From: Candidatus Obscuribacterales bacterium
GTDB lineage: Bacteria > Cyanobacteriota > Vampirovibrionia > Obscuribacterales > Obscuribacteraceae
Assembly (NCBI GenBank): GCA_020050835.1
Contig: JAGVKB010000142.1
Coordinates: 124,001-188,000 of the forward strand
Length of the DNA: 64,000 nt
Reading direction: 5' to 3'
Part shown: one piece after another, positions 1 to 64,000 of the stretch
Position numbering within the stretch: the first letter of the stretch is position 1
Layout of the letters: every line of letters starts with the position of its first letter
Program-made: the position numbers and the translations under genes
The notes under the pieces: model-generated
The model's database searches: none
What the model was told of the DNA's origin: nothing
Seen by the model: the letters and a program-made list of their open reading frames with translations, nothing else

Positions 1-234
1 TACCTGGATGCGCTGGACAAGATGGAGAACCAAAATGATATAGACGGGGCGCTTAATCAACTTCAGCAGATTACGGCCGGGTCGCGTTTTTTTGCATTAG
101 CACAAGAGATAATCCACAACAACTACGAACCGTCTTCGACCATGTTGAAAATGGGCGTCGAGCATTCAGAGAAGAATCCAACTGCCGAGACCAAGCCGTT
201 CAACCCGGAATTGCCTAAAGACGCTTCTCCATAG
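1..234 (+). CDS. C-terminal part of an unidentified protein
   Basis: The reading frame is open to the left window edge and stops at 232-234, so only the last 77 residues are visible. An internal ATG at 22 could be mistaken for the start, but the seven codons before it continue in frame without a stop. The visible part is a short amphipathic helical stretch rich in Gln, Asn and Leu, followed by a polar, proline-containing tail. I recognise no domain. The next gene begins about 12 bases downstream on the same strand, so the two are probably co-transcribed. The identity depends on sequence outside the window. Confidence 0.6.
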   Translation, partial: YLDALDKMENQNDIDGALNQLQQITAGSRFFALAQEIIHNNYEPSSTMLKMGVEHSEKNPTAETKPFNPELPKDASP

Positions 235-246
235 CCGCGACTGAGA

Positions 247-663
247 TTGGTGTCAAGCAGATCAAAGCAATCAAAGGACCGGAAAAGCAGCGCTGACACA
301 GCCGAGAGCGCTTTCGAGCAAGTTTATTCGCTGGTCAGAACGATCCCTCCGGGCAAAGTGCTGACCTATGGAATCGTTTCGCATCTGCTCTCAGGCAGGC
401 TAAGCGCTCAAGGCGTCGGTTGGGCGCTCAATGCATTAACAAATGATTCCGGCTCGCCGCCGGTCCCATGGCAAAGAGTGGTCAATGCTAAAGGCGGGCT
501 GAGTACGCACAAACGGCCTGAGATTCCGCCCGGATTGCAAAAACATCTTTTGGAGCTGGAGGGAGTTCAATTCGATCAATGCGAACAGATTGAGCTGGAG
601 ACTTATCTCTGGCATGAAGGCATTGCAAAACTCAGCAAAGTCGCGACAATCAAACGCCAATGA
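247..663 (+). CDS. Alkyltransferase-like (ATL) DNA-binding protein, MGMT family without the acceptor cysteine
   Basis: The core from about residue 22 to 110 matches the DNA-binding domain of O6-alkylguanine-DNA alkyltransferases: an early IPPGKVLTYG segment, the VGWALNAL helix, and then PWQRVVN where methyltransferases have PCHRV. Trp replaces the alkyl-accepting Cys, which is the defining change of ATL proteins. Members of that family bind alkylated guanine and flag it for nucleotide excision repair rather than repairing it directly. The length of about 138 residues is usual. The first codon is TTG at 247 with GTG at 250 directly after it; which one is used is unclear. The C-terminal tail after residue 115 is not conserved to my eye. 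It probably shares a transcript with the upstream partial gene. Confidence 0.85.
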   Translation: MVSSRSKQSKDRKSSADTAESAFEQVYSLVRTIPPGKVLTYGIVSHLLSGRLSAQGVGWALNALTNDSGSPPVPWQRVVNAKGGLSTHKRPEIPPGLQKHLLELEGVQFDQCEQIELETYLWHEGIAKLSKVATIKRQ

Positions 664-682
664 ACTTGGCGTTATCACATCT

Positions 683-1003
683 TCAATGACTGATGCCGGA
701 CGCTCCCGGGACCATTTGCGGTAGACCGCGCCAGGATGGCACCGCCTGCCTTACTTGATTGATCTGCTGGACCAGATTCGAATCTACCTTGGGCGGACTT
801 TTATAATTACGGGTGCCATCGGCATATTCAAAAGTCGAGTACACAACACCAAGTTTAAGCAAGGTAGATTTGGCTGGTTCTCCGCCAGTCCAGATCGGCT
901 CATCCCAACTATAAGTGCTCGCACAAGCAAAGTTTACGCAGCCAAGAATCATCGCAAATCCAGCTGCAGAAAGCACCTCAACCACCAAGCGGGGACGTCT
1001 CAT
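683..1003 (-). CDS. Small secreted or lipid-anchored protein of unknown function
   Basis: A 106-residue minus-strand gene. It has a good ribosome site (GGAGG, seven bases before the ATG at 1003) and an N-terminal signal sequence: Arg residues at 2-5, then a hydrophobic core to about residue 27. Cleavage could follow ACA at about residue 29; an ILGC motif near residue 22 alternatively permits lipidation. The mature part is about 77 residues, polar, with several Trp and Tyr, and no family I know. A plus-strand frame covering 755-1051 overlaps it but lacks these signals. The gene ends 20 bases from the convergent ATL-like gene. Confidence 0.65.
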   Translation of the reverse strand: MRRPRLVVEVLSAAGFAMILGCVNFACASTYSWDEPIWTGGEPAKSTLLKLGVVYSTFEYADGTRNYKSPPKVDSNLVQQINQVRQAVPSWRGLPQMVPGASGISH

Positions 1004-1111
1004 GTTTCGCCCTCCGAATTATCAAAAAACCAATCTCATTTTCCAATATAGTCGGCAGCTTATCGGTTGAGTCGATCTTTTAAGTTTTCGTGTTGACCTT
1101 CAGCAACAAGC

Positions 1112-1429
1112 TCAAGCAAGTGCAGCATAAGCTTGCAAGCCGTAAGAAGCGTTAAAAAGAGGCATTTGATCCTTGTAGCCTAAAAACTGAAGAAGCAGTT
1201 GCGTTCCAATAGCTACCGGCTGATGCGTCGGCAGAAAGCCCTGAATCTTGTCTTGACCGAACTCGACTCTGCACCCACCGGCAACGATTGCTACCACCCG
1301 GCAAGAAACTGGCTGTCCTGGCTTGAACTGATGCTTCCAACGTGAATTTAACTGAGATCCAAGCATAGTAAAACAAACCTCACTCAAAAGAAGAGCAACG
1401 AGAATCCAACCCAGGATGTCGAAGGTCAA
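1112..1429 (-). CDS. Membrane-anchored protein with an S1/OB-like domain
   Basis: This is a 105-residue protein. Residues 5-24 form one hydrophobic helix. From about residue 35 the sequence runs PGQPVSCRVVAIVAGGCRV, then EFGQDKIQGFLPTHQ, which follows the pattern of S1 RNA-binding domains (G-V-V-x-G-x-V, a Gly-Gly turn, then GFLP and a hydrophilic residue). The domain is shortened at its C-terminal end. The probable start is TTG at 1429, because a strong promoter lies 32-61 bases upstream and no ATG lies between. An S1-like domain tethered to the membrane could bind RNA near the inner face, or be an unrelated OB-fold. The assignment is by pattern only. Confidence 0.6.
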   Translation of the reverse strand: MTFDILGWILVALLLSEVCFTMLGSQLNSRWKHQFKPGQPVSCRVVAIVAGGCRVEFGQDKIQGFLPTHQPVAIGTQLLLQFLGYKDQMPLFNASYGLQAYAALA

Positions 1430-1460
1430 TGGTAAGTCCCAGCAGTTTGCAGGGATTTGG

Positions 1461-1490
1461 ATTATAAGATCCGATTAATGGCGATGTCAA
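1461..1490 (-). promoter_or_regulatory. Strong sigma-70 type promoter for the S1-like membrane protein gene
   Basis: On the minus strand a perfect TTGACA (1485-1490) and a perfect TATAAT (1461-1466) are separated by 18 bases. Transcription would begin near 1454 and leave a leader of about 25 bases before the TTG start at 1429. It also lies just downstream of the gcvH stop (1528), so the small gene need not depend on gcvTH transcription. Confidence 0.7.
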
Positions 1491-1527
1491 GAAAATTCTG
1501 GATTGGACAAGCCTATCTTATGCCAGC

Positions 1528-1938
1528 CTAATCCACGACAAAGTCTCGATAGCCGTCAGCAGTTAGAGCATCTTTGAGCTCGTCAACATTATCGAGTTTG
1601 ACCTTAATCATCCAGCCGTCACCGTAGCAATCAAGGTTGACCAACTCCGGTTCGGAAGCGAGCCGGTCATTTATGGCTGTAATCTCGCCGCCGGCCGGCA
1701 TAAACAGGTCCGACACCGACTTGACGGATTCGATGACGCCGAACTTCTCTTCCAATTTCAGCTTTTGCCCAACCTTGGGAAGCTCGACAAAGGTGACATC
1801 GCCGAGTTGATCGGCAGCAAATGCCGTCACTCCGATGGTAGCCAAATTGCCGCCCTCTACACGCACATATTCATGCGTCTTGACATACTTGAGCTCGCTG
1901 GGATAACTGAGCACCTTACTTCCTTCTGCTCCCGCCAT
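1528..1938 (-). CDS. gcvH: Glycine cleavage system H protein
   Basis: GcvH carries the lipoyl arm that shuttles the aminomethyl group between GcvP, GcvT and the dihydrolipoamide dehydrogenase. The 136-residue length is typical. The biotinyl/lipoyl-like fold is clear, with the lipoylation motif ESVKSVSD placing the modified lysine at about residue 73, and the family's THEYVRVEG and GVTAFAADQLGD segments before it. The ATG at 1938 is preceded by AAAGGAGAT at good spacing. It lies 228 bases downstream of gcvT on the same strand. No gcvP is present in the window, so the P protein must be encoded elsewhere. Confidence 0.96.
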   Translation of the reverse strand: MAGAEGSKVLSYPSELKYVKTHEYVRVEGGNLATIGVTAFAADQLGDVTFVELPKVGQKLKLEEKFGVIESVKSVSDLFMPAGGEITAINDRLASEPELVNLDCYGDGWMIKVKLDNVDELKDALTADGYRDFVVD

Positions 1939-2166
1939 TCCTTGATCTCCTTTAACTCTCAGCCTACTGTAGAAAGCACGAGCAAAGATTTTACCAAGGA
2001 TGGACCAGCTTAAACATCCGGTGCAAACACCTCGGGGTCGTCAAGCGACACTCCAGTCCAGACAGCCCGCCCGGCCGCCGACTTGATACCATCTGCAACA
2101 CCACAGCGGCCAGCAGCTCTGACGACAACAGCCGGGTCAGACTAAAGCCAGGGTCCATTCTAACTT

Positions 2167-3279
2167 TCAGACAAGCGGCCCGCGCTTGTAAAAAGGTCTT
2201 TTCACTACGGTCGCTAGCGCCGGACTATTTCTAATCTCGACCGCCAGCACACCGCCGATGGTGGCACAGGCCGGCGGAACAAACGCCATGGCGATCGGGT
2301 AGCCGACGAAGATGCCCTGCGAGCCGCTGGACACCTGCCCGACGGGGCTACCATCCTTAAGCACCGAATATCCTTGACGGGGAAGAGCCTTTCCCTCGAC
2401 CTTCAGGCAAGCACAGACTTTCGCAAATCCATCGGCTTTCTGCTTCTGCATGGCATCCCGTCCGAGGAAATCTCCCTTGTCGAGCTTGACACTCCAGCCG
2501 AGTCCGGACTCTAACGGACTGGTCTGTTCGTCCAGCTCGTGACCGTAAAGCGGCATACCGGCTTCCAGCCGGAGCGTGTCTCGTGCACCCAAGCCGCAAG
2601 GCTCGATTCCAAACTTCTGTCCGCGCTCCAGAAGCAGATTCCAGAGCTTCTCCGCATCAGCCGGATTAACAAAAATCTCAAAGCCATCTTCGCCGGTATA
2701 GCCTGTTCGGCCAAAGCTGATGCTGATGCCGCCGGCCTTCCCTTCCCCATATCCAAATCCGGCGATGCGTTCCACCTGCTCACCCACCAACTCTTTCAGC
2801 AGCGCCACTGCCTTTGGTCCCTGCAAGGCCAAAAGCGATGTGCGGTCTGATGCGTCATCGAGGGTGACATCGTTGAATCTGCTCTTATGCTTCGCCAACC
2901 AATTCCAATCCTTTTCTATATTGGAGGCATTCACCACCAGCAGAAAGTCGCTTTCTCTGCGGTAGACGATCAGATCGTCTACCGTTCCACCATCTGGCAT
3001 AACGAATTGCGTGTAAAGCGCTGTATTGGGATTAGATAATTTCTTGAGATCGTTGGCGATCATGTACTGTACGAAATCGAACGCTCCGGCTCCCTTCACG
3101 ATGAACTCGCCCATGTGAGAGACGTCGAACACACCTACTTTTGTGCGAACAACCGTATGCTCCGCCATGATCGACTTATACTGCACCGGCATGTTCCAAC
3201 CAGCAAAATCCACCATCCGTGCACCGCAGCTGCGGTGGGCAGATGCTAATGGTGTTTCTTTCAGTTGTGCAGTCGTCAT
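2167..3279 (-). CDS. gcvT: Glycine cleavage system T protein (aminomethyltransferase)
   Basis: GcvT transfers the methylene group from the H-protein lipoyl arm to tetrahydrofolate and releases ammonia. The 370-residue sequence shows the family pattern throughout: VDFAGWNMPVQY near residue 24, VFDVSHMGEF near 50, an SLLALQGP block, the GFEIFV motif, and a C-terminal GQVSSGS block. The frame is open 15 codons further upstream (to 3324), but the ATG at 3279 is chosen because GAGGAA lies eight bases before it and family proteins begin here. It heads the minus-strand gcvT-gcvH pair. I saw no glycine riboswitch in the 120 bases upstream. Confidence 0.97.
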   Translation of the reverse strand: MTTAQLKETPLASAHRSCGARMVDFAGWNMPVQYKSIMAEHTVVRTKVGVFDVSHMGEFIVKGAGAFDFVQYMIANDLKKLSNPNTALYTQFVMPDGGTVDDLIVYRRESDFLLVVNASNIEKDWNWLAKHKSRFNDVTLDDASDRTSLLALQGPKAVALLKELVGEQVERIAGFGYGEGKAGGISISFGRTGYTGEDGFEIFVNPADAEKLWNLLLERGQKFGIEPCGLGARDTLRLEAGMPLYGHELDEQTSPLESGLGWSVKLDKGDFLGRDAMQKQKADGFAKVCACLKVEGKALPRQGYSVLKDGSPVGQVSSGSQGIFVGYPIAMAFVPPACATIGGVLAVEIRNSPALATVVKRPFYKRGPLV

Positions 3280-3400
3280 AACCGATTCCTCACTAGGTAA
3301 GAGGCAGCACCGCTCCGCCGCCAAGCCGAACTATGATACAGGCAATTCGCATCGACGATGGAGCAGCTACTGGCGAGTTGCCAAGCTAGTATGATTCAAA

Positions 3401-4669
3401 ATGCGGCTTTACTCTAAAGGGTTACCATTGCTCGATTTCAGACCACCGAAAGATACCGCTGCGCTAATCTGGCTAGCCAAGCTCTTGCTACCGCTTCACT
3501 TCGAGATTGAACTGAAGGGAACTCGCATAGAAATAGTAGATAACGGGCTTGAGCGCTTCCAGGAGCTAAGCGGCAAGCGAACGGTAATCTGCCCGAACCA
3601 CTCCAATCGAAATGATCCAGACGTCATCTTCTCGCTGGCAAAGATGTCCGGCGAGCACTTCAACTTTCTGGCCGCGCGCGAAGTCTTCGACTGGGACCAC
3701 GGGTGGAACGGCTGGCGTCTGCAGCACTTCGGATGCTACTCGGTAGTGCGCGGCGCAGCCGATCGCGAATCTTTCAAGATGACCAAAAGCTTGATCGTAG
3801 GTGGCAAGAAGAAGCTCGTCATTTTTCCAGAAGGCGAGATATCAAGGCAGAACGATACGCTGATGCCGCTCGAAACCGGCGTGGCACAGATGTCCTTCTG
3901 GGCGCTCGAAGAGATGCACAAACAAAAGATTGATGAGCCGGTGTTCTTATTGCCGGTAGCGCTCAAATACACTTATCGGGCCGACATAAGCCATGAGCTG
4001 CGAAACTCGATCGACCACCTGGAAGAGCATCTAAATTTGCCGAAGTCAACGTCCGGCTCTTTGCATGAGCGCCTTCGAGCAGTGGCGCTGGCAGTGCTGG
4101 CTGCACTCGAGCAGGAGTACGATCACAAACCAGCTAAAGATCAGCCGATCAATGAGCGGCTTGCCTCTCTGCGCGCAATCGTGCTGAATGTAATTTCAGC
4201 CAGTCTTCAAATCGAGCTTCCGTCCGAACATTCCACCTTGTCTCAGGTTCGAATTCTCCGAAATGCGCTTGACGAGCATATCTACCAGGATGAGGAGCTG
4301 GCATCGGATTACCAGCGCAAGCTGCACGAGGAAAAGGCGAAATCGATTCGCACCTACTATCGAGACCTCGACCGAGTAGTCAATTTCATCGCCATCTACG
4401 ACGGCTATCTTACGGAGCGAATGACTCAAGAGCGATTTGCAGAGACTATTGACAGATTCGAAACCGAGGTGTTTGGCAAATGCTCGATCAAGGGGCCACG
4501 GCTCGTATTCGTCAAATTGGATGAGCCGATCAATCTGCTTAACTTCTGGGCTTCATACAAATCCAACAAGAAAGCCACTATTCAACAGGTGACAGACGAG
4601 CTCGCTCAGCGGATCTCGACTATGCTCACACAGCTTGACACCGGCAGGCAAAGCGTCTACGTAGATTAA
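3401..4669 (+). CDS. PlsC-type glycerolipid acyltransferase with an extra C-terminal domain
   Basis: The N-terminal half (about residues 50-200) is an acyltransferase of the 1-acylglycerol-3-phosphate family. NHSNRND gives the HX4D catalytic motif (His67, Asp72), and FPEGEIS near residue 142 is the substrate-binding block. Such enzymes add an acyl chain to lysophospholipid at the inner membrane. Family members are usually about 200-250 residues. This one is 422, with roughly 200 additional helical, charged residues that I cannot assign. The ATG at 3401 has no obvious ribosome site, so the exact start is uncertain. It is divergent from gcvT and convergent with the TetR gene 17 bases after its stop. 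The substrate is not predictable from sequence. Confidence 0.85.
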   Translation: MRLYSKGLPLLDFRPPKDTAALIWLAKLLLPLHFEIELKGTRIEIVDNGLERFQELSGKRTVICPNHSNRNDPDVIFSLAKMSGEHFNFLAAREVFDWDHGWNGWRLQHFGCYSVVRGAADRESFKMTKSLIVGGKKKLVIFPEGEISRQNDTLMPLETGVAQMSFWALEEMHKQKIDEPVFLLPVALKYTYRADISHELRNSIDHLEEHLNLPKSTSGSLHERLRAVALAVLAALEQEYDHKPAKDQPINERLASLRAIVLNVISASLQIELPSEHSTLSQVRILRNALDEHIYQDEELASDYQRKLHEEKAKSIRTYYRDLDRVVNFIAIYDGYLTERMTQERFAETIDRFETEVFGKCSIKGPRLVFVKLDEPINLLNFWASYKSNKKATIQQVTDELAQRISTMLTQLDTGRQSVYVD

Positions 4670-4686
4670 CTCAGGTCAAACTGTAG

Positions 4687-5355
4687 CTATCCATCGCTAG
4701 CCCTAACGCCGTTCATGATTAGCTCAATCGCTTCTTTAATGTGCCATTCGACCATGTCAGAGCTGAGCAAATTTTTGCCCGCCCACAAGTGTTTGATGTT
4801 TTCTCGCGTGCAGAAGTAAAAGACGCTCGCACCAACGATATTCACCGCAGTATGCATCGGATCCAACTGGCGGAAATTTCCTTTGGCAACGCCTTGCTCC
4901 AGAATACCTGCCAACACTCCGTACAAGGACATAGCACCAAATTTGTTGTAGTACTTGCCCTTATTTTGGACCGCTTCGTAGAAGAAGATGGCGGAAAGAT
5001 TCTTGTTCTTAGAAACATCTATCAAGAGCTCTCGCAAGCATCTTTCCAAGGCCTGATCTGGTGACATAGCCGCCAGGTTGATGCTTTGGGCGATCTGCAA
5101 CCGTCTTAAAAATGCTCTTTCCAGAACAGCTTCATAGAGCTGCTCTTTGCTTTGAAAGTAATAGTAAATCATCGCTTTGGTAACGCCAGTCTTGGCTGCG
5201 ATCGCCTCAGTGCGCGCACCAAGCAGCCCATTGGCAGCAAATTCGTCCTCGGCCGAATCGAGAATGCTAGATCGGGTGGCTTCAGCATCGCGGGTAAGCG
5301 GTGCTGACTTCTTAGCGTCTTTAGATTGCTGCGAGCGCGGCACGCCATTCACCAA
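4687..5355 (-). CDS. TetR/AcrR family transcriptional repressor
   Basis: A TetR-type helix-turn-helix spans roughly residues 22-75: TRSSILDSAEDEFAANG, then TEAIAAKTGVTKAMIYYYF and the KEQLYEAV helix. An all-helical ligand-binding region of about 145 residues follows. The start codon is not ATG; TTG at 5355 or GTG at 5352 are the candidates, with no clear ribosome site. The gene is divergent from an EmrA/EmrB-type pump, and inverted repeats overlap both divergent promoters. I therefore infer that it represses itself and the pump and is released by a pump substrate. The ligand is unknown. Confidence 0.92.
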   Translation of the reverse strand: MVNGVPRSQQSKDAKKSAPLTRDAEATRSSILDSAEDEFAANGLLGARTEAIAAKTGVTKAMIYYYFQSKEQLYEAVLERAFLRRLQIAQSINLAAMSPDQALERCLRELLIDVSKNKNLSAIFFYEAVQNKGKYYNKFGAMSLYGVLAGILEQGVAKGNFRQLDPMHTAVNIVGASVFYFCTRENIKHLWAGKNLLSSDMVEWHIKEAIELIMNGVRASDG

Positions 5356-5453
5356 ACAGATTCAATCGGACAATTGTAGAGGGCGCCTTGCATGCACCGC
5401 TACGAGAAGTTTTCTTATCAGGTGGCTGCTCGAAAGCCGCTCTTTCGGCAACC

Positions 5454-5493
5454 TACTAACCAGTCAGTATAACACTTTTCCAAATTTCAACAA
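5454..5493 (-). promoter_or_regulatory. tetR promoter with overlapping inverted-repeat operator
   Basis: On the minus strand TTGTTG (5488-5493) and TATACT (5466-5471) are spaced by 16 bases and point into the TetR gene. The sequence TACTAAC-CA-GTCAGTA (5454-5469) is an inverted repeat with one mismatch and overlaps the -10 box, which is the layout expected for autorepression by a TetR protein. Confidence 0.55.
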
Positions 5494-5639
5494 ACATCTG
5501 GCCAACACCGGCACTGGCATGAAAGTACGTATCAGGGGGCTACCAGAGCCGCCCTACGAGATCTCCCACCTGTACTGACCGAGAATATCTACGCTTTCCA
5601 AGCGAGAGCGCTCAATCACCCGCCAGCAACGCTCTGCGC

Positions 5640-5668
5640 TTGACAGACCGCGCATTTGGATTTACACT
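5640..5668 (+). promoter_or_regulatory. Promoter of the EmrAB-type pump operon
   Basis: A perfect TTGACA (5640-5645) is followed after 17 bases by TACACT (5663-5668). Transcription would start about seven bases later, inside the inverted repeat at 5668-5689 and about 35 bases before the first pump gene. Confidence 0.65.
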
Positions 5669-5689
5669 AACTAACAGGTTGGTTAGTTA
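5668..5689. promoter_or_regulatory. TetR operator candidate in front of the pump operon
   Basis: TAACTAAC (5668-5675) and GTTAGTTA (5682-5689) form a perfect 8-base inverted repeat with a 6-base spacer. It abuts the -10 box and covers the probable transcription start. It shares the core TACTAAC/TAACTAAC with the site at the tetR promoter, suggesting that one regulator reads both. Confidence 0.6.
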
Positions 5690-5709
5690 ACCGACGGGGG
5701 TCCCAGGTC

Positions 5710-7026
5710 ATGTTTCTAACCAGAGCGACGGCGCCAGACCTCGCCACCGGAAGGTTCGAGGCTGAAGTAGCCGGAAGTAGCGATTTCCAGCTGCCGTCCA
5801 GAAAGCCAATCAATCTCCGAAAGATTTTTGTCTACACGGCCGTGCTTACAGCCTTGGCCGCAACGGCGGTCTTCGGTTACCAGTTCTGGCAGCACGCCGC
5901 GACGCACGAAGAGACAGATGACGCTTATACCACCGGTCACTTACATCAAATAGCCGCGCGAATCGACGGAACAGTCGCGAAGGTTCTGGTTGAGGACAAT
6001 CAGTTAGTACAGGCCGGCGATCTGCTGGTTCAACTTGACCCGAATGATTTCGAAGTCAAGGTTCAAGCGGCACTGGCAGCACTTGAAACCGCCCGCCACC
6101 AATCGGCTGCGGCGCAGACTGCCATATCACTATCGTCAAGGAGCGCAACCGCGCAGTCAACATCGGCTGAAGGTAATCTCTCCAATTCAGCCGCAACCAT
6201 CTCCAGAGCGAAGGCAGCGGTTCTAGAAGCTAGATCAGCCGTCCCAATTGCATTGACAAAGGTCGGACAGGCAGACGCGGACCTCAAGAAGGCTGAAGCC
6301 GACTACCTCCGATATGATGTGCTCGAGAAGCAAGGGGCGGTCTCGAAACAGCAGCTCGATGCTGCCACGCGCGATTTCCAGGTCGCCCAGAAGGCGCGTG
6401 AGGCGGCCGAGCAGGAAGTCAGCCGGGCGCAAGCCCAGCTCGCACAGGCGGATGAAGGAGTGCGAATCGCTGAGAGCCAATTGACTCAATCGCATGGCAT
6501 GATGCAGCAGGCTCAGGCTGCCACCGTTCAAACTGAAGTAAGCAAGCATCAATTCAACGTCTCGAGCGCAGCGATCCTACAGGCCAAAGCGGCCTTGAAA
6601 GAAGCACAGTTAAATCTCTCCTACACCAACATCACCGCCCCGACTTCCGGGCGAGTTGGCAAAAAGAGCGTAGAAGTCGGGCAGCGGATTCAACCTGGTC
6701 AACCGCTACTGATAATCGTCTCCGAAAAGACTTGGGTTGTCGCCAATTTCAAGGAAACACAGGTCGAGCGAATGCACCGCGGTCAGCCGGTAGAGATTAA
6801 GGTTGATTCGCTGCCGCATCACAAGTTCTCCGGACTAGTCGACAGCTTCGCTCCCGGATCCGGAGCAAGTTTTGCGCTTCTGCCTTCCGATAACGCTACC
6901 GGCAATTTCACCAAAATAGTGCAGAGAATCCCGGTAAAGATTCTCTTCAATCAGGAGAGCACCAGAGAGTTTCAGGGAAGATTAGTGCCAGGGATGTCGA
7001 CCGTCGTAAGCGTCAAGATTAATTGA
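5710..7026 (+). CDS. HlyD/EmrA-type membrane fusion protein of a multidrug pump
   Basis: This is the periplasmic adaptor of an EmrAB-type exporter. Residues about 40-62 are one transmembrane helix after a cytoplasmic N-terminus. A lipoyl half-motif follows (DGTVAKVLVEDNQLVQAGD near residue 85), then a long coiled-coil hairpin (about 120-290, Ala/Gln/Glu rich), and the second lipoyl half with NITAPTSGRVGKKSVEVG near 310, then a beta-barrel region. The 438-residue length is slightly above the usual 390. It should bridge the downstream MFS pump to an outer-membrane TolC-like channel that is not in this window. The stop codon overlaps the start of the pump gene by one base. Confidence 0.92.
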   Translation: MFLTRATAPDLATGRFEAEVAGSSDFQLPSRKPINLRKIFVYTAVLTALAATAVFGYQFWQHAATHEETDDAYTTGHLHQIAARIDGTVAKVLVEDNQLVQAGDLLVQLDPNDFEVKVQAALAALETARHQSAAAQTAISLSSRSATAQSTSAEGNLSNSAATISRAKAAVLEARSAVPIALTKVGQADADLKKAEADYLRYDVLEKQGAVSKQQLDAATRDFQVAQKAREAAEQEVSRAQAQLAQADEGVRIAESQLTQSHGMMQQAQAATVQTEVSKHQFNVSSAAILQAKAALKEAQLNLSYTNITAPTSGRVGKKSVEVGQRIQPGQPLLIIVSEKTWVVANFKETQVERMHRGQPVEIKVDSLPHHKFSGLVDSFAPGSGASFALLPSDNATGNFTKIVQRIPVKILFNQESTREFQGRLVPGMSTVVSVKIN

Positions 7027-8612
7027 TGTCTGCTCCCGAGACCGACGAATCGCAAGCACTAGAAGCCATTGAAAAGGTATCCGTTCGCAGTTGGCTTGCC
7101 GTGATTGGGGCCGCGCTCGGCGCTTTTATGGCAGTGCTCGATATTCAAATTACAAACTCTTCGCTGCCTGACATTCAAGGCGCACTCGGAGCGACACTCG
7201 ATGAAGGAACCTGGATTTCCACCTCATACCTGGTGGCAGAGATAGTAGTAATTCCGCTTACGGTCTGGCTCTCTCGCGTTTTCACTACCAGAGCATACGT
7301 AATTGCAAATGCCGTCCTGTTCATTGCCTTTTCAATCTGCTGCGCCTGGGCCTGGGATCTCCAATCGATGATCGTCTTTAGAGCGCTGCAAGGTCTCACC
7401 GGTGGCACGCTGATTCCGATGGCTTTCAGCATCGTTCTGACCACGCTGCCTCCGTCGAAAAGAGCGATTGGCATGGCAATTTACGGAACCACGGCTACCT
7501 TCGCGCCTTCGATCGGACCGGCTCTGGGCGGCTGGTTGACGTACAATTTCAATTGGAAGTACATCTTCTATCTGAACATCTTTCCCGGCGTCATCTTTAT
7601 TACTCTGCTCTGGCTGACGCTGCCCAGGGAAAAGCTTAGATTGGATCTCTTGAAACAGGGCGACTGGTTGGGAATTTTCACAATGGCCGGCGGGCTCGGC
7701 TGTTTGGAGATAGTGCTGGAAGAGGGCAACCGCAAAGACTGGTTTGGCTCTCCTTTCATCGCTACATTAGCCGTCATCTCCGCCGTTTCACTGGCTCTAT
7801 TTCTGTGGATCGAGCTTCGACAGAAGAATCCACTCGTAAATTTGCGCCTGCTCTCTCGACGAAATTTCGGACTGGGATCGATCGCCAACATTACCCTTGG
7901 TTTAGGCCTATACGGATCGATCTACCTTCTGCCGGTCTATCTTGCACAGTTGCAAGATTACAGCTCGCTGCAGGTAGGCCAGGTGCTAATGTGGATGGGA
8001 TTGCCGCAACTTCTCATTATTCCGTTGGTACCGCGCATCATGCAGCTCGTGGACACGAGATACATGCTCGCCTGGGGCCTCTGCTTATTTGGCTCGAGTT
8101 GCTTCATGAACGCGTTCATGACTCACGACAGCTCCGGTCCGGAGATGATCGTCTCACTGCTTGTAAGAGCGCTCGGGCAGCCGTTTATCTTTATACCGCT
8201 GTCCGCATTGGCGACGAGCGAAATCGAAAAAGAGCAATCCGGCTCAGCTTCCGCTCTCTTCAATATGATGCGCAACCTGGGTGGATCGTTCGGAATTGCT
8301 ATCATCTCCACATTTTTGACGCACCGAGAACAATTGCATTCAAGCCGCCTCACTGAATCAATCAGCGCCACCAGCACCGTCGTTCAAAACAGAATTTCGG
8401 AGTTAACCCAGACGATGATAACAAGCGGGTCCGACCCCTACACTGCTCATCAGCAGGCTCTTCAGTTAATAGCCGCAACCGTTCGCCGCGAAGCCCTGGT
8501 AATGGCGTATAACGACTCCTTCTTCATCCTTGGCTGCGCGCTTTTCGCTTGCGTGGTCACCGCCTTCCTATTACGAAAGGCGAAAACAGGAGCCACAGCC
8601 CCCGCCCATTAG
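7026..8612 (+). CDS. EmrB-type DHA2 multidrug transporter (MFS, 14 helices)
   Basis: This is a proton-driven inner-membrane exporter of the DHA2 family. The LDIQITNSSLPDIQ segment in helix 1 is the family motif D1, and the APSIGPALGGWL stretch in helix 5 is the antiporter motif C. About 14 hydrophobic helices can be counted across 528 residues. The ATG at 7026 shares its A with the stop codon of the adaptor gene (TGATG), so translation is probably coupled; an in-frame TTG one codon earlier is less likely. Together with the adaptor it forms a drug pump apparently under control of the divergent TetR protein. The substrate cannot be read from sequence. Confidence 0.94.
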   Translation: MSAPETDESQALEAIEKVSVRSWLAVIGAALGAFMAVLDIQITNSSLPDIQGALGATLDEGTWISTSYLVAEIVVIPLTVWLSRVFTTRAYVIANAVLFIAFSICCAWAWDLQSMIVFRALQGLTGGTLIPMAFSIVLTTLPPSKRAIGMAIYGTTATFAPSIGPALGGWLTYNFNWKYIFYLNIFPGVIFITLLWLTLPREKLRLDLLKQGDWLGIFTMAGGLGCLEIVLEEGNRKDWFGSPFIATLAVISAVSLALFLWIELRQKNPLVNLRLLSRRNFGLGSIANITLGLGLYGSIYLLPVYLAQLQDYSSLQVGQVLMWMGLPQLLIIPLVPRIMQLVDTRYMLAWGLCLFGSSCFMNAFMTHDSSGPEMIVSLLVRALGQPFIFIPLSALATSEIEKEQSGSASALFNMMRNLGGSFGIAIISTFLTHREQLHSSRLTESISATSTVVQNRISELTQTMITSGSDPYTAHQQALQLIAATVRREALVMAYNDSFFILGCALFACVVTAFLLRKAKTGATAPAH

Positions 8613-8813
8613 CAATCGAAGAAGAGAAAGCGCTTGCCGATCGAACGGGCGGCTGCCAGAGCCACATCTCGATACAATGCCATTTCCCTTGCAGCTGATC
8701 GTTGCCAGTGAGCGCGCCGCCAAGGAGATTTGCCAAGGCTGTCGAAAAACTTAACAGCCCGTATACATACGCTCAGGCTGGTTCCGTACATTCCCAATTC
8801 GAGGTAGAACGAG

Positions 8814-11800
8814 ATGGGAGATCTGAGACAGCCAGACTCTTTTGACGCCCAGTTACCATTCCAGAATCCGCTCGAGACTCCAGCTCAATCAAGGCCGGCG
8901 GACAGACCGGTAGGACAGCTACCAGCCGGCGATTGGAATCAAGCTCTGACGGCAGAGCAGCTAAGACAGCAGCAAACTTCGGGCGATAAATTGCCCGGTC
9001 TCCAGATTGCGGCTGCCGAAAGAAATGCCGGGCAGACAGCGGCACCGACCGATGGAAAAGAGCAAGTAAGACCAGTCGGGCAACTGCCGGCCGGTGACAT
9101 TAAACCAGCGTCTGTCTTGGACTTTCGTCCGCAGCCACAACCGGCCGGCGACCAACCGGTTAATCAACAATTTAAAGCAGGCGACCAAAAGGTCTTTGCA
9201 GCCGTCCCCAACGACCAGGCTCAGAAGCCAGGCGACCGCCCGGCTGCCACGCTTAAACTTGAAGACGCAAAAACCGTCCAGATGGTACTTTCCACCCTCA
9301 AAGAGTTGCAGGGAGCGCTCGGAATTACCGATGAGCGCATGACCAAGATTGAAGCCGAGCTCAAAAAAGGTGAGTTCGGCGCAGAAACACGCAAGGCATA
9401 CAATGCAGCGGCCAGAATGCTGGAAAACCATGTAATGGGAAATCTGGTGCTTCTAGACAGCCGGGGCGTCGAGATTCCGGCTGGTTGTCCGCTGGAACCA
9501 CCAACCGATCCCAGAAGCGGCCGGCATATCATGCCTGAATGGTATCGGGCCCAGTTGCAGAACGGCGATTTAAAATTGAAACTCACCGTCGGTGAAGACA
9601 AAGTTCCAACTACTCAAGAAGTAGCCCAATTGCGCGCAGCAGGCATCTGGAGCACGCGAGCGATGTCACTCTTGGAGTCGACGATCATTCACTCGAACGC
9701 CGCCCGCATCGAATCTCAAATCAAAGAGATGAATTTCGAGGGCCGTTTCAACGGCTGGCTGCCGAAAAAGGACATGAGCGACCACGAAAAGGAGCAGTGG
9801 ACTTATGCTGCTCAAAGCTGGATGAACCAGTGGATTCAAGTCAGGAACTATGCTCACTCAATCGCCCAGCTCAATGTCGCCACTCGCGAAAGCACTAATC
9901 CGGACAAACTTTTCGGCATCACGGTTCCGAAATGGACATCCATTGCACAACAAGTATTCTCCGATCAGGCTCTCAAAGATGAGAACTTTCCAGGAAAGGT
10001 TGTTCGTGACGAAAAGGGAAACATCAAATCAATCGCCATCGACATACCCAAAACACTCGAGCGAACCGGCGAGAATCTCGAACAGATGCGAAAGCTGGAA
10101 AAGTGGCTGGAGAAGTACGGACCGCAAGTAGATCAACTCATGAAGGAAGTGGCTCTGGCAGCCTCCAAAGAAGGGCGCGTCCTTGGTTGGATGGATGTCC
10201 CGGTGGAGGGCACGATCAAACCGGACGGTTTCAATGTCACCGTCATGAAGAAGGAATCAGACCAACGCGGCGGGTTTGTCGAAGTGCCGGTGATGAAGCA
10301 GCACTTCAACAGCGAAGTCGAAGCAGAGAAGGCTTTAGCCGAGCTCAAGAAGCAGTTTGCAGACAAGCCCGAGATGACAGTCACCAAGGAGAAGAACGAC
10401 AAAATTGACTTTTCTCCCAATCCAGGTTTCTTGCTCGGTGGACGCAAGCTAGCCGAGGGAGAACAAGAATTCAATCTTAGAGAATTCCGCTTTACGGCAA
10501 AAGAAGTGCAAAAAGACGGACAAAAAATGATCGCCGTCACTAGCACTCAGAAGTATCAGTACTCCTGGTGTCCCTATGATCTGATCGCCAGCGACAAGAA
10601 GACTACAGTTTCGGGCACCGAGCAGCAACCGGTCTATTACAAGCCGGACGATTGGTTAGTGGTAATGGATGCCGGGCGCACAATGATGATGCAAGCGAAG
10701 AACTTGCCTCGCTTCGAAACCGAGGGAGCTTCCTGGCATTACGGCATGAAGGGCGCAACCATGGCGATGGATGTCGGCTTTATTGCACTCGGAGGATTCG
10801 AGGGCGCGGCCATTTGGCGAACAGCTGCCAAAGAAGCGACGGCCCAGGGTGTGAAGATGGCGGTCAGCACCGGCATAAAAGAGATCGCGCTCAGCCGTGC
10901 CAGCTGGCACGGCTTTTTAGGCGTAACCGGAGTGATGGGACGGCCAATCGAGGCCGGCTTTGGTCACTACGGACACGAATTCATGAAGTATCGCAGCTAT
11001 GCGATGCTCGCAGACATCACAATGAACACTCTGCCGCTCGGAGATTCCCTGCGAAAGGCCTGGGCAGCCTCGCGCGGTGCGGCCTTCGTCGAGCGCCAAA
11101 GCGCTGTCAAATCGTTGCTGGATGCAAGCAAGCTTCATTCAGCCACACAATGGGGACTGTTTGGAACTGAGATCGTGATGATCGGAGACATTCTCGGCAA
11201 GGCGATTCCGGACATGCTGGCCCAAACCAAGGCAGAGAACTTGAGCAAACAGATCGAGCAAGCCAAGCAGTATCGCGGACCGGCCTTTTCACCTGACACT
11301 CCGACCATGCTCAAGGTGGACTCGTTAATCAAGGAGACGGAGAAAGTCAAAGCGCTCGAAGCCGGCTCGGCAAAGCGCAAGACAGAAGAAGCTGCCCTTA
11401 CGAACCGCCTTACCACAAGCTTCCTCGACAGCAAGAATCCCGAAGAGAGATTGGCTGCCGGTTTGGCTTTGATTAGTCTCAAGGGCAAGCAAGGTCTGCT
11501 GGCAAGCGAAGTGATCGGGCAGCGCAACATTGAAAAAAAAGTAGAGAACATAACGCTCGGCGATGTCCAAAAGTTTCTCTCGCAATATCAGCGCAATCAA
11601 CTCGGCTCCCTTCTAACTCAATATGATGCGCAGCTGTCGGTCAAAGCGCCCGAGCTCTCTCTCAAGCGAACAGCGGAGCTCTTGGCGCAACCGGAAAACA
11701 GCCCGGAAAGACAGAAGCAGACTGAAAAACTATCCGAAACTTTTAATCAACTCAAACGGATGGAAGACAAGGTCGAAGAGCTTCAAACTGCACTGGAAAA

Positions 11801-14800
11801 GGCCAAGCAGGACAGAAAGGACGCCGAGCGCAAGTCCGGTGATGAGAAGGCCAAACTGGATGCAAACGTTACCAACCTCTCCGGGCAGCTGGCTAAAGCA
11901 AAGTCCGAATGGAATGCCGCCGACAAGAAGCAAGGAGTAGCAGCTGCAATCGGGCTGATCGCCCTTGGACTCAACAAAGAAAACGGCCAGCTCTCGCGTA
12001 CTCTAGGCGGTGCAAAAGGTGAGGATGTCATTGACTTCCTGGAGCGGCAGGCAAAGACGTCAAACTCCAGCGAGGCCAAATATGTCGTTGGTGACATGCT
12101 CTTTCGCATGGGCCGCGCCGATATCTGGCAATGGGGCAGCATTTGCCAGGACATCTTGAAAGACGCCGGCATTAAAGATCAAGCTCAAGCTAGAAATCTC
12201 AAGATCGCCGCGATGTTCAACGATAACGCTCCCAGAATCGGTGAGCTGCTCGAACTTATGAGATACGATCTCGAACCAAAGCTTGACCGGCTGCCCGACG
12301 CCGCAGACCGCGCCAAAGCGCTCGCGCATACATATGGCCGCGACTCGCAAGCATATCAAGATACCTTGCTATCAGTAATACGCAATCAAAAGGAAGACTC
12401 CGATGTGCGAGCAATGGCCGCGCGCCTGCTGCTTACCTGCAGCGCCGGCACGAAGGAAGAGCGCCAATCCATGTTGCAACAATGCCGTGAGGATTGGCAG
12501 AAATTCTCGGCAGAACCGGGACGCTTTACCAAACAGTTTATCCACACCTTAAAATCCGATCTAACCAGAAACACTGACGGCGGCAGCGACGCCCAACGGC
12601 AACTGCTGCTGGACAGCAAATTCCGGGCAGCGATCGCTCTGTCTGAACTGGGTGGACCGGTCGAGCTCGGGATCGACGCGGAGATCAAATCTAAAACCAC
12701 GCAAGCCTTGATTGATTGCTTCGACTACACTCAACCGGCTATTGCCTTGCAAGTGCTACCACATTTGGTACCAAAACGATTGGGTGAGCTTACCCAGCAA
12801 CAATTGAAGGACGTGCGCGATACATTCCAACAGATGCTGGGAGCCGGGACCGAAGCAAATCGCAACACCGCCGATGCTATTGCCAATGCGCAGTCACGAA
12901 CACCGCTTCGCACGGCGATCATTGAAAAGCTTCCTCATGTTCTGGCCGGAGCCTCCGATCGACAAAAAACCGAGATCGCAAACACACTGAAGGGAATCAT
13001 CTCTTACGACGATCGCTACCAGAACTTCTTTGCCGCCAGCTCGCCGGAGCTCAGAGCTGCTGCCATCAAGACTTTGACTGAGCTTTCCGCCAACGGCTCC
13101 GACGCAGCCAAGGCCGATGCCATAAAGCTTAGCAACGCCCTGGTCGGCATGGCTGAATCGCAAAAGCGTGATGCCAGCCCCGATGTCAGATTGGCTGCGT
13201 TGAACGCGCTCGAGAAGCTCAAAGCGACCGATTTGCAGTCCACCGCGCTCAAACTGCTGAAGACGGAGAAAGATCCGCTCGTGCTCGACAAGCTCTGGTC
13301 GCTCGAATACTCCGAGCGCAGACCGGATTTGAACTCGAAGCGTTCGATGGCGGCCTTCGAAAGCGCAAAGCGCAAACTGCTCGAAGGAGTAGAAGCCACC
13401 TCTCTAAAAGACGGAAAAGAATTGATCGCTCAACTGATGAACACCGGCACTATCGGTCAACGGCAGGTCTGGTGGGAGACACTTCGCAAGCAGGCGCAGG
13501 GAGACGGCAGCGAAGCACAAACTGCCAGGAGAGCGCTGGCCCACATGATCATCTCCGGACAGAGCGATCCGCTTGCTTACGCGGCACGCACACTAGCCGG
13601 CATCTGCGAGAAAGAAGGTCCGAAGGCTGGAAAGGAGATGGCAAACCTAATCGAGCGCTGCCTGCTCTCGTCTCCGAGATTAAATGCTGACGCTCGCAGC
13701 CACCTGCTCAAAGCGCTCGATTCACTCCAGCCGGGAACAGCCGGAAGCCCGATCAGCCGGGAGGATGCAGCGGTGGTTGTAGCAACAGTGCTCGAACGCG
13801 ACCTGCGCAATCTGCCGCGGCACAATGTTCCGGAAAATCCGCTGGACAGCCGAACACTGACGGTCGATACAGCCAACTACCGCAGCGGAGAGCATATCGG
13901 GCTGCAACTGGAGGCGATCCGCTACTTGCAGAAATACGCCAGCGACAAGGTGATACCGATTTTGGAGTCACTGGCCGAGGACAACATCGTACGCGATCCC
14001 TCCGGGCGACCGACCAAGGTCAGCTATCCGAACGGCACCAGCAAGGAGTTCGTCTACGAAGGAGCGACAGCCGGATACGTCAAACAAGTAATCGAGCAAC
14101 CAAGTGGTGAAGTTTGGACCCGCGGCGATCTCAACGGCCAGCTGTTTACATGGACATCCAATCAGGGCGGCAAGCGCTTGAGCCGGGACGAAGTCGTCCT
14201 TCGCAATGGCGAATACAGTTATGAAGACGAGAAGCAAATCCGGCATACATTTGCCGAAAATGGCTCAGAAGTTCAAGCGAAGAGCGGTCAAGTTCTTAAG
14301 GTCACTTATCCGGACGGCAAGGGTCGCTCATTCACATATGAAACTGTTGACGATCGATTTTCTCCGGGCGGGCGTCTCAATCGCATCAAAACCGTCACTG
14401 AGTTTCCCAATGGTGAAACCTGGACCCGCAGCGACAAAGACAAAAATACGTTCACCAATAGCAAGGGCGAGACGATGCGGTCCTATTGTGAATTCGTCAA
14501 GGGCAACTTCTACACCTATGGCAGCCGCGGCGGCGAACTCGGAACGTTCTGCCGGGTAACTCAGATTGGCAACGGCTCGGTCATGGAAGTATTCACTCCC
14601 AGCGGTGCGCAGCTGCAAGTAAGAAACGGGGCCATCACAGAAGTCTCACCAGGAGCTGTAAAGCACAGCGTTCATCCGTCCAGCGAGATTCGCGAATCAG
14701 CCAAGACGCTTTTGGCGTTACTTCGCGATGGTACCGACCTTGCCAGCGCGCAAGCGAAAGAGCAGCATATCAAGTCAGCCGAGCAATCGAAGAAAACCGG

Positions 14801-16070
14801 TCAACAACTGGCTGATGACATCGGGAAAGTCCTGGGCGACAGTCGGATCGACAGCGCAACCGTTTGCAGAGCAATTTTTGCCTGTTGCATTACTAACCCG
14901 ATTAACAGCGTTGAAGACCCGCGTCGATTCATTCTCCAGCAAGCGATGAAGGACGCACACCCACAGGTTAGAATTGCAGCAGCCCGTGTCCTGTTCGAGC
15001 GAAGCGACCTCAAGAGCGATCGCGAGCAAGCAGCCGTGGTTTTGACCGATCTCGAAAAGAACAGCAGCCGCCTGGCCTACCGGAAGGATGTAGCGAACTT
15101 CCTCAACGAAGTGACTGCGGTCAAAAACAAAGATGCATTTCACCCGGATGATTGGAAGCTGATCTGGGAAGCACGCAAGAACACCGCTGACAATCCGCAC
15201 AAAGAACCGGACAGAATCAGACAGACAGTTGATCTGGCAGACGAGACCGACACCGAATTTCAAAGGGCCTTCGAGCGTGCCAAGGTCGAACTCTCCAAAG
15301 GCGATCACAAAGCGCTGTCAATGAGCTGGAATCAATGGCACCGCTGGTATGTCGACCACGACCTTCGCCTGCTTGAGCCGGTGAACTTCGCGCAGCTTCA
15401 GCATGCCGCAGCCCGCAAGCGTTGGGAAGGACATTCCTGGGAGTGGAAGACCAGCTCCTGGACATTTATTCGAGAAGAGGAGCAGAAGGCCAGAGACGCA
15501 CAAGTTCCTTACTTCTGGGCTCAGTTCAACCAGTTGATCGACAAGGCTCGCACCAGGGGTGATAAAGATCAGGAAGGGATTGAATCTCGCGAAGCATTGG
15601 CTTACATCATTATCTCCGGCGGTGAATCCTTCACCCCACAGCTGAGCAAGGAGTCAGTCAAGAGAGCAGCAGATGGAATTCTGGATATTTGCAAAGGCAA
15701 AGGTCCAGGCCGAGACGACCTTGCTTGGGCGCTTAAGACTTGCCTGGTGGAACAGCCAAAGCTCGACCATGCAATTCGCAGCACACTGCTTGAAGCGCTG
15801 GACGAATTGGTGGCACCGAAAGGAAATATCAGCAAGGAGAGCGCTGCCAATATAGCAGCCCTGGCTTTAGAAGCAGAATTTCGCAATATGCCTAAGCAGG
15901 GCGAAGAAGGATATGAGGCCAGCATCAAGCTGCAAACAGATCTTCTCGATCGCCTGAAAGCGAATGGTAATCGTGACATGGTGCCTGTGCTGGATGCGAT
16001 CGCCAAGTTTCACCGCGTCGAGCAGCTCAAGAAGAAAGCCGCCGAACTAAGCGAACAGATGAAGCGTTAA
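8814..16070 (+). CDS. Giant 2418-residue HEAT-like and YD-like repeat protein
   Basis: One uninterrupted frame. Residues 1-160 are a low-complexity Pro/Gln/Asp region with two copies of PVGQLPAGD. A unique globular part follows, with a hydrophobic Gly/Ala segment near 645-670 but no classical signal peptide. A coiled coil lies at about 960-1060. Long alpha-solenoid repeats (HEAT-like, for example SPDVRLAALNALEKLK) fill much of 1100-1700. Two YD/RHS-like beta repeats (KVSYPNGTSKEFVYE near 1735 and KVTYPDGKGRSFTYE near 1825) come next, then further HEAT-like helices. A block near 1560-1670 recurs near 2255-2390, indicating internal duplication. A weak AGGTAGAACGAG precedes the ATG. The function is unknown; scaffold or surface-interaction roles would fit the architecture. 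It stands alone between two efflux operons. Confidence 0.9.
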   Translation: MGDLRQPDSFDAQLPFQNPLETPAQSRPADRPVGQLPAGDWNQALTAEQLRQQQTSGDKLPGLQIAAAERNAGQTAAPTDGKEQVRPVGQLPAGDIKPASVLDFRPQPQPAGDQPVNQQFKAGDQKVFAAVPNDQAQKPGDRPAATLKLEDAKTVQMVLSTLKELQGALGITDERMTKIEAELKKGEFGAETRKAYNAAARMLENHVMGNLVLLDSRGVEIPAGCPLEPPTDPRSGRHIMPEWYRAQLQNGDLKLKLTVGEDKVPTTQEVAQLRAAGIWSTRAMSLLESTIIHSNAARIESQIKEMNFEGRFNGWLPKKDMSDHEKEQWTYAAQSWMNQWIQVRNYAHSIAQLNVATRESTNPDKLFGITVPKWTSIAQQVFSDQALKDENFPGKVVRDEKGNIKSIAIDIPKTLERTGENLEQMRKLEKWLEKYGPQVDQLMKEVALAASKEGRVLGWMDVPVEGTIKPDGFNVTVMKKESDQRGGFVEVPVMKQHFNSEVEAEKALAELKKQFADKPEMTVTKEKNDKIDFSPNPGFLLGGRKLAEGEQEFNLREFRFTAKEVQKDGQKMIAVTSTQKYQYSWCPYDLIASDKKTTVSGTEQQPVYYKPDDWLVVMDAGRTMMMQAKNLPRFETEGASWHYGMKGATMAMDVGFIALGGFEGAAIWRTAAKEATAQGVKMAVSTGIKEIALSRASWHGFLGVTGVMGRPIEAGFGHYGHEFMKYRSYAMLADITMNTLPLGDSLRKAWAASRGAAFVERQSAVKSLLDASKLHSATQWGLFGTEIVMIGDILGKAIPDMLAQTKAENLSKQIEQAKQYRGPAFSPDTPTMLKVDSLIKETEKVKALEAGSAKRKTEEAALTNRLTTSFLDSKNPEERLAAGLALISLKGKQGLLASEVIGQRNIEKKVENITLGDVQKFLSQYQRNQLGSLLTQYDAQLSVKAPELSLKRTAELLAQPENSPERQKQTEKLSETFNQLKRMEDKVEELQTALEKAKQDRKDAERKSGDEKAKLDANVTNLSGQLAKAKSEWNAADKKQGVAAAIGLIALGLNKENGQLSRTLGGAKGEDVIDFLERQAKTSNSSEAKYVVGDMLFRMGRADIWQWGSICQDILKDAGIKDQAQARNLKIAAMFNDNAPRIGELLELMRYDLEPKLDRLPDAADRAKALAHTYGRDSQAYQDTLLSVIRNQKEDSDVRAMAARLLLTCSAGTKEERQSMLQQCREDWQKFSAEPGRFTKQFIHTLKSDLTRNTDGGSDAQRQLLLDSKFRAAIALSELGGPVELGIDAEIKSKTTQALIDCFDYTQPAIALQVLPHLVPKRLGELTQQQLKDVRDTFQQMLGAGTEANRNTADAIANAQSRTPLRTAIIEKLPHVLAGASDRQKTEIANTLKGIISYDDRYQNFFAASSPELRAAAIKTLTELSANGSDAAKADAIKLSNALVGMAESQKRDASPDVRLAALNALEKLKATDLQSTALKLLKTEKDPLVLDKLWSLEYSERRPDLNSKRSMAAFESAKRKLLEGVEATSLKDGKELIAQLMNTGTIGQRQVWWETLRKQAQGDGSEAQTARRALAHMIISGQSDPLAYAARTLAGICEKEGPKAGKEMANLIERCLLSSPRLNADARSHLLKALDSLQPGTAGSPISREDAAVVVATVLERDLRNLPRHNVPENPLDSRTLTVDTANYRSGEHIGLQLEAIRYLQKYASDKVIPILESLAEDNIVRDPSGRPTKVSYPNGTSKEFVYEGATAGYVKQVIEQPSGEVWTRGDLNGQLFTWTSNQGGKRLSRDEVVLRNGEYSYEDEKQIRHTFAENGSEVQAKSGQVLKVTYPDGKGRSFTYETVDDRFSPGGRLNRIKTVTEFPNGETWTRSDKDKNTFTNSKGETMRSYCEFVKGNFYTYGSRGGELGTFCRVTQIGNGSVMEVFTPSGAQLQVRNGAITEVSPGAVKHSVHPSSEIRESAKTLLALLRDGTDLASAQAKEQHIKSAEQSKKTGQQLADDIGKVLGDSRIDSATVCRAIFACCITNPINSVEDPRRFILQQAMKDAHPQVRIAAARVLFERSDLKSDREQAAVVLTDLEKNSSRLAYRKDVANFLNEVTAVKNKDAFHPDDWKLIWEARKNTADNPHKEPDRIRQTVDLADETDTEFQRAFERAKVELSKGDHKALSMSWNQWHRWYVDHDLRLLEPVNFAQLQHAAARKRWEGHSWEWKTSSWTFIREEEQKARDAQVPYFWAQFNQLIDKARTRGDKDQEGIESREALAYIIISGGESFTPQLSKESVKRAADGILDICKGKGPGRDDLAWALKTCLVEQPKLDHAIRSTLLEALDELVAPKGNISKESAANIAALALEAEFRNMPKQGEEGYEASIKLQTDLLDRLKANGNRDMVPVLDAIAKFHRVEQLKKKAAELSEQMKR

Positions 16071-16128
16071 CAGCTTGACTGCCGGCTGGCGGTAAGCAGG
16101 CTTCAGAGGCAGGCAATCCCACACCAAA

Positions 16129-16148
16129 CTCAATCGGCTTTGATTGAG
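16129..16148 (+). terminator. Possible weak terminator hairpin after the giant gene
   Basis: CTCAATC and GATTGAG form a perfect 7-base stem around a 6-base loop, 59 bases after the stop of the 2418-residue gene. No T-run follows, so intrinsic termination is doubtful; it may only protect the 3' end. Confidence 0.3.
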
Positions 16149-16500
16149 CTACTGCTTGCGTCAGCAAGGACCGCCTGAGACTGATAAATTGAGATTCGGA
16201 TGACTTAAGATTTGCCGTTGTCAGCATTTTGCATCTGATAAATCACCTTTGAAAGAGCAAAGATAACGGAACTGCCCGGATCATACTTGCATTCGGGCAG
16301 CCACCGGCGCCATTGAGAAGTCTCAAAATCTGTACTGGTGCCTTCTATTGCAATTGTAAAGGACCGGCAAAGCCTCAAAGATTGATGAAAGGTTCATCGG
16401 TTATAAGATCGACTAAGCTCCGGCCAGTTAGTTGGGAAAGTCCAGCTGAAATGCTGGCGAAAAATCCATCCGGTATAAGATGGGAAAGTGCTAGTGCTTG

Positions 16501-16519
16501 CTACATATCTCGTATGTAG
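16501..16519. promoter_or_regulatory. Inverted repeat, operator candidate of the metal-efflux operon
   Basis: CTACATA and TATGTAG form a perfect 7-base inverted repeat with a 5-base spacer, 22 bases after the TATAAGAT box at 16474-16481. It is the right size for a dimeric repressor, and its position just past a putative promoter suits repression. No regulator gene lies beside it, so the cognate protein is unknown; it may instead be an RNA hairpin. Confidence 0.4.
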
Positions 16520-16665
16520 TCCAAGGAATCATGATCAAAAACGGACCTTCATCCGACAGAATTGCTCTCCGCCTGTTCAGCGCACTCCTCCGGACAGGTT
16601 ATTCGGCTCTCTTCAAGCGACGAACAATTGTGTCCGGCACGAGCTTAGCTGATGGCTGGTCAAGC

Positions 16666-18057
16666 ATGGTCTCGTTCAAACTGTGCAAATCTGCGGTTAC
16701 CGTTACAGCGCTGGTTGCCTCAGCTTTGCTTTGTGCCTGCTCCAAAGGGCCGGAGCAACCGTCTCCAGCAGCGGAGAAGCCTGGACCTAAGTCCGGTCAT
16801 ATTGCCGTGTCGCCGGAAGTGGCCTCCAAATTCGACTTCCGCACCGAACCGGTGCACTTGCAAGACATCGTCGTTCCCTTGCATTTGACCGGGCGAATCG
16901 AGCCGGACATCGGTAAAGAGGTAGAGGTAAGCACCCGCATCTCAGGTCGAATCGAACGAGTACTAGCCGGCCCCGGTCAGATAGTCAAGCCTACGGACCA
17001 GCTGGCTATTATAGACAGCCGAGAAATCACTGAAATTCAAGCTGAGTTAATTGAGGCACAAGCCAAGCTTAACATTGCGAAAGCCCATGAAGACAGAGAG
17101 AAGGTGGTCTACGAAGAACAATTGTCCCGGCCGAAGGGGCTGATCGACGCCAAGACACGTTTCAACCAGATGAAAGTGCAGCAAGGATTAGCCGAAGCGG
17201 AATTCAAGCGGATACAAGGTCTGTTCGTAGAGAAAATTGCGGCCACAAAGGACTTCCTCGTAGCTCAAGCAAACTTGGCGAAAGTGCAAGCTGATTACGA
17301 TCAGGCGGTTCTCGACTTGCAAAGGGAGCAACACCTATTTGAGAACAGGGCCCTTATGAAAAAGGATTATCAGTTGGCCCAGGCTGAGACTGCCAGACAT
17401 CGGCAGCACTTGAATACGCTAATACAACGTCTTGAATTCCTCGGAATGACCAAGCCGATGATTGATCAAATTCTCAAAACTGGATTGATCAGCGCCCGCA
17501 TTCCAATTCGCGCCCCAATCGCCGGAATCGTTGGGAGACACAGTATAGGCATCGGAGAGACGGTTGAACCGAACAAGACCATCTTCACTGTCATGGACTT
17601 AACAAATGTCCTGGCTACCGCCGACTTACCGGAAGCCGATTTGCGTCAAGTGCGATTAGGCGACAAAGTCAAGGTAACGGTCTCAACCTATCCAAATGAG
17701 ACTTTTGATGGCTTGGTAAGTTTCATCAGCGATAGCGTAGATCCCCAAACGCGAACTGTACTGATACATGCGCGCCTGCCAAACCCATCTTACAAATTGC
17801 GATCGAACATGTTCGCTGAAATTGAAACACAAGGAAGAGCAAAATCCGTTCTCGCTTGCCCAAAATCGGCCGTTCAGGAGCTTGAGGGTCGGACTGTAGC
17901 CTTCGTCTCAACGCCCGAAGGCTACCAGGAAAAGAAGGTGACAACTGGTGCCCAAAGCGAGTCATACGTCGAGATCAAGTCCGGACTGGCCGAAGGAGAT
18001 CAGGTGGTAACCCAGGGCAGCCTGATGCTCAAGGCCGAATTGACATTTGGGCACTAA
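16666..18057 (+). CDS. CusB/CzcB-type periplasmic adaptor lipoprotein of a heavy-metal efflux system
   Basis: The sequence starts with a signal ending in ALLCAC, where Cys25 (or Cys23) could be lipidated. It continues with the adaptor order: a barrel/lipoyl half (VEVSTRISGRIERVLAGPG), a helical hairpin at about 115-250, the second lipoyl half (IPIRAPIAGIVGRHSIG), a beta-barrel, and a membrane-proximal domain ending AEGDQVVTQGSL. This class links a metal RND pump to an outer-membrane channel. The frame is open back to 16498, and ATG 16531 has AAGGA close before it. I prefer 16666 because the lipoprotein signal then sits at the N-terminus. It is followed by the RND pump 40 bases on. No outer-membrane factor is in the window. 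Confidence 0.88.
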   Translation: MVSFKLCKSAVTVTALVASALLCACSKGPEQPSPAAEKPGPKSGHIAVSPEVASKFDFRTEPVHLQDIVVPLHLTGRIEPDIGKEVEVSTRISGRIERVLAGPGQIVKPTDQLAIIDSREITEIQAELIEAQAKLNIAKAHEDREKVVYEEQLSRPKGLIDAKTRFNQMKVQQGLAEAEFKRIQGLFVEKIAATKDFLVAQANLAKVQADYDQAVLDLQREQHLFENRALMKKDYQLAQAETARHRQHLNTLIQRLEFLGMTKPMIDQILKTGLISARIPIRAPIAGIVGRHSIGIGETVEPNKTIFTVMDLTNVLATADLPEADLRQVRLGDKVKVTVSTYPNETFDGLVSFISDSVDPQTRTVLIHARLPNPSYKLRSNMFAEIETQGRAKSVLACPKSAVQELEGRTVAFVSTPEGYQEKKVTTGAQSESYVEIKSGLAEGDQVVTQGSLMLKAELTFGH

Positions 18058-18097
18058 CCAATGAACACTCTGAAAGGAAGGAGCGAATGTTCCGACA

Positions 18098-21000
18098 ATG
18101 ATTGAAAAAATCATTCAGTTCGCCCTCGAACAACGCCTGGTCACAGCAGGCTTGGCATTTGCAATTGCCGCCGTGGGCATTTGGAGCATTCTCAATCTGG
18201 CAATAGACTCATTTCCAGACGTTAGCAACGTACAGGTTCAAATCATTACAGAACCTGAAAGTATGGCGAGTGAGGAGATTGAGTCATTAATCACATTCCC
18301 GATTGAAACCGCTTTGAACGGTCTACCCGGTATCACTAACATTCGCTCCAACTCCAGCTTCGGCTTGTCGGTCGTGACCGCCATTTTCGAAGACAACATG
18401 GACGTTTACTTTTGCAGACAATTAGTACAACAGCGCTTGATGCAATTGAAGCTTCCGGAAGGCGCTCCGCAACCAGCTCTTGGTCCGGTCGTATCCAGCT
18501 TCAGCAACGTTTATATGTATTACCTGACCAGCCGGACCAACGATTTGACCGAACTGCGCACAATTCAAGACTGGATCGTCGCGCGAAAACTTCTTTCCGT
18601 GCCTGGTGTCGGCAATGTCGTAAGTTACGGCGGATTCGTCAAACAATATCAAGTTTTCGTCAAGCCTTCGGCGCTCAAGGCTTACGAGTTAACGCTCGAA
18701 CAGGTTGCAAATGCATTGGCCAGAAACAACACCAATGCCGGCGGCAACTTCATAATTGAAGCTGGTGAGGAAGTAATCATCCGCAGCCTGGGCCGAATAA
18801 AATCGGTATCTGATATAGGCAACATCGTCGTTAAGTCCTTTGAAGGAACGCCTGTTTTCATCCGACAGATTGGAGATGTCCGCATCGGACCAGCATTCAG
18901 GCGCGGCTCGGCCTCTATGAACGGAGACGGCGAGGCAGTTACGGGCATCGTACTAACCAGAAAGGGCGTGAATACCAAAGCGGTAGTTGAGCGAGTTCGC
19001 GAACGAATCAATGAAATAGCCAAGGAGCTGCCTGAAGGTGTAACAATTCACCCTTATTACGATCAAACGGATTTAGTTGATAAAACGCTCGAAACAGTCA
19101 AGGAAATTCTGCTGATGAGCGGAGGCCTGGTAATAGTCATTTTGGCCGCCGTCCTGATGCATATCCCCAGCGCACTGATTGTATCTGTAGTAATTCCGCT
19201 TTCCTTGTTGTTCAGCTTTATACTCATGAAATTTACCGGACTGTCGGCAAATTTAATGACGCTTGGCGCAGTCGACTTCGGCATCATTGTCGACGCCGGA
19301 GTTGTGATGGTGGAGAACATCTTCAGGCAACTTTCCCGCGCCTGGGAAGAGCACCCCACACGCGTCAACAGACTACCGATCATCATGAATGCCGCACGGG
19401 AGGTAGGCAGACCGATCGTGTTCGCAATCGCCATCATCGTGTCGGTTTATCTTCCGCTCTTCACGCTGGAAGGAGTTGAGGGCAAGATGTTCCATCCTCT
19501 GGCCCTGACCTTCATCTATGCTCTGGTCGGGGCGCTTTTGGTTTCACTGACGGTAATTCCAGTGCTTTGTTACTGGTTCATGAAGTCGAAGGTAGTGGAG
19601 CACCACAATCCGGCGCTCGAATTCGTAAAGCACAAGTACTTTCCTGTGCTCAATACAGCGATGGAGAAACCCAAACTAACTTTGGTCATCTCGTTAGCGG
19701 CGCTCGTCTCAAGCCTTTGCTTGATCCCATTTCTCGGCTCCGAGTTCATTCCTTCTCTCGATGAGGGATCAATTCTACTGCGAACAAAACTAGCTCCAAG
19801 TGTTTCCCACCTGGAGTCCTCGACTATGGCAACCCGCATCGAGCAGATAATTAAGACCTTTCCCGAAGTAACCGTCGTCGTCTCGAAAATCGGGCGGTCG
19901 GGAATGGGGTCAGACCTGGACGGAGTCGATAATGCAGACGTTTACATCGGTCTAAAACCAAAATCGGAATGGACAAGTACTAAGAACAAGGAAGAGCTCG
20001 TCAACAAAATGGCTGCCAAGCTAGATGGCATTCCAGGGCTGTTCTACAGCTTCTCACAACCGATCGCCGATATGATCGATGACTTAATAGCCGGCATCAA
20101 AGCGGCGCTCGGCATCAAAATTTTCGGCAGCGACTTGCAAAAGATTGACGAGATCGCCGGAGAGATTCAACAAGTACTTAAAGATGTTCCAGGCGCAGCT
20201 GACATTCAAAGAGAGCATGTGCTCGGGCTACCGCAGCTAAACATCCGTTTGCGTCGAGATGATATTGCCAGGCACGGCTTAAACGTGGCTGATATTCAGC
20301 GCCTGATCCAAACTGCCATCGCCGGCGAAGTCGTAACCGAAGTACTCGAAGGCAATAAGAGATTTGGCTTGTTGGTTAGATATCCTACCGAGTACAGGGA
20401 TAAAATCAACGACATTCAAAACTTACTGGTCGACACTCCTTCCGGTGCTCGAATTCCTCTTAAGCAGCTCGCGGACATCGTCAAAGAACAAGGGATCGTA
20501 ATGATCAATCGCGAGGGGCAAGAGCGGAGAACGGCCGTACTGTCAAACGTGCGCGGAAGAGACCTCGGCTCGTTCGTTCAGGAGGCTCAAGCGAAAGTCG
20601 ACCAACGCGTCAAGCTACCAAAGGGTTACAGGATTGTCTGGGGCGGACAATTCGAGAATCAGCAGCGGGCGATGTCCAGACTGTCTGTCGTCGTTCCGAT
20701 TGTGCTATTACTAATTTTCGTCTTGTTGTTCGCCTCGTTCAACTCTCTGAAGAATGCGGGGCTGATCATGCTCGTGGTCCCATTTTCAATGATTGGTGGC
20801 ATAGTAGCACTGTTTCTTACCAAACAGACTCTATCCGTGCCTGCAATTATCGGCTTTATAGCACTGTTCGGAGTCGCCGTACAAAATGGCGTAATTTTGC
20901 TCAGCTACATAATGCAATTGCAGAAGCGCGGAAAGACCGTCCAAGAAGCCGCCGTAGAGGGGGCTCAGATCAGGTTGCGCCCCGTTCTCATGACTGCCCT

Positions 21001-21172
21001 GGTGGCAATCGTAGGTTTATTGCCAAAGATGTTCTCCGATGGTACGGGAGCCGAGATTCAACGCCCTCTGGCCACAGTCATGCTAGGCGGACTGGTTTCG
21101 GCAACCATACTTACTCTCGTGTTACTACCTACGCTGTACGCCTTCACCAATAAGGAGCGCGCTTCGGAGTAG
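18098..21172 (+). CDS. Heavy-metal efflux RND pump, CusA/CzcA family (first copy)
   Basis: This 1024-residue inner-membrane trimeric pump has the HME-RND hallmarks: the opening MIEKIIQFALEQRL helix, the porter-domain DSFPDVSNVQVQI block, the helix-4 proton relay AVDFGIIVDAGVVMVENIF (about residues 390-408, both Asp and the Glu present), FLGSEFIPSLDEGSI, and NGVILLSYIMQL near the end. It exports metal cations by proton antiport; which metal cannot be told. A four-codon frame with a good ribosome site ends on the pump's ATG (ATGA), so translation may be coupled to it. The adaptor gene precedes it, and a PII-like gene and a second pump follow. Confidence 0.95.
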   Translation: MIEKIIQFALEQRLVTAGLAFAIAAVGIWSILNLAIDSFPDVSNVQVQIITEPESMASEEIESLITFPIETALNGLPGITNIRSNSSFGLSVVTAIFEDNMDVYFCRQLVQQRLMQLKLPEGAPQPALGPVVSSFSNVYMYYLTSRTNDLTELRTIQDWIVARKLLSVPGVGNVVSYGGFVKQYQVFVKPSALKAYELTLEQVANALARNNTNAGGNFIIEAGEEVIIRSLGRIKSVSDIGNIVVKSFEGTPVFIRQIGDVRIGPAFRRGSASMNGDGEAVTGIVLTRKGVNTKAVVERVRERINEIAKELPEGVTIHPYYDQTDLVDKTLETVKEILLMSGGLVIVILAAVLMHIPSALIVSVVIPLSLLFSFILMKFTGLSANLMTLGAVDFGIIVDAGVVMVENIFRQLSRAWEEHPTRVNRLPIIMNAAREVGRPIVFAIAIIVSVYLPLFTLEGVEGKMFHPLALTFIYALVGALLVSLTVIPVLCYWFMKSKVVEHHNPALEFVKHKYFPVLNTAMEKPKLTLVISLAALVSSLCLIPFLGSEFIPSLDEGSILLRTKLAPSVSHLESSTMATRIEQIIKTFPEVTVVVSKIGRSGMGSDLDGVDNADVYIGLKPKSEWTSTKNKEELVNKMAAKLDGIPGLFYSFSQPIADMIDDLIAGIKAALGIKIFGSDLQKIDEIAGEIQQVLKDVPGAADIQREHVLGLPQLNIRLRRDDIARHGLNVADIQRLIQTAIAGEVVTEVLEGNKRFGLLVRYPTEYRDKINDIQNLLVDTPSGARIPLKQLADIVKEQGIVMINREGQERRTAVLSNVRGRDLGSFVQEAQAKVDQRVKLPKGYRIVWGGQFENQQRAMSRLSVVVPIVLLLIFVLLFASFNSLKNAGLIMLVVPFSMIGGIVALFLTKQTLSVPAIIGFIALFGVAVQNGVILLSYIMQLQKRGKTVQEAAVEGAQIRLRPVLMTALVAIVGLLPKMFSDGTGAEIQRPLATVMLGGLVSATILTLVLLPTLYAFTNKERASE

Positions 21173-21243
21173 CACCGAACCGGTTTGGAAATCATTGAAA
21201 CAGTGAATACTCAGTTCAATCACGCAGAAATGAGGACTACCCA

Positions 21244-21582
21244 GTGAAGAAAATCACAGCAATCATCAAACCTCACATGCTGGATCGGCTGGCCAGCACC
21301 ATGCGTAAGGCTCAGATTGCTGGAATTACAGTTATGGCAGCGCAGGGATTTGGTCGAGATGAGATAGACGCCGACGTCGAGTTGATCGGTTACCTGAGCG
21401 AACGCACTGTAGTCGAGATGATAGTTACCGACGATCGCGTAGATGAGATCGTACAACTCATTCAAAGGACTGTTAGCACAAAACACTCCGGCGACGGCAT
21501 TGTGTTCGTATCCGATCTGTCGTCGGCAATGAGATTGAGTGATGGACGCAGCATTGGCAGCGCGCCTCAAGAAAATGGTTGA
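21244..21582 (+). CDS. PII-like signalling protein of the metal-efflux-linked (PII-NG) type
   Basis: The 113 residues align with GlnB/PII from end to end: KKITAIIKPHMLDRL at the N-terminus, GFGRDE before the T-loop, and TVVEMIVTDDRVDEIVQLI. The B-loop region STKHSGDGIVFV corresponds to TGKIGDGKIFV of GlnB, so nucleotide binding is likely. The T-loop is short and lacks the Tyr that is uridylylated in GlnB. A PII subgroup called PII-NG is known to be encoded beside CusABC-type pumps, which fits this position. The start is GTG at 21244 with GAGG eight bases upstream. The stop overlaps the second pump's start, which implies coupled synthesis. It probably senses nucleotides or metal status and modulates the pumps. 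Confidence 0.88.
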   Translation: MKKITAIIKPHMLDRLASTMRKAQIAGITVMAAQGFGRDEIDADVELIGYLSERTVVEMIVTDDRVDEIVQLIQRTVSTKHSGDGIVFVSDLSSAMRLSDGRSIGSAPQENG

Positions 21583-24500
21583 AAGACTAATACAATTTGC
21601 TCTAACCCAACGTCTTATAACTGCAGTCGCATTTCTCGCGATGGCAATCGCGGGTATCTGGTGCATTCTGAAGCTACCAGTCGACTCCTTTCCCGATGTG
21701 AGCAACGTCCAGGTGCAAATCATCACCGAGCCAGAGACAATGGCTACCGAGGAAGTAGAGTCGCTGGTCACCTTCCCGATTGAAAATTCATTGAATGGCC
21801 TGCCCAACATCGCCAAAGTTCGCTCAAACTCCAGCTTCGGGCTTTCCGTCGTAACGGCTATCTTTGACGACGAGACAGATGTCTATTTTGCCCGTCAAGT
21901 CGTTGCCCAACGACTCAACCAGCTGGAGCTTCCAGAAGGAGTTCCACAACCAAAGCTCGGTCCGGTCGTATCAACATTTAGCCGGGTTTACTGGTACACC
22001 CTTTCCAGCCCACGACACGACTTGACGGAACTACGCACTATTCAAGACTGGTTCGTCGCTCGCCGCATACGAGCCGTCCCCGGCGTAGCGAATGTCCTCA
22101 GTTATGGAGGATTCGTCAAGCAATACCAAGTGCTCGTTTACCCGGCCAAACTGCGCGGGTATGGCATCACCATCAAGGACGTTGTAGATGCCTTATCAGA
22201 CAACAACTCGAATGCAGGTGGAAGCATCATCGAAAATGCCGGCGAAGAGATAATCATTCGCGGTATCGGTCGCATCGAGAAGGTTAGAGACATCGGCAAT
22301 ATTGTTCTAAAGACCGTCAGTGGCACACCGGTGAAAGTCAGACAGGTTGCGGACGTCTTGATTGGTCAAGCCTTCAGACGCGGTGCAGGCAGTGCAAATA
22401 GCAAAGGAGAAGCGGTACTGGCGCTCGTTCAAACTCGCAAGGGAGTCAACACGAAAACCGTTCTCGAAGCTGTTCACAAGCGCGTTGCCGAAATTCAGGA
22501 AGATCTGCCCGACGGCGTTCGCATAGAGCCATTTTACGATCAATCAGAGCTGGTCGACAAAACCATTCACACCGTAATAGAGATCCTACTATACAGCGGC
22601 GGACTCGTGGTAATCGTACTTGCTGCAATCCTTATGCACATACCGAGTGGGCTGATTGTCGCTGTAATCATTCCGCTGTCACTTCTGTTCAGCTTTGTCT
22701 TGATGCGATGCACCGGGCTGACGGCGAATATGATGACCCTTGGTGCCGTTGATTTTGGAGTAATCGTCGACGCTGGCGTGGTAATGGTAGAAAACATTTT
22801 TCGACAACTCGCACGTAGCGATTGTGATCTAAATGGCAACATCAAGCACCGACTAACAGTTATTCTCGTGGCTGCGAAAGAGGTCGGCCACCCGATATTT
22901 TTTGCCATCATGATCATTATTGCGGTCTATCTGCCGCTGTTTACGCTCGAGGGCGTCGAAGGAAAGATGTTCCACCCGCTGGCTCTTACTTTCATTTATG
23001 CACTAGCAGGAGCACTTATTTGCTCGCTCACGATTATTCCGGTCATCTGTTTTTGTGCGCTAAAAAGACAGATACATGAACGCAAGAATCCAGCATTGGA
23101 AGCGCTGAAGCGCTTCTACAGGCCGTTCCTGATCGGCGCGATCGACAGTCCCCGAAGCACAATGGCAATCGCTCTCATCTTCCTGATCTTTAGCTTCTGC
23201 CTGGTGCCATTTCTTGGCTCTGAGTTCATTCCATCGCTCGACGAAGGACAGATTCTGCTTAGAATCCGATTTACTCCCAGTATCGCACTCACTGAAACCG
23301 AGCGAGTAGTCAAACACGTGGAAAGACTGGTTGGACGATTTCCGGAAGTAACCAACACCGCGACCAAAATAGGCAGATCGGGGATGGGTGCCGATTTCGA
23401 CGGAGTAGATTACGCCGAGATGTTGATCTCGCTCAAACCGAAACCGCAATGGAAGACCGCTCGCAGTAAAGAAGAATTAGTGGTCTTGATGTCGCGCACT
23501 GTCGAGGTGGTACCTGGAGTTCTCTACAGTTATTCGCAACCAATCGCCGATGCTGTCGAGGATCTTGTCTCGGGAATACGCTCCGATCTCGGAATCAAAA
23601 TTTTTGGCGATGACATGATAGTGCTTAACCAGCTTGCTCTGAACGTGCAATCGATTGTTTCAAACATTCCTGGAGCAGCCGATGTACAGAGGGAATACAT
23701 TCTTGGTCTGCCCCAGCTTAAGATCAAAGTCGACCGGGATACTATCGCCCGCTACGAGTTAAATGTAGCCGATGTGTTGAATATCATTCGAACAGCAATC
23801 GCCGGACGCGTCGTTACCGAGGTCTTAGAAGGCACTCAACGCTTCGGACTCCTTGTGAGATTTCCCAAACAGTTTCGCGACAGTGTGCCGGATATCTCTT
23901 CCGTCTTGATTGAGTCGCCAGAAAGAGCAGTCATTCCACTTAGTGAACTATGCGATATCAATGTCGCCCAAGGAACTGTCGCCATCAATCGAGAGGATGG
24001 GCAAAGGCGCACAGCAGTCTTAGTTAACGTGCGCGGGCGAGACCTCGGAAGCTTTGTAGCTGCGGCTCAAGAGGCTGTAGACAGGCAGATCAAGCTTCCC
24101 AAGGGATATCGTATTCAATGGGGCGGACAATTCGAGAACCAGCAGCGCGCCATGACTCGACTTACCATTGTAGTGCCGATCGTCTTGTTCATTATTTTTG
24201 TTTTGTTGTTTGCGTCCTTTCATTCATTGAAGAATGCCGGACTGATTATGCTCAATGTTCCCTTTGCTTTGATCGGCGGTATCATGGCATTATTCATCTC
24301 CGGACAACATTTATCCGTACCGGCCATCATCGGTTTCATAGCTCTATTTGGAGTAGCAGTTCAAAACGGAGTCATTTTGGTCAGTTACATAATGCAACTC
24401 CAAAGGCACGGACACTCCGCTCGAGAAGCTGCAATCAAGGGAGCCGAAGTAAGATTTCGTCCAGTCTTGATGACAGCGCTGGTAGCTATTGTCGGACTGC

Positions 24501-24685
24501 TGCCAAAGATTTTTTCTGACGGAACAGGCGCCGAGATTCAGCGGCCGCTTGCCACTGTTTTGCTGGGAGGACTGGTATCGGCCACGATCCTCACTTTGAT
24601 CGTACTGCCGATGTTTTATTCATTGCTAAACAAGAACTCCGACCAGGTTAGCGCGCAAGAGGAAGACAATTCACCTTCCAAGTAA
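21575..24685 (+). CDS. Heavy-metal efflux RND pump, CusA/CzcA family (second copy)
   Basis: This is a close paralogue of the pump at 18098-21172, with the same landmarks: DSFPDVSNVQVQI, AVDFGVIVDAGVVMVENIF, FLGSEFIPSLDEGQI and NGVILVSYIMQL. The frame is open from 21539, but ATG 21575 gives MVERLIQFALTQRL, aligning exactly with the first pump's MIEKIIQFALEQRL. It overlaps the PII-like stop by eight bases, with a poor ribosome site of its own, so it probably relies on coupling. The C-terminus carries about 15 extra polar residues. Two pumps sharing one adaptor could form mixed trimers or differ in metal; sequence alone does not decide. Confidence 0.94.
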   Translation: MVERLIQFALTQRLITAVAFLAMAIAGIWCILKLPVDSFPDVSNVQVQIITEPETMATEEVESLVTFPIENSLNGLPNIAKVRSNSSFGLSVVTAIFDDETDVYFARQVVAQRLNQLELPEGVPQPKLGPVVSTFSRVYWYTLSSPRHDLTELRTIQDWFVARRIRAVPGVANVLSYGGFVKQYQVLVYPAKLRGYGITIKDVVDALSDNNSNAGGSIIENAGEEIIIRGIGRIEKVRDIGNIVLKTVSGTPVKVRQVADVLIGQAFRRGAGSANSKGEAVLALVQTRKGVNTKTVLEAVHKRVAEIQEDLPDGVRIEPFYDQSELVDKTIHTVIEILLYSGGLVVIVLAAILMHIPSGLIVAVIIPLSLLFSFVLMRCTGLTANMMTLGAVDFGVIVDAGVVMVENIFRQLARSDCDLNGNIKHRLTVILVAAKEVGHPIFFAIMIIIAVYLPLFTLEGVEGKMFHPLALTFIYALAGALICSLTIIPVICFCALKRQIHERKNPALEALKRFYRPFLIGAIDSPRSTMAIALIFLIFSFCLVPFLGSEFIPSLDEGQILLRIRFTPSIALTETERVVKHVERLVGRFPEVTNTATKIGRSGMGADFDGVDYAEMLISLKPKPQWKTARSKEELVVLMSRTVEVVPGVLYSYSQPIADAVEDLVSGIRSDLGIKIFGDDMIVLNQLALNVQSIVSNIPGAADVQREYILGLPQLKIKVDRDTIARYELNVADVLNIIRTAIAGRVVTEVLEGTQRFGLLVRFPKQFRDSVPDISSVLIESPERAVIPLSELCDINVAQGTVAINREDGQRRTAVLVNVRGRDLGSFVAAAQEAVDRQIKLPKGYRIQWGGQFENQQRAMTRLTIVVPIVLFIIFVLLFASFHSLKNAGLIMLNVPFALIGGIMALFISGQHLSVPAIIGFIALFGVAVQNGVILVSYIMQLQRHGHSAREAAIKGAEVRFRPVLMTALVAIVGLLPKIFSDGTGAEIQRPLATVLLGGLVSATILTLIVLPMFYSLLNKNSDQVSAQEEDNSPSK

Positions 24686-24727
24686 ACGACTCCGCCGACT
24701 GGTCGAAAGATTTGATGCGATCGCTCA

Positions 24728-27700
24728 CTACTTACCTGACGGAATTGTCGGAGCATAAACTGGTGGCACCGTCGCTCCCTGTGCACCGCCCGGACGGATA
24801 AGAACTACTGCCAATGCAGCTGGCAACAGGTACAGTAAGGCGCGATAGCGACCGACTCCCGGACGGACTTCAGGCGGGCGCACTTCGGATCCACCTCGCT
24901 TTGCCACCTCAGCTTCCAGCAGCCGTTCCGGCAGCTCTCTCCTGGCGATCTTATCCAGACCCGAGTAGTCAGGTGGCTTACCATCTTGCGGCGTTGCTGC
25001 CTTGTGAGCAGTCTCCAGCTCGCTCAGACCTTCAGCAACCACTTTCCGGAGTTGTGCCAGCTCTGTCTTTTCGCTCGGCAAATCAATATCAACTGTCTCG
25101 CCCTTGATCCGCTTGTCGATCTTTTCGAGCAACTGTTGCTTATCCTTGATCGATTGCGCAGCTTCCGCCACAAGATTTCTCGACTGCCCACGGAATGTCG
25201 CCACTCCGTTTTCGACTTTGAAGTCTCTAGCTATCTCGCCTTCGAATTTGACTCGCTCAGCTTCACTGAAGGCAACTCCCTCTGGAGCTGGCAGCCCGGG
25301 AGTCGCCGAACCTTCAGCCGGACGAGTGGCAGCATCGCGCAGATGTCCGAGTACAGGCGACCGTTTTCCATGCGCTTCCACGCCGTTCAGGACAACTACT
25401 CCGTCGGCACCATTGTTTTGCACGAGCTTATAGACTTCACCCGTATCGATATGACGGAAGAATTTTCCCTCTCTGCCGTCGATCTTAACTTCAGTCATCT
25501 TATCTTTGTCGTACGGTTTCACCTCGGTGCCTTCGGTAATAGGATTTCCTGTTGAGACAACAACATGCTCGCCTTCCCCACCAATCACCGTCCAGCTGGA
25601 GTCACCTACAGTCGCCTTCATTCCAATCTTGATACCACTACCAGGTATTACTTCTCGCGCAACAGGCGCAGCTGGCACAGCCACAGCTGGCAGCTTGGCC
25701 AGTTGAGCCTCAGCGTTGGTCAACCTTGTATTATGCTCACCCTGTGTCTTAGCTAGCGCTTCCAACTGTTGCTTGATCGCAGCGGTAGCTTCCGATCCTT
25801 GAACTTTCTCTACTTCAGCTAAACTGCGTTGTGCTTCTTCGACTTTCCGATTCAGCTCTGCCTGTTCGCGCTTCAGGTCAGCCAAATTTTGCTCGAGCAC
25901 CTTGCGGTTGTCGGCCGAAAGCTTTTCAGCTTCCTTCAGTTTCTTCTCTGCTTCCTCTAGCTTTTTCCGCAGCTCATCTTGAGCTTTTTGCAGATCTGGA
26001 GCATCCTTTTCCAGCTTTGCACGTGCTTCAGCAGCCTTCTCTGCAGGAGGTCTTTCCGGACCTGCCGGTGGATTGTCGCTGGGTAGATTGGATTTGTTGG
26101 ACATTGCCAGTTTGGTCAGCTCGCCTCCGGCTCGATCACTGACGGTAGCGTCCGCTACCTTTTCCTGAGACACCTTGAGAACGATGCTTTCACCCTCTCC
26201 CACCTTGTCCTGGACCGCAAAAATCTCCGTTCCTGGTTTACGCAGGACTAGCTTGCCGTCCTTGACACCAACCACATCGAGCTCTGCACCATCCTTGGTG
26301 CGATAGACTAGCTTGGACGCATCACCCTTCAGCCCAGTATCTGCCTCAATCTTGGTTGCTGGAAGAAATTGAGTATACTCGCCCTTACCTTCGAGAATCA
26401 TCGTGGCCTTGTTGCGAAGTCTGTTAGTGCTGGCCTTTTGCTCAGCCTCTGTTCCCGGTGGTATTTCGAACTTTGCTTCGACGTCCGCCGCAGCTACCTC
26501 CTTACCTTCGGCGGTTCTGAACTTGCCGTCCTTAAACTCTACTTCCTTGCCTCCGTCTCCCTTTTCCTTGAAGACGATCTTGCCTTCCTTGCCCTTATGC
26601 TCTTCCTTTACTTCCACTTTGCCTTCATCGACAAGCTTCTTCGTCTCCGGACGCGGTTCCACTATCGCTGCTGGCGCAGCAGTATCACCGGGCTTCGTGA
26701 AAAAGCGCTTCAAGTAATAACCGAGCACACCGAGAGACCCCAGAGTAGCAATAGTCCCCCATGGATTACTGGACATCGTTTGAAGCATCTGAGCAATCGC
26801 TTGAGTTTGCTCAGGGGTCAATTCCGTCTTCTGGTCAGCCTTTGAAAGCTTATCCTTCGCCTCGGTCAATCTCGTTTCAAAGAATCCCTGATTCTTCACG
26901 AGCTCATCGACCTGCTGCTTGAGCGCCGTGGTTGCAGCTTCTCCTTGAACCTTTTGCACTTCCAGGAAACGGCGCTGGGCATCCTCAACTTTGCGCTTAA
27001 GCTCTTCCAGCTCTCGGTTTCTCTCATCGAGCTCTTGACCGACTTGCTTGCGTTCATCGGCAGTCAGCTTGGACGGATCTCGCAATTTCTCCTCTGACTC
27101 TGCCATTTTCTTGTGAAAGTCATCCTGAGCTTTTTTCAACTCTGGAATCTCTCTTTCCAACTTGGCTCGCTCAAAAGCAGCTCTTTCGGCGAGGCTTCCT
27201 TCCGGATTTGGATTCGGGTTGGGATTCGGATTTGGCTTGACTTCAGGATTCGGGTTGGGATTCGGCTTTACTTCCGGAAGCGGCGGAACAACTGGCGTTG
27301 TGCCCCGCTTGCGCGCCAACTCCATGTAAGCATCCTGGTAATGTCGCAGGAAATTCTCATCTTGTCTGATTTCTGGTCGAATCGCCACCGATGACTTAAT
27401 GAGGTTCTCGCCCAATCTGACGTATTGATCTACACCGCTGCGAATACAAGCCAACGCAAAGTTTGCTCGCGTGGTAGCGGGAGACAGCCAGATTTCGTTG
27501 AGCGCTTCCTTACGTTGCAGTAGGAATTGCTTCTGCTCTTGAAGATCTTTGACCTGCTGAGCATTTAGTGAAAATTTTTGCGGATCTTTCAGCTTCAGAT
27601 CTGCTTCTGCTAGCGCCTTTTCATTGTTGATTCGGTCTTGCTGCACCTTGCGTTGATCGATCCGATCCGATGCTCCAATCGCGCTGTAATAGTCTTGTGC

Positions 27701-27967
27701 AGCAAACTGAATCCCATACTGTTTTACATTTTGATGAGCCTTCTGTAAATGTGCATATGGATTATCATAAGCACCACTTTTACCGGTGTAATCGTTCGGT
27801 CTTGCGACCTCGCGCGTCCGCAGCAATGAATTCTGCGTCACCAGGTCCGGATTTTGCGCCGGAACCTGATCGCCTCGAGGTTCTCCAGGTCGAACCGGGG
27901 GCTGCTCTGGCTGTCGGCCAGTGAGCTGCTGAGCTCTTGCGTAATAACTGAAATCTTCAGGAGGCAT
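24728..27967 (-). CDS. Large coiled-coil membrane protein, paralogue of the upstream giant gene
   Basis: About 1079 residues. The N-terminal block (about 60-240: DNPYAHLQKA, DRIDQRKVQQDR, SPATTRANFALACIRSGVD) is shared with the gene at 28137-34175. Then come an NPNPNP/EVKPNPN linker (27199-27275), coiled coil, a transmembrane helix (WGTIATLGSLGVLGYYL), a charged domain, a second copy of the coiled-coil module (about 640-770), a shared small domain (GDSSWTVIG), and a C-terminal hydrophobic helix followed by PPVYAPTIPSGK. The frame reaches TTG 27988, but ATG 27967 is preferred because a GGAG site precedes the equivalent ATG in both paralogues. The function is unknown; topology suggests a membrane-tethered filament or envelope scaffold. 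Confidence 0.85.
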   Translation of the reverse strand: MPPEDFSYYARAQQLTGRQPEQPPVRPGEPRGDQVPAQNPDLVTQNSLLRTREVARPNDYTGKSGAYDNPYAHLQKAHQNVKQYGIQFAAQDYYSAIGASDRIDQRKVQQDRINNEKALAEADLKLKDPQKFSLNAQQVKDLQEQKQFLLQRKEALNEIWLSPATTRANFALACIRSGVDQYVRLGENLIKSSVAIRPEIRQDENFLRHYQDAYMELARKRGTTPVVPPLPEVKPNPNPNPEVKPNPNPNPNPNPEGSLAERAAFERAKLEREIPELKKAQDDFHKKMAESEEKLRDPSKLTADERKQVGQELDERNRELEELKRKVEDAQRRFLEVQKVQGEAATTALKQQVDELVKNQGFFETRLTEAKDKLSKADQKTELTPEQTQAIAQMLQTMSSNPWGTIATLGSLGVLGYYLKRFFTKPGDTAAPAAIVEPRPETKKLVDEGKVEVKEEHKGKEGKIVFKEKGDGGKEVEFKDGKFRTAEGKEVAAADVEAKFEIPPGTEAEQKASTNRLRNKATMILEGKGEYTQFLPATKIEADTGLKGDASKLVYRTKDGAELDVVGVKDGKLVLRKPGTEIFAVQDKVGEGESIVLKVSQEKVADATVSDRAGGELTKLAMSNKSNLPSDNPPAGPERPPAEKAAEARAKLEKDAPDLQKAQDELRKKLEEAEKKLKEAEKLSADNRKVLEQNLADLKREQAELNRKVEEAQRSLAEVEKVQGSEATAAIKQQLEALAKTQGEHNTRLTNAEAQLAKLPAVAVPAAPVAREVIPGSGIKIGMKATVGDSSWTVIGGEGEHVVVSTGNPITEGTEVKPYDKDKMTEVKIDGREGKFFRHIDTGEVYKLVQNNGADGVVVLNGVEAHGKRSPVLGHLRDAATRPAEGSATPGLPAPEGVAFSEAERVKFEGEIARDFKVENGVATFRGQSRNLVAEAAQSIKDKQQLLEKIDKRIKGETVDIDLPSEKTELAQLRKVVAEGLSELETAHKAATPQDGKPPDYSGLDKIARRELPERLLEAEVAKRGGSEVRPPEVRPGVGRYRALLYLLPAALAVVLIRPGGAQGATVPPVYAPTIPSGK

Positions 27968-28136
27968 GGAATTAGGCTCCGACAACAACGACTATCGCTT
28001 GTGCGATGCGTACTTTTTGTGACCATATCTCCAGCCCATCTGCATATATCCCACACGCTGTCTTTTTCGACAACGGTTTCACATCAGTTGATTAAATTTC
28101 TTTACCCCCGAATTAGCAACCACCATAACTTCCGAG

Positions 28137-31100
28137 CTACTTACCAACCGAAGGAACGGTCGGAGCAAATACTGGAGGTACCGGTGCAGCTTGGGACGAC
28201 TGAGGCTTGAGCAACACAAGCGGTAAGGCAGCAGCAAAGATGAACAACACCCCTCTCAATCGGCCTGGGCCGCCGCTGTGGCCAGGTCGCGCCTCGACCT
28301 TACCCTCTACTCTTCCTTCGCCTGCTCGAGCCGCTACCTCTCCTTCGGCGATTCTGTCTGGTAGCTCCTTTGCTGCGAGGTCTTGCAACGGCTTGTAATT
28401 GCCGTGCTTTTCAGCCTGCTCGTGAGCCGATTCGCAAGTAGATAGTTTCTCATGCAGGTCCTTTTTAAGTTGAACCAATTCATCGCGTGTCTGCGGCAGC
28501 TCAGAATCGATCTGTCCGTCAGTTCTAGCTAGTTCTCGATCGATCTTTTCGAGCAGCTCCTTTTTCTCCTTGATGGATTTGGAAACCAGCTCCACAAGAT
28601 TCCACGATTGCCCGCGACAAGTGGCCACGCCATTTTCCAACATCAATTCACGAGCAATTTCACGGGTCAAATTGATCTTATCGGCTTCACCAAAGGCGCT
28701 GCCGGATGGAGTTGCTTGTCCTTCGACTTTAGGCACAGAGGCTTGCGCCGAAGCGTCCGCCAAACCTGAAACAACCGGTGACCTGGGCCCTTTGGCTGAA
28801 ACTTCATCTACCAGAACTAAAAACTTGTGCCCAGTCAGCTCTTGACCGCCGAGCTGTCTATCCACGTTCACAACTTTATAGACTTCATCTGAACCTGTTC
28901 GTCGATAGAATTCGCCTCTTTCACCGGCAATCTCTATCTTGTGGAACTTATCGCTCTCAAATGGTTGGAGCTTTTTATTAGCAAGATCGATCGTGCCAAC
29001 TTTCATGACGATGACATGACCATCTACTGGATCTTGCCCGACTACTCTCCAGCTGCTCTCGCCTACCTGTGCTTCGAATCCAACCTTGATCTTCATGCCG
29101 CGCGTCTCAACCTCACCAGTGACAGGGGCTGGCTTGCCTCCCAAGGAATCAGGCGTTGCGGCAGGCCGATCTGCCAATCTACCCCGGGTCTCCTTCAACT
29201 GACCTTCCAGTTTCGCTATCTGATCTTTCAACCTTCCTAGCTCAGCAGCCGATTCAGTTCCGGACTGTTTGAGTTTTTCAGTAAGCTCGGCAATCTTTCC
29301 TTTTGACTCCTCCTGAGCTGTGGTCAAGTCTTTGACTTGTTTCTCAAGTTCTACTTTCGCCGCTTTTGCTCCCGCTTCTGATTCCTTTAACTTCTGATGC
29401 ATTTCCACCAGCTTTGTTTGCGAGTCTTGCTGAGATCTGGTCAGATCTTGAATCTGTTTCTCCAGGCGTGTCTTTTCAGCTGCTGCGGTTGCCTCGGAAT
29501 CTTGCAGCCTCTTTTGCAATTCAGCGCTTCTGGTTTGCGATTCTTGCTGCAAGGTATTGAGATCTTTCACTTGCTTCTCGAGCTGAGCGCTACGCGTCGC
29601 TTCTTGCTGTACTTTGGCCTGCAACTCGCTGATTCGACCTTGCGCTTCTTGCTGTCCTCTCGTCAGCTCTTGCACCCGCTTTTCCAGTTGCGCCTTCTCT
29701 TGAACACGAGCATTAGCCTCTTCATGGTTCCTTTGAAGATCCTGCTGCAACTTTCCAACCTGAGCTTGAGCTTCATTTTTAGCGACGGTCAGATCTTGGC
29801 CTTGTCTTTCAAGCTTCGTTTTCTGTTCGGCAGAAATCGTGCTGGAGTCTTGTAGCATTCTCTCAAGTTCGGCAATCTTGGCGCGCGCATCCCTCTGTTC
29901 TGACGCATGACGTCCGATCTCTCCTTCCAGGCGAGATTTTTCACCACTCAATGAGCTGATGGCTTCACCAGCTTGTTTTAGCTTTCCTTGTAGTTCGACT
30001 ACTTGTTCCCGGGCTTCGCGTTGCCGTTGACTCAGGACCTCAATCTGGCTTTCCTGCTGTGTCCTTTCCGCAACAGCTGCTGCCATTGTCTCCTGAAGTT
30101 TTCCCTGCAACTCAGCTGTCCTCGCTGCCGACTCTTGCTGGGCTTTTGTCAGATCACTAACCTGATTTTCCAGACGCTGTTTTTCGGCTGCGGACTCAGT
30201 CATCGACCGCTGCAAACTCTTTTGAAGGTCGGTTACTTTGCCTGCCGACTCTTCCTGAAGCCTGGTGAGCTCCTGAACTTGCTTCTCCAACTGTGCTTTT
30301 TCTGTTACAGCTGCAGACGCAGATTCACGCAGCTTGGTCTCCAGCTCGGCGATCCTGCCTTGCGATTCATTCTGGCCCTTCGTGAGCTCCTGCAACTGCC
30401 TCTCCGACTGTGCTTTCTCCGCGGCGGCAATAGCGGCAGCCTCCCGCATCTGCTTCTGAAGTTCAGCTACCCGGTCTTGCGCCTCTGCCTGAGCTTTTCC
30501 GAGATCCAGTATCTGCTTTTCCAACTGAGCCTTCTCTGTTGCTGCTTCAATAGTAGCCTTGGACGCACCGATTAATTTGCTCTCTAACTCGGTAATCTTG
30601 CTTTGCGCTTCCTGTTGAGATGATCTCAGCTCCTGCAGCTGCTTCTCCAGCCGCACTTTCTCATCACCAGCCAGCGTTGTTGAATCAATCAGCTTTCTCT
30701 CAAGTTCGGCAATCTGGCTCTGAAAGTCAGAGCTGGACTTGGTCAGCCGATCGATCTCGCCTTGCAATTGAGCCTTCTGCTCGGCTGCTGCTTTAACGGC
30801 ATCGTTAGCTTCTTGCAATAGTCTTTGCAGATCTGTTCCCTTGCTTTGCGATTCTTGCTGCGACTTTGTCAGCGCTTCAATCTGTGCGGTCAATCTTGCA
30901 GTTTCTGAAGAAGCAGCACTCTCAGTCTCTTGTAGTTTCCTTTGCAGCGCGACTACTTGTGTCTGCGATTCTTGCTGTGCCCTGGTTAAGTCCTGTACCT
31001 GTTTCTCAAGCTGAGCTCTCTCAACGGCTGAAGTACGATTGGACTCCTGCAATTTCCGTTGTAAATCAGCAACTTTGCCTTGCGCTTCTTGCTGAGCCTT

Positions 31101-34100
31101 AGTCGAATCCTGAATTTGCTTTTCAAGCTGCGCTTTCTGTTCTGCAGCACCTTCAGCGGACTCCTTCAGTTTCCTTTCAGCGTCAGCTATCTTCCCTTGA
31201 GAGTCATCTTGCACCTTCCGCAACTCTTCGATTTCGCGCTTGAGCTCTTCTCGTTCTTTCGCGAACTTATCATCACCTGGTTTATCCTTTGTTTCATCTG
31301 CCGGATTAGCTGTCGATGTAGCCTCAACCGGCTTGAATCCTGCTTCTAATTGAGCTTTAGTCACCACGCCTCGGGTCTGGTGCCCACTCTCGTGAGTAAA
31401 AATGGCTAGATAATCGCCAGGTTTAACGGACACCCAATCGGAAACACCACTAACACGCTCTCCCGGCTGCAGCTCCACTATTCTTGCCTTGTATTTTCCC
31501 TCGGTGGAGACATAGTCCTTGCCTTCACTGGCCATACGCTGCAGAACGCTTTCAATCGTCTTCTTCGACTCTGCTCTGCGCTCATAGGCTAGATGGGCCG
31601 GATCAAAATTCTGCCCAAAAAGCGTTCCAACCTTCTCTGACATTCTGTAATAAGCTGGCCGGCCGGTCAGCAGCTCGATTGGTTCTCCGGTCTTCGTATC
31701 GTAGTACGCCTTCTTAACTGCATTTGATTCATCAAGATAGTACTGGTTACCTTTCACGTGCGACTCATCACCATTGCTAACGAACACAAGCCGCCGTGCG
31801 TTTCCAGTCGTTTTTTCGTATCCCAATGCGCATGTCCGACCGTCGACTTCGCATTCGCGAAGGAATAGATCGAGCGCCTGTTGAGTCAGGCGACCTTCGG
31901 CATCAAATATAGTGATGTTCCAACCTGGCGCCTTCTCCGTTGCCTTTCTTTGAATGTAAGTCTCAATCCCCTCTGCCAGTTTCCGTTCTACAATTGCACC
32001 TTCAACTGTAGTATCGCCGATCAGAATCTCCCCTTTGGCATAGTAGTCGCGCTCAATACTTATACGGTTTGACCCATTGCGATCTCTAGTTGTGTCGCCA
32101 ACATTTTCGGTGTCGTGGTGCCCATCGAGAGTCAGTCCTAACTCTTTCACTGTCTTACTGCACCAGTCGTAGACTTCCTTGGCAGCAACTTCGTCTACAC
32201 AGTAGAGAGTTAGTCCTTTCGCCCCTTGTTCGGTTGTTCCGGGAGCTTGGGTACCTCTTCCAGCCAGGGATTGATCGATCCCATACATTTGATCTTGGGT
32301 TTTAAACGACTGAAGCTTTCCATGTAGTGGCCCTCCAGGTTGAGCAGCCTCAAAGAGTTTTGGAATCAGGTTTACCTGAACTCTAGCTAAGTCCTTCGCG
32401 CCGATTGTAGTCACATGGAGCTTTACGTCACCATGCGACGGACTGAAGTCGGGAGCCTGGAACCAGCTGGTTCCCTCAAACTTATAACTACGTCCGTCGA
32501 CCTGATAGTCATAGCTAATGAACTGGCGTCCCTTACGGTCCACATGAGGACTGCCATCAGCTTTCGTCATCTTACGAGCTTCGATTACTACCTTCTTTCC
32601 ATCCACCTCAGCCTCTTTGCGGAACAAGAAGTTGGGATCTGTTGCTGGTTCTCCCGCTTTTTTGTCACCTACGCCATCGGTTCCTGAGTTCTCTGGTTGC
32701 TCCTTACCAGGTTGAACTTTGGCTGGTTGCTCTTTGGCCGCTTGTTCCTTCGCTGGTTCTTCCTTGGCTGGTTGCTCTTTGGCTGGTTGCTCTTTGGCTG
32801 GTTGCTCTTTGGCCGCTTGTTCCTTGGCTGGTTCTTCCTTGGCTGGTTGCTCTTTGGCCGCTTGTTCCTTGGCTGGTTGCTCTTTGGCTGCTTGTTCCTT
32901 CGCTGGTTCTTCCTTGGCTGGTTGCTCTTTGGCTGCTTGTTCCTTCGCTGCTTCTTTAATCTCACCAGCTGGATCAACGGCGGGTTGAGCCTGATCTGAT
33001 TTCTTCTCGAGTGCCCACTTTCCAGCTTTCCGAACCAGCATCCAGCCGGCGGCTGCCAAGGCTAGCAACAGGAGCGGATTGTCCGTCATTTTCTGGAGGC
33101 TTTCGGGGCTAATCCACCTACTATTCTTATCGGAATCCTCTGACCCCGGCGCTCCACCATGGTTCGAATCTCCACTATCAGCACCAGTCTGGCTTCCTTG
33201 TGGTTTTCCATCCCCAGGTCCCGGTTGTACTCCAGTTGGTCTGCCATCTCCGGGCCCAGGCTGTACAGCAGTTGGCTTTCCATCCCCAGGTCCAGGTTGT
33301 ACTCCAGGTGGTCTGCCATCTCCGAGCCCAGGCTGTACAGCAGTTGGCTTTCCATCCCCAGGTCCAGGTTGTACTCCAGGTGGTCTGCCATCTCCGGGCG
33401 GAGGCAATACTACTTGTGGTGGCACAAACGGTTTACTCGGGTCAAATTCACTACCTGGTTCAGATTGACCCGGGCTGAGCTGACCCCGTTTACGTTGCAG
33501 TTCAACATAAGCATCGCGCTTGTGCCGCTGGAAGTTTGGATCCAGTTCAATTTCCGGTCGTAATTGTACGGCCTGCGCCAGCAGCTGTTCTCCCATTTGC
33601 GCAATCGAGTCTACACCGCTGCGAATACACGCAAAAGCCATATTTGCTCGCGCTGTAGCTGGTGAGAGATAGATCTCGTGAAGAGATTGTTCGCGCTGCA
33701 GCAAGTATTGTCTTTGGGCCTGTAATGCTCGTCGATCGGTGCCCTGATCGGCTCCGCTTTGGCCTGCCGTGATTGCTTGCTCGATTGCACTGCGACTGCG
33801 CATTGTTTGCATTCTGTCCTGCTGAACCAATTGTTGATCTATTCGATCGGCAGCCTGAATGGCGTTCTTATACAACTCCTGAGCAGGTTGAATTCCCTGC
33901 CCGCGCACTGTGTCAGCCGCTTGCTGCAGATGCTGATATGGGTTGTCGAATGTTCGAGCGTTTCGGTAGTCGTTTAAGCGACTGGAATCTATTCCTGGGC
34001 GTAGCCGCTCTCGCACAACTGCGTCGGCAGCACCCAGTGCTCGCGCAGTTTCTCGCGAGCGTGCATCGACACTCATATCAACAAGTGGTCGCACCGGCGT

Positions 34101-34175
34101 TAGTCCTGGTGGAACATCTCCAGGCTGAGCAGGAAAACCAGCACCATCAAATTGACGAAACTCTTGGGGGGCCAT
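28137..34175 (-). CDS. Giant coiled-coil membrane protein with 18 consecutive 39/42-residue repeats
   Basis: About 2012 residues. The order is: the shared N-terminal domain (to about 240); GPGDG-rich linker repeats (255-326); a transmembrane helix (LLLLALAAAGWMLV, about 370); an AKEQP repeat tract (405-493); a globular region of about 450 residues with Cys and Trp and a GDYLAIF segment reminiscent of the PGDYG family; about 690 residues of coiled coil in 18 repeats (965-1658); the small shared domain with GESSWRVVG; a helical domain; and a C-terminal hydrophobic helix ending PPVFAPTVPSVGK. ATG 34175 is preferred to ATG 34196, since CGGAG sits six bases before it. It lies 169 bases upstream of its paralogue, probably co-transcribed. 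No enzyme motif is evident. Confidence 0.87.
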   Translation of the reverse strand: MAPQEFRQFDGAGFPAQPGDVPPGLTPVRPLVDMSVDARSRETARALGAADAVVRERLRPGIDSSRLNDYRNARTFDNPYQHLQQAADTVRGQGIQPAQELYKNAIQAADRIDQQLVQQDRMQTMRSRSAIEQAITAGQSGADQGTDRRALQAQRQYLLQREQSLHEIYLSPATARANMAFACIRSGVDSIAQMGEQLLAQAVQLRPEIELDPNFQRHKRDAYVELQRKRGQLSPGQSEPGSEFDPSKPFVPPQVVLPPPGDGRPPGVQPGPGDGKPTAVQPGLGDGRPPGVQPGPGDGKPTAVQPGPGDGRPTGVQPGPGDGKPQGSQTGADSGDSNHGGAPGSEDSDKNSRWISPESLQKMTDNPLLLLALAAAGWMLVRKAGKWALEKKSDQAQPAVDPAGEIKEAAKEQAAKEQPAKEEPAKEQAAKEQPAKEQAAKEQPAKEEPAKEQAAKEQPAKEQPAKEQPAKEEPAKEQAAKEQPAKVQPGKEQPENSGTDGVGDKKAGEPATDPNFLFRKEAEVDGKKVVIEARKMTKADGSPHVDRKGRQFISYDYQVDGRSYKFEGTSWFQAPDFSPSHGDVKLHVTTIGAKDLARVQVNLIPKLFEAAQPGGPLHGKLQSFKTQDQMYGIDQSLAGRGTQAPGTTEQGAKGLTLYCVDEVAAKEVYDWCSKTVKELGLTLDGHHDTENVGDTTRDRNGSNRISIERDYYAKGEILIGDTTVEGAIVERKLAEGIETYIQRKATEKAPGWNITIFDAEGRLTQQALDLFLRECEVDGRTCALGYEKTTGNARRLVFVSNGDESHVKGNQYYLDESNAVKKAYYDTKTGEPIELLTGRPAYYRMSEKVGTLFGQNFDPAHLAYERRAESKKTIESVLQRMASEGKDYVSTEGKYKARIVELQPGERVSGVSDWVSVKPGDYLAIFTHESGHQTRGVVTKAQLEAGFKPVEATSTANPADETKDKPGDDKFAKEREELKREIEELRKVQDDSQGKIADAERKLKESAEGAAEQKAQLEKQIQDSTKAQQEAQGKVADLQRKLQESNRTSAVERAQLEKQVQDLTRAQQESQTQVVALQRKLQETESAASSETARLTAQIEALTKSQQESQSKGTDLQRLLQEANDAVKAAAEQKAQLQGEIDRLTKSSSDFQSQIAELERKLIDSTTLAGDEKVRLEKQLQELRSSQQEAQSKITELESKLIGASKATIEAATEKAQLEKQILDLGKAQAEAQDRVAELQKQMREAAAIAAAEKAQSERQLQELTKGQNESQGRIAELETKLRESASAAVTEKAQLEKQVQELTRLQEESAGKVTDLQKSLQRSMTESAAEKQRLENQVSDLTKAQQESAARTAELQGKLQETMAAAVAERTQQESQIEVLSQRQREAREQVVELQGKLKQAGEAISSLSGEKSRLEGEIGRHASEQRDARAKIAELERMLQDSSTISAEQKTKLERQGQDLTVAKNEAQAQVGKLQQDLQRNHEEANARVQEKAQLEKRVQELTRGQQEAQGRISELQAKVQQEATRSAQLEKQVKDLNTLQQESQTRSAELQKRLQDSEATAAAEKTRLEKQIQDLTRSQQDSQTKLVEMHQKLKESEAGAKAAKVELEKQVKDLTTAQEESKGKIAELTEKLKQSGTESAAELGRLKDQIAKLEGQLKETRGRLADRPAATPDSLGGKPAPVTGEVETRGMKIKVGFEAQVGESSWRVVGQDPVDGHVIVMKVGTIDLANKKLQPFESDKFHKIEIAGERGEFYRRTGSDEVYKVVNVDRQLGGQELTGHKFLVLVDEVSAKGPRSPVVSGLADASAQASVPKVEGQATPSGSAFGEADKINLTREIARELMLENGVATCRGQSWNLVELVSKSIKEKKELLEKIDRELARTDGQIDSELPQTRDELVQLKKDLHEKLSTCESAHEQAEKHGNYKPLQDLAAKELPDRIAEGEVAARAGEGRVEGKVEARPGHSGGPGRLRGVLFIFAAALPLVLLKPQSSQAAPVPPVFAPTVPSVGK
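29200..31285 (-). repeat. 18 tandem coiled-coil coding repeats of 117/126 bases
   Basis: Within the giant gene, 18 successive units follow the pattern xxLEKQxxxLTxxQQESQxK, then xAELQxKLxE, then an Ala/Ser/Glu spacer. Most are 39 residues, four are 42, one is 35 and the last is truncated. Thirty-nine equals four heptads plus one hendecad, so the helix keeps register with one stutter per unit. Confidence 0.85.
32697..32958 (-). repeat. AKEQP/AKEQA minisatellite (15-base unit)
   Basis: About 17 units of a 15-base repeat encode AKEQP, AKEQA or AKEEP in the giant gene, just after its first transmembrane helix. The near-identical DNA repeats make copy number likely to vary between strains and easy to misassemble. 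Confidence 0.85.
33199..33410 (-). repeat. GPGDGKP/GPGDGRP linker repeats (36-base unit, paired into 72)
   Basis: Alternating units encode VQPGPGDGKPTA and VQPGPGDGRPPG, six to seven copies in all, so the higher-order period is 24 residues. The composition (Gly, Pro, Asp, Gln) predicts a flexible extended linker before the membrane helix. Confidence 0.8.
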
Positions 34176-34362
34176 AGGCTGCTCCGACCGTAGCATCCTC
34201 CAGGCTCCGAACAGACCTGCAAGTGCACAGAATTTGGGTAACGTACTACCAGCCCAATGGTCTATATACGTATCAAAATATTTTTGGACAATACGGTTTT
34301 TACGAATCCGCCATCAACTATACCGGCAACCATTGATTTCGTTTGCCGAGCCCACTAAATAG

Positions 34363-34388
34363 AGAGAGGCGGCTCGCACCACCTCTCT
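34363..34388 (-). terminator. Terminator hairpin after the acidic-protein gene
   Basis: A 10-base stem (AGAGAGGTGG with CCGCCTCTCT, one G-T pair) around a 6-base loop begins eight bases past the stop at 34396. The downstream tract CTATTTAG is only moderately T-rich. It separates the acidic gene from the giant gene 190 bases further on. Confidence 0.6.
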
Positions 34389-34395
34389 GCCATTA

Positions 34396-35145
34396 TCATG
34401 CGGCTTCCGCTGCCGGTTTTTCCGGTTCAGACTGCTTTTCAGCTGACTCCACTTCTTGAGCTTCTGCCGGCTCCTCAGGCGATTCAGTTTCGGCAGCTGG
34501 AGCTTCAACCTCGTCTTCCAATTCTTTAGCAGATGACTCCTCACTCTCCGCTTCCGGAGATTCCGTGCTTTCTGAACTCTCCTCACTGGGAGGTTCCTCT
34601 TCCTTTTTCTCGGCGTCATCCTCACTGGCTACGACTTCTACTGGCTCTTCTCCTGCCACCACCTCCTCCTTTTCCTCGTCACTTGCTGTTGGTTCCTCTG
34701 GTTTCTCTTCCTCTGCTTCCTCCTCTTTCTCTTCCTCTGAGCACTCTTCGCTAGCTACCGGTTCCTCTGCCTTCTCTTCCTCCGATTCACCAGCTTCTTC
34801 TTCCTTCTTACCTTCCAAACACACCTCACTAGCTGCTGTTTCTACTGTCTCTTCTGTTTCTGATTCTCCGCTGGACTCCTCCTCCTTCTTCTCGTCACAA
34901 GAGGATTCGCCTGCATTGTCGGACTCTTCTCCGCCAGCAGCCTCCTCGTCTTCCTTTGCCTCGCAACATGGCGCACTGGCCGCTTCTTCGCAGTTTTCCT
35001 CGCTCTTTTCTTCGCATGCTGCAGCCTCATGGCTGCTATCGGATTCGGTGTCTCCGGCCTGGCAGGCAGCCGCTTCCGTTTCCGTTTCCTCCGTGGACTT
35101 TGTCTCTTCTGACACTACTTCCGGTGCCTTATCCTCATCAACCAT
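34396..35145 (-). CDS. Extremely acidic low-complexity protein with eight cysteines
   Basis: This 249-residue protein is dominated by Glu with Ser, Ala, Lys and Asp and has almost no hydrophobic core. It has no signal peptide or membrane segment. Eight cysteines, including one CC pair, all lie in the first 135 residues, spaced every 10-25 residues. The opposite strand carries a long Ser-rich frame, but this strand is supported by a perfect AGGAGG (35156-35161) ten bases before the ATG at 35145 and a hairpin terminator just after the stop. It is probably disordered and cytoplasmic; metal buffering or a charged scaffold role are guesses. It precedes the two coiled-coil giants on the same strand. 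No family recognised. Confidence 0.7.
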   Translation of the reverse strand: MVDEDKAPEVVSEETKSTEETETEAAACQAGDTESDSSHEAAACEEKSEENCEEAASAPCCEAKEDEEAAGGEESDNAGESSCDEKKEEESSGESETEETVETAASEVCLEGKKEEEAGESEEEKAEEPVASEECSEEEKEEEAEEEKPEEPTASDEEKEEVVAGEEPVEVVASEDDAEKKEEEPPSEESSESTESPEAESEESSAKELEDEVEAPAAETESPEEPAEAQEVESAEKQSEPEKPAAEAA

Positions 35146-35558
35146 TTCAGTCTAACCTCCTAGCTCAAGCCGACACAAACCGCGCTCAAGCATATTCACG
35201 CCAAATGAAGACGATCCCCGCGTGAATAAACACGAAGGAAACCGACGCTCAATTTGAGACGTTTTTCGCAAGAGAGCTTCTATTAATTTTGTAGCAGATC
35301 TAAGTGGCTGCGTGTATGGTGGCAGAGGGAATTATTTGGTTAAATTTTGCAGAAGAACAGGTTGCTCCAAAGGCACCACTACTAGTGGCAGTAGTGCCCA
35401 GTTCAGATGTCGGACGATTTTCGCTTCTTGCCCAACCGATTCCAAAAATTCGACTCAGCCAGCTGTTATCCCCCGAACCCCTTAACAAAACAGATTAATG
35501 TCTACAGGACTGGGTAAGTTACTGACCGTAGTGACTTAGGACTGATTTCGACTGAAAA
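35146..35558. other. Divergent intergenic region
   Basis: These 413 bases separate the acidic-protein gene from the TPR-TonB_C gene. They hold an inverted repeat TATTCACGC...GCGTGAATA (35193-35228, 9-base arms, 18-base spacer) and an imperfect hairpin near 35372-35399 (GGCAC..ACTACT with AGTAGTGCC). Two overlapping 62-64 residue frames around 35300-35498 lack ribosome sites and resemble no family, so I do not call them. Confidence 0.5.
35193..35228. promoter_or_regulatory. Inverted repeat upstream of the acidic-protein gene
   Basis: TATTCACGC (35193-35201) and GCGTGAATA (35220-35228) are perfect 9-base arms around an 18-base spacer. The element lies 48-83 bases upstream of the acidic gene's start. 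It could be a repressor site or a hairpin in the mRNA leader; nothing in the sequence distinguishes these. Confidence 0.35.
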
Positions 35559-38500
35559 ATGCCTCAAAAGTTAAGAGCTCTGCTAGCCGCCACCTTTGTC
35601 GTCCTTCAGCAGTTACCTTCATTTGAACGAGCTGCTCATGCACATTCCCGCGCAGACAGAGAAAATTCAAAACCTTCTCTGGCTCAGTTTCCCGCGCTTC
35701 CAATGCTGATGATGGTTGATCCTAGGAAGCAAGAGGCTTGGAAGGACCTTGCTCAACGTCTGTTAGACAACCAGTGGGACGTCACTAATAACATAGACCT
35801 TGCTTGCACGACATTGCCCGAGCTGCCGTCCGCTGATATTCGCCGAATAGCGTGCATTCACAGGTTGGCGCTTACATTGGCTTATGATTCCGATAGTCGG
35901 CAAACCAAGGCGGCAGAAAATTTACTATCAAACTGCACTGGATCGTTTGACAGCTCCTCTCTCAAGGACAGAACTTACTTAGCGAACTGTTATTACGATA
36001 TCGGCATGCTCTTGCTTCAGCAAGAATCGTGGCCGGAAGCCCTCGAGAATCTAAACAAGGCGCTGACGATCTTTCAGAATTCCGATCAGACTGATTCCAC
36101 CGCATTGGCAGACACCTACTACGGCCTTGGTATTTGCTATGCAAAGCTGGGCAGAGGCAGTAAATCACTGGCGATAGATGCATTCTCAAATGCGGGCAAG
36201 GCTTACGAACAACTCGTGAACCAAAGCACCAGTGTTACTACTCTGTCTGCTAGACGAATCAGTATGATTTGTCTGGCCGAAAGTGCCCTCTACAATGCTT
36301 CCGCTCTTGCCAGTCAAATTGATGATTGGAATAGAGCTCAGGAGCTCAGCAAGCAAGGATTGGTGATTTCCGACCTTCGCAAAGATATATTCGATCTCTA
36401 TCGACCAGGTTTCTTCTATACGTTGGCGCAGGCGCTCAAGAGCAAGGGAGATCTTGTCGGAGCAGCCAGCGCGGCCAGTAAGAGCCTGGCGTTCTTTGGG
36501 CTCGACCCCGACAAGCCAGCGCTGAGGCAGGACCCATTCGTACCGATCGAGGGAGGTACCGCTTCAAATCCAGCTGCGGAAGTGAGTACTGAGAAGAAAT
36601 CTTCGTGTGCTCTTTGTCTGATTAAGAGCCTCTCGCTCGGAACTGAAAAGTTGAGCTATGACATGACCAGGACAGCGGTAGCCTGTGCAGAACCAATTCC
36701 ACCTCCAAACTTTGCAGTATTTCCACTGAGACTGGACATTCCGTTGTCCGATTCCAGATCGGAAGAACCAGATGAGCACGTGTTAGACAGTAAGTGCCTA
36801 GTTCCTAATGCCGGCTCAAACGACAGTTTCCCCGCCGAATCAAGCGATGAAAAGCAACCTATTCGCCAGAACAATCTAATTGCACGGAGTGATGCATTCG
36901 CTTCTAATGCAAATGATTCCACAGCCGCAATAGAGCCTTATCGCAAGCCGAAAGACTCTGAGACTACCAAGTCAAACACATCCGAGTCCTCTTTGTTGGT
37001 CAAGCTCTTCAAGCGGGCCGATCTTCACGCTCAAACAATTCCCTCTCTTGACCGAAGTTCTCCCGGCAATATGATTCGTGTATTTCTTGATTCCTCGAGC
37101 CCGAAGGAAAAGTCACAAGAGCTGAGCAGGCTGGAAGGGTTGGCAAACCTATTTACGATCACTGGCGGCACCAGCGATCAAGTGCATTCACAGAAGTCTG
37201 CTTCAGATAAACCGCCAGATGCCCAAGTACCAAGCGACAGCAACTCCAACTATTTGCTTGGTCAACTTGCCACAATCATGGCTGACCACGAAGCAGCAGT
37301 TAAGCTGTTCCAATCTGCATCAGACTTAGATCCGAGCAACGATCGAAAGAAGAAGAGCCTGGCTGCGATCTATCACCGATTATCGCAGAGCCCTAAGAAC
37401 TCGCCTGATAAGAACCTCGAACTGAGTCAGATCGCTAGTTTTTGGGATCCCGAAAACTCAATTCTTGTCTCCGCACTCAACACTCACATACAAGAAAATG
37501 GTAGAGATCCATCTGCATTTGAAGACAGGATCAAATTATCCAATGCCGCATCAAACAAGGGCAGTTTTCGAGCAGCAATAGCCGAGTGCGAGGCAGCGCT
37601 CAAAATCAAAGACGATCACGACAGCCGGCTTAAGCTTGGTGACTTGTACCGGCAGATTGGAGAGCATGATCGAGCAATTCTGGAGTACCAGCTCGCGGGG
37701 CTAGATAACAATAACGGTAGACCATTGGTAAAGCTAGGATTGATCTACAAAGAGAAAGGGGATCTTATCAATGAAATCAAGTTCTTCCAGCAGGCCAGTG
37801 AGATTCTTCCACCCGACCAAACAAGCGCGAATTTGTTGAACGAATCTTGGCAGAGTGCGGCAAGACTTGCACCGAGCGCCTGGGAAAACCATGCTGGACT
37901 TGGTCAGAGTTATAGAGACTTGGGAAATCTGGGGCAAGCGGAAGCAGAGTTCAGGATTGCACTTACCCTCAGTCCAAACAATAAAGCGGTAGAGAACCTA
38001 CTCAAGAAGCAACCAAGCACCGCTAAGAAACCAGATGCATCTTCCATGCCAGCAGTTCGCACTGATGAACGGTCGACAAATCAAGCGGACTCTGCTGTTG
38101 AAAGGGCCGCCAACGAGTTCCGGAAGGCGATCTCCTGCGAAGAGCTCACTAAACTATTACCCGCAGGCGATTCAAAGCCACCAACAGGCGGAATTGACAG
38201 TCAAACTTCGACTGCTGCCCAGCAGCCTGACACTGCACAGACAACTTTATCGCCGGTGCTAAGAGAACCAAGTATCCAACAAGACAATGATGTCGACTTT
38301 GGCCCGTACATGGCGGACCTTCAACACCGAATCAAACGAGTCTGGTTTCCGCCCAAGAGCTCTACATCCACCCAGGTAGTGGTAACTTTCGAAATAGGCA
38401 GATTAGGCGATCTGTCAAAGTTGAAAGTAGATCAAAGTTCCGGTCTTTCGGAAGCAGACCGGGCAGGACTGCGAGCGGTTGAGAATGCTGCACCGTTCCG

Positions 38501-38771
38501 TGTACTGCCAGCGGGATCTCCCGACACGGTAAAAATTCAATACACCTTTGACCGCAATGTCCCGACCGACGCGGAGCCGACCGATAGCTTCAGCGCCGGT
38601 ACACCAACTGGTTCGTTTCACACCTACCTGGCTCCACCAGAAGCTGAAGCGACGCAAGGCTCACTACTAGATATTCTGCTCAAACCGCCAAGAGCTCCCG
38701 AGCTCGACAAGTCAGAAGTCAAACTTTCCGTTCCGCAGATTCCAACTTCCCTAATCCTTCCGATCGAATAA
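35559..38771 (+). CDS. Secreted TPR protein with a C-terminal TonB/TolA-like domain
   Basis: The 1070-residue protein opens with a signal sequence (to about residue 28, HAHS). A TPR-rich region occupies about 100-330 and again about 560-820 (units such as AENLSNCYYDIGMLLLQQE and HAGLGQSYRDLGNLGQAEAEF). Between them lies a long polar, probably disordered stretch of Ser, Asp and Lys. Residues about 912-1010 match the TonB_C/TolA-type fold: DFGPYMADLQHRIKRVW, VVVTFEIGRLGDLSKL, then ADRAGLRAVENAAPF. TonB_C domains normally contact outer-membrane or secreted partners, so the protein is probably periplasmic. A second secreted TPR gene follows 33 bases later. Fusion of long TPR arrays to a terminal TonB_C module is unusual. 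Confidence 0.85.
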   Translation: MPQKLRALLAATFVVLQQLPSFERAAHAHSRADRENSKPSLAQFPALPMLMMVDPRKQEAWKDLAQRLLDNQWDVTNNIDLACTTLPELPSADIRRIACIHRLALTLAYDSDSRQTKAAENLLSNCTGSFDSSSLKDRTYLANCYYDIGMLLLQQESWPEALENLNKALTIFQNSDQTDSTALADTYYGLGICYAKLGRGSKSLAIDAFSNAGKAYEQLVNQSTSVTTLSARRISMICLAESALYNASALASQIDDWNRAQELSKQGLVISDLRKDIFDLYRPGFFYTLAQALKSKGDLVGAASAASKSLAFFGLDPDKPALRQDPFVPIEGGTASNPAAEVSTEKKSSCALCLIKSLSLGTEKLSYDMTRTAVACAEPIPPPNFAVFPLRLDIPLSDSRSEEPDEHVLDSKCLVPNAGSNDSFPAESSDEKQPIRQNNLIARSDAFASNANDSTAAIEPYRKPKDSETTKSNTSESSLLVKLFKRADLHAQTIPSLDRSSPGNMIRVFLDSSSPKEKSQELSRLEGLANLFTITGGTSDQVHSQKSASDKPPDAQVPSDSNSNYLLGQLATIMADHEAAVKLFQSASDLDPSNDRKKKSLAAIYHRLSQSPKNSPDKNLELSQIASFWDPENSILVSALNTHIQENGRDPSAFEDRIKLSNAASNKGSFRAAIAECEAALKIKDDHDSRLKLGDLYRQIGEHDRAILEYQLAGLDNNNGRPLVKLGLIYKEKGDLINEIKFFQQASEILPPDQTSANLLNESWQSAARLAPSAWENHAGLGQSYRDLGNLGQAEAEFRIALTLSPNNKAVENLLKKQPSTAKKPDASSMPAVRTDERSTNQADSAVERAANEFRKAISCEELTKLLPAGDSKPPTGGIDSQTSTAAQQPDTAQTTLSPVLREPSIQQDNDVDFGPYMADLQHRIKRVWFPPKSSTSTQVVVTFEIGRLGDLSKLKVDQSSGLSEADRAGLRAVENAAPFRVLPAGSPDTVKIQYTFDRNVPTDAEPTDSFSAGTPTGSFHTYLAPPEAEATQGSLLDILLKPPRAPELDKSEVKLSVPQIPTSLILPIE

Positions 38772-38804
38772 AGCAGAAACAACCAGGAAATAGGTCTGAT
38801 CCCA

Positions 38805-40586
38805 ATGAAGCCTACTATCTCATCAAAATCTCTCCGGTTTACGGCGCTAGCTGTACTTATGTGCACCAGCTGGGCACTGGCATCAGAGGCCAAGAAGGTA
38901 TCTCAAACAATCGGAAACGACAACGGTATCGTTTTGCTTACACCAGAACCGCATACAGCGCAAGAACACAATAACAGGGCAGTTGAGTTAGGCTCCAAGG
39001 AGCTTTGGGTGGACGCCATTCGAGAACACGAGTTGGCTGTCGAATTAGATCAAAGCAACAGTCCCTATCGCACAAATCTGTCGGCAGCGCATCTGCTGTA
39101 CGGAAAGCTCTGTAAAGAGAAACACAATCTATACGATGCAGCACGCCAGTTCAGAGCAGCTCTATTCGTCGACCCCAAGAATGCAGAAGCCGACCAAAAC
39201 CTTGACGAAGTACTAAATCAAATGGGAAAGGCTAGCAAGGATGCAAAAGTTAGGCAATCTTTCGCAGAAGATGCCGATCTCGGCGGAGATTTTGAAACTG
39301 CCATCGTCGAGTATCGAAAATGCGCTCAACTGCTGGATGATGGACCAACGCACGCGGAGCTAGGGCGGAGTCTGCTCAGGTCCGGTCTACCGGTCGATGC
39401 TTTTAAGGAGCTCTCGATTGGAGCGAGCAAACCCTGGCCAGCTGATGACTCTGCTTCGAAAGCCCAATCAGATTGTCACGCTTCGCTCGGAAACATTCTG
39501 CGAGAGTACGCCCGCGTTGCCAAAGAAGGTGGGAAGGACAATCTCTACAGAATTCGACTACGTAGTGCCGGCATTGAGTATCGCCGTGCGGTAACCATAA
39601 ATCCGCTCAACACAAATGCAATTCTCGGGCTGGTCGACGTCGCGCAACAGGCTGTCGCTCTTAACCCTACCTTCGACAATCATCTTACGCTCGCAAGCGC
39701 ATATCAACTCCAGGGAGATTTTGGCAGAGCGAGACTGGAACTTGATGCCTGCAGAAAGCTGACTCCAAGCAGCCCTGAGATCGAACAAGCGCGCAAATCC
39801 TTATGTCTTGCTGAAGTGAAGAGCAGTACGACTACTCCGGCTGCGCTCTCGTCCATAGTTGCCACCTTGAAGCTACAGCTCAAGCAGAACAGTTCGGACG
39901 CGAAACTTTGGTATATCTATGGATTCGCTTGCGAGCGGCAGTCAGATCGATTTACTGCGCTGGATGCTTACAAACACGCTCTTACTCTCGATGCGGCGGT
40001 TGCAGAAGATCTATCAACGCGGATTGAACGTCTAAAACAAGCTGCGACAGCCAACAATTCACCATCAACCGGCGCTGCACCGGCAACCGAACAAAGCTCC
40101 TCTGACAAGACTGGCGGTTTACTTCAAAGCCTGAGGAAATATTCCGAAATTGAAGCGTTGCTTCGAAGCGGCAAGCTCGATCAAGCCAAAGAAGCCATCT
40201 TAGCGCAGATACAGATTAGTCCTCGTGCTGGTCGAGCCTGGCTTCTGCTCGGGCTTGCAAGCGAGAGAGCCAATGAAACAGACTTCGCGATCGCAGCTTA
40301 CCATCAGGCTGACAACTTGAAGGAGCCGGGAGCCAAAGTTGCTGCCGAGAGTCTTAACACGGCACGGGTAGCTCCTTTGATCGCTCAGGGAGATGAGCTA
40401 GCGAAATCAGGAGATTGGGCAAGAGCAGCTTCTCTGTATAGACAAGCAACGATTCTTGATAATGACTTACCAAATGTGCACCGTAAGTTGGCTGATGCGC
40501 TCCAGCACCTTGGCGATGACAGGGATGCCAGCTTGGAGCGAAAGCAAGCCGACGAGCTGGAGCAATCGCTCAAGACTGGCACATAG
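38805..40586 (+). CDS. Secreted TPR-repeat protein
   Basis: This is a 593-residue protein with an N-terminal signal peptide (hydrophobic core at about 9-24, cleavage near ALA-SEA) and TPR units through most of its length. Examples are NNRAVELGSKELWVDAIREH near 50, NTNAILGLVDVAQQAVALNP near 270 and AWLLLGLASERANETDFAIA near 480. Low-complexity Ser/Thr/Ala stretches separate two TPR blocks. AGGAAATAGG precedes the ATG. It lies 33 bases after the TPR-TonB_C gene and is probably co-transcribed with it. The two may act together in a periplasmic complex, since TPRs are protein-binding repeats; no partner can be named. Confidence 0.85.
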   Translation: MKPTISSKSLRFTALAVLMCTSWALASEAKKVSQTIGNDNGIVLLTPEPHTAQEHNNRAVELGSKELWVDAIREHELAVELDQSNSPYRTNLSAAHLLYGKLCKEKHNLYDAARQFRAALFVDPKNAEADQNLDEVLNQMGKASKDAKVRQSFAEDADLGGDFETAIVEYRKCAQLLDDGPTHAELGRSLLRSGLPVDAFKELSIGASKPWPADDSASKAQSDCHASLGNILREYARVAKEGGKDNLYRIRLRSAGIEYRRAVTINPLNTNAILGLVDVAQQAVALNPTFDNHLTLASAYQLQGDFGRARLELDACRKLTPSSPEIEQARKSLCLAEVKSSTTTPAALSSIVATLKLQLKQNSSDAKLWYIYGFACERQSDRFTALDAYKHALTLDAAVAEDLSTRIERLKQAATANNSPSTGAAPATEQSSSDKTGGLLQSLRKYSEIEALLRSGKLDQAKEAILAQIQISPRAGRAWLLLGLASERANETDFAIAAYHQADNLKEPGAKVAAESLNTARVAPLIAQGDELAKSGDWARAASLYRQATILDNDLPNVHRKLADALQHLGDDRDASLERKQADELEQSLKTGT

Positions 40587-40627
40587 TAACAAGCAAAAGG
40601 CGCTTCAGGACAGTTGCTAAACTGCAT

Positions 40628-41059
40628 CTACAGCTCTTGCTCGACGGTTAAGGCAGCAATTTGGACGGCATCTAATTCACGTGCAGCGTGGGTAGCAATC
40701 CGACAACATTTCAGAAGGCTATCTTTAGAGCCCCGAAGATCTCTCGATTTCAACTGCGCTTCCACTAGTCTCAATGATTCAGAGAGGGTCACCAGTTCGC
40801 TGCAAGTCTTTCCAAGCCGCCGGGAGCTTTCGGCGGTCATCTGTTGCGGAAGATACTTTTGGTGCTGATCGATCTGATCTGCTCTGGCCAGCAATCCATC
40901 AACGACCCGGCACAGACGTTCATTGTATGCATCAAGACTGGCGAGTTCTCTCGCTCTTCTTGCTTCCAGCAGCTTACTCAATCGGCGCCAGCCAAACAAG
41001 ACGAAACAGATGACGGCGATGATGATGAAACTACCGATGTAGAAAAGAACGCGAAGCAC
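40628..41059 (-). CDS. Small membrane protein of unknown function
   Basis: A 143-residue protein: one transmembrane helix at about 5-23, a basic patch (GWRRLSKLLEARRAR) marking the cytoplasmic side, and then a long helical domain with two Cys (KCCRIAT) and many charged residues. The start is GTG at 41059; the AGGGATG ribosome-site candidate lies about 12 bases upstream, so spacing is long. The helical layout resembles LemA-type proteins only superficially, and I make no family call. It lies downstream of a small secreted TPR gene on the same strand with a 55-base gap, so the two may be co-expressed. Confidence 0.6.
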   Translation of the reverse strand: MLRVLFYIGSFIIIAVICFVLFGWRRLSKLLEARRARELASLDAYNERLCRVVDGLLARADQIDQHQKYLPQQMTAESSRRLGKTCSELVTLSESLRLVEAQLKSRDLRGSKDSLLKCCRIATHAARELDAVQIAALTVEQEL

Positions 41060-41114
41060 TTTTGCTGTTCATCCCTGCAGGTCTACATCAATAATGTACA
41101 ACAGGGCGCAGAGA

Positions 41115-41687
41115 TCAATATGCGTTTTTGAATTCCCGCTCTTCCCATTCCTTCTTCTTCTTCAGTCTTTCCTTTTCCTTCTTGACTGACTCTTCGTCCT
41201 TCTTGATGAAAGCCAGGACCTTCGCACGGAGCTCCGTCTGCTCTTCCGGCAAGGTCTTTAACAGCTTCTTGTAGAGCGTCACTTCTTCATCAATGCGATT
41301 CTCTTCGTGATAGACTCGCCCGAGAACCAAAGTAGACTTCCAATCGGTGGGATCTGACTTATGCGCGTACAGCGCTTCGCGTTCGGCTTCATGCCCGCGG
41401 CGTTCTGTCAAAAGAATCAACACCAACTGGCGATGATAGCGGCTATCGTGCGGATTGAGCTCAATCGCCTTTCTGTATAGCGCTTCGGCCCCTCTTAAAT
41501 CCTGTTTGTCGAGGGCGCGGTGTCCCTTCTGAAAAAGCTGTTCGGCCTTCTCGATATCTTTGCTGTTCGGGCCGAGCACTGCTTCCTCCTCCTCTTCGCA
41601 GAATGCAGGACTGGCAAATGCAGCCAGGATGACGGCTATGCTCAGTGCAGCTGGAGCAATGGTTCTTGGATTTGCTAGACGAAACAA
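41115..41687 (-). CDS. Small secreted TPR protein with a charged C-terminus
   Basis: This 190-residue protein has a signal peptide (cleavage near ASPAFC-EE), followed by an acidic EEEEE cluster. Two to three TPR units occupy about 45-150 (AEQLFQKGHRALDKQDLRGAEALY and similar). It ends in a strongly charged Lys/Glu helix (KEKERLKKKKEWEE). A Cys at the end of the signal region could allow lipidation, although the preceding residues are not a standard lipobox. The start is TTG at 41687, supported by AAGGAGA eight bases upstream. It is followed on the same strand by the small membrane protein. It is probably a periplasmic binding module; the role is unknown. Confidence 0.75.
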   Translation of the reverse strand: MFRLANPRTIAPAALSIAVILAAFASPAFCEEEEEAVLGPNSKDIEKAEQLFQKGHRALDKQDLRGAEALYRKAIELNPHDSRYHRQLVLILLTERRGHEAEREALYAHKSDPTDWKSTLVLGRVYHEENRIDEEVTLYKKLLKTLPEEQTELRAKVLAFIKKDEESVKKEKERLKKKKEWEEREFKNAY

Positions 41688-42082
41688 GAGATCTTCTCCT
41701 TGAGCTGTAATCGCGAAAGGGCTGGTTGATCATCCCCGATTTTAAGAGGATCTTGTCCGAATTTAGAATAATCCTTGTTAACAACCCATCTCTCTACTTG
41801 AAAAGATCTCTTAATCAAATCGCTAAACCAGTGTCCGATTAATTACAGGGGAAAATCTTTGCGCGCCGAGACATCGACTGCATATACAAGCCGGGCCGCT
41901 AGCCACGAGCCTGCTGACAACCGCCAAATGACTGCAATCGGTCTGTCTGCTGGTTTTGGATCGATTCTAATTGTGCTAAACTCATCGTAATCTAATGGCA
42001 ACGTAATACTTGCCCGGGTCCGTCTGCGACAAGTCAAATCGAAAAACCACCGTTCCTGAAGCGACTATACGGGGGCTGAAGT
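41688..42082. other. Intergenic region without a recognised element
   Basis: These 395 bases separate divergent genes. Apart from the ribosome site of the TTG-started TPR gene at 41695-41701 I see no clear promoter pair, hairpin or reading frame with a start signal. A stretch TTGTGC...TAATGG near 41970-41997 is a weak plus-strand promoter candidate. Confidence 0.4.
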
Positions 42083-42307
42083 ATGTCCTTTCAATATCAA
42101 CCCTCCCTCCAGGGGACTCTCAAACAGCTAAAGGAAATCGTCACCGGACTCCAAGGAGAAGACCACGAGTCTACCCGGCTGCTTGGCCAGATGGAGGAAC
42201 TTGTGACGCAGATTGAGACGAAGCACAAGTACAACGGCAAAGAGCCCAGCAAAGCCTCGACCTTAGCCATGAAGGCTGCCACCGGTGCCGCACCAGCCGC
42301 TGTTTAG
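42083..42307 (+). CDS. Small helical protein of unknown function
   Basis: This is a 74-residue frame. Residues about 8-52 form an amphipathic helix pair (LQGTLKQLKEIVTGLQ, LLGQMEELVTQIETKH), and the tail is Ala/Pro rich. There is no signal peptide or membrane helix. The ATG at 42083 is preceded by GGGGGCTGAAGT, a loose ribosome site. It ends 11 bases from the convergent murG stop. Codon use looks normal for the region, which supports a real gene. The function is unknown. Confidence 0.5.
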   Translation: MSFQYQPSLQGTLKQLKEIVTGLQGEDHESTRLLGQMEELVTQIETKHKYNGKEPSKASTLAMKAATGAAPAAV

Positions 42308-42318
42308 AGAAGACCGAT

Positions 42319-43470
42319 TTAGACTGCCATCACTCGACTTCTAGCCAGTGAGGAGGCGCTCAGCTCCTTGATCTGATTTGCCAGGTCAGCAGCGGCTTGG
42401 GGTTTCCCAAAACTCCGAATCGCTTTTCTCATCGAGTTTACTCTCTCTTCGTTGACAACCAGTTCAAGTATGGTGTCTCGCAGCGACTGCCCTGTCAGTT
42501 TGTTTTGAAGCACCATTACAGCAGCACCCTTGGAGACGACGAAGCGGGCATTGTGTGTCTGATGGTCCGCAGCCGCAAACGGGTATGGCACGAACAAAGC
42601 GGGCGTGCCGGTGACAGCTAGTTCGGCGACGGTCATTGCACCGGCCCGGCAGACAGCTAAATCGCAGACGGAATAGGCCAAGGCCAGATCATCGAAGTAC
42701 GCCCGCAAGAAGTAACGCGGATTATTCAAAACATCTTTATCCAATCTCTCTCGGAAATGCTGGACGTTCTTCTCGCCGGCTTGATGAATGATTTGAATTT
42801 GTGGATTGAATTCCAGCAACGACGGCAGGGCCTCCATCAATGCTTCATTGATCGCTTGCGCTCCCTGAGAGCCGCCTGTAACAAGAATCGTCTTCAGTCC
42901 TTGATTTAGACCGAGAACCGCACAGGCCGCATCACGAGCCAGCGGGCTGACGAAGCTCTTTCGAACTGGATTTCCATTGACAATCAGCTTACCGCGCGCC
43001 GGCTTCAGCCGTTCCGAAGCCGCCTCCATACCGACCGACACCAGATCCGCCCCGGTAGAGAACAAACGATTCACAAGCCCCGGATGGGCATCAGGCTCAT
43101 GAATGGCAGTGGGAACACCAGCGATGCGAGCAGCGGCCAGTGGCGGAGCAGCGGCGTATCCACCGGTACCGAGCACGACGGTTGGACAAAATTGTTGAAC
43201 AATGTTCTTCGCTTCTATAATCGCGCCAGCGAGTTCGAATGGCCATTTGAGCGATTGCATCGAAAACTTTCTGGGCATTCCTGAAACTTTCACGCCTTTG
43301 AACTGCAGTTGCTGCTCGGTGGCCAGCTTCTGCTCCAGGTGCCCGCCAGCACCAATAAACAGAATAGCCTCCACCTCAGGATCGTCTTGCAAGTGCTCTG
43401 CTACAGCCAATGCCGGATAAATATGGCCGCCCGTTCCACCGCCGGTTAGAATGATTCGATGCCGCGTCAT
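42319..43470 (-). CDS. murG: UDP-GlcNAc:undecaprenyl-pyrophosphoryl-MurNAc-pentapeptide transferase
   Basis: MurG makes lipid II from lipid I on the inner face of the membrane. The N-terminal loop GGGTGGHIYPALAVAEHL, the IHEPDAHPG block and the donor-binding GGSQGAQAIN segment are all present. The 383-residue length is slightly above the usual 355. The ATG at 43470 overlaps the ftsW stop by one base (TAATG), so translation is coupled. It ends a murD-ftsW-murG run; murC, murB and ftsQ do not follow, since a convergent small gene begins 11 bases after the stop. Confidence 0.97.
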   Translation of the reverse strand: MTRHRIILTGGGTGGHIYPALAVAEHLQDDPEVEAILFIGAGGHLEQKLATEQQLQFKGVKVSGMPRKFSMQSLKWPFELAGAIIEAKNIVQQFCPTVVLGTGGYAAAPPLAAARIAGVPTAIHEPDAHPGLVNRLFSTGADLVSVGMEAASERLKPARGKLIVNGNPVRKSFVSPLARDAACAVLGLNQGLKTILVTGGSQGAQAINEALMEALPSLLEFNPQIQIIHQAGEKNVQHFRERLDKDVLNNPRYFLRAYFDDLALAYSVCDLAVCRAGAMTVAELAVTGTPALFVPYPFAAADHQTHNARFVVSKGAAVMVLQNKLTGQSLRDTILELVVNEERVNSMRKAIRSFGKPQAAADLANQIKELSASSLARSRVMAV

Positions 43471-44693
43471 TATCGTACCTTCCGCTCGTCGGTCTGTTCG
43501 TAGTCATCATCTTCTTCCATGGTGCCACGATCTCGCGAAACCGAAAGTAGAATTCCCACCATTCCCAGCGTTATCACAAGCGAGCTGCCGCCATAACTGA
43601 TAAATGGGAGCGTGATGCCTGTTACCGGCAATAGTCCGGTAGTTACCATTATGTTGACGAGAGCTTGCAAGCAGATCGAGCTGGTAATTCCAATCGCCAA
43701 CAAGCGACCGAATAGCGTGCGGGCCTGTAAGGCCGTTTTAAATCCATAGTAGCCGAACAAAGTAAATAAACAGAGCAAGACCAAACAACCGAGTATGCCG
43801 AACTCTTCGGCGATCACGGCAAAGATGAAATCGGCGTGTTGAACCGGGAGGTAATACAACTTCTGCAACGATCGTCCGAATCCGCATCCCCACAGACCGC
43901 CCGAGCCGATTGCCAGGATAGATTGAATGATATTCCAACCCTCCTTCTGGGGAGAATTGTAGGGATTCAGCCAGCTGTGGATCCGAGCCATTTGATAAGG
44001 CGTCTTGGTGATATGGTGCCAAACCAGCCAGGCACCGCCAGTGACTGAACCGAAGATCAAAAGTGAGTTCGTTCCGCTTACATACAAGAGTGACATGAGG
44101 GCACCCATGATCATGAGGGCGGTGCCAAGGTCGGGCTGTTTGACTACAATGCCGGCGACAATCATCGTCACCACGATGCGCGACAGCACCTGCCGGTGCC
44201 ACCAGAAATACTTGGACAAGCCAGATGCCATCAGTAGAATCAGGCTAACTTTGGCGAACTCGGATGGTTGAAACTGCAACGGGCCGACTGCGAGCCAACG
44301 GCTTGATCCCATCGTAGTGATCGACAAGCCGGGCACCATCGTCAATAGAACCAAAGCCATCGACGCAAGTGCGAGCGGCCAGGCCCATTTCCGCAGGCGG
44401 CGATAGTCCAGCCTGCTCATCCAGAACATCACGAACAGTCCGATTACACAGGCAATCGCCTGGCGTCTCAAGAACGCCGTCGAGTCCTGATAGCTTTGCA
44501 GCGCTTCCGGTGCAGAGGCACTGTAGACAGCCATCAGACCGAAGCAAACAAGTGTGAGGGTGAGGCTAATGATGGCGCGATTCGCCAGCCCGCGGAACTC
44601 GGTTCCGGGAGCTGCAGTTTGGCTCGACGCCTGCCCCTTAGGCTGACGGCGCAAGCCTCTTGAGTCTTGCGTGGACAAGATCTTTGAAGACAC
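43470..44693 (-). CDS. ftsW: FtsW, lipid II polymerase of the division septum (SEDS family)
   Basis: The SEDS glycosyltransferase FtsW polymerises peptidoglycan at the septum with its partner PBP. About ten transmembrane helices span residues 40-390, with the conserved VKQPDLGTALMI region and the PVTGITLPFISYGGSS loop near the C-terminus. A polar N-terminal tail of about 37 residues precedes helix 1. The start is GTG at 44693, inside the end of murD (56-base overlap), with GAGG upstream; no alternative start closer to helix 1 is visible. Gene order murD-ftsW-murG matches a shortened dcw cluster. Confidence 0.96.
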   Translation of the reverse strand: MSSKILSTQDSRGLRRQPKGQASSQTAAPGTEFRGLANRAIISLTLTLVCFGLMAVYSASAPEALQSYQDSTAFLRRQAIACVIGLFVMFWMSRLDYRRLRKWAWPLALASMALVLLTMVPGLSITTMGSSRWLAVGPLQFQPSEFAKVSLILLMASGLSKYFWWHRQVLSRIVVTMIVAGIVVKQPDLGTALMIMGALMSLLYVSGTNSLLIFGSVTGGAWLVWHHITKTPYQMARIHSWLNPYNSPQKEGWNIIQSILAIGSGGLWGCGFGRSLQKLYYLPVQHADFIFAVIAEEFGILGCLVLLCLFTLFGYYGFKTALQARTLFGRLLAIGITSSICLQALVNIMVTTGLLPVTGITLPFISYGGSSLVITLGMVGILLSVSRDRGTMEEDDDYEQTDERKVR

Positions 44694-46011
44694 GCCCTCG
44701 ATCCTCGTAATCCTTGAACATATCGAAGCTGGCGCATGCCGGCGACAAAAGCACCGGACCTAGCCTCAGCTGTCCACCCAACTCGATCGCCTCCTCCATC
44801 GAGCCAGCACGATGAATCTGCTCGAAACCATACTGCCTGAATGCTTGCTCGAACCGGTCGGCAGCTTCGCCGATCAAGATCGTCGCTGCTGCATAACGCT
44901 TTGCCGAATCGACAAACTCTTCGAGCGCAGTTCCCTTGTCACGCCCACCGGCGATCAACACGACTTTCTTGTCGGGAAAAGCTTCCAATGCTTTGATTGC
45001 TGATGCTGTATTTGTTGCTTTTGAATCGTTAAAATATGGCACACCATCGACGGTGGCGACATATTCGAGCCGATGCTCGAGCGCCTTGAAATCCTTGAGA
45101 TGAGACTCGATCTCGGCCGGCTGAAGGTCGAGCAGTGCACCAACCGAAATAGCTGCCAGCGCATTCTCGAGATTGTGCCGTCCAATGATCTGGAGTTCTT
45201 GCTGCGCGCAGACGACACTCGTTCTGCCGTATATACGATAAGAGAGAAACTCATGTTTCATGAAAGCTCCCTGCACCGCATTATCCAAGCCGGTAGAGAC
45301 CGAAAATGGAAAGATCTCTGCGCGCGCATTGACACTGGCCACGGTGGGATCATCATGGTTAAGCACAGCATATTGGTCAGATTCTTGATTGGCGAATAAC
45401 TTTCGTTTCGCCTCAATATAGCTGTTGAGATCGCCGTGCCAGTCGAGATGGTCGGGGGTGAGATTGAGCCAGACAGCTATTTTGGGCGAAAAGGCCGAGC
45501 AGTAAGTTAGCTGATATGAGCTCACTTCTGCAATCAGAAAGTCCGGCTTCTTAGCCAGCTGATCCAGGATCGGCACTCCGAAATTGCCGCAGGCCGGCGC
45601 CACCCGCCCGGTTTTAGTGAGCATGTGGCTTACCAGCGCGCAGGTGGTCGACTTGCCGTTTGTGCCGGTAATAGCGATGATTGGGATTGAGGTTTCGCGA
45701 TAGGCGAGCTCGACGTCGCAAATCACCTCTTTCCTGAGAGCATTTGCCTTTTGAATAACATCTGAGGTCGGTCGAATACCCGGGCTGACGATTATCAAAT
45801 CAGCCTGGGAAATTGCCTGGTCGGAATGGCCACCGAACTCTACTTGGACACCAAGCGCTTCGAGCTCTTTAACTTTCTGTTCGCTGCCGGCACCGTTCGA
45901 GCTTTCGGACATGAGCACCGACGCGCCTTGGCCTGACAGATATGCTGCCGCCGAGGCGCCACTACGCCCGAGACCCAGTACCGTAACTCGTTTTCTTGCC
46001 CAGTCAGCCAC
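44638..46011 (-). CDS. murD: UDP-N-acetylmuramoylalanine--D-glutamate ligase
   Basis: MurD adds D-glutamate to UDP-MurNAc-L-Ala in the cytoplasm. The N-terminal Rossmann part (VTVLGLGRSGASAAAYL), the ATP-binding GTNGKSTTCALV loop, the NLTPDHLDWH motif and the C-terminal FNDSKATN segment are typical of Mur ligases. The 457-residue length fits. The start codon is GTG at 46011 with only a weak ribosome site. The stop lies 56 bases inside the ftsW gene. A secreted TPR gene precedes it by 30 bases on the same strand and may share the transcript. Confidence 0.96.
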   Translation of the reverse strand: MADWARKRVTVLGLGRSGASAAAYLSGQGASVLMSESSNGAGSEQKVKELEALGVQVEFGGHSDQAISQADLIIVSPGIRPTSDVIQKANALRKEVICDVELAYRETSIPIIAITGTNGKSTTCALVSHMLTKTGRVAPACGNFGVPILDQLAKKPDFLIAEVSSYQLTYCSAFSPKIAVWLNLTPDHLDWHGDLNSYIEAKRKLFANQESDQYAVLNHDDPTVASVNARAEIFPFSVSTGLDNAVQGAFMKHEFLSYRIYGRTSVVCAQQELQIIGRHNLENALAAISVGALLDLQPAEIESHLKDFKALEHRLEYVATVDGVPYFNDSKATNTASAIKALEAFPDKKVVLIAGGRDKGTALEEFVDSAKRYAAATILIGEAADRFEQAFRQYGFEQIHRAGSMEEAIELGGQLRLGPVLLSPACASFDMFKDYEDRGRVFKDLVHARLKRLAPSA

Positions 46012-46041
46012 AGCGGTATTGTAACAGGTGGCTTGTCAAGT

Positions 46042-47925
46042 TTACCTTGGGGATTTTTGTTGTTTCTCTTTCTGCTCGAGTTTATAGGCTTTCTCTTCTA
46101 GCTTGGCGATGCGCTTATTGAGCTTCTCTAGCTCCTTCGGCGGCAAGTTTGGTGAAAGAGAAATAAAAGCTTTATATTGAGTGATTGATTCATGAAGCTC
46201 GCTCGAGTTGAGCGGGCTCATTTTTTCCAGCGTCTGGGCCAGACCCATGTGCGCATCGGCCACCACTGGATTACCGTAAATCGCCGCATGATACTTATCG
46301 ACCGCGCTGGCCAGCTGCTTCTTCCTTGCCAGGTCGTCAGCCATGGTGAGATCTTGCCTAGCAACTTCCTTGGCCTTTACGACCTGGTCCAGTCCTCGCT
46401 TGGCTCTGTCAGCTCCGCCCGGCGCCATCGCTCCTTTCTTGTAGGCCGCCTCGGCTGTATTGAGGTCTTTGATCATCAAAGCAAGGTCACCAACAGCCAA
46501 TATCTGTTTTGTATCGGTGGCAGTGCTCAAAACACCGGTCATCTGATCGCTGGCTTCCTTGTATTTGTTTTGCGCCAGGAGAGCTTCTGCATATGCGATG
46601 CGTTCACCGTCGGTCTTAGGAGTTCCAATTTGAGCGAGATCGACAGTTTGGCCAGACAGAGCACGCAGCTTGGCTTCGGCCAAGCGAAGCTCCAGATCAT
46701 TAGGATTCATTTTGATCGCTTGCTGAAGCTGTTGGTCGGCCTTTTCCCATTCGTTGGACATGGAGAATGCACCGGTGGCTTCCTTTTGCGCCTTCAGATA
46801 ATAACAACGAGTCAGACCCTTGGCTGCATCAGAATTTTGCGGAGCAGTGCTCAAGACGGCCTGATATTCTTTCAAGGCATCGTCGAGCTTTTCAAGCTTC
46901 AAACTTTGATCGGCGATCGTCATATGCAGAACTGCGTTATCCGGCATTATCTCGAGGCCAGAACGCAGTTCTGAGATAGACAGCTCAAGATCGCCTCGAT
47001 TGGCGCGAATGTCTGCAATTTTCAAGTAAGGAGCAGCATTTTCAGGCTTGATTCTGATCGACTCTTGCAGCTCCTTTACGGCAGCAACTGTATTTCCTTG
47101 CGCTGCATAAGCTTCTCCAAGCGCCTGGTGAACCGGAGCGCTGTTGGGATACTGATATAAAGATGTGTTAAGTTCTTTGATCGCTTCGTCAATCCGGCCT
47201 TGTTGAAGATTGACCTGGCCCATGCCGTAATGCGCGGTCGAGTTACCTGAGTTGATTGTTACTGCCTTCTTGAAGTTGTCGGCGGCTTCAGACAGGCTGT
47301 TTTGATTGAGCTTGATCAATCCAAGTTGTCCAAAAGCTTCAGAATACTGTGGATCGTTAACAGTCGCCTCCTTGAACTCATTGGCAGCTTCGTCCTGGCG
47401 TCCTTGCTCCTTATAGACCATTCCAAGGTTGAAATGCGCTTCCGGCATGGTCGGATCTGTGCTCAGCGCATCTTTGGCCTCTGACTCGGCCTGCTTCAAG
47501 ATTGACTCCCGATTCTTCTGCACGGTCAACGAAGACGATTGCAGGCGGTTGAGCAAGCACATCGCCTTACCGCTATGAGCCATGGCATTTCTAGGATCCA
47601 GCTCGAGCGCCTTGTCAAACTGCTCCATTGCGCCATCGAGCTTGAATTGTTTCCCCAGTGCCATACCGAGTCCAGCAATGGCCGGTACATTTTTCGTGTT
47701 TCGATTAATCGCCTGGCGATAGAGCTCGGCAGCATCAGCATACTTAGCTTTGAGCATGAGCTCATCGGCCATCATGACGTCGCGCTCGATCTTGGCCTTG
47801 ATTAGCTTCTTACTTTTCGCAGCGATCAAGGAATTGTCCGCTGCCACTCCCGGAAATGCACCGGCAAGACTGATTGCGCTGGACAAAGCTAGCAGTACAA
47901 CAGATAAATGGATGGTTGGTTTCAT
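46042..47925 (-). CDS. Secreted protein made almost wholly of TPR repeats
   Basis: About 627 residues: a signal peptide ending near GVAA, then consecutive TPR units from about 45 to 620 (for example AIAGLGMALGKQFKLDGAME and AHYGMGQVNLQQGRIDEAIKE), and a Lys/Glu/Gln-rich coiled tail. ATG 47934 also fits the frame, but its AGGA is directly adjacent; ATG 47925 has the AGGA at nine bases, so I choose it. It is the first gene of the run that continues into murD-ftsW-murG, which suggests a role in envelope assembly, by location only. A fourth secreted TPR gene in one window makes this a local theme. Confidence 0.87.
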   Translation of the reverse strand: MKPTIHLSVVLLALSSAISLAGAFPGVAADNSLIAAKSKKLIKAKIERDVMMADELMLKAKYADAAELYRQAINRNTKNVPAIAGLGMALGKQFKLDGAMEQFDKALELDPRNAMAHSGKAMCLLNRLQSSSLTVQKNRESILKQAESEAKDALSTDPTMPEAHFNLGMVYKEQGRQDEAANEFKEATVNDPQYSEAFGQLGLIKLNQNSLSEAADNFKKAVTINSGNSTAHYGMGQVNLQQGRIDEAIKELNTSLYQYPNSAPVHQALGEAYAAQGNTVAAVKELQESIRIKPENAAPYLKIADIRANRGDLELSISELRSGLEIMPDNAVLHMTIADQSLKLEKLDDALKEYQAVLSTAPQNSDAAKGLTRCYYLKAQKEATGAFSMSNEWEKADQQLQQAIKMNPNDLELRLAEAKLRALSGQTVDLAQIGTPKTDGERIAYAEALLAQNKYKEASDQMTGVLSTATDTKQILAVGDLALMIKDLNTAEAAYKKGAMAPGGADRAKRGLDQVVKAKEVARQDLTMADDLARKKQLASAVDKYHAAIYGNPVVADAHMGLAQTLEKMSPLNSSELHESITQYKAFISLSPNLPPKELEKLNKRIAKLEEKAYKLEQKEKQQKSPR

Positions 47926-48122
47926 TTGGCTCATTCCTGGTGATATCCGATTTCAAGGCATCCTGCATCTATATAAATAGGATGCGATGTCGCCGAAAAA
48001 TTCCGCCTCAGCATAGCAGCCAGAATTCTAAACCGGTGACGCTATCATATTTACTTACGCCAATCACATGTTAACAGACCGGCCGACCGAAGCCGGTCCG
48101 CCAATGTCAAGATCCAATGGGC

Positions 48123-48139
48123 AGGAGGTTCAAGCAGTG
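48123..48139 (+). promoter_or_regulatory. Ribosome site that fixes the yebC start at GTG 48137
   Basis: AGGAGG (48123-48128) lies eight bases before GTG 48137. The frame is open upstream to 48068, but conservation of the family begins exactly at this GTG with SGHSKWANIK, so the upstream ATG codons are not starts. Confidence 0.85.
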
Positions 48140-48895
48140 TCCGGGCATTCGAAATGGGCCAATATCAAACGGCAAAAGGCAGTTGTCGATGCAAAGAAAG
48201 GCGCGGTCTACGCAAAAATGTCGCGCGAAATCATTGTGGCGGCCAAACTCGGTGGTGGCGATCCCAATGGAAACTTTCGGCTGCGCCAGGCGATTGACCG
48301 GGCCAAAGCCGAAGGTGTACCCAACGACAATATCCAGCGCGCGATTGAAAAGGGAGCGGGCGCTGGCGGACAGGACAATCTCGAGGAGCTTACATACGAA
48401 GGTTATGGACCGGGCGGTGTGGCAATCATGGCGCGTTGCGCGACAGACAACCGAAACCGGACCGCTGGTGACTTGCGCAGCTATTTCTCGAAATACGGTG
48501 GAAATATGGGTGAAACCGGTTGCGTCGGCTGGATGTTCAAGGAGCGGGCGGAGATTTCCATTGAAAGAACGCCTTCCCTCAATGAAGACGATCTCCTTCT
48601 AGCCGCTGTTGATGCTGGTGCAGACGACATAGATACATCCGACGAGGAAAGTGTAACGGTGATCTGCCAGGCTCATGGCGTAGAAGCGGTGCGTGATGCC
48701 CTGGCGAAAGCGGGCTACCAAGTGACAGCGGCAGACGTAACGATGGCTCCCATGTCTACTGTAGCGATCACTGAGTTAGATCAGGCCAAGCAATTGTTGC
48801 GATTGCTCGAAGCGCTCGAGAATCAGGATGATGTGCAGCATGTCTATGCCAATTTCGACATGGACACCAAGCTTTTACAAGCCTGCATGCCATAA
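48137..48895 (+). CDS. yebC: YebC/PmpR-family protein (TACO1-like translational regulator)
   Basis: The family opens with MSGHSKWANIKRQK, seen here as V(M)SGHSKWANIKRQKAVVDAKKG, and continues with the GGGDPNGNFRLRQAID and NRTAGDLRSYFSKYGGN blocks. The 252-residue length is usual. Family members were first described as transcription factors, and more recent work links them to relief of ribosome stalling at proline-rich stretches. This genome encodes long proline-rich linkers (33.2 kb, 27.2 kb), so such a factor would be useful, although that is only suggestive. A perfect hairpin terminator follows the stop. It stands alone, between a divergent TPR gene and an RlpA-like gene. Confidence 0.95.
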   Translation: MSGHSKWANIKRQKAVVDAKKGAVYAKMSREIIVAAKLGGGDPNGNFRLRQAIDRAKAEGVPNDNIQRAIEKGAGAGGQDNLEELTYEGYGPGGVAIMARCATDNRNRTAGDLRSYFSKYGGNMGETGCVGWMFKERAEISIERTPSLNEDDLLLAAVDAGADDIDTSDEESVTVICQAHGVEAVRDALAKAGYQVTAADVTMAPMSTVAITELDQAKQLLRLLEALENQDDVQHVYANFDMDTKLLQACMP

Positions 48896-49552
48896 CTAAT
48901 CGTTATTGCTAAGCGCTCAAGACTTTCAACAGACGATTTTGCTAGCAAAATCGTCTGTTTTGGTGGCATGAAGTATCCGCAAAACTGCGTGCAAAGTGGA
49001 TGCAAATCGACAAGCACCTGCAACAAAAGGTTACTTACAACCACCCCCTTAAAACTCGTCGATGTCAGCAGCCGGAGAGTCGCACTAGACAGTACATAGG
49101 TCAATTTCAAACGGACTCGACTACAGGGAAAGTCTGGAAATTAGGAGGCAATTAAGCAAAGTGTTACAGACCGTAACCAGATCAACTTGACATGCCACCA
49201 CGCCAACAATTCTAAATTTGCGCTAAGGCTGGAAAGCATGCAGCACTTAGCCGGTATATCGACCGCATACGCTAGAACCACAGATCGCCGAGCCGTCAAT
49301 CCCATTAGATTTAAATTTTTCCAAGATTTTCGCAATTCATGCACAGCGCGAAAATATTCAGGTTGCCAGCAAGACTTTGACGTGCCACCAACCCGTTTGG
49401 TAACTTGACGCTCGCTTCGGAGGTCGTCCCTGCGCTTCGGATGGCCTTGCTAAAAAGAAAGGTTCGTAAAGCCTAACAGTAGTTTGGATTTCAATCCGTG
49501 TACTAATTGACTGGATCGGTAAGACAGCCAGAAAGCTAGATAGGAGCAGTTC
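48896..49552. other. Long intergenic region between yebC and the rlpA-like gene
   Basis: These 657 bases contain the yebC terminator (48928-48961) and a 14-base direct repeat TTGACRTGCCACCA at 49187-49200 and 49377-49390 (one mismatch). There is also an isolated AGGAGG near 49144-49149 that leads only to a nine-codon frame. Reading frames of 67-88 codons here lack start signals. A small RNA is possible but I have no structural evidence for one. Confidence 0.45.
48928..48961 (+). terminator. Rho-independent terminator of yebC
   Basis: A perfect inverted repeat (48928-48959) centred on GCTAGC forms a stem AACAGACGATTTTGC with its complement, followed by TTTT. It lies 33 bases after the yebC stop. 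Being A/T-flanked on both sides it could also act on minus-strand transcripts. Confidence 0.85.
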
Positions 49553-50368
49553 GTGAAGCGATCCAAAATCAGATATGTGCTAAATGTCGCCTTGGTGCTG
49601 GCGCCGGTAATGTGCTTGAGTCAGGGTCATGCTCGTGCCACCACTATCCAAGGACTCAGTCCGGAGGTACAGTCGACTGTTTGGCAAGAAGAGTCACAGG
49701 AGCTAGCTTCTGTATCGTTGAACGGAAAGGAGCTCATTACGTTTCGCTGTGAAGCGGGCAATGGCTCGGCTAGTACCAAAGCCGACGAGCTGGCCGGCAA
49801 ACTGCAAGACTTGCTCGAAGACAAGAAGTTCGACGCCAATACTATTTTGCCGGCCAAATCCGGCGCACTGAGTACAGTACAACGGGACGGCAATACCGTC
49901 ATCTCGTTTGATTCGGGCTCGACCAGTAGCGATGAAGACTCCACAGCGCTGGTAACCAGCTGGAAAGTCGTTAATGTGATTCGCACCGCTTTTGGTGTCC
50001 CGTTGCTACCCTCCTCCTACCTCAAGCTGGTGGATCAAGCCGAGCAGAAGGTAGCTGCCGACGGTGTCAATGGCACCTTCAGCGGGCAGGCTTCCTGGTA
50101 CGGTGGACAGTTCCATGGGCGCAAAACATCAGACGGACATCGCTACGATCAAGAGAAGATGACGGCTGCACATCGCAGCTTGCCGTTCGGGACTAAGCTT
50201 TTGGTAATGAATCGTAAGACAGGCACATCTTGTATAGTCGAAGTCAATGATCGTGGGCCGTTTGTTGCCGACCGGGTGATCGACCTTTCACGGGCAGCGG
50301 CGCGTCAATTGAACATGCTCTCCTCGGGCGTAGCACTTGTCGACTGCTTGGTAATCGGCGGACAATAG
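49553..50368 (+). CDS. rlpA: RlpA-like double-psi beta-barrel (septal lytic transglycosylase type) protein
   Basis: The 271-residue protein starts with a signal peptide (to about residue 26). A middle region of about 150 residues is unassigned. The double-psi beta-barrel of RlpA occupies about 180-270: GQASWYGGQFHGRKTSDG, MTAAHRSLPFGTKL and VEVNDRGPFVADRVIDLS. The His and Asp in those segments are the residues used by RlpA-type glycosidases to cut glycan strands lacking stem peptides. No C-terminal SPOR domain is present, unlike E. coli RlpA, so septal targeting must differ. The start is GTG at 49553 with AGGAG seven bases upstream. Translation ends 82 bases before gltX. Confidence 0.88.
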   Translation: MKRSKIRYVLNVALVLAPVMCLSQGHARATTIQGLSPEVQSTVWQEESQELASVSLNGKELITFRCEAGNGSASTKADELAGKLQDLLEDKKFDANTILPAKSGALSTVQRDGNTVISFDSGSTSSDEDSTALVTSWKVVNVIRTAFGVPLLPSSYLKLVDQAEQKVAADGVNGTFSGQASWYGGQFHGRKTSDGHRYDQEKMTAAHRSLPFGTKLLVMNRKTGTSCIVEVNDRGPFVADRVIDLSRAAARQLNMLSSGVALVDCLVIGGQ

Positions 50369-50421
50369 TCTTACCGGCGACAGAGCGCTGATTGCGGTCT
50401 GTGTCTTAATGCGCCGAGCCC

Positions 50422-50444
50422 AGGTTCGCTTGACAAGCGAACCT
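50422..50444 (+). promoter_or_regulatory. Hairpin between the rlpA-like gene and gltX
   Basis: AGGTTCGC and GCGAACCT form a perfect 8-base stem (11 bases of symmetry in total) with a 7-base loop, ending six bases before ATG 50451. It may terminate the preceding transcript weakly or control gltX translation. It argues against the far upstream ATG at 50409 as the gltX start. Confidence 0.4.
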
Positions 50445-50450
50445 GTTAAA

Positions 50451-51944
50451 ATGCCTGCAGAATGGTATTTTGGTAAACACGTGCCAGACCAAGTAAGAGT
50501 ACGAATAGCGCCCAGCCCGACCGGCAATCTCCACCTGGGGACGGCTCGCACGGCGCTCTACAATTACCTATATGCTCGACGCCACCACGGCACATTCGTA
50601 TTCAGGCTCGAAGACACCGATGAGGAACGCTCGGATGAGACGTTCACGCAAGACATCATCGACGGGCTGACATGGCTGGACATCAAATGGGATGAAGGTC
50701 CCGATATCGGTGGACCGTTTGCTCCTTACCGGCAAACGGAAAAGATCGACCATTACAACAACGTCGCCAACCAGCTAATCTCGCGGGGGCTTGCCTATCT
50801 TTGTTTCTGCAGCCCCGACGAGCTCAACGAGATGAGAGAGGAGCAAAAGGAGCAAGGCGGGCTCACGCGTTACGACGGACGTTGTCGTCATATCTCCGCG
50901 GAGAAACGTGCATCGCATGAGGAACAGGAGCGAATTCCGTCAATCCGCTTCATCGTCGACGAGCCGCGCGTGATCAGCTGGCATGACGCGATTAAAGGCG
51001 AGATCAATATCGACAGCTCCGATTTAGGCGGCGACATGGTGATCGTCAAGTCCAACGGCGTAGCCATCTACAATTTTGCTGTGGTCGTCGATGATTTGGA
51101 CATGAAGATGACGCATGTCATCAGAGGCGAAGACCATATTCACAATACAGCTAAACAACTGCTGCTCTACGAAGCGCTGGGTAAAACAGCACCGGAGTTC
51201 GGCCATGTCGCTTTGATCTTCGACCATGAGCGGCGCAAGTTGTCCAAGCGGCATCACGGAGAGGCTGTTCATATCGACAAGTATCGACGTGACGGCTACA
51301 TGCCGGAGGCGCTGGTGAATTACCTCGCACAGATGAGCTGGTCCCCGGCCGAAGGCAAAGAGATCTTCACTCTAGCGGAAGGATGCGAGATGTTCGACCT
51401 CTCCCGCGTGAGCAAAAGCCCGGCTATTTTTGATATTCAGAAGCTTCACTGGTTCAATGGGCATTACATTCGGCATCTGCCATTAACGCTGATCACCGAG
51501 CGTGCCAAGCCATTTTTAGCGTCATTCGATCTTTCCGCTTACTCTCACCACGAGATCGAGCAGATAGTGGCATGCTTGAGAGAGAGCCTGACTGTACTAT
51601 CGGAGATTACGCCAGCCAGCAAGTTCTTCTTTGACAAGGCGATCGTTATTCCTCAGGACTTGCAGGACTCACTACTATCCAAACAATCCTCCCGTTCGGT
51701 TCTCAGCAAATTACTTGAAAAGACAAAACTGATGCCTTTTGGAGATCATGCCGGCTGCAAGGCCATTGTCGACTCGGTCGGCAAAGAGTTAGGCGTCAAG
51801 GGTAAGGACCTTTACTGGCCGGTGCGAGCAGCATTATCTGGGGCCACCCAGGGACCGGATCTCGGCTCTATGATCTCGCTGTTAGGCGAAGCTCGAGTAA
51901 AATCCAGAGTCGAATCAGCGCTGGCATTGTGTCCGCAGTTGTAG
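50451..51944 (+). CDS. gltX: Glutamyl-tRNA synthetase
   Basis: This class I synthetase charges tRNA-Glu (and often tRNA-Gln in bacteria lacking GlnRS). The HIGH-type motif is PSPTGNLHLGTARTA and the KMSKS-type motif is KLSKRHHGEAV; the FRLEDTDEERS block is also diagnostic. About 497 residues, with the anticodon-binding helical region at the C-terminus. The frame is open to 50409. Starts at 50451 (ATG) and 50481 (GTG, giving VPDQVRVRIAPSP) are both possible and neither has a strong ribosome site; I chose the ATG just after the hairpin. It is followed 34 bases later by cysS, a pairing often seen in bacteria. Confidence 0.95.
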   Translation: MPAEWYFGKHVPDQVRVRIAPSPTGNLHLGTARTALYNYLYARRHHGTFVFRLEDTDEERSDETFTQDIIDGLTWLDIKWDEGPDIGGPFAPYRQTEKIDHYNNVANQLISRGLAYLCFCSPDELNEMREEQKEQGGLTRYDGRCRHISAEKRASHEEQERIPSIRFIVDEPRVISWHDAIKGEINIDSSDLGGDMVIVKSNGVAIYNFAVVVDDLDMKMTHVIRGEDHIHNTAKQLLLYEALGKTAPEFGHVALIFDHERRKLSKRHHGEAVHIDKYRRDGYMPEALVNYLAQMSWSPAEGKEIFTLAEGCEMFDLSRVSKSPAIFDIQKLHWFNGHYIRHLPLTLITERAKPFLASFDLSAYSHHEIEQIVACLRESLTVLSEITPASKFFFDKAIVIPQDLQDSLLSKQSSRSVLSKLLEKTKLMPFGDHAGCKAIVDSVGKELGVKGKDLYWPVRAALSGATQGPDLGSMISLLGEARVKSRVESALALCPQL

Positions 51945-51978
51945 ACAGCTTACGCCTACCCCAGTCAGACGGTCAGAT

Positions 51979-53412
51979 ATGTCGCCACTGCAAGTATTCA
52001 ATACCCTTACTGCCAAGAAAGAAGATTTCGTCGCGCTCGACGGTAAAACGGTGCGCATGTACGCCTGCGGGCCAACTGTTTACAGTCTTTCCCATCTCGG
52101 TCATGCTCGGATGGCGATTGTCTTCGACGTCATCCAGCGCTATCTGCGTTACTCGGGCTACGATGTCACATTCGTGCGCAACATCACCGACGTCGATGAC
52201 AAGATAATCAATCGTGCGGCCGAAATCGGCATTCGTCCAGAACAGCTGGCCCGGGAAAACATTTTTACTTTCTGGCGCGACATGCGGCTGTTGAATATTG
52301 CGCCGCCAGACTTCGAGCCTCGCGCCACCGAGTACATTCATCCGATGGTCCAATTCGTGCAGGGACTAATCGACTCCGGTCATGCTTACAAGTCAGGCCC
52401 CGATGTCTATTTCGAAGTCTCTTCCTTTAAGGACTACGGCAAGCTAAGGAAACAGAATCTCGACGAACTCATGAGCGGAGCGCGCGAACAGGTGCGCAGC
52501 CAGCAAGATTTAAAGAACCTGAAGCGCAGCCCGCTGGATTTTGCACTCTGGAAAGGAGCAGTCGCCGGCGATCTGGGTTGGCCTAGCCCCTGGGGACACG
52601 GCCGCCCTGGTTGGCACCTGGAGTGCTCCGCGATGATCAAGAATGTTCTGGGAGAAACAATTGACATTCACGGGGGTGGAGAAGATCTCGTCTTTCCGCA
52701 TCACGAAAATGAAATTGCCCAGTCCGAGGCATTGCATTCCAAGCCGCTTGCACGCTATTGGCTGCACAATAGTTTCGTACAAATTGATGCCGAGAAGATG
52801 TCCAAATCGCTCGGCAACTTTCGCACTATTCAGGATCTTCTGCAAACTTATTCGCCTGACACGCTTCGACTGCTTCTATTGCAGACTCATTACAGAAGCC
52901 CAATCGAGTTTACAAATGACAGCTTGACTGCGGCAAAGAGCGGCTTGCAAAGGCTGATTCGAGCAGTGCACTCAGTCAGTGAAGAAGAAGCAGCGGACTT
53001 GCAAATGAAAAAGCAGGCCGCCGACTCGGAACTGACCAAAGCGGTGATGCAGCAGTTTCAAAGTGAATTCGCCCGGGCGATGGACTCGGACTTCAACACT
53101 GCAGCAGCGGTTGCCGTCCTGTTTGGAATTGCCGACAAGATCTTTCAGGAAACGTCAGCCTCTCGCCGCTTGAGCTATATCTATGCACTCGACTCACTCT
53201 CGCAGATATTAGGGTTAACCCTGGAAGATACCGGTCGACTGATAGACACAGACACCGCCGGCAATGTAATCGATCTGCTGCTAGAGATCCGCAATTCAGC
53301 CCGGGTCAAGAAAGACTTCGCCACATCCGATCTAATCAGAGATCGCTTGGCCGGTCTTGGCGTCAAAGTAATGGATACCGCTGGCGGTGGCGCCAGCTGG
53401 GAGCGTGATTAG
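51979..53412 (+). CDS. cysS: Cysteinyl-tRNA synthetase
   Basis: A class I synthetase with the zinc-ligating CGPTVYSLSHLGHAR motif (Cys28 and the HIGH-type HLGH), the HGGGEDLVFPHHENE zinc/active-site block, and KMSKSLGN. The length of 477 residues is standard, with an RVKKDFATSDLIRDRL C-terminal motif intact. It sits 34 bases after gltX and is probably in the same operon. Its stop is nine bases from the convergent kinase-TPR gene. Confidence 0.97.
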   Translation: MSPLQVFNTLTAKKEDFVALDGKTVRMYACGPTVYSLSHLGHARMAIVFDVIQRYLRYSGYDVTFVRNITDVDDKIINRAAEIGIRPEQLARENIFTFWRDMRLLNIAPPDFEPRATEYIHPMVQFVQGLIDSGHAYKSGPDVYFEVSSFKDYGKLRKQNLDELMSGAREQVRSQQDLKNLKRSPLDFALWKGAVAGDLGWPSPWGHGRPGWHLECSAMIKNVLGETIDIHGGGEDLVFPHHENEIAQSEALHSKPLARYWLHNSFVQIDAEKMSKSLGNFRTIQDLLQTYSPDTLRLLLLQTHYRSPIEFTNDSLTAAKSGLQRLIRAVHSVSEEEAADLQMKKQAADSELTKAVMQQFQSEFARAMDSDFNTAAAVAVLFGIADKIFQETSASRRLSYIYALDSLSQILGLTLEDTGRLIDTDTAGNVIDLLLEIRNSARVKKDFATSDLIRDRLAGLGVKVMDTAGGGASWERD

Positions 53413-53421
53413 TCCGACGTT

Positions 53422-55437
53422 TCAAAATGGGCTTTCCTTTGCGCTTTCAGCCTGAACACCGAGAGTCGCCTGCGGTTGTGACGCCTTCAATTTCGCCGAA
53501 ATTGTCGCGAGGCCTCTTCGATCTCCCAGGCTTTGATAGTTGAAGCTCAGATCTTTCAAAAGCTTCACAATCTGCTCGCTCTTGTCGGTAGCGTCGCTTC
53601 GCTCGTAGAGTTGTAGCGCTCGCCTCAGCAATGGAGTAGCCTGAGCATACTGTTTCTGACGTTGGCGAACCAAAGCCAAATTCCGCATGGTTGTGGCTAC
53701 CTGTTGGTTGGACGGTTTCGCAAGTTTCTTCATAACATTCAACGACTCCTGGAACCGCTTTCCGGCGCTGCGATAGTCCTTTAAGGCGAACTCGGCAGTC
53801 CCCAGGTCGCTCAAATTAAGGGCGACGGACAGACTGTTATGTCCGTCGCCTTGCTCGGCCTGCGTTACCGCCCTTAACAGGTAACTCTGAGCTTTACTGA
53901 AATCCTGCAGATGAATCAGACACGAGCCGATTCCGGCATTGATGCGAGCAAAGCGACGTACGGTCTCTTTACTATTGTGATCAAACTTTCGGTAGCCGGC
54001 TTCAGTTAACAGCTTCGCTGCCACCTCATATTGTTCGGCAGCCTGCTTGTACTCGCGCCTGGCAAACAATCGGTCGCCCTTCTCCACACTGCTGTCGCTA
54101 CTGCGGATTGATGCTACCTTGATGTATTCCATTGCCGAATCGGTCGAACCGCTTACACCGGTTTGCGTCGCTTGCTCAGCGGCAGGTGGAGCATGGTTAG
54201 CGTTTAGAATCACCGGATAAATGTTAGCCGAAGCGATCACTATCAAAGCACACACTATCGGCAGCTTGGCCTTCCACCCAGATTTCTTCGCGCTACCGCG
54301 GCCGCTGGTTGACACCGCTGACGATACCGCTCCGCCTGCCGGCTGGCGCTGGCCGCTCGCAGCAGATCCAGCCGCCTGCCCATGAATGTTGCGGTAGCTT
54401 TGACTGCCTGCCCTACCGGTAGTCAACTGAGCGCTGTCAATCCAAGCGGGAAGCGGCCCGCTGTTTGGAGTGGTGCTGCCAGGCAGAACCCCAAGCGGCG
54501 GCAGTGCCAGCGGCTCAGCCGGAGCATGATCGAGATCCGGCAGAGAGCTCAGCGGCAATGTCAGCAGATAGCGCAAGATCCTTGCCAATTGGCGAATCTC
54601 CGTTGATTGATGCTGTTCCAGCGTTGCAAATGCGAGCGATCGCCCCGGATCTGTGAAGTCCGCCTTACAAAAAAGTAAACACTCGTCGCCGCCGCCCAGC
54701 AGTCGCCACAGCGCAGGATCGATGCCGACACAACGCAATGAGACATAGACAACCCAGGCCGCGAAGTGATCGAGATAAGGTCCAAAATGATCTTTGGTGC
54801 GTCCCGGATGCTGATAGTTTCTATGACCGAGCTCGTTGCTACCCAGCCCAGCCAGAGCTGGAACATACATACCATCATAATCGACAAGCTTAAAATCATT
54901 ATTGCAAACCAGAACGTTACCGTGCTGTAAGTCACAATGAGCGATGCCGCACTCCATCAGGCGCCGCATCATCAGCCTCCACTTCTCAGCATACTCCTCG
55001 AGACAAGCCCGATTGAACAGATTGCTCTCGATGAACTCGTTCAAGTGCTGACCATCAGTCCATTCCATCTTCAATATTGGATACCAGCGGCCGTAAAGCA
55101 AGATGCCTTCGCTCAAGAAATCGAATCGAACCGTGTACGGCAAATCAGCTATGCTCAAGTGCTCACTGATTCGCAGATAACGTTCCTGTTGATCAGCAAA
55201 GTTGCGGAGAAAGCAGCGGACCGCCCAGTCCTTTTCTTTGCATTGAACTCTGTAAACGCTGGCGAAGGCACCCGTAAAAGGTCTCGGGAGGCCATGAGCG
55301 GTCAAAGTTGGCTGCCCGGACTTGAGTTCCTGGTCGGAAAAACTGAGGTCCGAGTTCTGGACGGCTTCATTGTAGTCCTGCGGGGTGGGCCACGACAGTA
55401 TCTTGATTGAGCTCGTTTGTCTCTTCGTCTCTGCCAT
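53422..55437 (-). CDS. Receptor-like protein kinase with TPR sensor domain (downstream copy)
   Basis: About 671 residues. Kinase-like domain at 35-290: GAFASVYRV (Gly loop), then WAVRCF where kinases have VAIK, so the ATP-binding Lys is Arg. The HCDLQHGNVLV catalytic loop (about 164) and VDYDGMYVP (about 181, in place of DFG) keep the catalytic Asp, Asn and metal-binding Asp. A transmembrane helix lies at about 392-412, followed by TPRs (about 450-650). The predicted topology is kinase inside, TPR outside. The frame begins at GTG 55452, but ATG 55437 follows a GGTGGA site and is preferred. A paralogue lies 37 bases upstream. The vWA and PP2C-like genes lie nearby on the opposite strand. Confidence 0.85.
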   Translation of the reverse strand: MAETKRQTSSIKILSWPTPQDYNEAVQNSDLSFSDQELKSGQPTLTAHGLPRPFTGAFASVYRVQCKEKDWAVRCFLRNFADQQERYLRISEHLSIADLPYTVRFDFLSEGILLYGRWYPILKMEWTDGQHLNEFIESNLFNRACLEEYAEKWRLMMRRLMECGIAHCDLQHGNVLVCNNDFKLVDYDGMYVPALAGLGSNELGHRNYQHPGRTKDHFGPYLDHFAAWVVYVSLRCVGIDPALWRLLGGGDECLLFCKADFTDPGRSLAFATLEQHQSTEIRQLARILRYLLTLPLSSLPDLDHAPAEPLALPPLGVLPGSTTPNSGPLPAWIDSAQLTTGRAGSQSYRNIHGQAAGSAASGQRQPAGGAVSSAVSTSGRGSAKKSGWKAKLPIVCALIVIASANIYPVILNANHAPPAAEQATQTGVSGSTDSAMEYIKVASIRSSDSSVEKGDRLFARREYKQAAEQYEVAAKLLTEAGYRKFDHNSKETVRRFARINAGIGSCLIHLQDFSKAQSYLLRAVTQAEQGDGHNSLSVALNLSDLGTAEFALKDYRSAGKRFQESLNVMKKLAKPSNQQVATTMRNLALVRQRQKQYAQATPLLRRALQLYERSDATDKSEQIVKLLKDLSFNYQSLGDRRGLATISAKLKASQPQATLGVQAESAKESPF

Positions 55438-55474
55438 CACAAAGCGTTCCACCTAGCAGTCTTTCATCACGCCC

Positions 55475-57580
55475 TTACTTCGGCTGCACTGCGCTGATTG
55501 AATCATTAATCTTCTTGATTTGCCCTTCTAAGCTCCGGACATTAGCTTTGTCTCCCAGCCGCCGATATAGATCGCGCAAGTGCGTCAGGCTCTCGATGCG
55601 CTCCTGTTGGTCAGCAAGCGGATGACTCTCGTAAATTGTCCAGGCTCTAGCGAGCTGTTGTCTGGCCGAACGATAATTGCGAAGCGTCATGCTGCAATCA
55701 GCGAGCTTTTCCAGGGTGGCAGCTGTTCGAGGATCGGTGCGGCCGAATACTTTTTCGTCAATTTTCAGCACTCGTTTATACAAAGAATTAGCGAGTTGCG
55801 GTCGCTCATCTCGCTGACAGAGTGCGCCAAGGGCAGTCAAAACATTAGCCGCCTCTTCACTGTCAGCCCCTTTGATCTGCTCGAATGAGCTCAGTGCCTT
55901 CCGGTAGCTTTGCTCCGCTTCTCTGAAATGCGAAAGCTCAGCGTAGCAAGAGGCCAAACCAGCCAGGCTGTTTGCATAGGTGATCGTTCCGCGCTCGCCC
56001 TCCTTCTCTAGCGCCTGCAGGGCCTTACGATAGAGGTCGGCAGCTTTCGCGTAATTGCCCTCATTCAGAAAGATGCTTGCGCCCCCAAGGTATTGCCTTG
56101 AAGTTAAATCAGCGCGACTGTACTCGTTAATACTTTGCACTACTTGCGGTGGCGCACGCTCTGTGATCGCGGTTTGCACAGGCAGCTGGCTTACAGTGTG
56201 CGAGCCAGCAAAGATGAGCAACAACAATACCGCAAAGCTCACCAGACTCGCCAAACCACGATGCCTGCTTTGCCAATCGAAAACGCGACTCCACACGCGA
56301 TCCAAGTAGCCAAACTTCGAAGGCTCGGCGAAGTTCGGCAGTTCAAACTTGGGCTGCGGTTGAACGCCGCTAGCTGATTGAGGCGATCGAACAGCATTAT
56401 TGGTAGCACTATTGGTGCTCATCATCCCGATACCTGGACCGACACCGGTTTGCTTACCGCCAGGAGTCATCGCCGCTCTGGCAGCTGCTCTTCTTGCCTT
56501 TCTCGCTTCGCCTCGCGCTTTCTTGCCCCGCCGGTTTCGACCGCCGACGCTGCCAGTTGAATCAATCTTGCCATCGGCTCGCATCCAGTCCGGCAATCCG
56601 GAGCCATCCGAAATTGAAATCGGAATCGGTAAGTCCAGCTCAGGTAACTGGACCGGAACCGCCAGCGTCGAGCCAAGCACTGGTACCTGGCTGACAGGCA
56701 GTGTCAGGAGAAAGCGCAAATAGTGTGCCATCGTCCTGATCTCCATCGAAGCATGATGCTCGAGCCGAAAAAATGCCCGCGAGCCCAGCGGATTCACGAA
56801 ATCCCGCTGCCTGAAGAGCAAACACTCGTCTCCACCATTAAGCTCCTGCCAGAGCCCGGCATCTATGCTCAAGCACCGAAGCGAAATGTAGACAACCCAA
56901 GCAGCGAAGTTATCCAAGTACGCACCAAAATCAGTCTTGGATCGCGCCGGATGCTGATAATTCCGGTGTCCAAGCTCGTTACTTTCGGTGCCAGCCAAAG
57001 CCGGAACATACATGCCATCATAGTCCACGAGCCTCAAATCTTGCCCACATACAAGCACGTTGCCGTGCTGCAAGTCACCATGAGCGATACCAACCTGCCG
57101 AAGCTCCAAGATCATTTGTTTCCACTTCTCAGATAACGTAACAAGTGCGGACTGGTCGTGAACGTTGAGCTCAACATACTGACTTAGCTGCAGCCCTTCG
57201 GCCCAAGCCATTTTGAGAATCGGATACCATTGCCCATGCATATTTACGCCATTTTCAAGGAAGTCAAAGGCGACCATATAGCGCAAACTCTCAAACTTGA
57301 GTTTTGTACTGATTCTGGCGTAGCGCTCGCGCTGATCCGCAAAATTGTGCAAGAAACAACGTAGAGCCCAGTCCCTTTGCTCGCACTTGACCCGATAAAC
57401 ACTGGCAAACGCACCGGAAATCGGCTGCGGCAGCCCGAACTGATTTAGTACAGGCTGCCCGCCTTTGAGGTCCGGGTCATCAAATGCAGTAGAGATATTC
57501 TGGACAGCCTCGTTGTACTCTTGTGGAGTTGGCCAGTGCAAGATTTTAACTGAAAGTGCTTGTTTATCTCTCTGATACAA
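55475..57580 (-). CDS. Receptor-like protein kinase with TPR sensor domain (upstream copy)
   Basis: This 701-residue paralogue of the next gene shares KILHWPTPQEYNEAVQN at the N-terminus, GAFASVYRV, WALRCF (Arg for the usual Lys), HGDLQHGNVLV (about 162) and VDYDGMYVP (about 181). Between kinase and membrane is a basic Arg/Lys/Ala segment (about 345-370) absent from its sister. The transmembrane helix is at about 439-458, with TPRs at about 490-690. The start codon is TTG at 57580 with GAAAGG just upstream; no ATG is available. The same kinase-vWA-PP2C grouping occurs in E. coli yegI/yegL/yegK. It is divergent from the histidine kinase gene, with 154 bases between. Confidence 0.84.
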   Translation of the reverse strand: MYQRDKQALSVKILHWPTPQEYNEAVQNISTAFDDPDLKGGQPVLNQFGLPQPISGAFASVYRVKCEQRDWALRCFLHNFADQRERYARISTKLKFESLRYMVAFDFLENGVNMHGQWYPILKMAWAEGLQLSQYVELNVHDQSALVTLSEKWKQMILELRQVGIAHGDLQHGNVLVCGQDLRLVDYDGMYVPALAGTESNELGHRNYQHPARSKTDFGAYLDNFAAWVVYISLRCLSIDAGLWQELNGGDECLLFRQRDFVNPLGSRAFFRLEHHASMEIRTMAHYLRFLLTLPVSQVPVLGSTLAVPVQLPELDLPIPISISDGSGLPDWMRADGKIDSTGSVGGRNRRGKKARGEARKARRAAARAAMTPGGKQTGVGPGIGMMSTNSATNNAVRSPQSASGVQPQPKFELPNFAEPSKFGYLDRVWSRVFDWQSRHRGLASLVSFAVLLLLIFAGSHTVSQLPVQTAITERAPPQVVQSINEYSRADLTSRQYLGGASIFLNEGNYAKAADLYRKALQALEKEGERGTITYANSLAGLASCYAELSHFREAEQSYRKALSSFEQIKGADSEEAANVLTALGALCQRDERPQLANSLYKRVLKIDEKVFGRTDPRTAATLEKLADCSMTLRNYRSARQQLARAWTIYESHPLADQQERIESLTHLRDLYRRLGDKANVRSLEGQIKKINDSISAVQPK

Positions 57581-57734
57581 AGGCCTTTCAACCTGTTTGA
57601 TCTAGAAAGGAGACCTGCGTTAACACCTATTGTCCTTTTACCCAGGTTGCGCTAGTTATATACTTTGAAGGCAAGGCCAAACGAGATGGAATCTTAAGCA
57701 GCCAGTTCGAACGCGGAGCATCCGGCAGTAACGA

Positions 57735-59207
57735 ATGCAGATAAAGTTCAGTCTTTCCCATAAGGGATTAATTCTCGTAGCGGTAGTCCTGGCATTCGAG
57801 CTCCTCTTTGTCGGAGCTCTTAACTCGATGTTGGCCGAAGCCGAGCAGGTAGCGGCGAAAGAGAGTCGATCGAAGGAGATAGTCGGCAAGACCAATCACA
57901 TCTTTCAACTCTATGACGACGAGGTACGGACCGTACGCGCCTTTCAGGATGCTGGATATTCAGGGCACGAACATGCAGAAAGATTCTTCAACGATCATCA
58001 AAAATTGATCGAAGAGGCAAGAGCCTTATCACAGCTAGTGCATGACAATCCAGCGCAGATCAAGACAGTGGAGAGCATTGAACACAGTGCCATTGATCTA
58101 AATCGAATCCTGACTAAGGGATTCGAACTCTTCGAGAGCAACCGTCCTGGAATTGGAGCAGCCTATATAGAGCACTGCAAACCCGATATCTACAAGGCAA
58201 AAAAGAATCTCCAAAACGGACTTCAACAGTTGATGACCGCCCAAGAAAAAATTATTGCGGAAAGCCCGGCAGCACAAGCTCATGCTAGACAGGATCAAAA
58301 GAAGCTGCTGCAGGTCGGCATTCTCTTGAACATCCTTTTCACCTTGGCTCTGGCATTATTTTTTGTCAGAGGTATCACCAGCCGAGTCCAAATGGTGGCA
58401 ATCAATTCATCCCGTCTGGTCAGAGGGCAGCCGCTCAACCCGCTGATCAAAGGCTCCGATGAGATTGCTGAACTAGACAGAGTGTTTCACGAAATGGCCG
58501 ATGCCCTTACAGAAGCAGCTCGACTCAAGCAAGAATTCGTTGCGATGATCAGTCACGACCTCAGAACGCCACTTACCTCAGTGAAGGGGTTTCTCCACCT
58601 TCTTTCACAAGATGGCTATGGCGCTGTTCCACAAAAGGTCAAGGACCGGACTCAATTGGCAGAGCGCAATGTGGCCAGATTAATCTCCTTGATCGATGAT
58701 TTGCTGGCAGTAGAGAAATTGGAAGCCGGAAAGCTGGACATAAGCCCCGAACTGATTCCGCTCTCTCCGGTAATTTCGCGCTCGGTCGAAGCTGTGCGAG
58801 TATTTGCCGAGGAGCACGCTGTAAGCCTTCAGGCAGAACCAGTCGAAATAAACGTCTTCGCGGACGGCGACCGTCTAGTCCAGGTATTGGTAAATCTCTT
58901 ATCCAATGCCGTCAAGTTCTCACCGCCCAACAGCGTCGTTATGGTATCAGTACACGAGCAAGACGATTGGGTAGAACTGCGGGTAACCGATAGCGGCTGC
59001 GGCATCCCAGCCGATCATCTTGAGTCCGTGTTCGACCGATTTAAGCAAGTACGAGCCTCAGACGATCGAAAGAAGGGCGGCACTGGACTTGGTTTAGCTA
59101 TCTGCAAATCGATCGTCGAACAACATGGTGGCACCGTTGGTGTCACAAGCCAGGAGGGCAAGGGAAGCACCTTCTTCTTTCGCATCCCCACCAGACAGAC
59201 TCCGTAA
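57735..59207 (+). CDS. Membrane-bound sensor histidine kinase
   Basis: The 490-residue protein has transmembrane helices at about 8-28 and 196-216 enclosing a helical extracytoplasmic sensor domain with no recognised fold. A HAMP linker follows (about 217-262). The HisKA box MISHDLRTPLTSVKG gives phospho-acceptor His274. The HATPase domain shows NLLSNAVKFSP, DSGCGIP and GGTGLGLAI motifs. No response regulator is adjacent, so its output is unknown. It stands between the divergent TPR kinases and the co-directional vWA/PP2C pair, 160 bases before the latter, and may feed into that system. That link is inference from position. Confidence 0.93.
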   Translation: MQIKFSLSHKGLILVAVVLAFELLFVGALNSMLAEAEQVAAKESRSKEIVGKTNHIFQLYDDEVRTVRAFQDAGYSGHEHAERFFNDHQKLIEEARALSQLVHDNPAQIKTVESIEHSAIDLNRILTKGFELFESNRPGIGAAYIEHCKPDIYKAKKNLQNGLQQLMTAQEKIIAESPAAQAHARQDQKKLLQVGILLNILFTLALALFFVRGITSRVQMVAINSSRLVRGQPLNPLIKGSDEIAELDRVFHEMADALTEAARLKQEFVAMISHDLRTPLTSVKGFLHLLSQDGYGAVPQKVKDRTQLAERNVARLISLIDDLLAVEKLEAGKLDISPELIPLSPVISRSVEAVRVFAEEHAVSLQAEPVEINVFADGDRLVQVLVNLLSNAVKFSPPNSVVMVSVHEQDDWVELRVTDSGCGIPADHLESVFDRFKQVRASDDRKKGGTGLGLAICKSIVEQHGGTVGVTSQEGKGSTFFFRIPTRQTP

Positions 59208-59367
59208 CCGAAATTGACCATCCGAGCTACAGCTTGACAGTCTACAACCGGGTTGCCAAGCGCGCAAAGCGATGCCGCATGAATTAACTGATTTTGCTAC
59301 TCTTTCAAATAACATTCTCGTATTCGTATCCTACCTGTCAGCCAACTTTCATGCAGGACTTCTCCCC

Positions 59368-60210
59368 ATGCCATACCAAGCCGAAATAAGCCGCTCCAAT
59401 CCTTCTTGCATACTTATCCTGATAGACCAGTCCGGCTCGATGGACGATCCGTTTGGAGCCGCTCCAACCGGAAAGAGAAAATCAGACGGCGTTGCCGATG
59501 CTGTCAATCGTCTGTTACAGAATCTAGTGATCAAGTGCGCGAAATCGGAAGGGATTCGAGATTACTATCACGTTGGCGTGATCGGCTACGGTGAGCAAGG
59601 AGTCTTCCCGGCTTTTGCCGGTCAGCTAAAAGGTAGACAGCTAGTGCCAATCAGTGAGGTTGGCAACAATCCGGCGCGAGTAGAGGAGCGGACGAGAAAA
59701 GTTGAAGACGGCGCCGGCGGGCTGATCAATCAGAAGATCAAATTTCCAATCTGGGTTGATTCGATTGCTAAGGGCGGAACGCCAATGTGCGAAGGGTTAC
59801 GACAGGCGAAGTCAATCATCTCGAGATGGCTATCTTCACACGCAGACTGCTTTCCGCCAATAGTGATGAACATAACGGACGGTGAAGCAACCGATGGGGA
59901 CGCGACTACTTCAGCGGACGACATCAAGTCAATGTCCAGCTCCGATGGCAATGTACTACTCTTCAACCTCCACATTTCTTCCTCGAACCACGCCCCGATT
60001 GAATTTCCCGATCTGCCAGATGAATTGCCTGACGATTATGCCAAGCTACTCTTTCAGATGTCGAGTCGGCTGCCAGACTACATGTGGATGATGGTTCAAC
60101 AAGAAGGGTTGATAGTCTCGGAAAATCCGAAGGGCTTCGTCTTCAATGCTGACCTTGTCTCTATAATCAGATTTCTCGATATCGGCACGCGTCCAAGCAA
60201 CCTAAGATAA
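59368..60210 (+). CDS. von Willebrand factor A domain protein (TerY/YegL-like)
   Basis: About 280 residues, essentially one vWA domain without signal peptide or membrane helix. The metal-ion-dependent adhesion site is complete: LIDQSGSM (DxSxS, residues 19-26), GGTPMCEGL supplying the Thr near 138, and NITDGEATDGD with the Asp near 171. Such cytoplasmic vWA proteins bind partner proteins through a bound Mg ion. The frame is open to 59272, but ATG 59368 follows AGGA and starts just ahead of the domain. The PP2C-like gene begins 13 bases after the stop, so the pair is an operon, as in yegL/yegK-type sets. Confidence 0.88.
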   Translation: MPYQAEISRSNPSCILILIDQSGSMDDPFGAAPTGKRKSDGVADAVNRLLQNLVIKCAKSEGIRDYYHVGVIGYGEQGVFPAFAGQLKGRQLVPISEVGNNPARVEERTRKVEDGAGGLINQKIKFPIWVDSIAKGGTPMCEGLRQAKSIISRWLSSHADCFPPIVMNITDGEATDGDATTSADDIKSMSSSDGNVLLFNLHISSSNHAPIEFPDLPDELPDDYAKLLFQMSSRLPDYMWMMVQQEGLIVSENPKGFVFNADLVSIIRFLDIGTRPSNLR

Positions 60211-60223
60211 TGGTAAAGACATC

Positions 60224-61009
60224 ATGCGCGTGACCTGCGAAGCGTTCTGGCTTCAGAAAGACGGTTTAACTGCCGACGAATACGAAGATGCCTTTTCCTA
60301 TTACCCGCAAGATTCTCATATCACAGAGCACAACCGCTTTCGATGCACAGTAACGGACGGTGCAACGGAAACATCGTTTTCAGCGCTATGGGCACAATTA
60401 TTGTCCGAAGACTACTGCAAAAATGGAGAGCTAGACTTGCCAAAATTGCAGCACATTTGGAGCGAAAGCGTTGCTCAACGAAAGCTCGCCTGGTATGCAG
60501 AGGCAAAGGCCAAGTCTGGAGCATTCGCTGCTCTGGTTGGGCTAACACTTACGCCGCCACCGGCAGACCACTATCACCCGGGACTATGGCAATCCTGGGC
60601 TCTCGGAGACAGCTGCCTGTTCCATGTTCGCGATGAAACTATCCTACAAGCGACTCCGCTCGACCGCTGGGAGCAGTTCAATAACAGCCCGTTTCTACTT
60701 TCTAGTAATGCCGATCAAAATTCAACCGCAGCCAGCAAAGCCGTGATTGCGACAGGAACCTGGCACTCTGGCGATGTGTTCTATTTGATGACAGATGCAA
60801 TATCTTGCTGGTTTCTAAGGCGCCAAGACGAACAGGGCGATGCCGTTAAATTGATTACTAACATAGTAGATCAGGAATCACTCTCAACTCTGGCCAAAGA
60901 ACAGCGAACCAAACTGGATCAGAACGGGCACCGCTTGATGCGCAATGATGACATCACGATCATGCGAGTCCGTCCACTGGCCGCTGTGATCAAGCACCGT
61001 CCTGAATGA
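60224..61009 (+). CDS. PP2C-type Ser/Thr protein phosphatase
   Basis: A 261-residue protein with the PP2C metal-binding pattern. CTVTDGATETSFS near residue 44 supplies the first Asp-Gly, SWALGDSCLF near 125 is the central strand motif, GDVFYLMTDAIS near 185 carries the next Asp, and RNDDITIMRV near 245 is the final Asp-Asp. The DGATE(S/T) variant is that of phosphatases grouped with vWA proteins and kinases. It probably reverses phosphorylation by one or both TPR kinases encoded on the opposite strand. There is no strong ribosome site, so translation is likely coupled to the vWA gene. It converges on the zinc-ribbon gene with 16 bases between stops. Confidence 0.85.
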   Translation: MRVTCEAFWLQKDGLTADEYEDAFSYYPQDSHITEHNRFRCTVTDGATETSFSALWAQLLSEDYCKNGELDLPKLQHIWSESVAQRKLAWYAEAKAKSGAFAALVGLTLTPPPADHYHPGLWQSWALGDSCLFHVRDETILQATPLDRWEQFNNSPFLLSSNADQNSTAASKAVIATGTWHSGDVFYLMTDAISCWFLRRQDEQGDAVKLITNIVDQESLSTLAKEQRTKLDQNGHRLMRNDDITIMRVRPLAAVIKHRPE

Positions 61010-61025
61010 GAATTGCAGACTAGAC

Positions 61026-62150
61026 TCATCCAGCGAACACCAGTTTGACCAGTAGTGGCGTCACATAAGCAACAATCTGAGCAGAGCTGACCGGCAGAGC
61101 TTGCCAACAAGCATTCAGCAACCTGCCACCACCCCACCGAACTCGATCAACTTGACACCAATAAGTAGCTAGATAACTTTGTAGATATTTTCGGCTGATT
61201 CCATGAAAGTTGTCGCGTACAGTTTCGATGAAAGCTTCAACCCCACGTCGTACTTCCTTAGAGGGATAAGACTCTCCCTTGCTGCTGCCATCACCCGTGC
61301 CCACAAGCGCTCGCCTCCGGAGTACATACCAATCGCCAGGCCGGCGGACAGCAGCTTCCGCCAGCTCTAACATAGTTAAGGCAGCTGACAATTCGCCTAC
61401 CGGCATTTGACTCATTTCAAGCAAGCTATCCACGTGCAGCGGAGATGCGGATAAATACGAAAGCACCCTCAACTCAACTGGTTGCAGTCCACCAAAATCG
61501 CTGTCAATCATGAGTTTGCCTGGTGAAGCCTCAACGGTCGCCATCAAACTTGCTTTCAATGTTCCAGTATCTTGCGAATCTCGCAGACCCTGCTGGACTG
61601 ACCTAACATCTGCACCCTCCTGCCTGACGGACAAAGATTCAGCGCACTGTTGCTCGATAATATCTTGCTCCGACCGCGGATGAGCATTTGCAGGAGTCTC
61701 CCGACTGCGTTTCGAAAACAGAACAGAAAACAGCCCAGATGGAAGTGATTCATCCACATTCATGTGGACAGCAATAACCGCAGCAATTTTGCGAAAGATA
61801 ATGAGCGCAGTCGATTGAGCGATCCCGACCAACTGATGAAATCGCGAAGAACTCACAAGCAATCCATGGTCCATTAGCCATATTGCTGCAAGCCACGGTC
61901 TGGTTCGTCTTACCCTTTCGAACAATGTTCCGGTAGTAAACGATACTTGTCTCCTACAAACAACACACGTGAGTACTCTCTCACCATATGTTCGCTGATA
62001 GCTCCTCATTCCACATTTCTTGCACTGCAATCGCCGCTCTGATTTGGAAATGTTGTACAACTCTTCAATACAGTCCTCCTCTGTCGGATACAGCTTTTCG
62101 AACTGCACCCAAATGCGAACAAGAACATCGTCCTTTAAAGACTTTGCCAT
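61026..62150 (-). CDS. Transposase-derived zinc-ribbon protein with a DprA-like winged helix
   Basis: About 374 residues. The N-terminus (about 15-115) resembles the IS1595/ISXO2 transposase zinc ribbon and following helices: YPTEEDCIEELYN, CKKC...CVVC, and SFTTGTLFERVRRTRPWLAAIWLM. The C-terminus has a GISRKYLQSYLATYW segment like the end of those transposases. Between them, where the DDE catalytic core should be, lies a polar stretch and a winged helix (about 215-275: LQPVELRVLSYLSASPLHVDSLLEM) resembling the DprA C-terminal domain. I see no DDE triad and no terminal inverted repeats, so this looks like a domesticated DNA-binding protein. ATG 62150 is chosen after GGAGG; GTG 62156 is less likely. 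It converges with the PP2C-like gene. Confidence 0.75.
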   Translation of the reverse strand: MAKSLKDDVLVRIWVQFEKLYPTEEDCIEELYNISKSERRLQCKKCGMRSYQRTYGERVLTCVVCRRQVSFTTGTLFERVRRTRPWLAAIWLMDHGLLVSSSRFHQLVGIAQSTALIIFRKIAAVIAVHMNVDESLPSGLFSVLFSKRSRETPANAHPRSEQDIIEQQCAESLSVRQEGADVRSVQQGLRDSQDTGTLKASLMATVEASPGKLMIDSDFGGLQPVELRVLSYLSASPLHVDSLLEMSQMPVGELSAALTMLELAEAAVRRPGDWYVLRRRALVGTGDGSSKGESYPSKEVRRGVEAFIETVRDNFHGISRKYLQSYLATYWCQVDRVRWGGGRLLNACWQALPVSSAQIVAYVTPLLVKLVFAG

Positions 62151-62245
62151 ACCCACCTCCTTCGCTTACCACTTAGTTCGACGGAACTCGCACGAAAAAA
62201 GTTCAAAACTCTTAAGTCTCTCTCTTCTTCTTTCGAAGGCAACAC

Positions 62246-62297
62246 AATTAAGCATTGGCAGCTCAACCGTTAACGGTTGAGCTGCCAATGCTTAATT
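62246..62297. terminator. Perfect 52-base palindrome, probable bidirectional terminator
   Basis: Two perfect 26-base arms (AATTAAGCATTGGCAGCTCA and onward, centred on GTTAAC at 62269-62274) lie 53 bases after the ychF stop and 96 bases before the zinc-ribbon gene's start. The ends read CTTAATT in both directions. An intrinsic terminator for ychF is the simplest reading, though perfect arms of this length are uncommon for one. Confidence 0.65.
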
Positions 62298-62349
62298 ACT
62301 GACATTGGATTGGCTTGATAGCAGCGCTTCAAAGCTCGACGATCAGTGC

Positions 62350-63456
62350 TTAGACCGCGAAGCGGAAATTAATGCAATCACCATCGTGTACGACATAGTC
62401 TTTGCCTTCAAGGCGAGCAAGTCCTTTGTCTTTAGCTGCATTCCAAGAGCCACATCCTTTGAGTGCATCAAATGCAACTACTTCCGCCCGAATAAATCCG
62501 CGAGCAATGTCCGAATGGATCTTTCTTGCAGCTTCTTGAGCAGCAGTGCCGCGAGTGATTGTCCAAGCCCTCACTTCATCTTCGCCCACAGTAAAAAATG
62601 GAATCACATCAAGTAATTGATAGGCAGCTTTCACGGACTTATCGCGACTGGACTCTTCGATCCCTAATGCCGAAAGGAACTCCCCGCGCTCAGCTTCGTC
62701 AAGCTGGGCTATTTCCATTTCAGTTTTGGCGCAGAAGGCAAGTAACGGTGCTGACTTTGATTGCGCAAACGGGGTCAGTTGTTTTATGGTGGCAGTCTCT
62801 GTTTTACCTATCTCTGATTCATCAACATTTGCAACCAATAGAAGCGGCTTTTGCGAAAGAAATGTATAACCGCGAATGAGTTTCAACTCGTCGTCTGTTA
62901 ATTTGAACTGCCTCAGCGGTTGTTCGTTAGTGAGCGCTTCCCGGAATCTTGCCAGCAACTCTTTCTCGCCTTCCGCTTGCGTTCGTTCCAAGCCTTTCTT
63001 TCGTTGGATCTCCTGATCTAGCTTTTCAAGTCGTTTATCGACAACTGAAAGGTCTGCCAATATCAACTCTAACTCCAACAACTCAGCATCTCTCAAACTA
63101 TCGACACTGCCGCTCGCATGTGGAACCGCTGGATCTGTAAACGACCTGAGCACATGAACTAGTGCATCTACTTGCCTGAGATGGGCAACCAGCTGCGGAC
63201 TGAAGCCGTCCTTTTGTGCTTGTCCGGGAATCATTCCAGAAACATCAACCAGTTCGACCGTTGCATAGGTCGTCTTCTTCGGCTTGTAAAGTTGACAAAG
63301 CCAGTCCTGCCTCCAATCCGGTACCGGCACAATGCCGACATTCGGCTCCGCTTGCACCGAACCAGAAAATGCGCGAACCTCTGCATGTCCGCCTGTTAGC
63401 GCATTAAATACCGCAGTTTTGCCGCAGGAGGGCAATCCTATTATGCCTACCTTCAT
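62350..63456 (-). CDS. ychF: YchF/OLA1-type Obg-family ATPase
   Basis: A P-loop NTPase that prefers ATP and associates with ribosomes. G1 is GLPSCGKTAVFNAL, G3 is DVSGMIPG, and G4 is the NVDE variant that accounts for ATP preference in this subfamily. A coiled-coil insert occupies about 130-180, and the C-terminal TGS domain ends HDGDCINFRFAV. The length of 368 is standard. The ATG at 63456 has only a weak AAGAGA upstream. The gene follows tRNA-Ser on the same strand by 61 bases and is bounded downstream by the 52-base palindrome. Confidence 0.97.
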   Translation of the reverse strand: MKVGIIGLPSCGKTAVFNALTGGHAEVRAFSGSVQAEPNVGIVPVPDWRQDWLCQLYKPKKTTYATVELVDVSGMIPGQAQKDGFSPQLVAHLRQVDALVHVLRSFTDPAVPHASGSVDSLRDAELLELELILADLSVVDKRLEKLDQEIQRKKGLERTQAEGEKELLARFREALTNEQPLRQFKLTDDELKLIRGYTFLSQKPLLLVANVDESEIGKTETATIKQLTPFAQSKSAPLLAFCAKTEMEIAQLDEAERGEFLSALGIEESSRDKSVKAAYQLLDVIPFFTVGEDEVRAWTITRGTAAQEAARKIHSDIARGFIRAEVVAFDALKGCGSWNAAKDKGLARLEGKDYVVHDGDCINFRFAV

Positions 63457-63475
63457 ATCTCTTATCTAGAACTCC

Positions 63476-63498
63476 AAAACCGGTGCACATCGCGCCGG
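63476..63498 (-). terminator. Weak terminator candidate between tRNA-Ser and ychF
   Basis: On the minus strand CCGG-C-GC...GC-A-CCGG forms a short imperfect stem followed by TTTT. It would end the tRNA transcript 20 bases after the tRNA; with a stem this weak, read-through into ychF is plausible. Confidence 0.35.
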
Positions 63499-63517
63499 CT
63501 CACTCCGCTGAAAGACC

Positions 63518-63600
63518 GGAGAGGGTGGGATTCGAACCCACGTGGCTTGCGCCCATCCGCTTTCGAGGCGGCGCCGTTATGACCGCTTCGGTACCTCTCC
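63518..63600 (-). tRNA. tRNA-Ser (anticodon CGA)
   Basis: The minus strand folds into a cloverleaf with a perfect 7-base acceptor stem (GGAGAGG/CCTCTCC), a T arm GTGGG-TTCGAAT-CCCAC, the anticodon loop CTCGAAA giving CGA, and a long variable arm (GGGCGCAAGCC region) typical of serine tRNAs. The anticodon stem has four good pairs plus a G-A mismatch. CCA is not encoded. It reads UCG codons. Confidence 0.95.
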
Positions 63601-63613
63601 TCAATAGTACGGA

Positions 63614-63619
63614 ATTATA
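63614..63619 (-). promoter_or_regulatory. -10 box of the tRNA-Ser promoter
   Basis: A perfect TATAAT on the minus strand lies 13 bases before the tRNA, so the leader would be about seven bases. I could not identify a convincing -35 box at the usual distance. Confidence 0.45.
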
Positions 63620-63737
63620 ACTCACTTGAAAGCCCGGCGGGCAGACGAACTCGACCGACCGACACAACACAGACTTTCAAAGCGCCAGCCGGGCGAGTAC
63701 GCCGGCAGCTGATTAATTTGCCTCGGGCACCGTCTCT

Positions 63738-64000
63738 TTAGTTATGCCGCGTCGGACCTAAACTCGGGCGGCCGGCAATCTGCGTTCCCAGCTCGGCCTG
63801 CGTCTTTAGGGCAGACATGACTCCGGGCATATCGACATGGACTTGCCGCTTAATCAAAATCTGCGGTATGAAAAGGCCGCCATTGGTGTACGACGAATAA
63901 GTAACGATTGTGTGATGACCACCCTCGCTTGGCTCGAGTTTCCAGTAACCATCAACTTCTTTGAAATCGCCTTTCACACGATGCCATTCCAGTGACTTGT
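63738..64000 (-). CDS. C-terminal part of an SRPBCC-like (START/polyketide cyclase type) protein
   Basis: The frame is open to the right window edge, so the gene is partial; GTG 63977 is in frame but codons beyond it continue without a stop. The visible 87 residues show the pattern of the SRPBCC ligand-binding fold: a GYWKLEPSEGGHHTIVTYSS strand pair, a proline-containing turn (FIPQILIKRQ), and a long C-terminal helix (PGVMSALKTQAEL). Such proteins bind small hydrophobic ligands. The polar tail after the helix is short. It is separated from the tRNA gene by 137 bases holding the tRNA promoter. Confidence 0.6.
   Translation of the reverse strand, partial: KSLEWHRVKGDFKEVDGYWKLEPSEGGHHTIVTYSSYTNGGLFIPQILIKRQVHVDMPGVMSALKTQAELGTQIAGRPSLGPTRHN

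Follow-up and report, generated by a model that had tools for sequence, protein, structure and literature searches.

The 64,000-nucleotide stretch of DNA analysed here, which we refer to as the window, belongs to a 7.0 Mb assembly in 154 contigs of Candidatus Obscuribacterales bacterium, a member of a group of non-photosynthetic cyanobacteria, and contains a locus that is probably a variant of the TerY-P switch specific to this lineage and built on membrane receptors, with several receptor kinases and one TerY/PP2C pair. The locus encodes homologs of the 3 TerY-P components in close linkage, and its kinases are duplicated and combine a transmembrane (TM) segment with TPR repeats. TerY-P triads are known chiefly within anti-phage and tellurite/stress modules, and their mechanism is unsettled.

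All 5 open reading frames that the initial annotation had placed at 53422-61009 were found at these positions. Two receptor-type kinases are encoded in tandem on the minus strand, KA of 676 amino acids (53422-55452) and KB of 701 amino acids (55475-57580), with the KB gene located 22 bp upstream of the KA gene, which ends 9 bp away from the convergent cysS gene. These are divergent to the plus-strand genes for the vWA protein TerY (59368-60210, 280 amino acids) and the PP2C phosphatase (60224-61009, 261 amino acids), and the gene for HK, a histidine kinase of 490 amino acids with 2 hydrophobic segments (57735-59207, plus strand), is located in between. The reading frame of TerY is open from 59272, but the start was set to 59368 because the homologs open with MPYxAEISR, and counted from this revised start the distance from HK to TerY is 160 bp. 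Translation of KA is likely to start at M6, at 55437. The gap of 154 bp that separates KB from the divergently oriented HK gene (57581-57734) contained a weak promoter-like match at 57637-57664 on the plus strand, which was no stronger than matches in shuffled sequence, and the promoter and terminator sites identified in the scan were no commoner than in shuffled sequence.

The kinase-TM-TPR architecture proposed for KA and KB was confirmed. Both proteins matched the PADLOC STK_OB profile (2.8e-74 and 1.3e-78) over its kinase half only, ending at about position 290 of 562, with the match covering residues 20-307 in KA (54532-55395) and residues 15-303 in KB (56672-57538). Each contained a single strong hydrophobic segment between the kinase and the TPR part, at residues 397-415 in KA (54208-54264) and 442-460 in KB (56201-56257), and the Pfam model TPR_12 scored above its cut-off in both (at about 53533-53949 in KA and 55487-56116 in KB). 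In the AlphaFold model of KB, after a confident kinase domain at about residues 15-300, residues 319-425 formed a disordered linker, 441-457 a TM helix and 489-698 a set of 10 helices with pLDDT values mostly above 90, corresponding to about 5 TPRs. The fold of this TPR part was nearest to the TPRs of the kinesin light chains KLC1/2, with target TM-scores of up to 0.84. A PDB sequence search with the kinase alignment yielded solely TPR proteins among the matches listed.

The TPR tail, which the initial annotation had placed outside the cytoplasm, is predicted to be extracytoplasmic from the presence of one TM segment and from the positive-inside charge pattern, with 5 lysine and arginine residues before and none after the segment in KA, and 3 before and none after in KB. 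In the kinases of some relatives, the charge pattern around the TM segment was not clearly positive-inside.

The catalytic residues were examined in 18 aligned kinases from these loci. The β-3 lysine is replaced by arginine in KA and KB and invariantly so in the alignment, whereas Asp169 of the HxD motif, Asn174 and the metal-binding Asp186 are invariant and the glycine-rich loop is mostly so. In most kinases, activity is lowered or abolished by arginine at the β-3 position, and the kinase activity of KA and KB is thus uncertain, which speaks against their role as signaling receptors. The kinase domains might instead be pseudokinases that serve as membrane scaffolds for TerY and PP2C, with the TPRs as an assembly platform, as could be suspected from the invariant arginine and from the Pfam Pkinase scores of KA and KB, which were below the cut-off. 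We consider this rather improbable, given that the other catalytic residues are retained, that the PP2C has kept all its metal ligands and would be idle if there were no kinase, and that the kinase YegI of E. coli has been described as active despite missing conserved motifs. Within the family, OB-type and zinc-ribbon kinases were also found to have arginine at the β-3 position, while others have lysine, and since the OB-type kinases of canonical triads carry it, the substitution is a family trait.

TerY matched PADLOC PDLC02224 (4.1e-107) over positions 1-277 of 277, and the complete MIDAS that had been noted earlier was present as DQSGS, GGTPM and NITDGE. The PP2C matched PDLC02222 (9.1e-30) and has retained the metal-binding residues D22, D45, D191 and D243, which were invariant among 24 relatives; its predicted model, with a pLDDT of 92.9, matched PP2C phosphatases such as RsbX, SpoIIE, tPphA and PstP. 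The Pfam matches were weak and below the cut-off, with E = 0.01 for PP2C_2 and 0.004 for vWA. The PP2C was missed in a Pfam PP2C_2 search of its own genome, and its assignment as a PP2C-like phosphatase, in agreement with the initial annotation, is therefore based on the match to the PADLOC profile, the conserved metal ligands and the predicted fold. No TM segment was found in either protein, and TerY is inferred to be cytoplasmic.

The locus thus encodes a TerY-type vWA protein with a MIDAS, an adjoining PP2C and a linked kinase of the triad family, in the TerY-PP2C order of the TerY-P triad, which has been defined as TerY, PP2C and a serine/threonine kinase (PMC4978471). The kinase in the TerY-P system of Anantharaman et al. 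2012 is described as having a C-terminal zinc ribbon (PMC11090510, PMC4978471), and in the antiphage form of Gao et al. 2020 as having an OB-fold (PMC11090510). Neither domain was present at the C-terminus of KA and KB, which have TM-TPR in their place; the OB kinases of co-directional triads at 2 control loci, L131 and L133 (Calothrix plasmid, G078), in contrast aligned to the STK_OB profile up to positions 537 and 411 of 562, and carry the identical β-3 arginine. From the 3 PADLOC matches, with STK_OB restricted to the kinase half, we conclude that kinase, TerY and PP2C make up the core of a TerY-P triad, with the OB-fold or zinc-ribbon tail exchanged for TM-TPR; because a tail of the usual kind is lacking, the locus is a variant and not a canonical member. 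It also differs from the triad in that the kinase is duplicated and divergent rather than co-directional, and in that restriction or DNA-processing genes were absent among the neighbors, which are housekeeping genes in a chromosomal position common to a second genus.

TM-bearing kinases encoded beside PP2C and a stand-alone vWA protein have a precedent in actinobacteria, where kinases that carry either a zinc ribbon or TM helices are described near GAP1-N2 systems (PMC7159879). However, this set is tied to GTPase-centered conflict systems, and its description there does not mention a TPR kinase. The literature searched contained no description of the TM-TPR form of the triad from a chromosomal lineage.

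The E. coli genes yegI, yegK (pphC) and yegL, to which the locus had initially been related, also form a cluster of kinase, PP2C and vWA genes, and YegI has been reported to be membrane-bound, to autophosphorylate and to be dephosphorylated by PphC (PMC13232886). A direct comparison of the proteins ruled out this cluster as a model for the locus, since YegI, PphC and YegL matched none of the STK_OB, PP2C and TerY models and showed no usable similarity to the proteins in the window (BLASTP E values of 0.35, 0.71 and 0.004, respectively). The suggestion that the architecture is unlike the E. coli form was borne out; the E. coli system has no TPR.

The TerY protein was identified in 30 of 53 Obscuribacterales genomes, as compared to 8 of the 385 other genomes in the phylum sample (about 2% of the other Cyanobacteriota). 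A total of 41 TerY loci were counted in the order, including L081, L086 and L093, where TerY was hidden beneath an overlapping open reading frame. A divergent kinase gene was located upstream in 27 of these and co-directional kinase genes downstream in 4, whereas a divergent gene for a TPR protein was found in 10. Since a kinase was linked to TerY in 31 of the 41 loci and PP2C was the gene immediately after TerY in 29, the linkage is not due to chance, and the co-occurrence that the initial annotation had proposed as a check was recovered as a conserved neighborhood. At the 10 loci with a TPR protein, which all belong to sister clades, a soluble protein with neither a kinase domain nor a TM segment takes the place of the kinase. 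A TPR protein that partners TerY can therefore reside in the cytoplasm, which counts against the receptor interpretation.

The TerY phylogeny placed the window in a clade of 11 loci from 6 genera (UFBoot 98, SH-aLRT 96), all of which had a divergent kinase upstream and PP2C downstream. The kinase contained a TM segment at all 10 intact loci, the gene being broken in G005. A TPR signal was detected in the kinases at 6 loci (the window, G021, G029, G030, G050, and G051), whereas those in G024, G025, and G027 had little beyond the TM segment, with a tail of about 20 to 40 residues. The TPRs are thus not universal even in the clade of the window, and both their absence from these 3 genomes and the broken gene in G005 speak against a receptor. 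The left flank, YebC-RlpA-GltX-CysS followed by the kinase and TerY-PP2C, is common to the window and G005, and in other relatives the locus adjoins a superoxide-dismutase-like gene. The shared flank and the 11-locus clade favor vertical inheritance in the chromosome over a mobile defense island.

These patterns also bear on the possibility that the locus provides anti-phage defense as stand-alone TerY-P modules do, and that its membrane receptor would detect phages as they attack the envelope. The 3 protein families correspond to PADLOC defense models (PDLC02222-02224, the best profile matches for all 3 proteins), and stand-alone TerY-P-like modules have been described to protect against phages (PMC11090510; PMC10889362). 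However, we recognized no nuclease, helicase or other effector and no defense or mobility genes at the locus, the nucleic-acid-binding OB and zinc-ribbon tails are missing, and the conserved neighbors in 2 genera are gltX-cysS. Considering also that TerY in the window falls within a single clade, and that the same genome carries a separate triad in a defense-like setting on contig C94, a role in defense seems unlikely.

The initial annotation had included HK as a component of a cluster with no unrelated gene, but HK is better seen as a bystander. The family (about 490 amino acids) is very large: all 29 of the 29 scored candidates in this genome belonged to it, giving at least 29 paralogs, and matches were found in 50 of the 53 genomes of the order. 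It adjoined TerY at 1 of the 11 loci in the clade and was not located beside TerY in the relatives. The position of HK between KB and TerY, together with an OmpR-type response regulator that fills the corresponding kinase-TerY gap in G029 and G030, could be taken to mean that two-component and serine/threonine signaling converge at the locus. Given the 160 bp that separate HK from the true start of TerY and the many family members elsewhere, we consider this very improbable, and the OmpR-type regulator may be in the gap by chance.

The gene downstream of PP2C (61026-62156, minus strand), a relative of which is located beside PP2C in G023, was likewise rejected as part of the module, as its family is multicopy, many genomes giving several to about 20 matches. 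It was noted that this gene and one at 8729-9889 of locus L101 encode an N-terminal IS1595-type zinc ribbon and a DprA winged-helix-like domain, and that several relatives contained about 20 matches to the family.

The tandem duplication of the kinase gene, a feature of the initial annotation, was real and recurrent among the relatives. The kinase tree paired KA with KB (SH-aLRT 86), and the tandem sets in the window, G021, G050-G052, and G019 were of separate origin. The C-terminal parts of duplicated kinases have diverged far more than the kinase domains, with identities in the kinase and C-terminal parts of 90% and 21.5% in G051, 88% and 42.5% in G021 (one pair), and 61% and 24% in the window; between orthologs with kinase identities of 86% to 93%, the tails were 47% to 53% identical. 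A recent excess of tail divergence in KA and KB was not supported, because the divergence did not exceed that of orthologs at equal kinase distance, and this is a further point against the receptor interpretation. As judged from the sequences, the pattern of duplication fits, without proving, that multiple receptors feed one TerY/PP2C pair. Same-family kinases not linked to TerY were also identified, and single genomes contained as many as 20 scored copies; those at L125-L127 and L130 (G017, G016, G049, and G018) had about 1,000 to 1,200 further residues, and the one that was scanned, of 1,441 amino acids, showed a weak TPR signal, while others were about 600 amino acids.

In the receptor-type switch that we favor, KA and KB would be single-pass kinases with a cytoplasmic kinase domain and a TPR domain outside the inner membrane that binds a peptide or protein. 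Binding of a ligand to the outer TPRs would change the state of the kinase, which would phosphorylate itself and/or the cytoplasmic TerY. By analogy with vWA proteins in general, TerY might act as an adaptor or output hub with MIDAS-dependent binding of partners, and PP2C would remove the phosphate and reset the switch, as the logic of the triad and the action of PphC on YegI suggest. With one TerY/PP2C pair common to several receptor copies, duplication and divergence of the outer part would add inputs to a single output.

More tentatively, an anti-phage or stress switch may have been domesticated in Obscuribacterales into envelope-sensing receptors that share one cytoplasmic TerY/PP2C hub. 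Such receptors would retain the kinase domain while the outer one is altered, as a possible bacterial analog of receptor families that converge on one adaptor. A chromosomal lineage that lacks the nucleic-acid-binding tail and has gained a receptor separates the core of kinase, TerY, and PP2C from its input, and thereby makes the role of the core testable. The input part appears to be exchangeable, and may be an OB-fold, a zinc ribbon, a TM segment, TM-TPR, a second kinase, or a TM segment on PP2C.

Other TerY loci showed different arrangements. In the genome of the window, genes for ZorA-like and ZorB-like proteins (PADLOC, 3.5e-24 and 1.5e-43) were located directly before a co-directional operon on contig C94 (L098, 6222-15328) with the gene order TerY, PP2C, kinase with zinc ribbon, kinase with TM segment, and kinase. 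This arrangement was repeated at L096 (G030, contig C198), and a ZorB-like gene was located upstream at L100 (G023, contig C233), at a contig edge. The gene content of these loci suggests that a TerY-P triad has been joined to a Zorya motor, a pairing for which nothing was found in the literature search.

Five loci from one clade (L076-L079 and L083) contained a gene for 1,044 to 1,049 amino acids before TerY, and the copy that was scanned encoded methyltransferase-like and aminotransferase class I/II domains. The conjugative plasmid pREC4 of Acaryochloris marina (L132, 7001-11641) contained genes for TerY, PP2C, and a kinase with a TM segment near residue 409 and a long tail that looks helical, possibly a receptor-like triad kinase that originated separately. 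Finally, 3 loci in other Cyanobacteriota (L136, L137, and L138 in G100, G147, and G130) encoded TerY, a PP2C of 510 to 552 amino acids with one TM segment and a soluble kinase, and the membrane anchor is thus located on the phosphatase.
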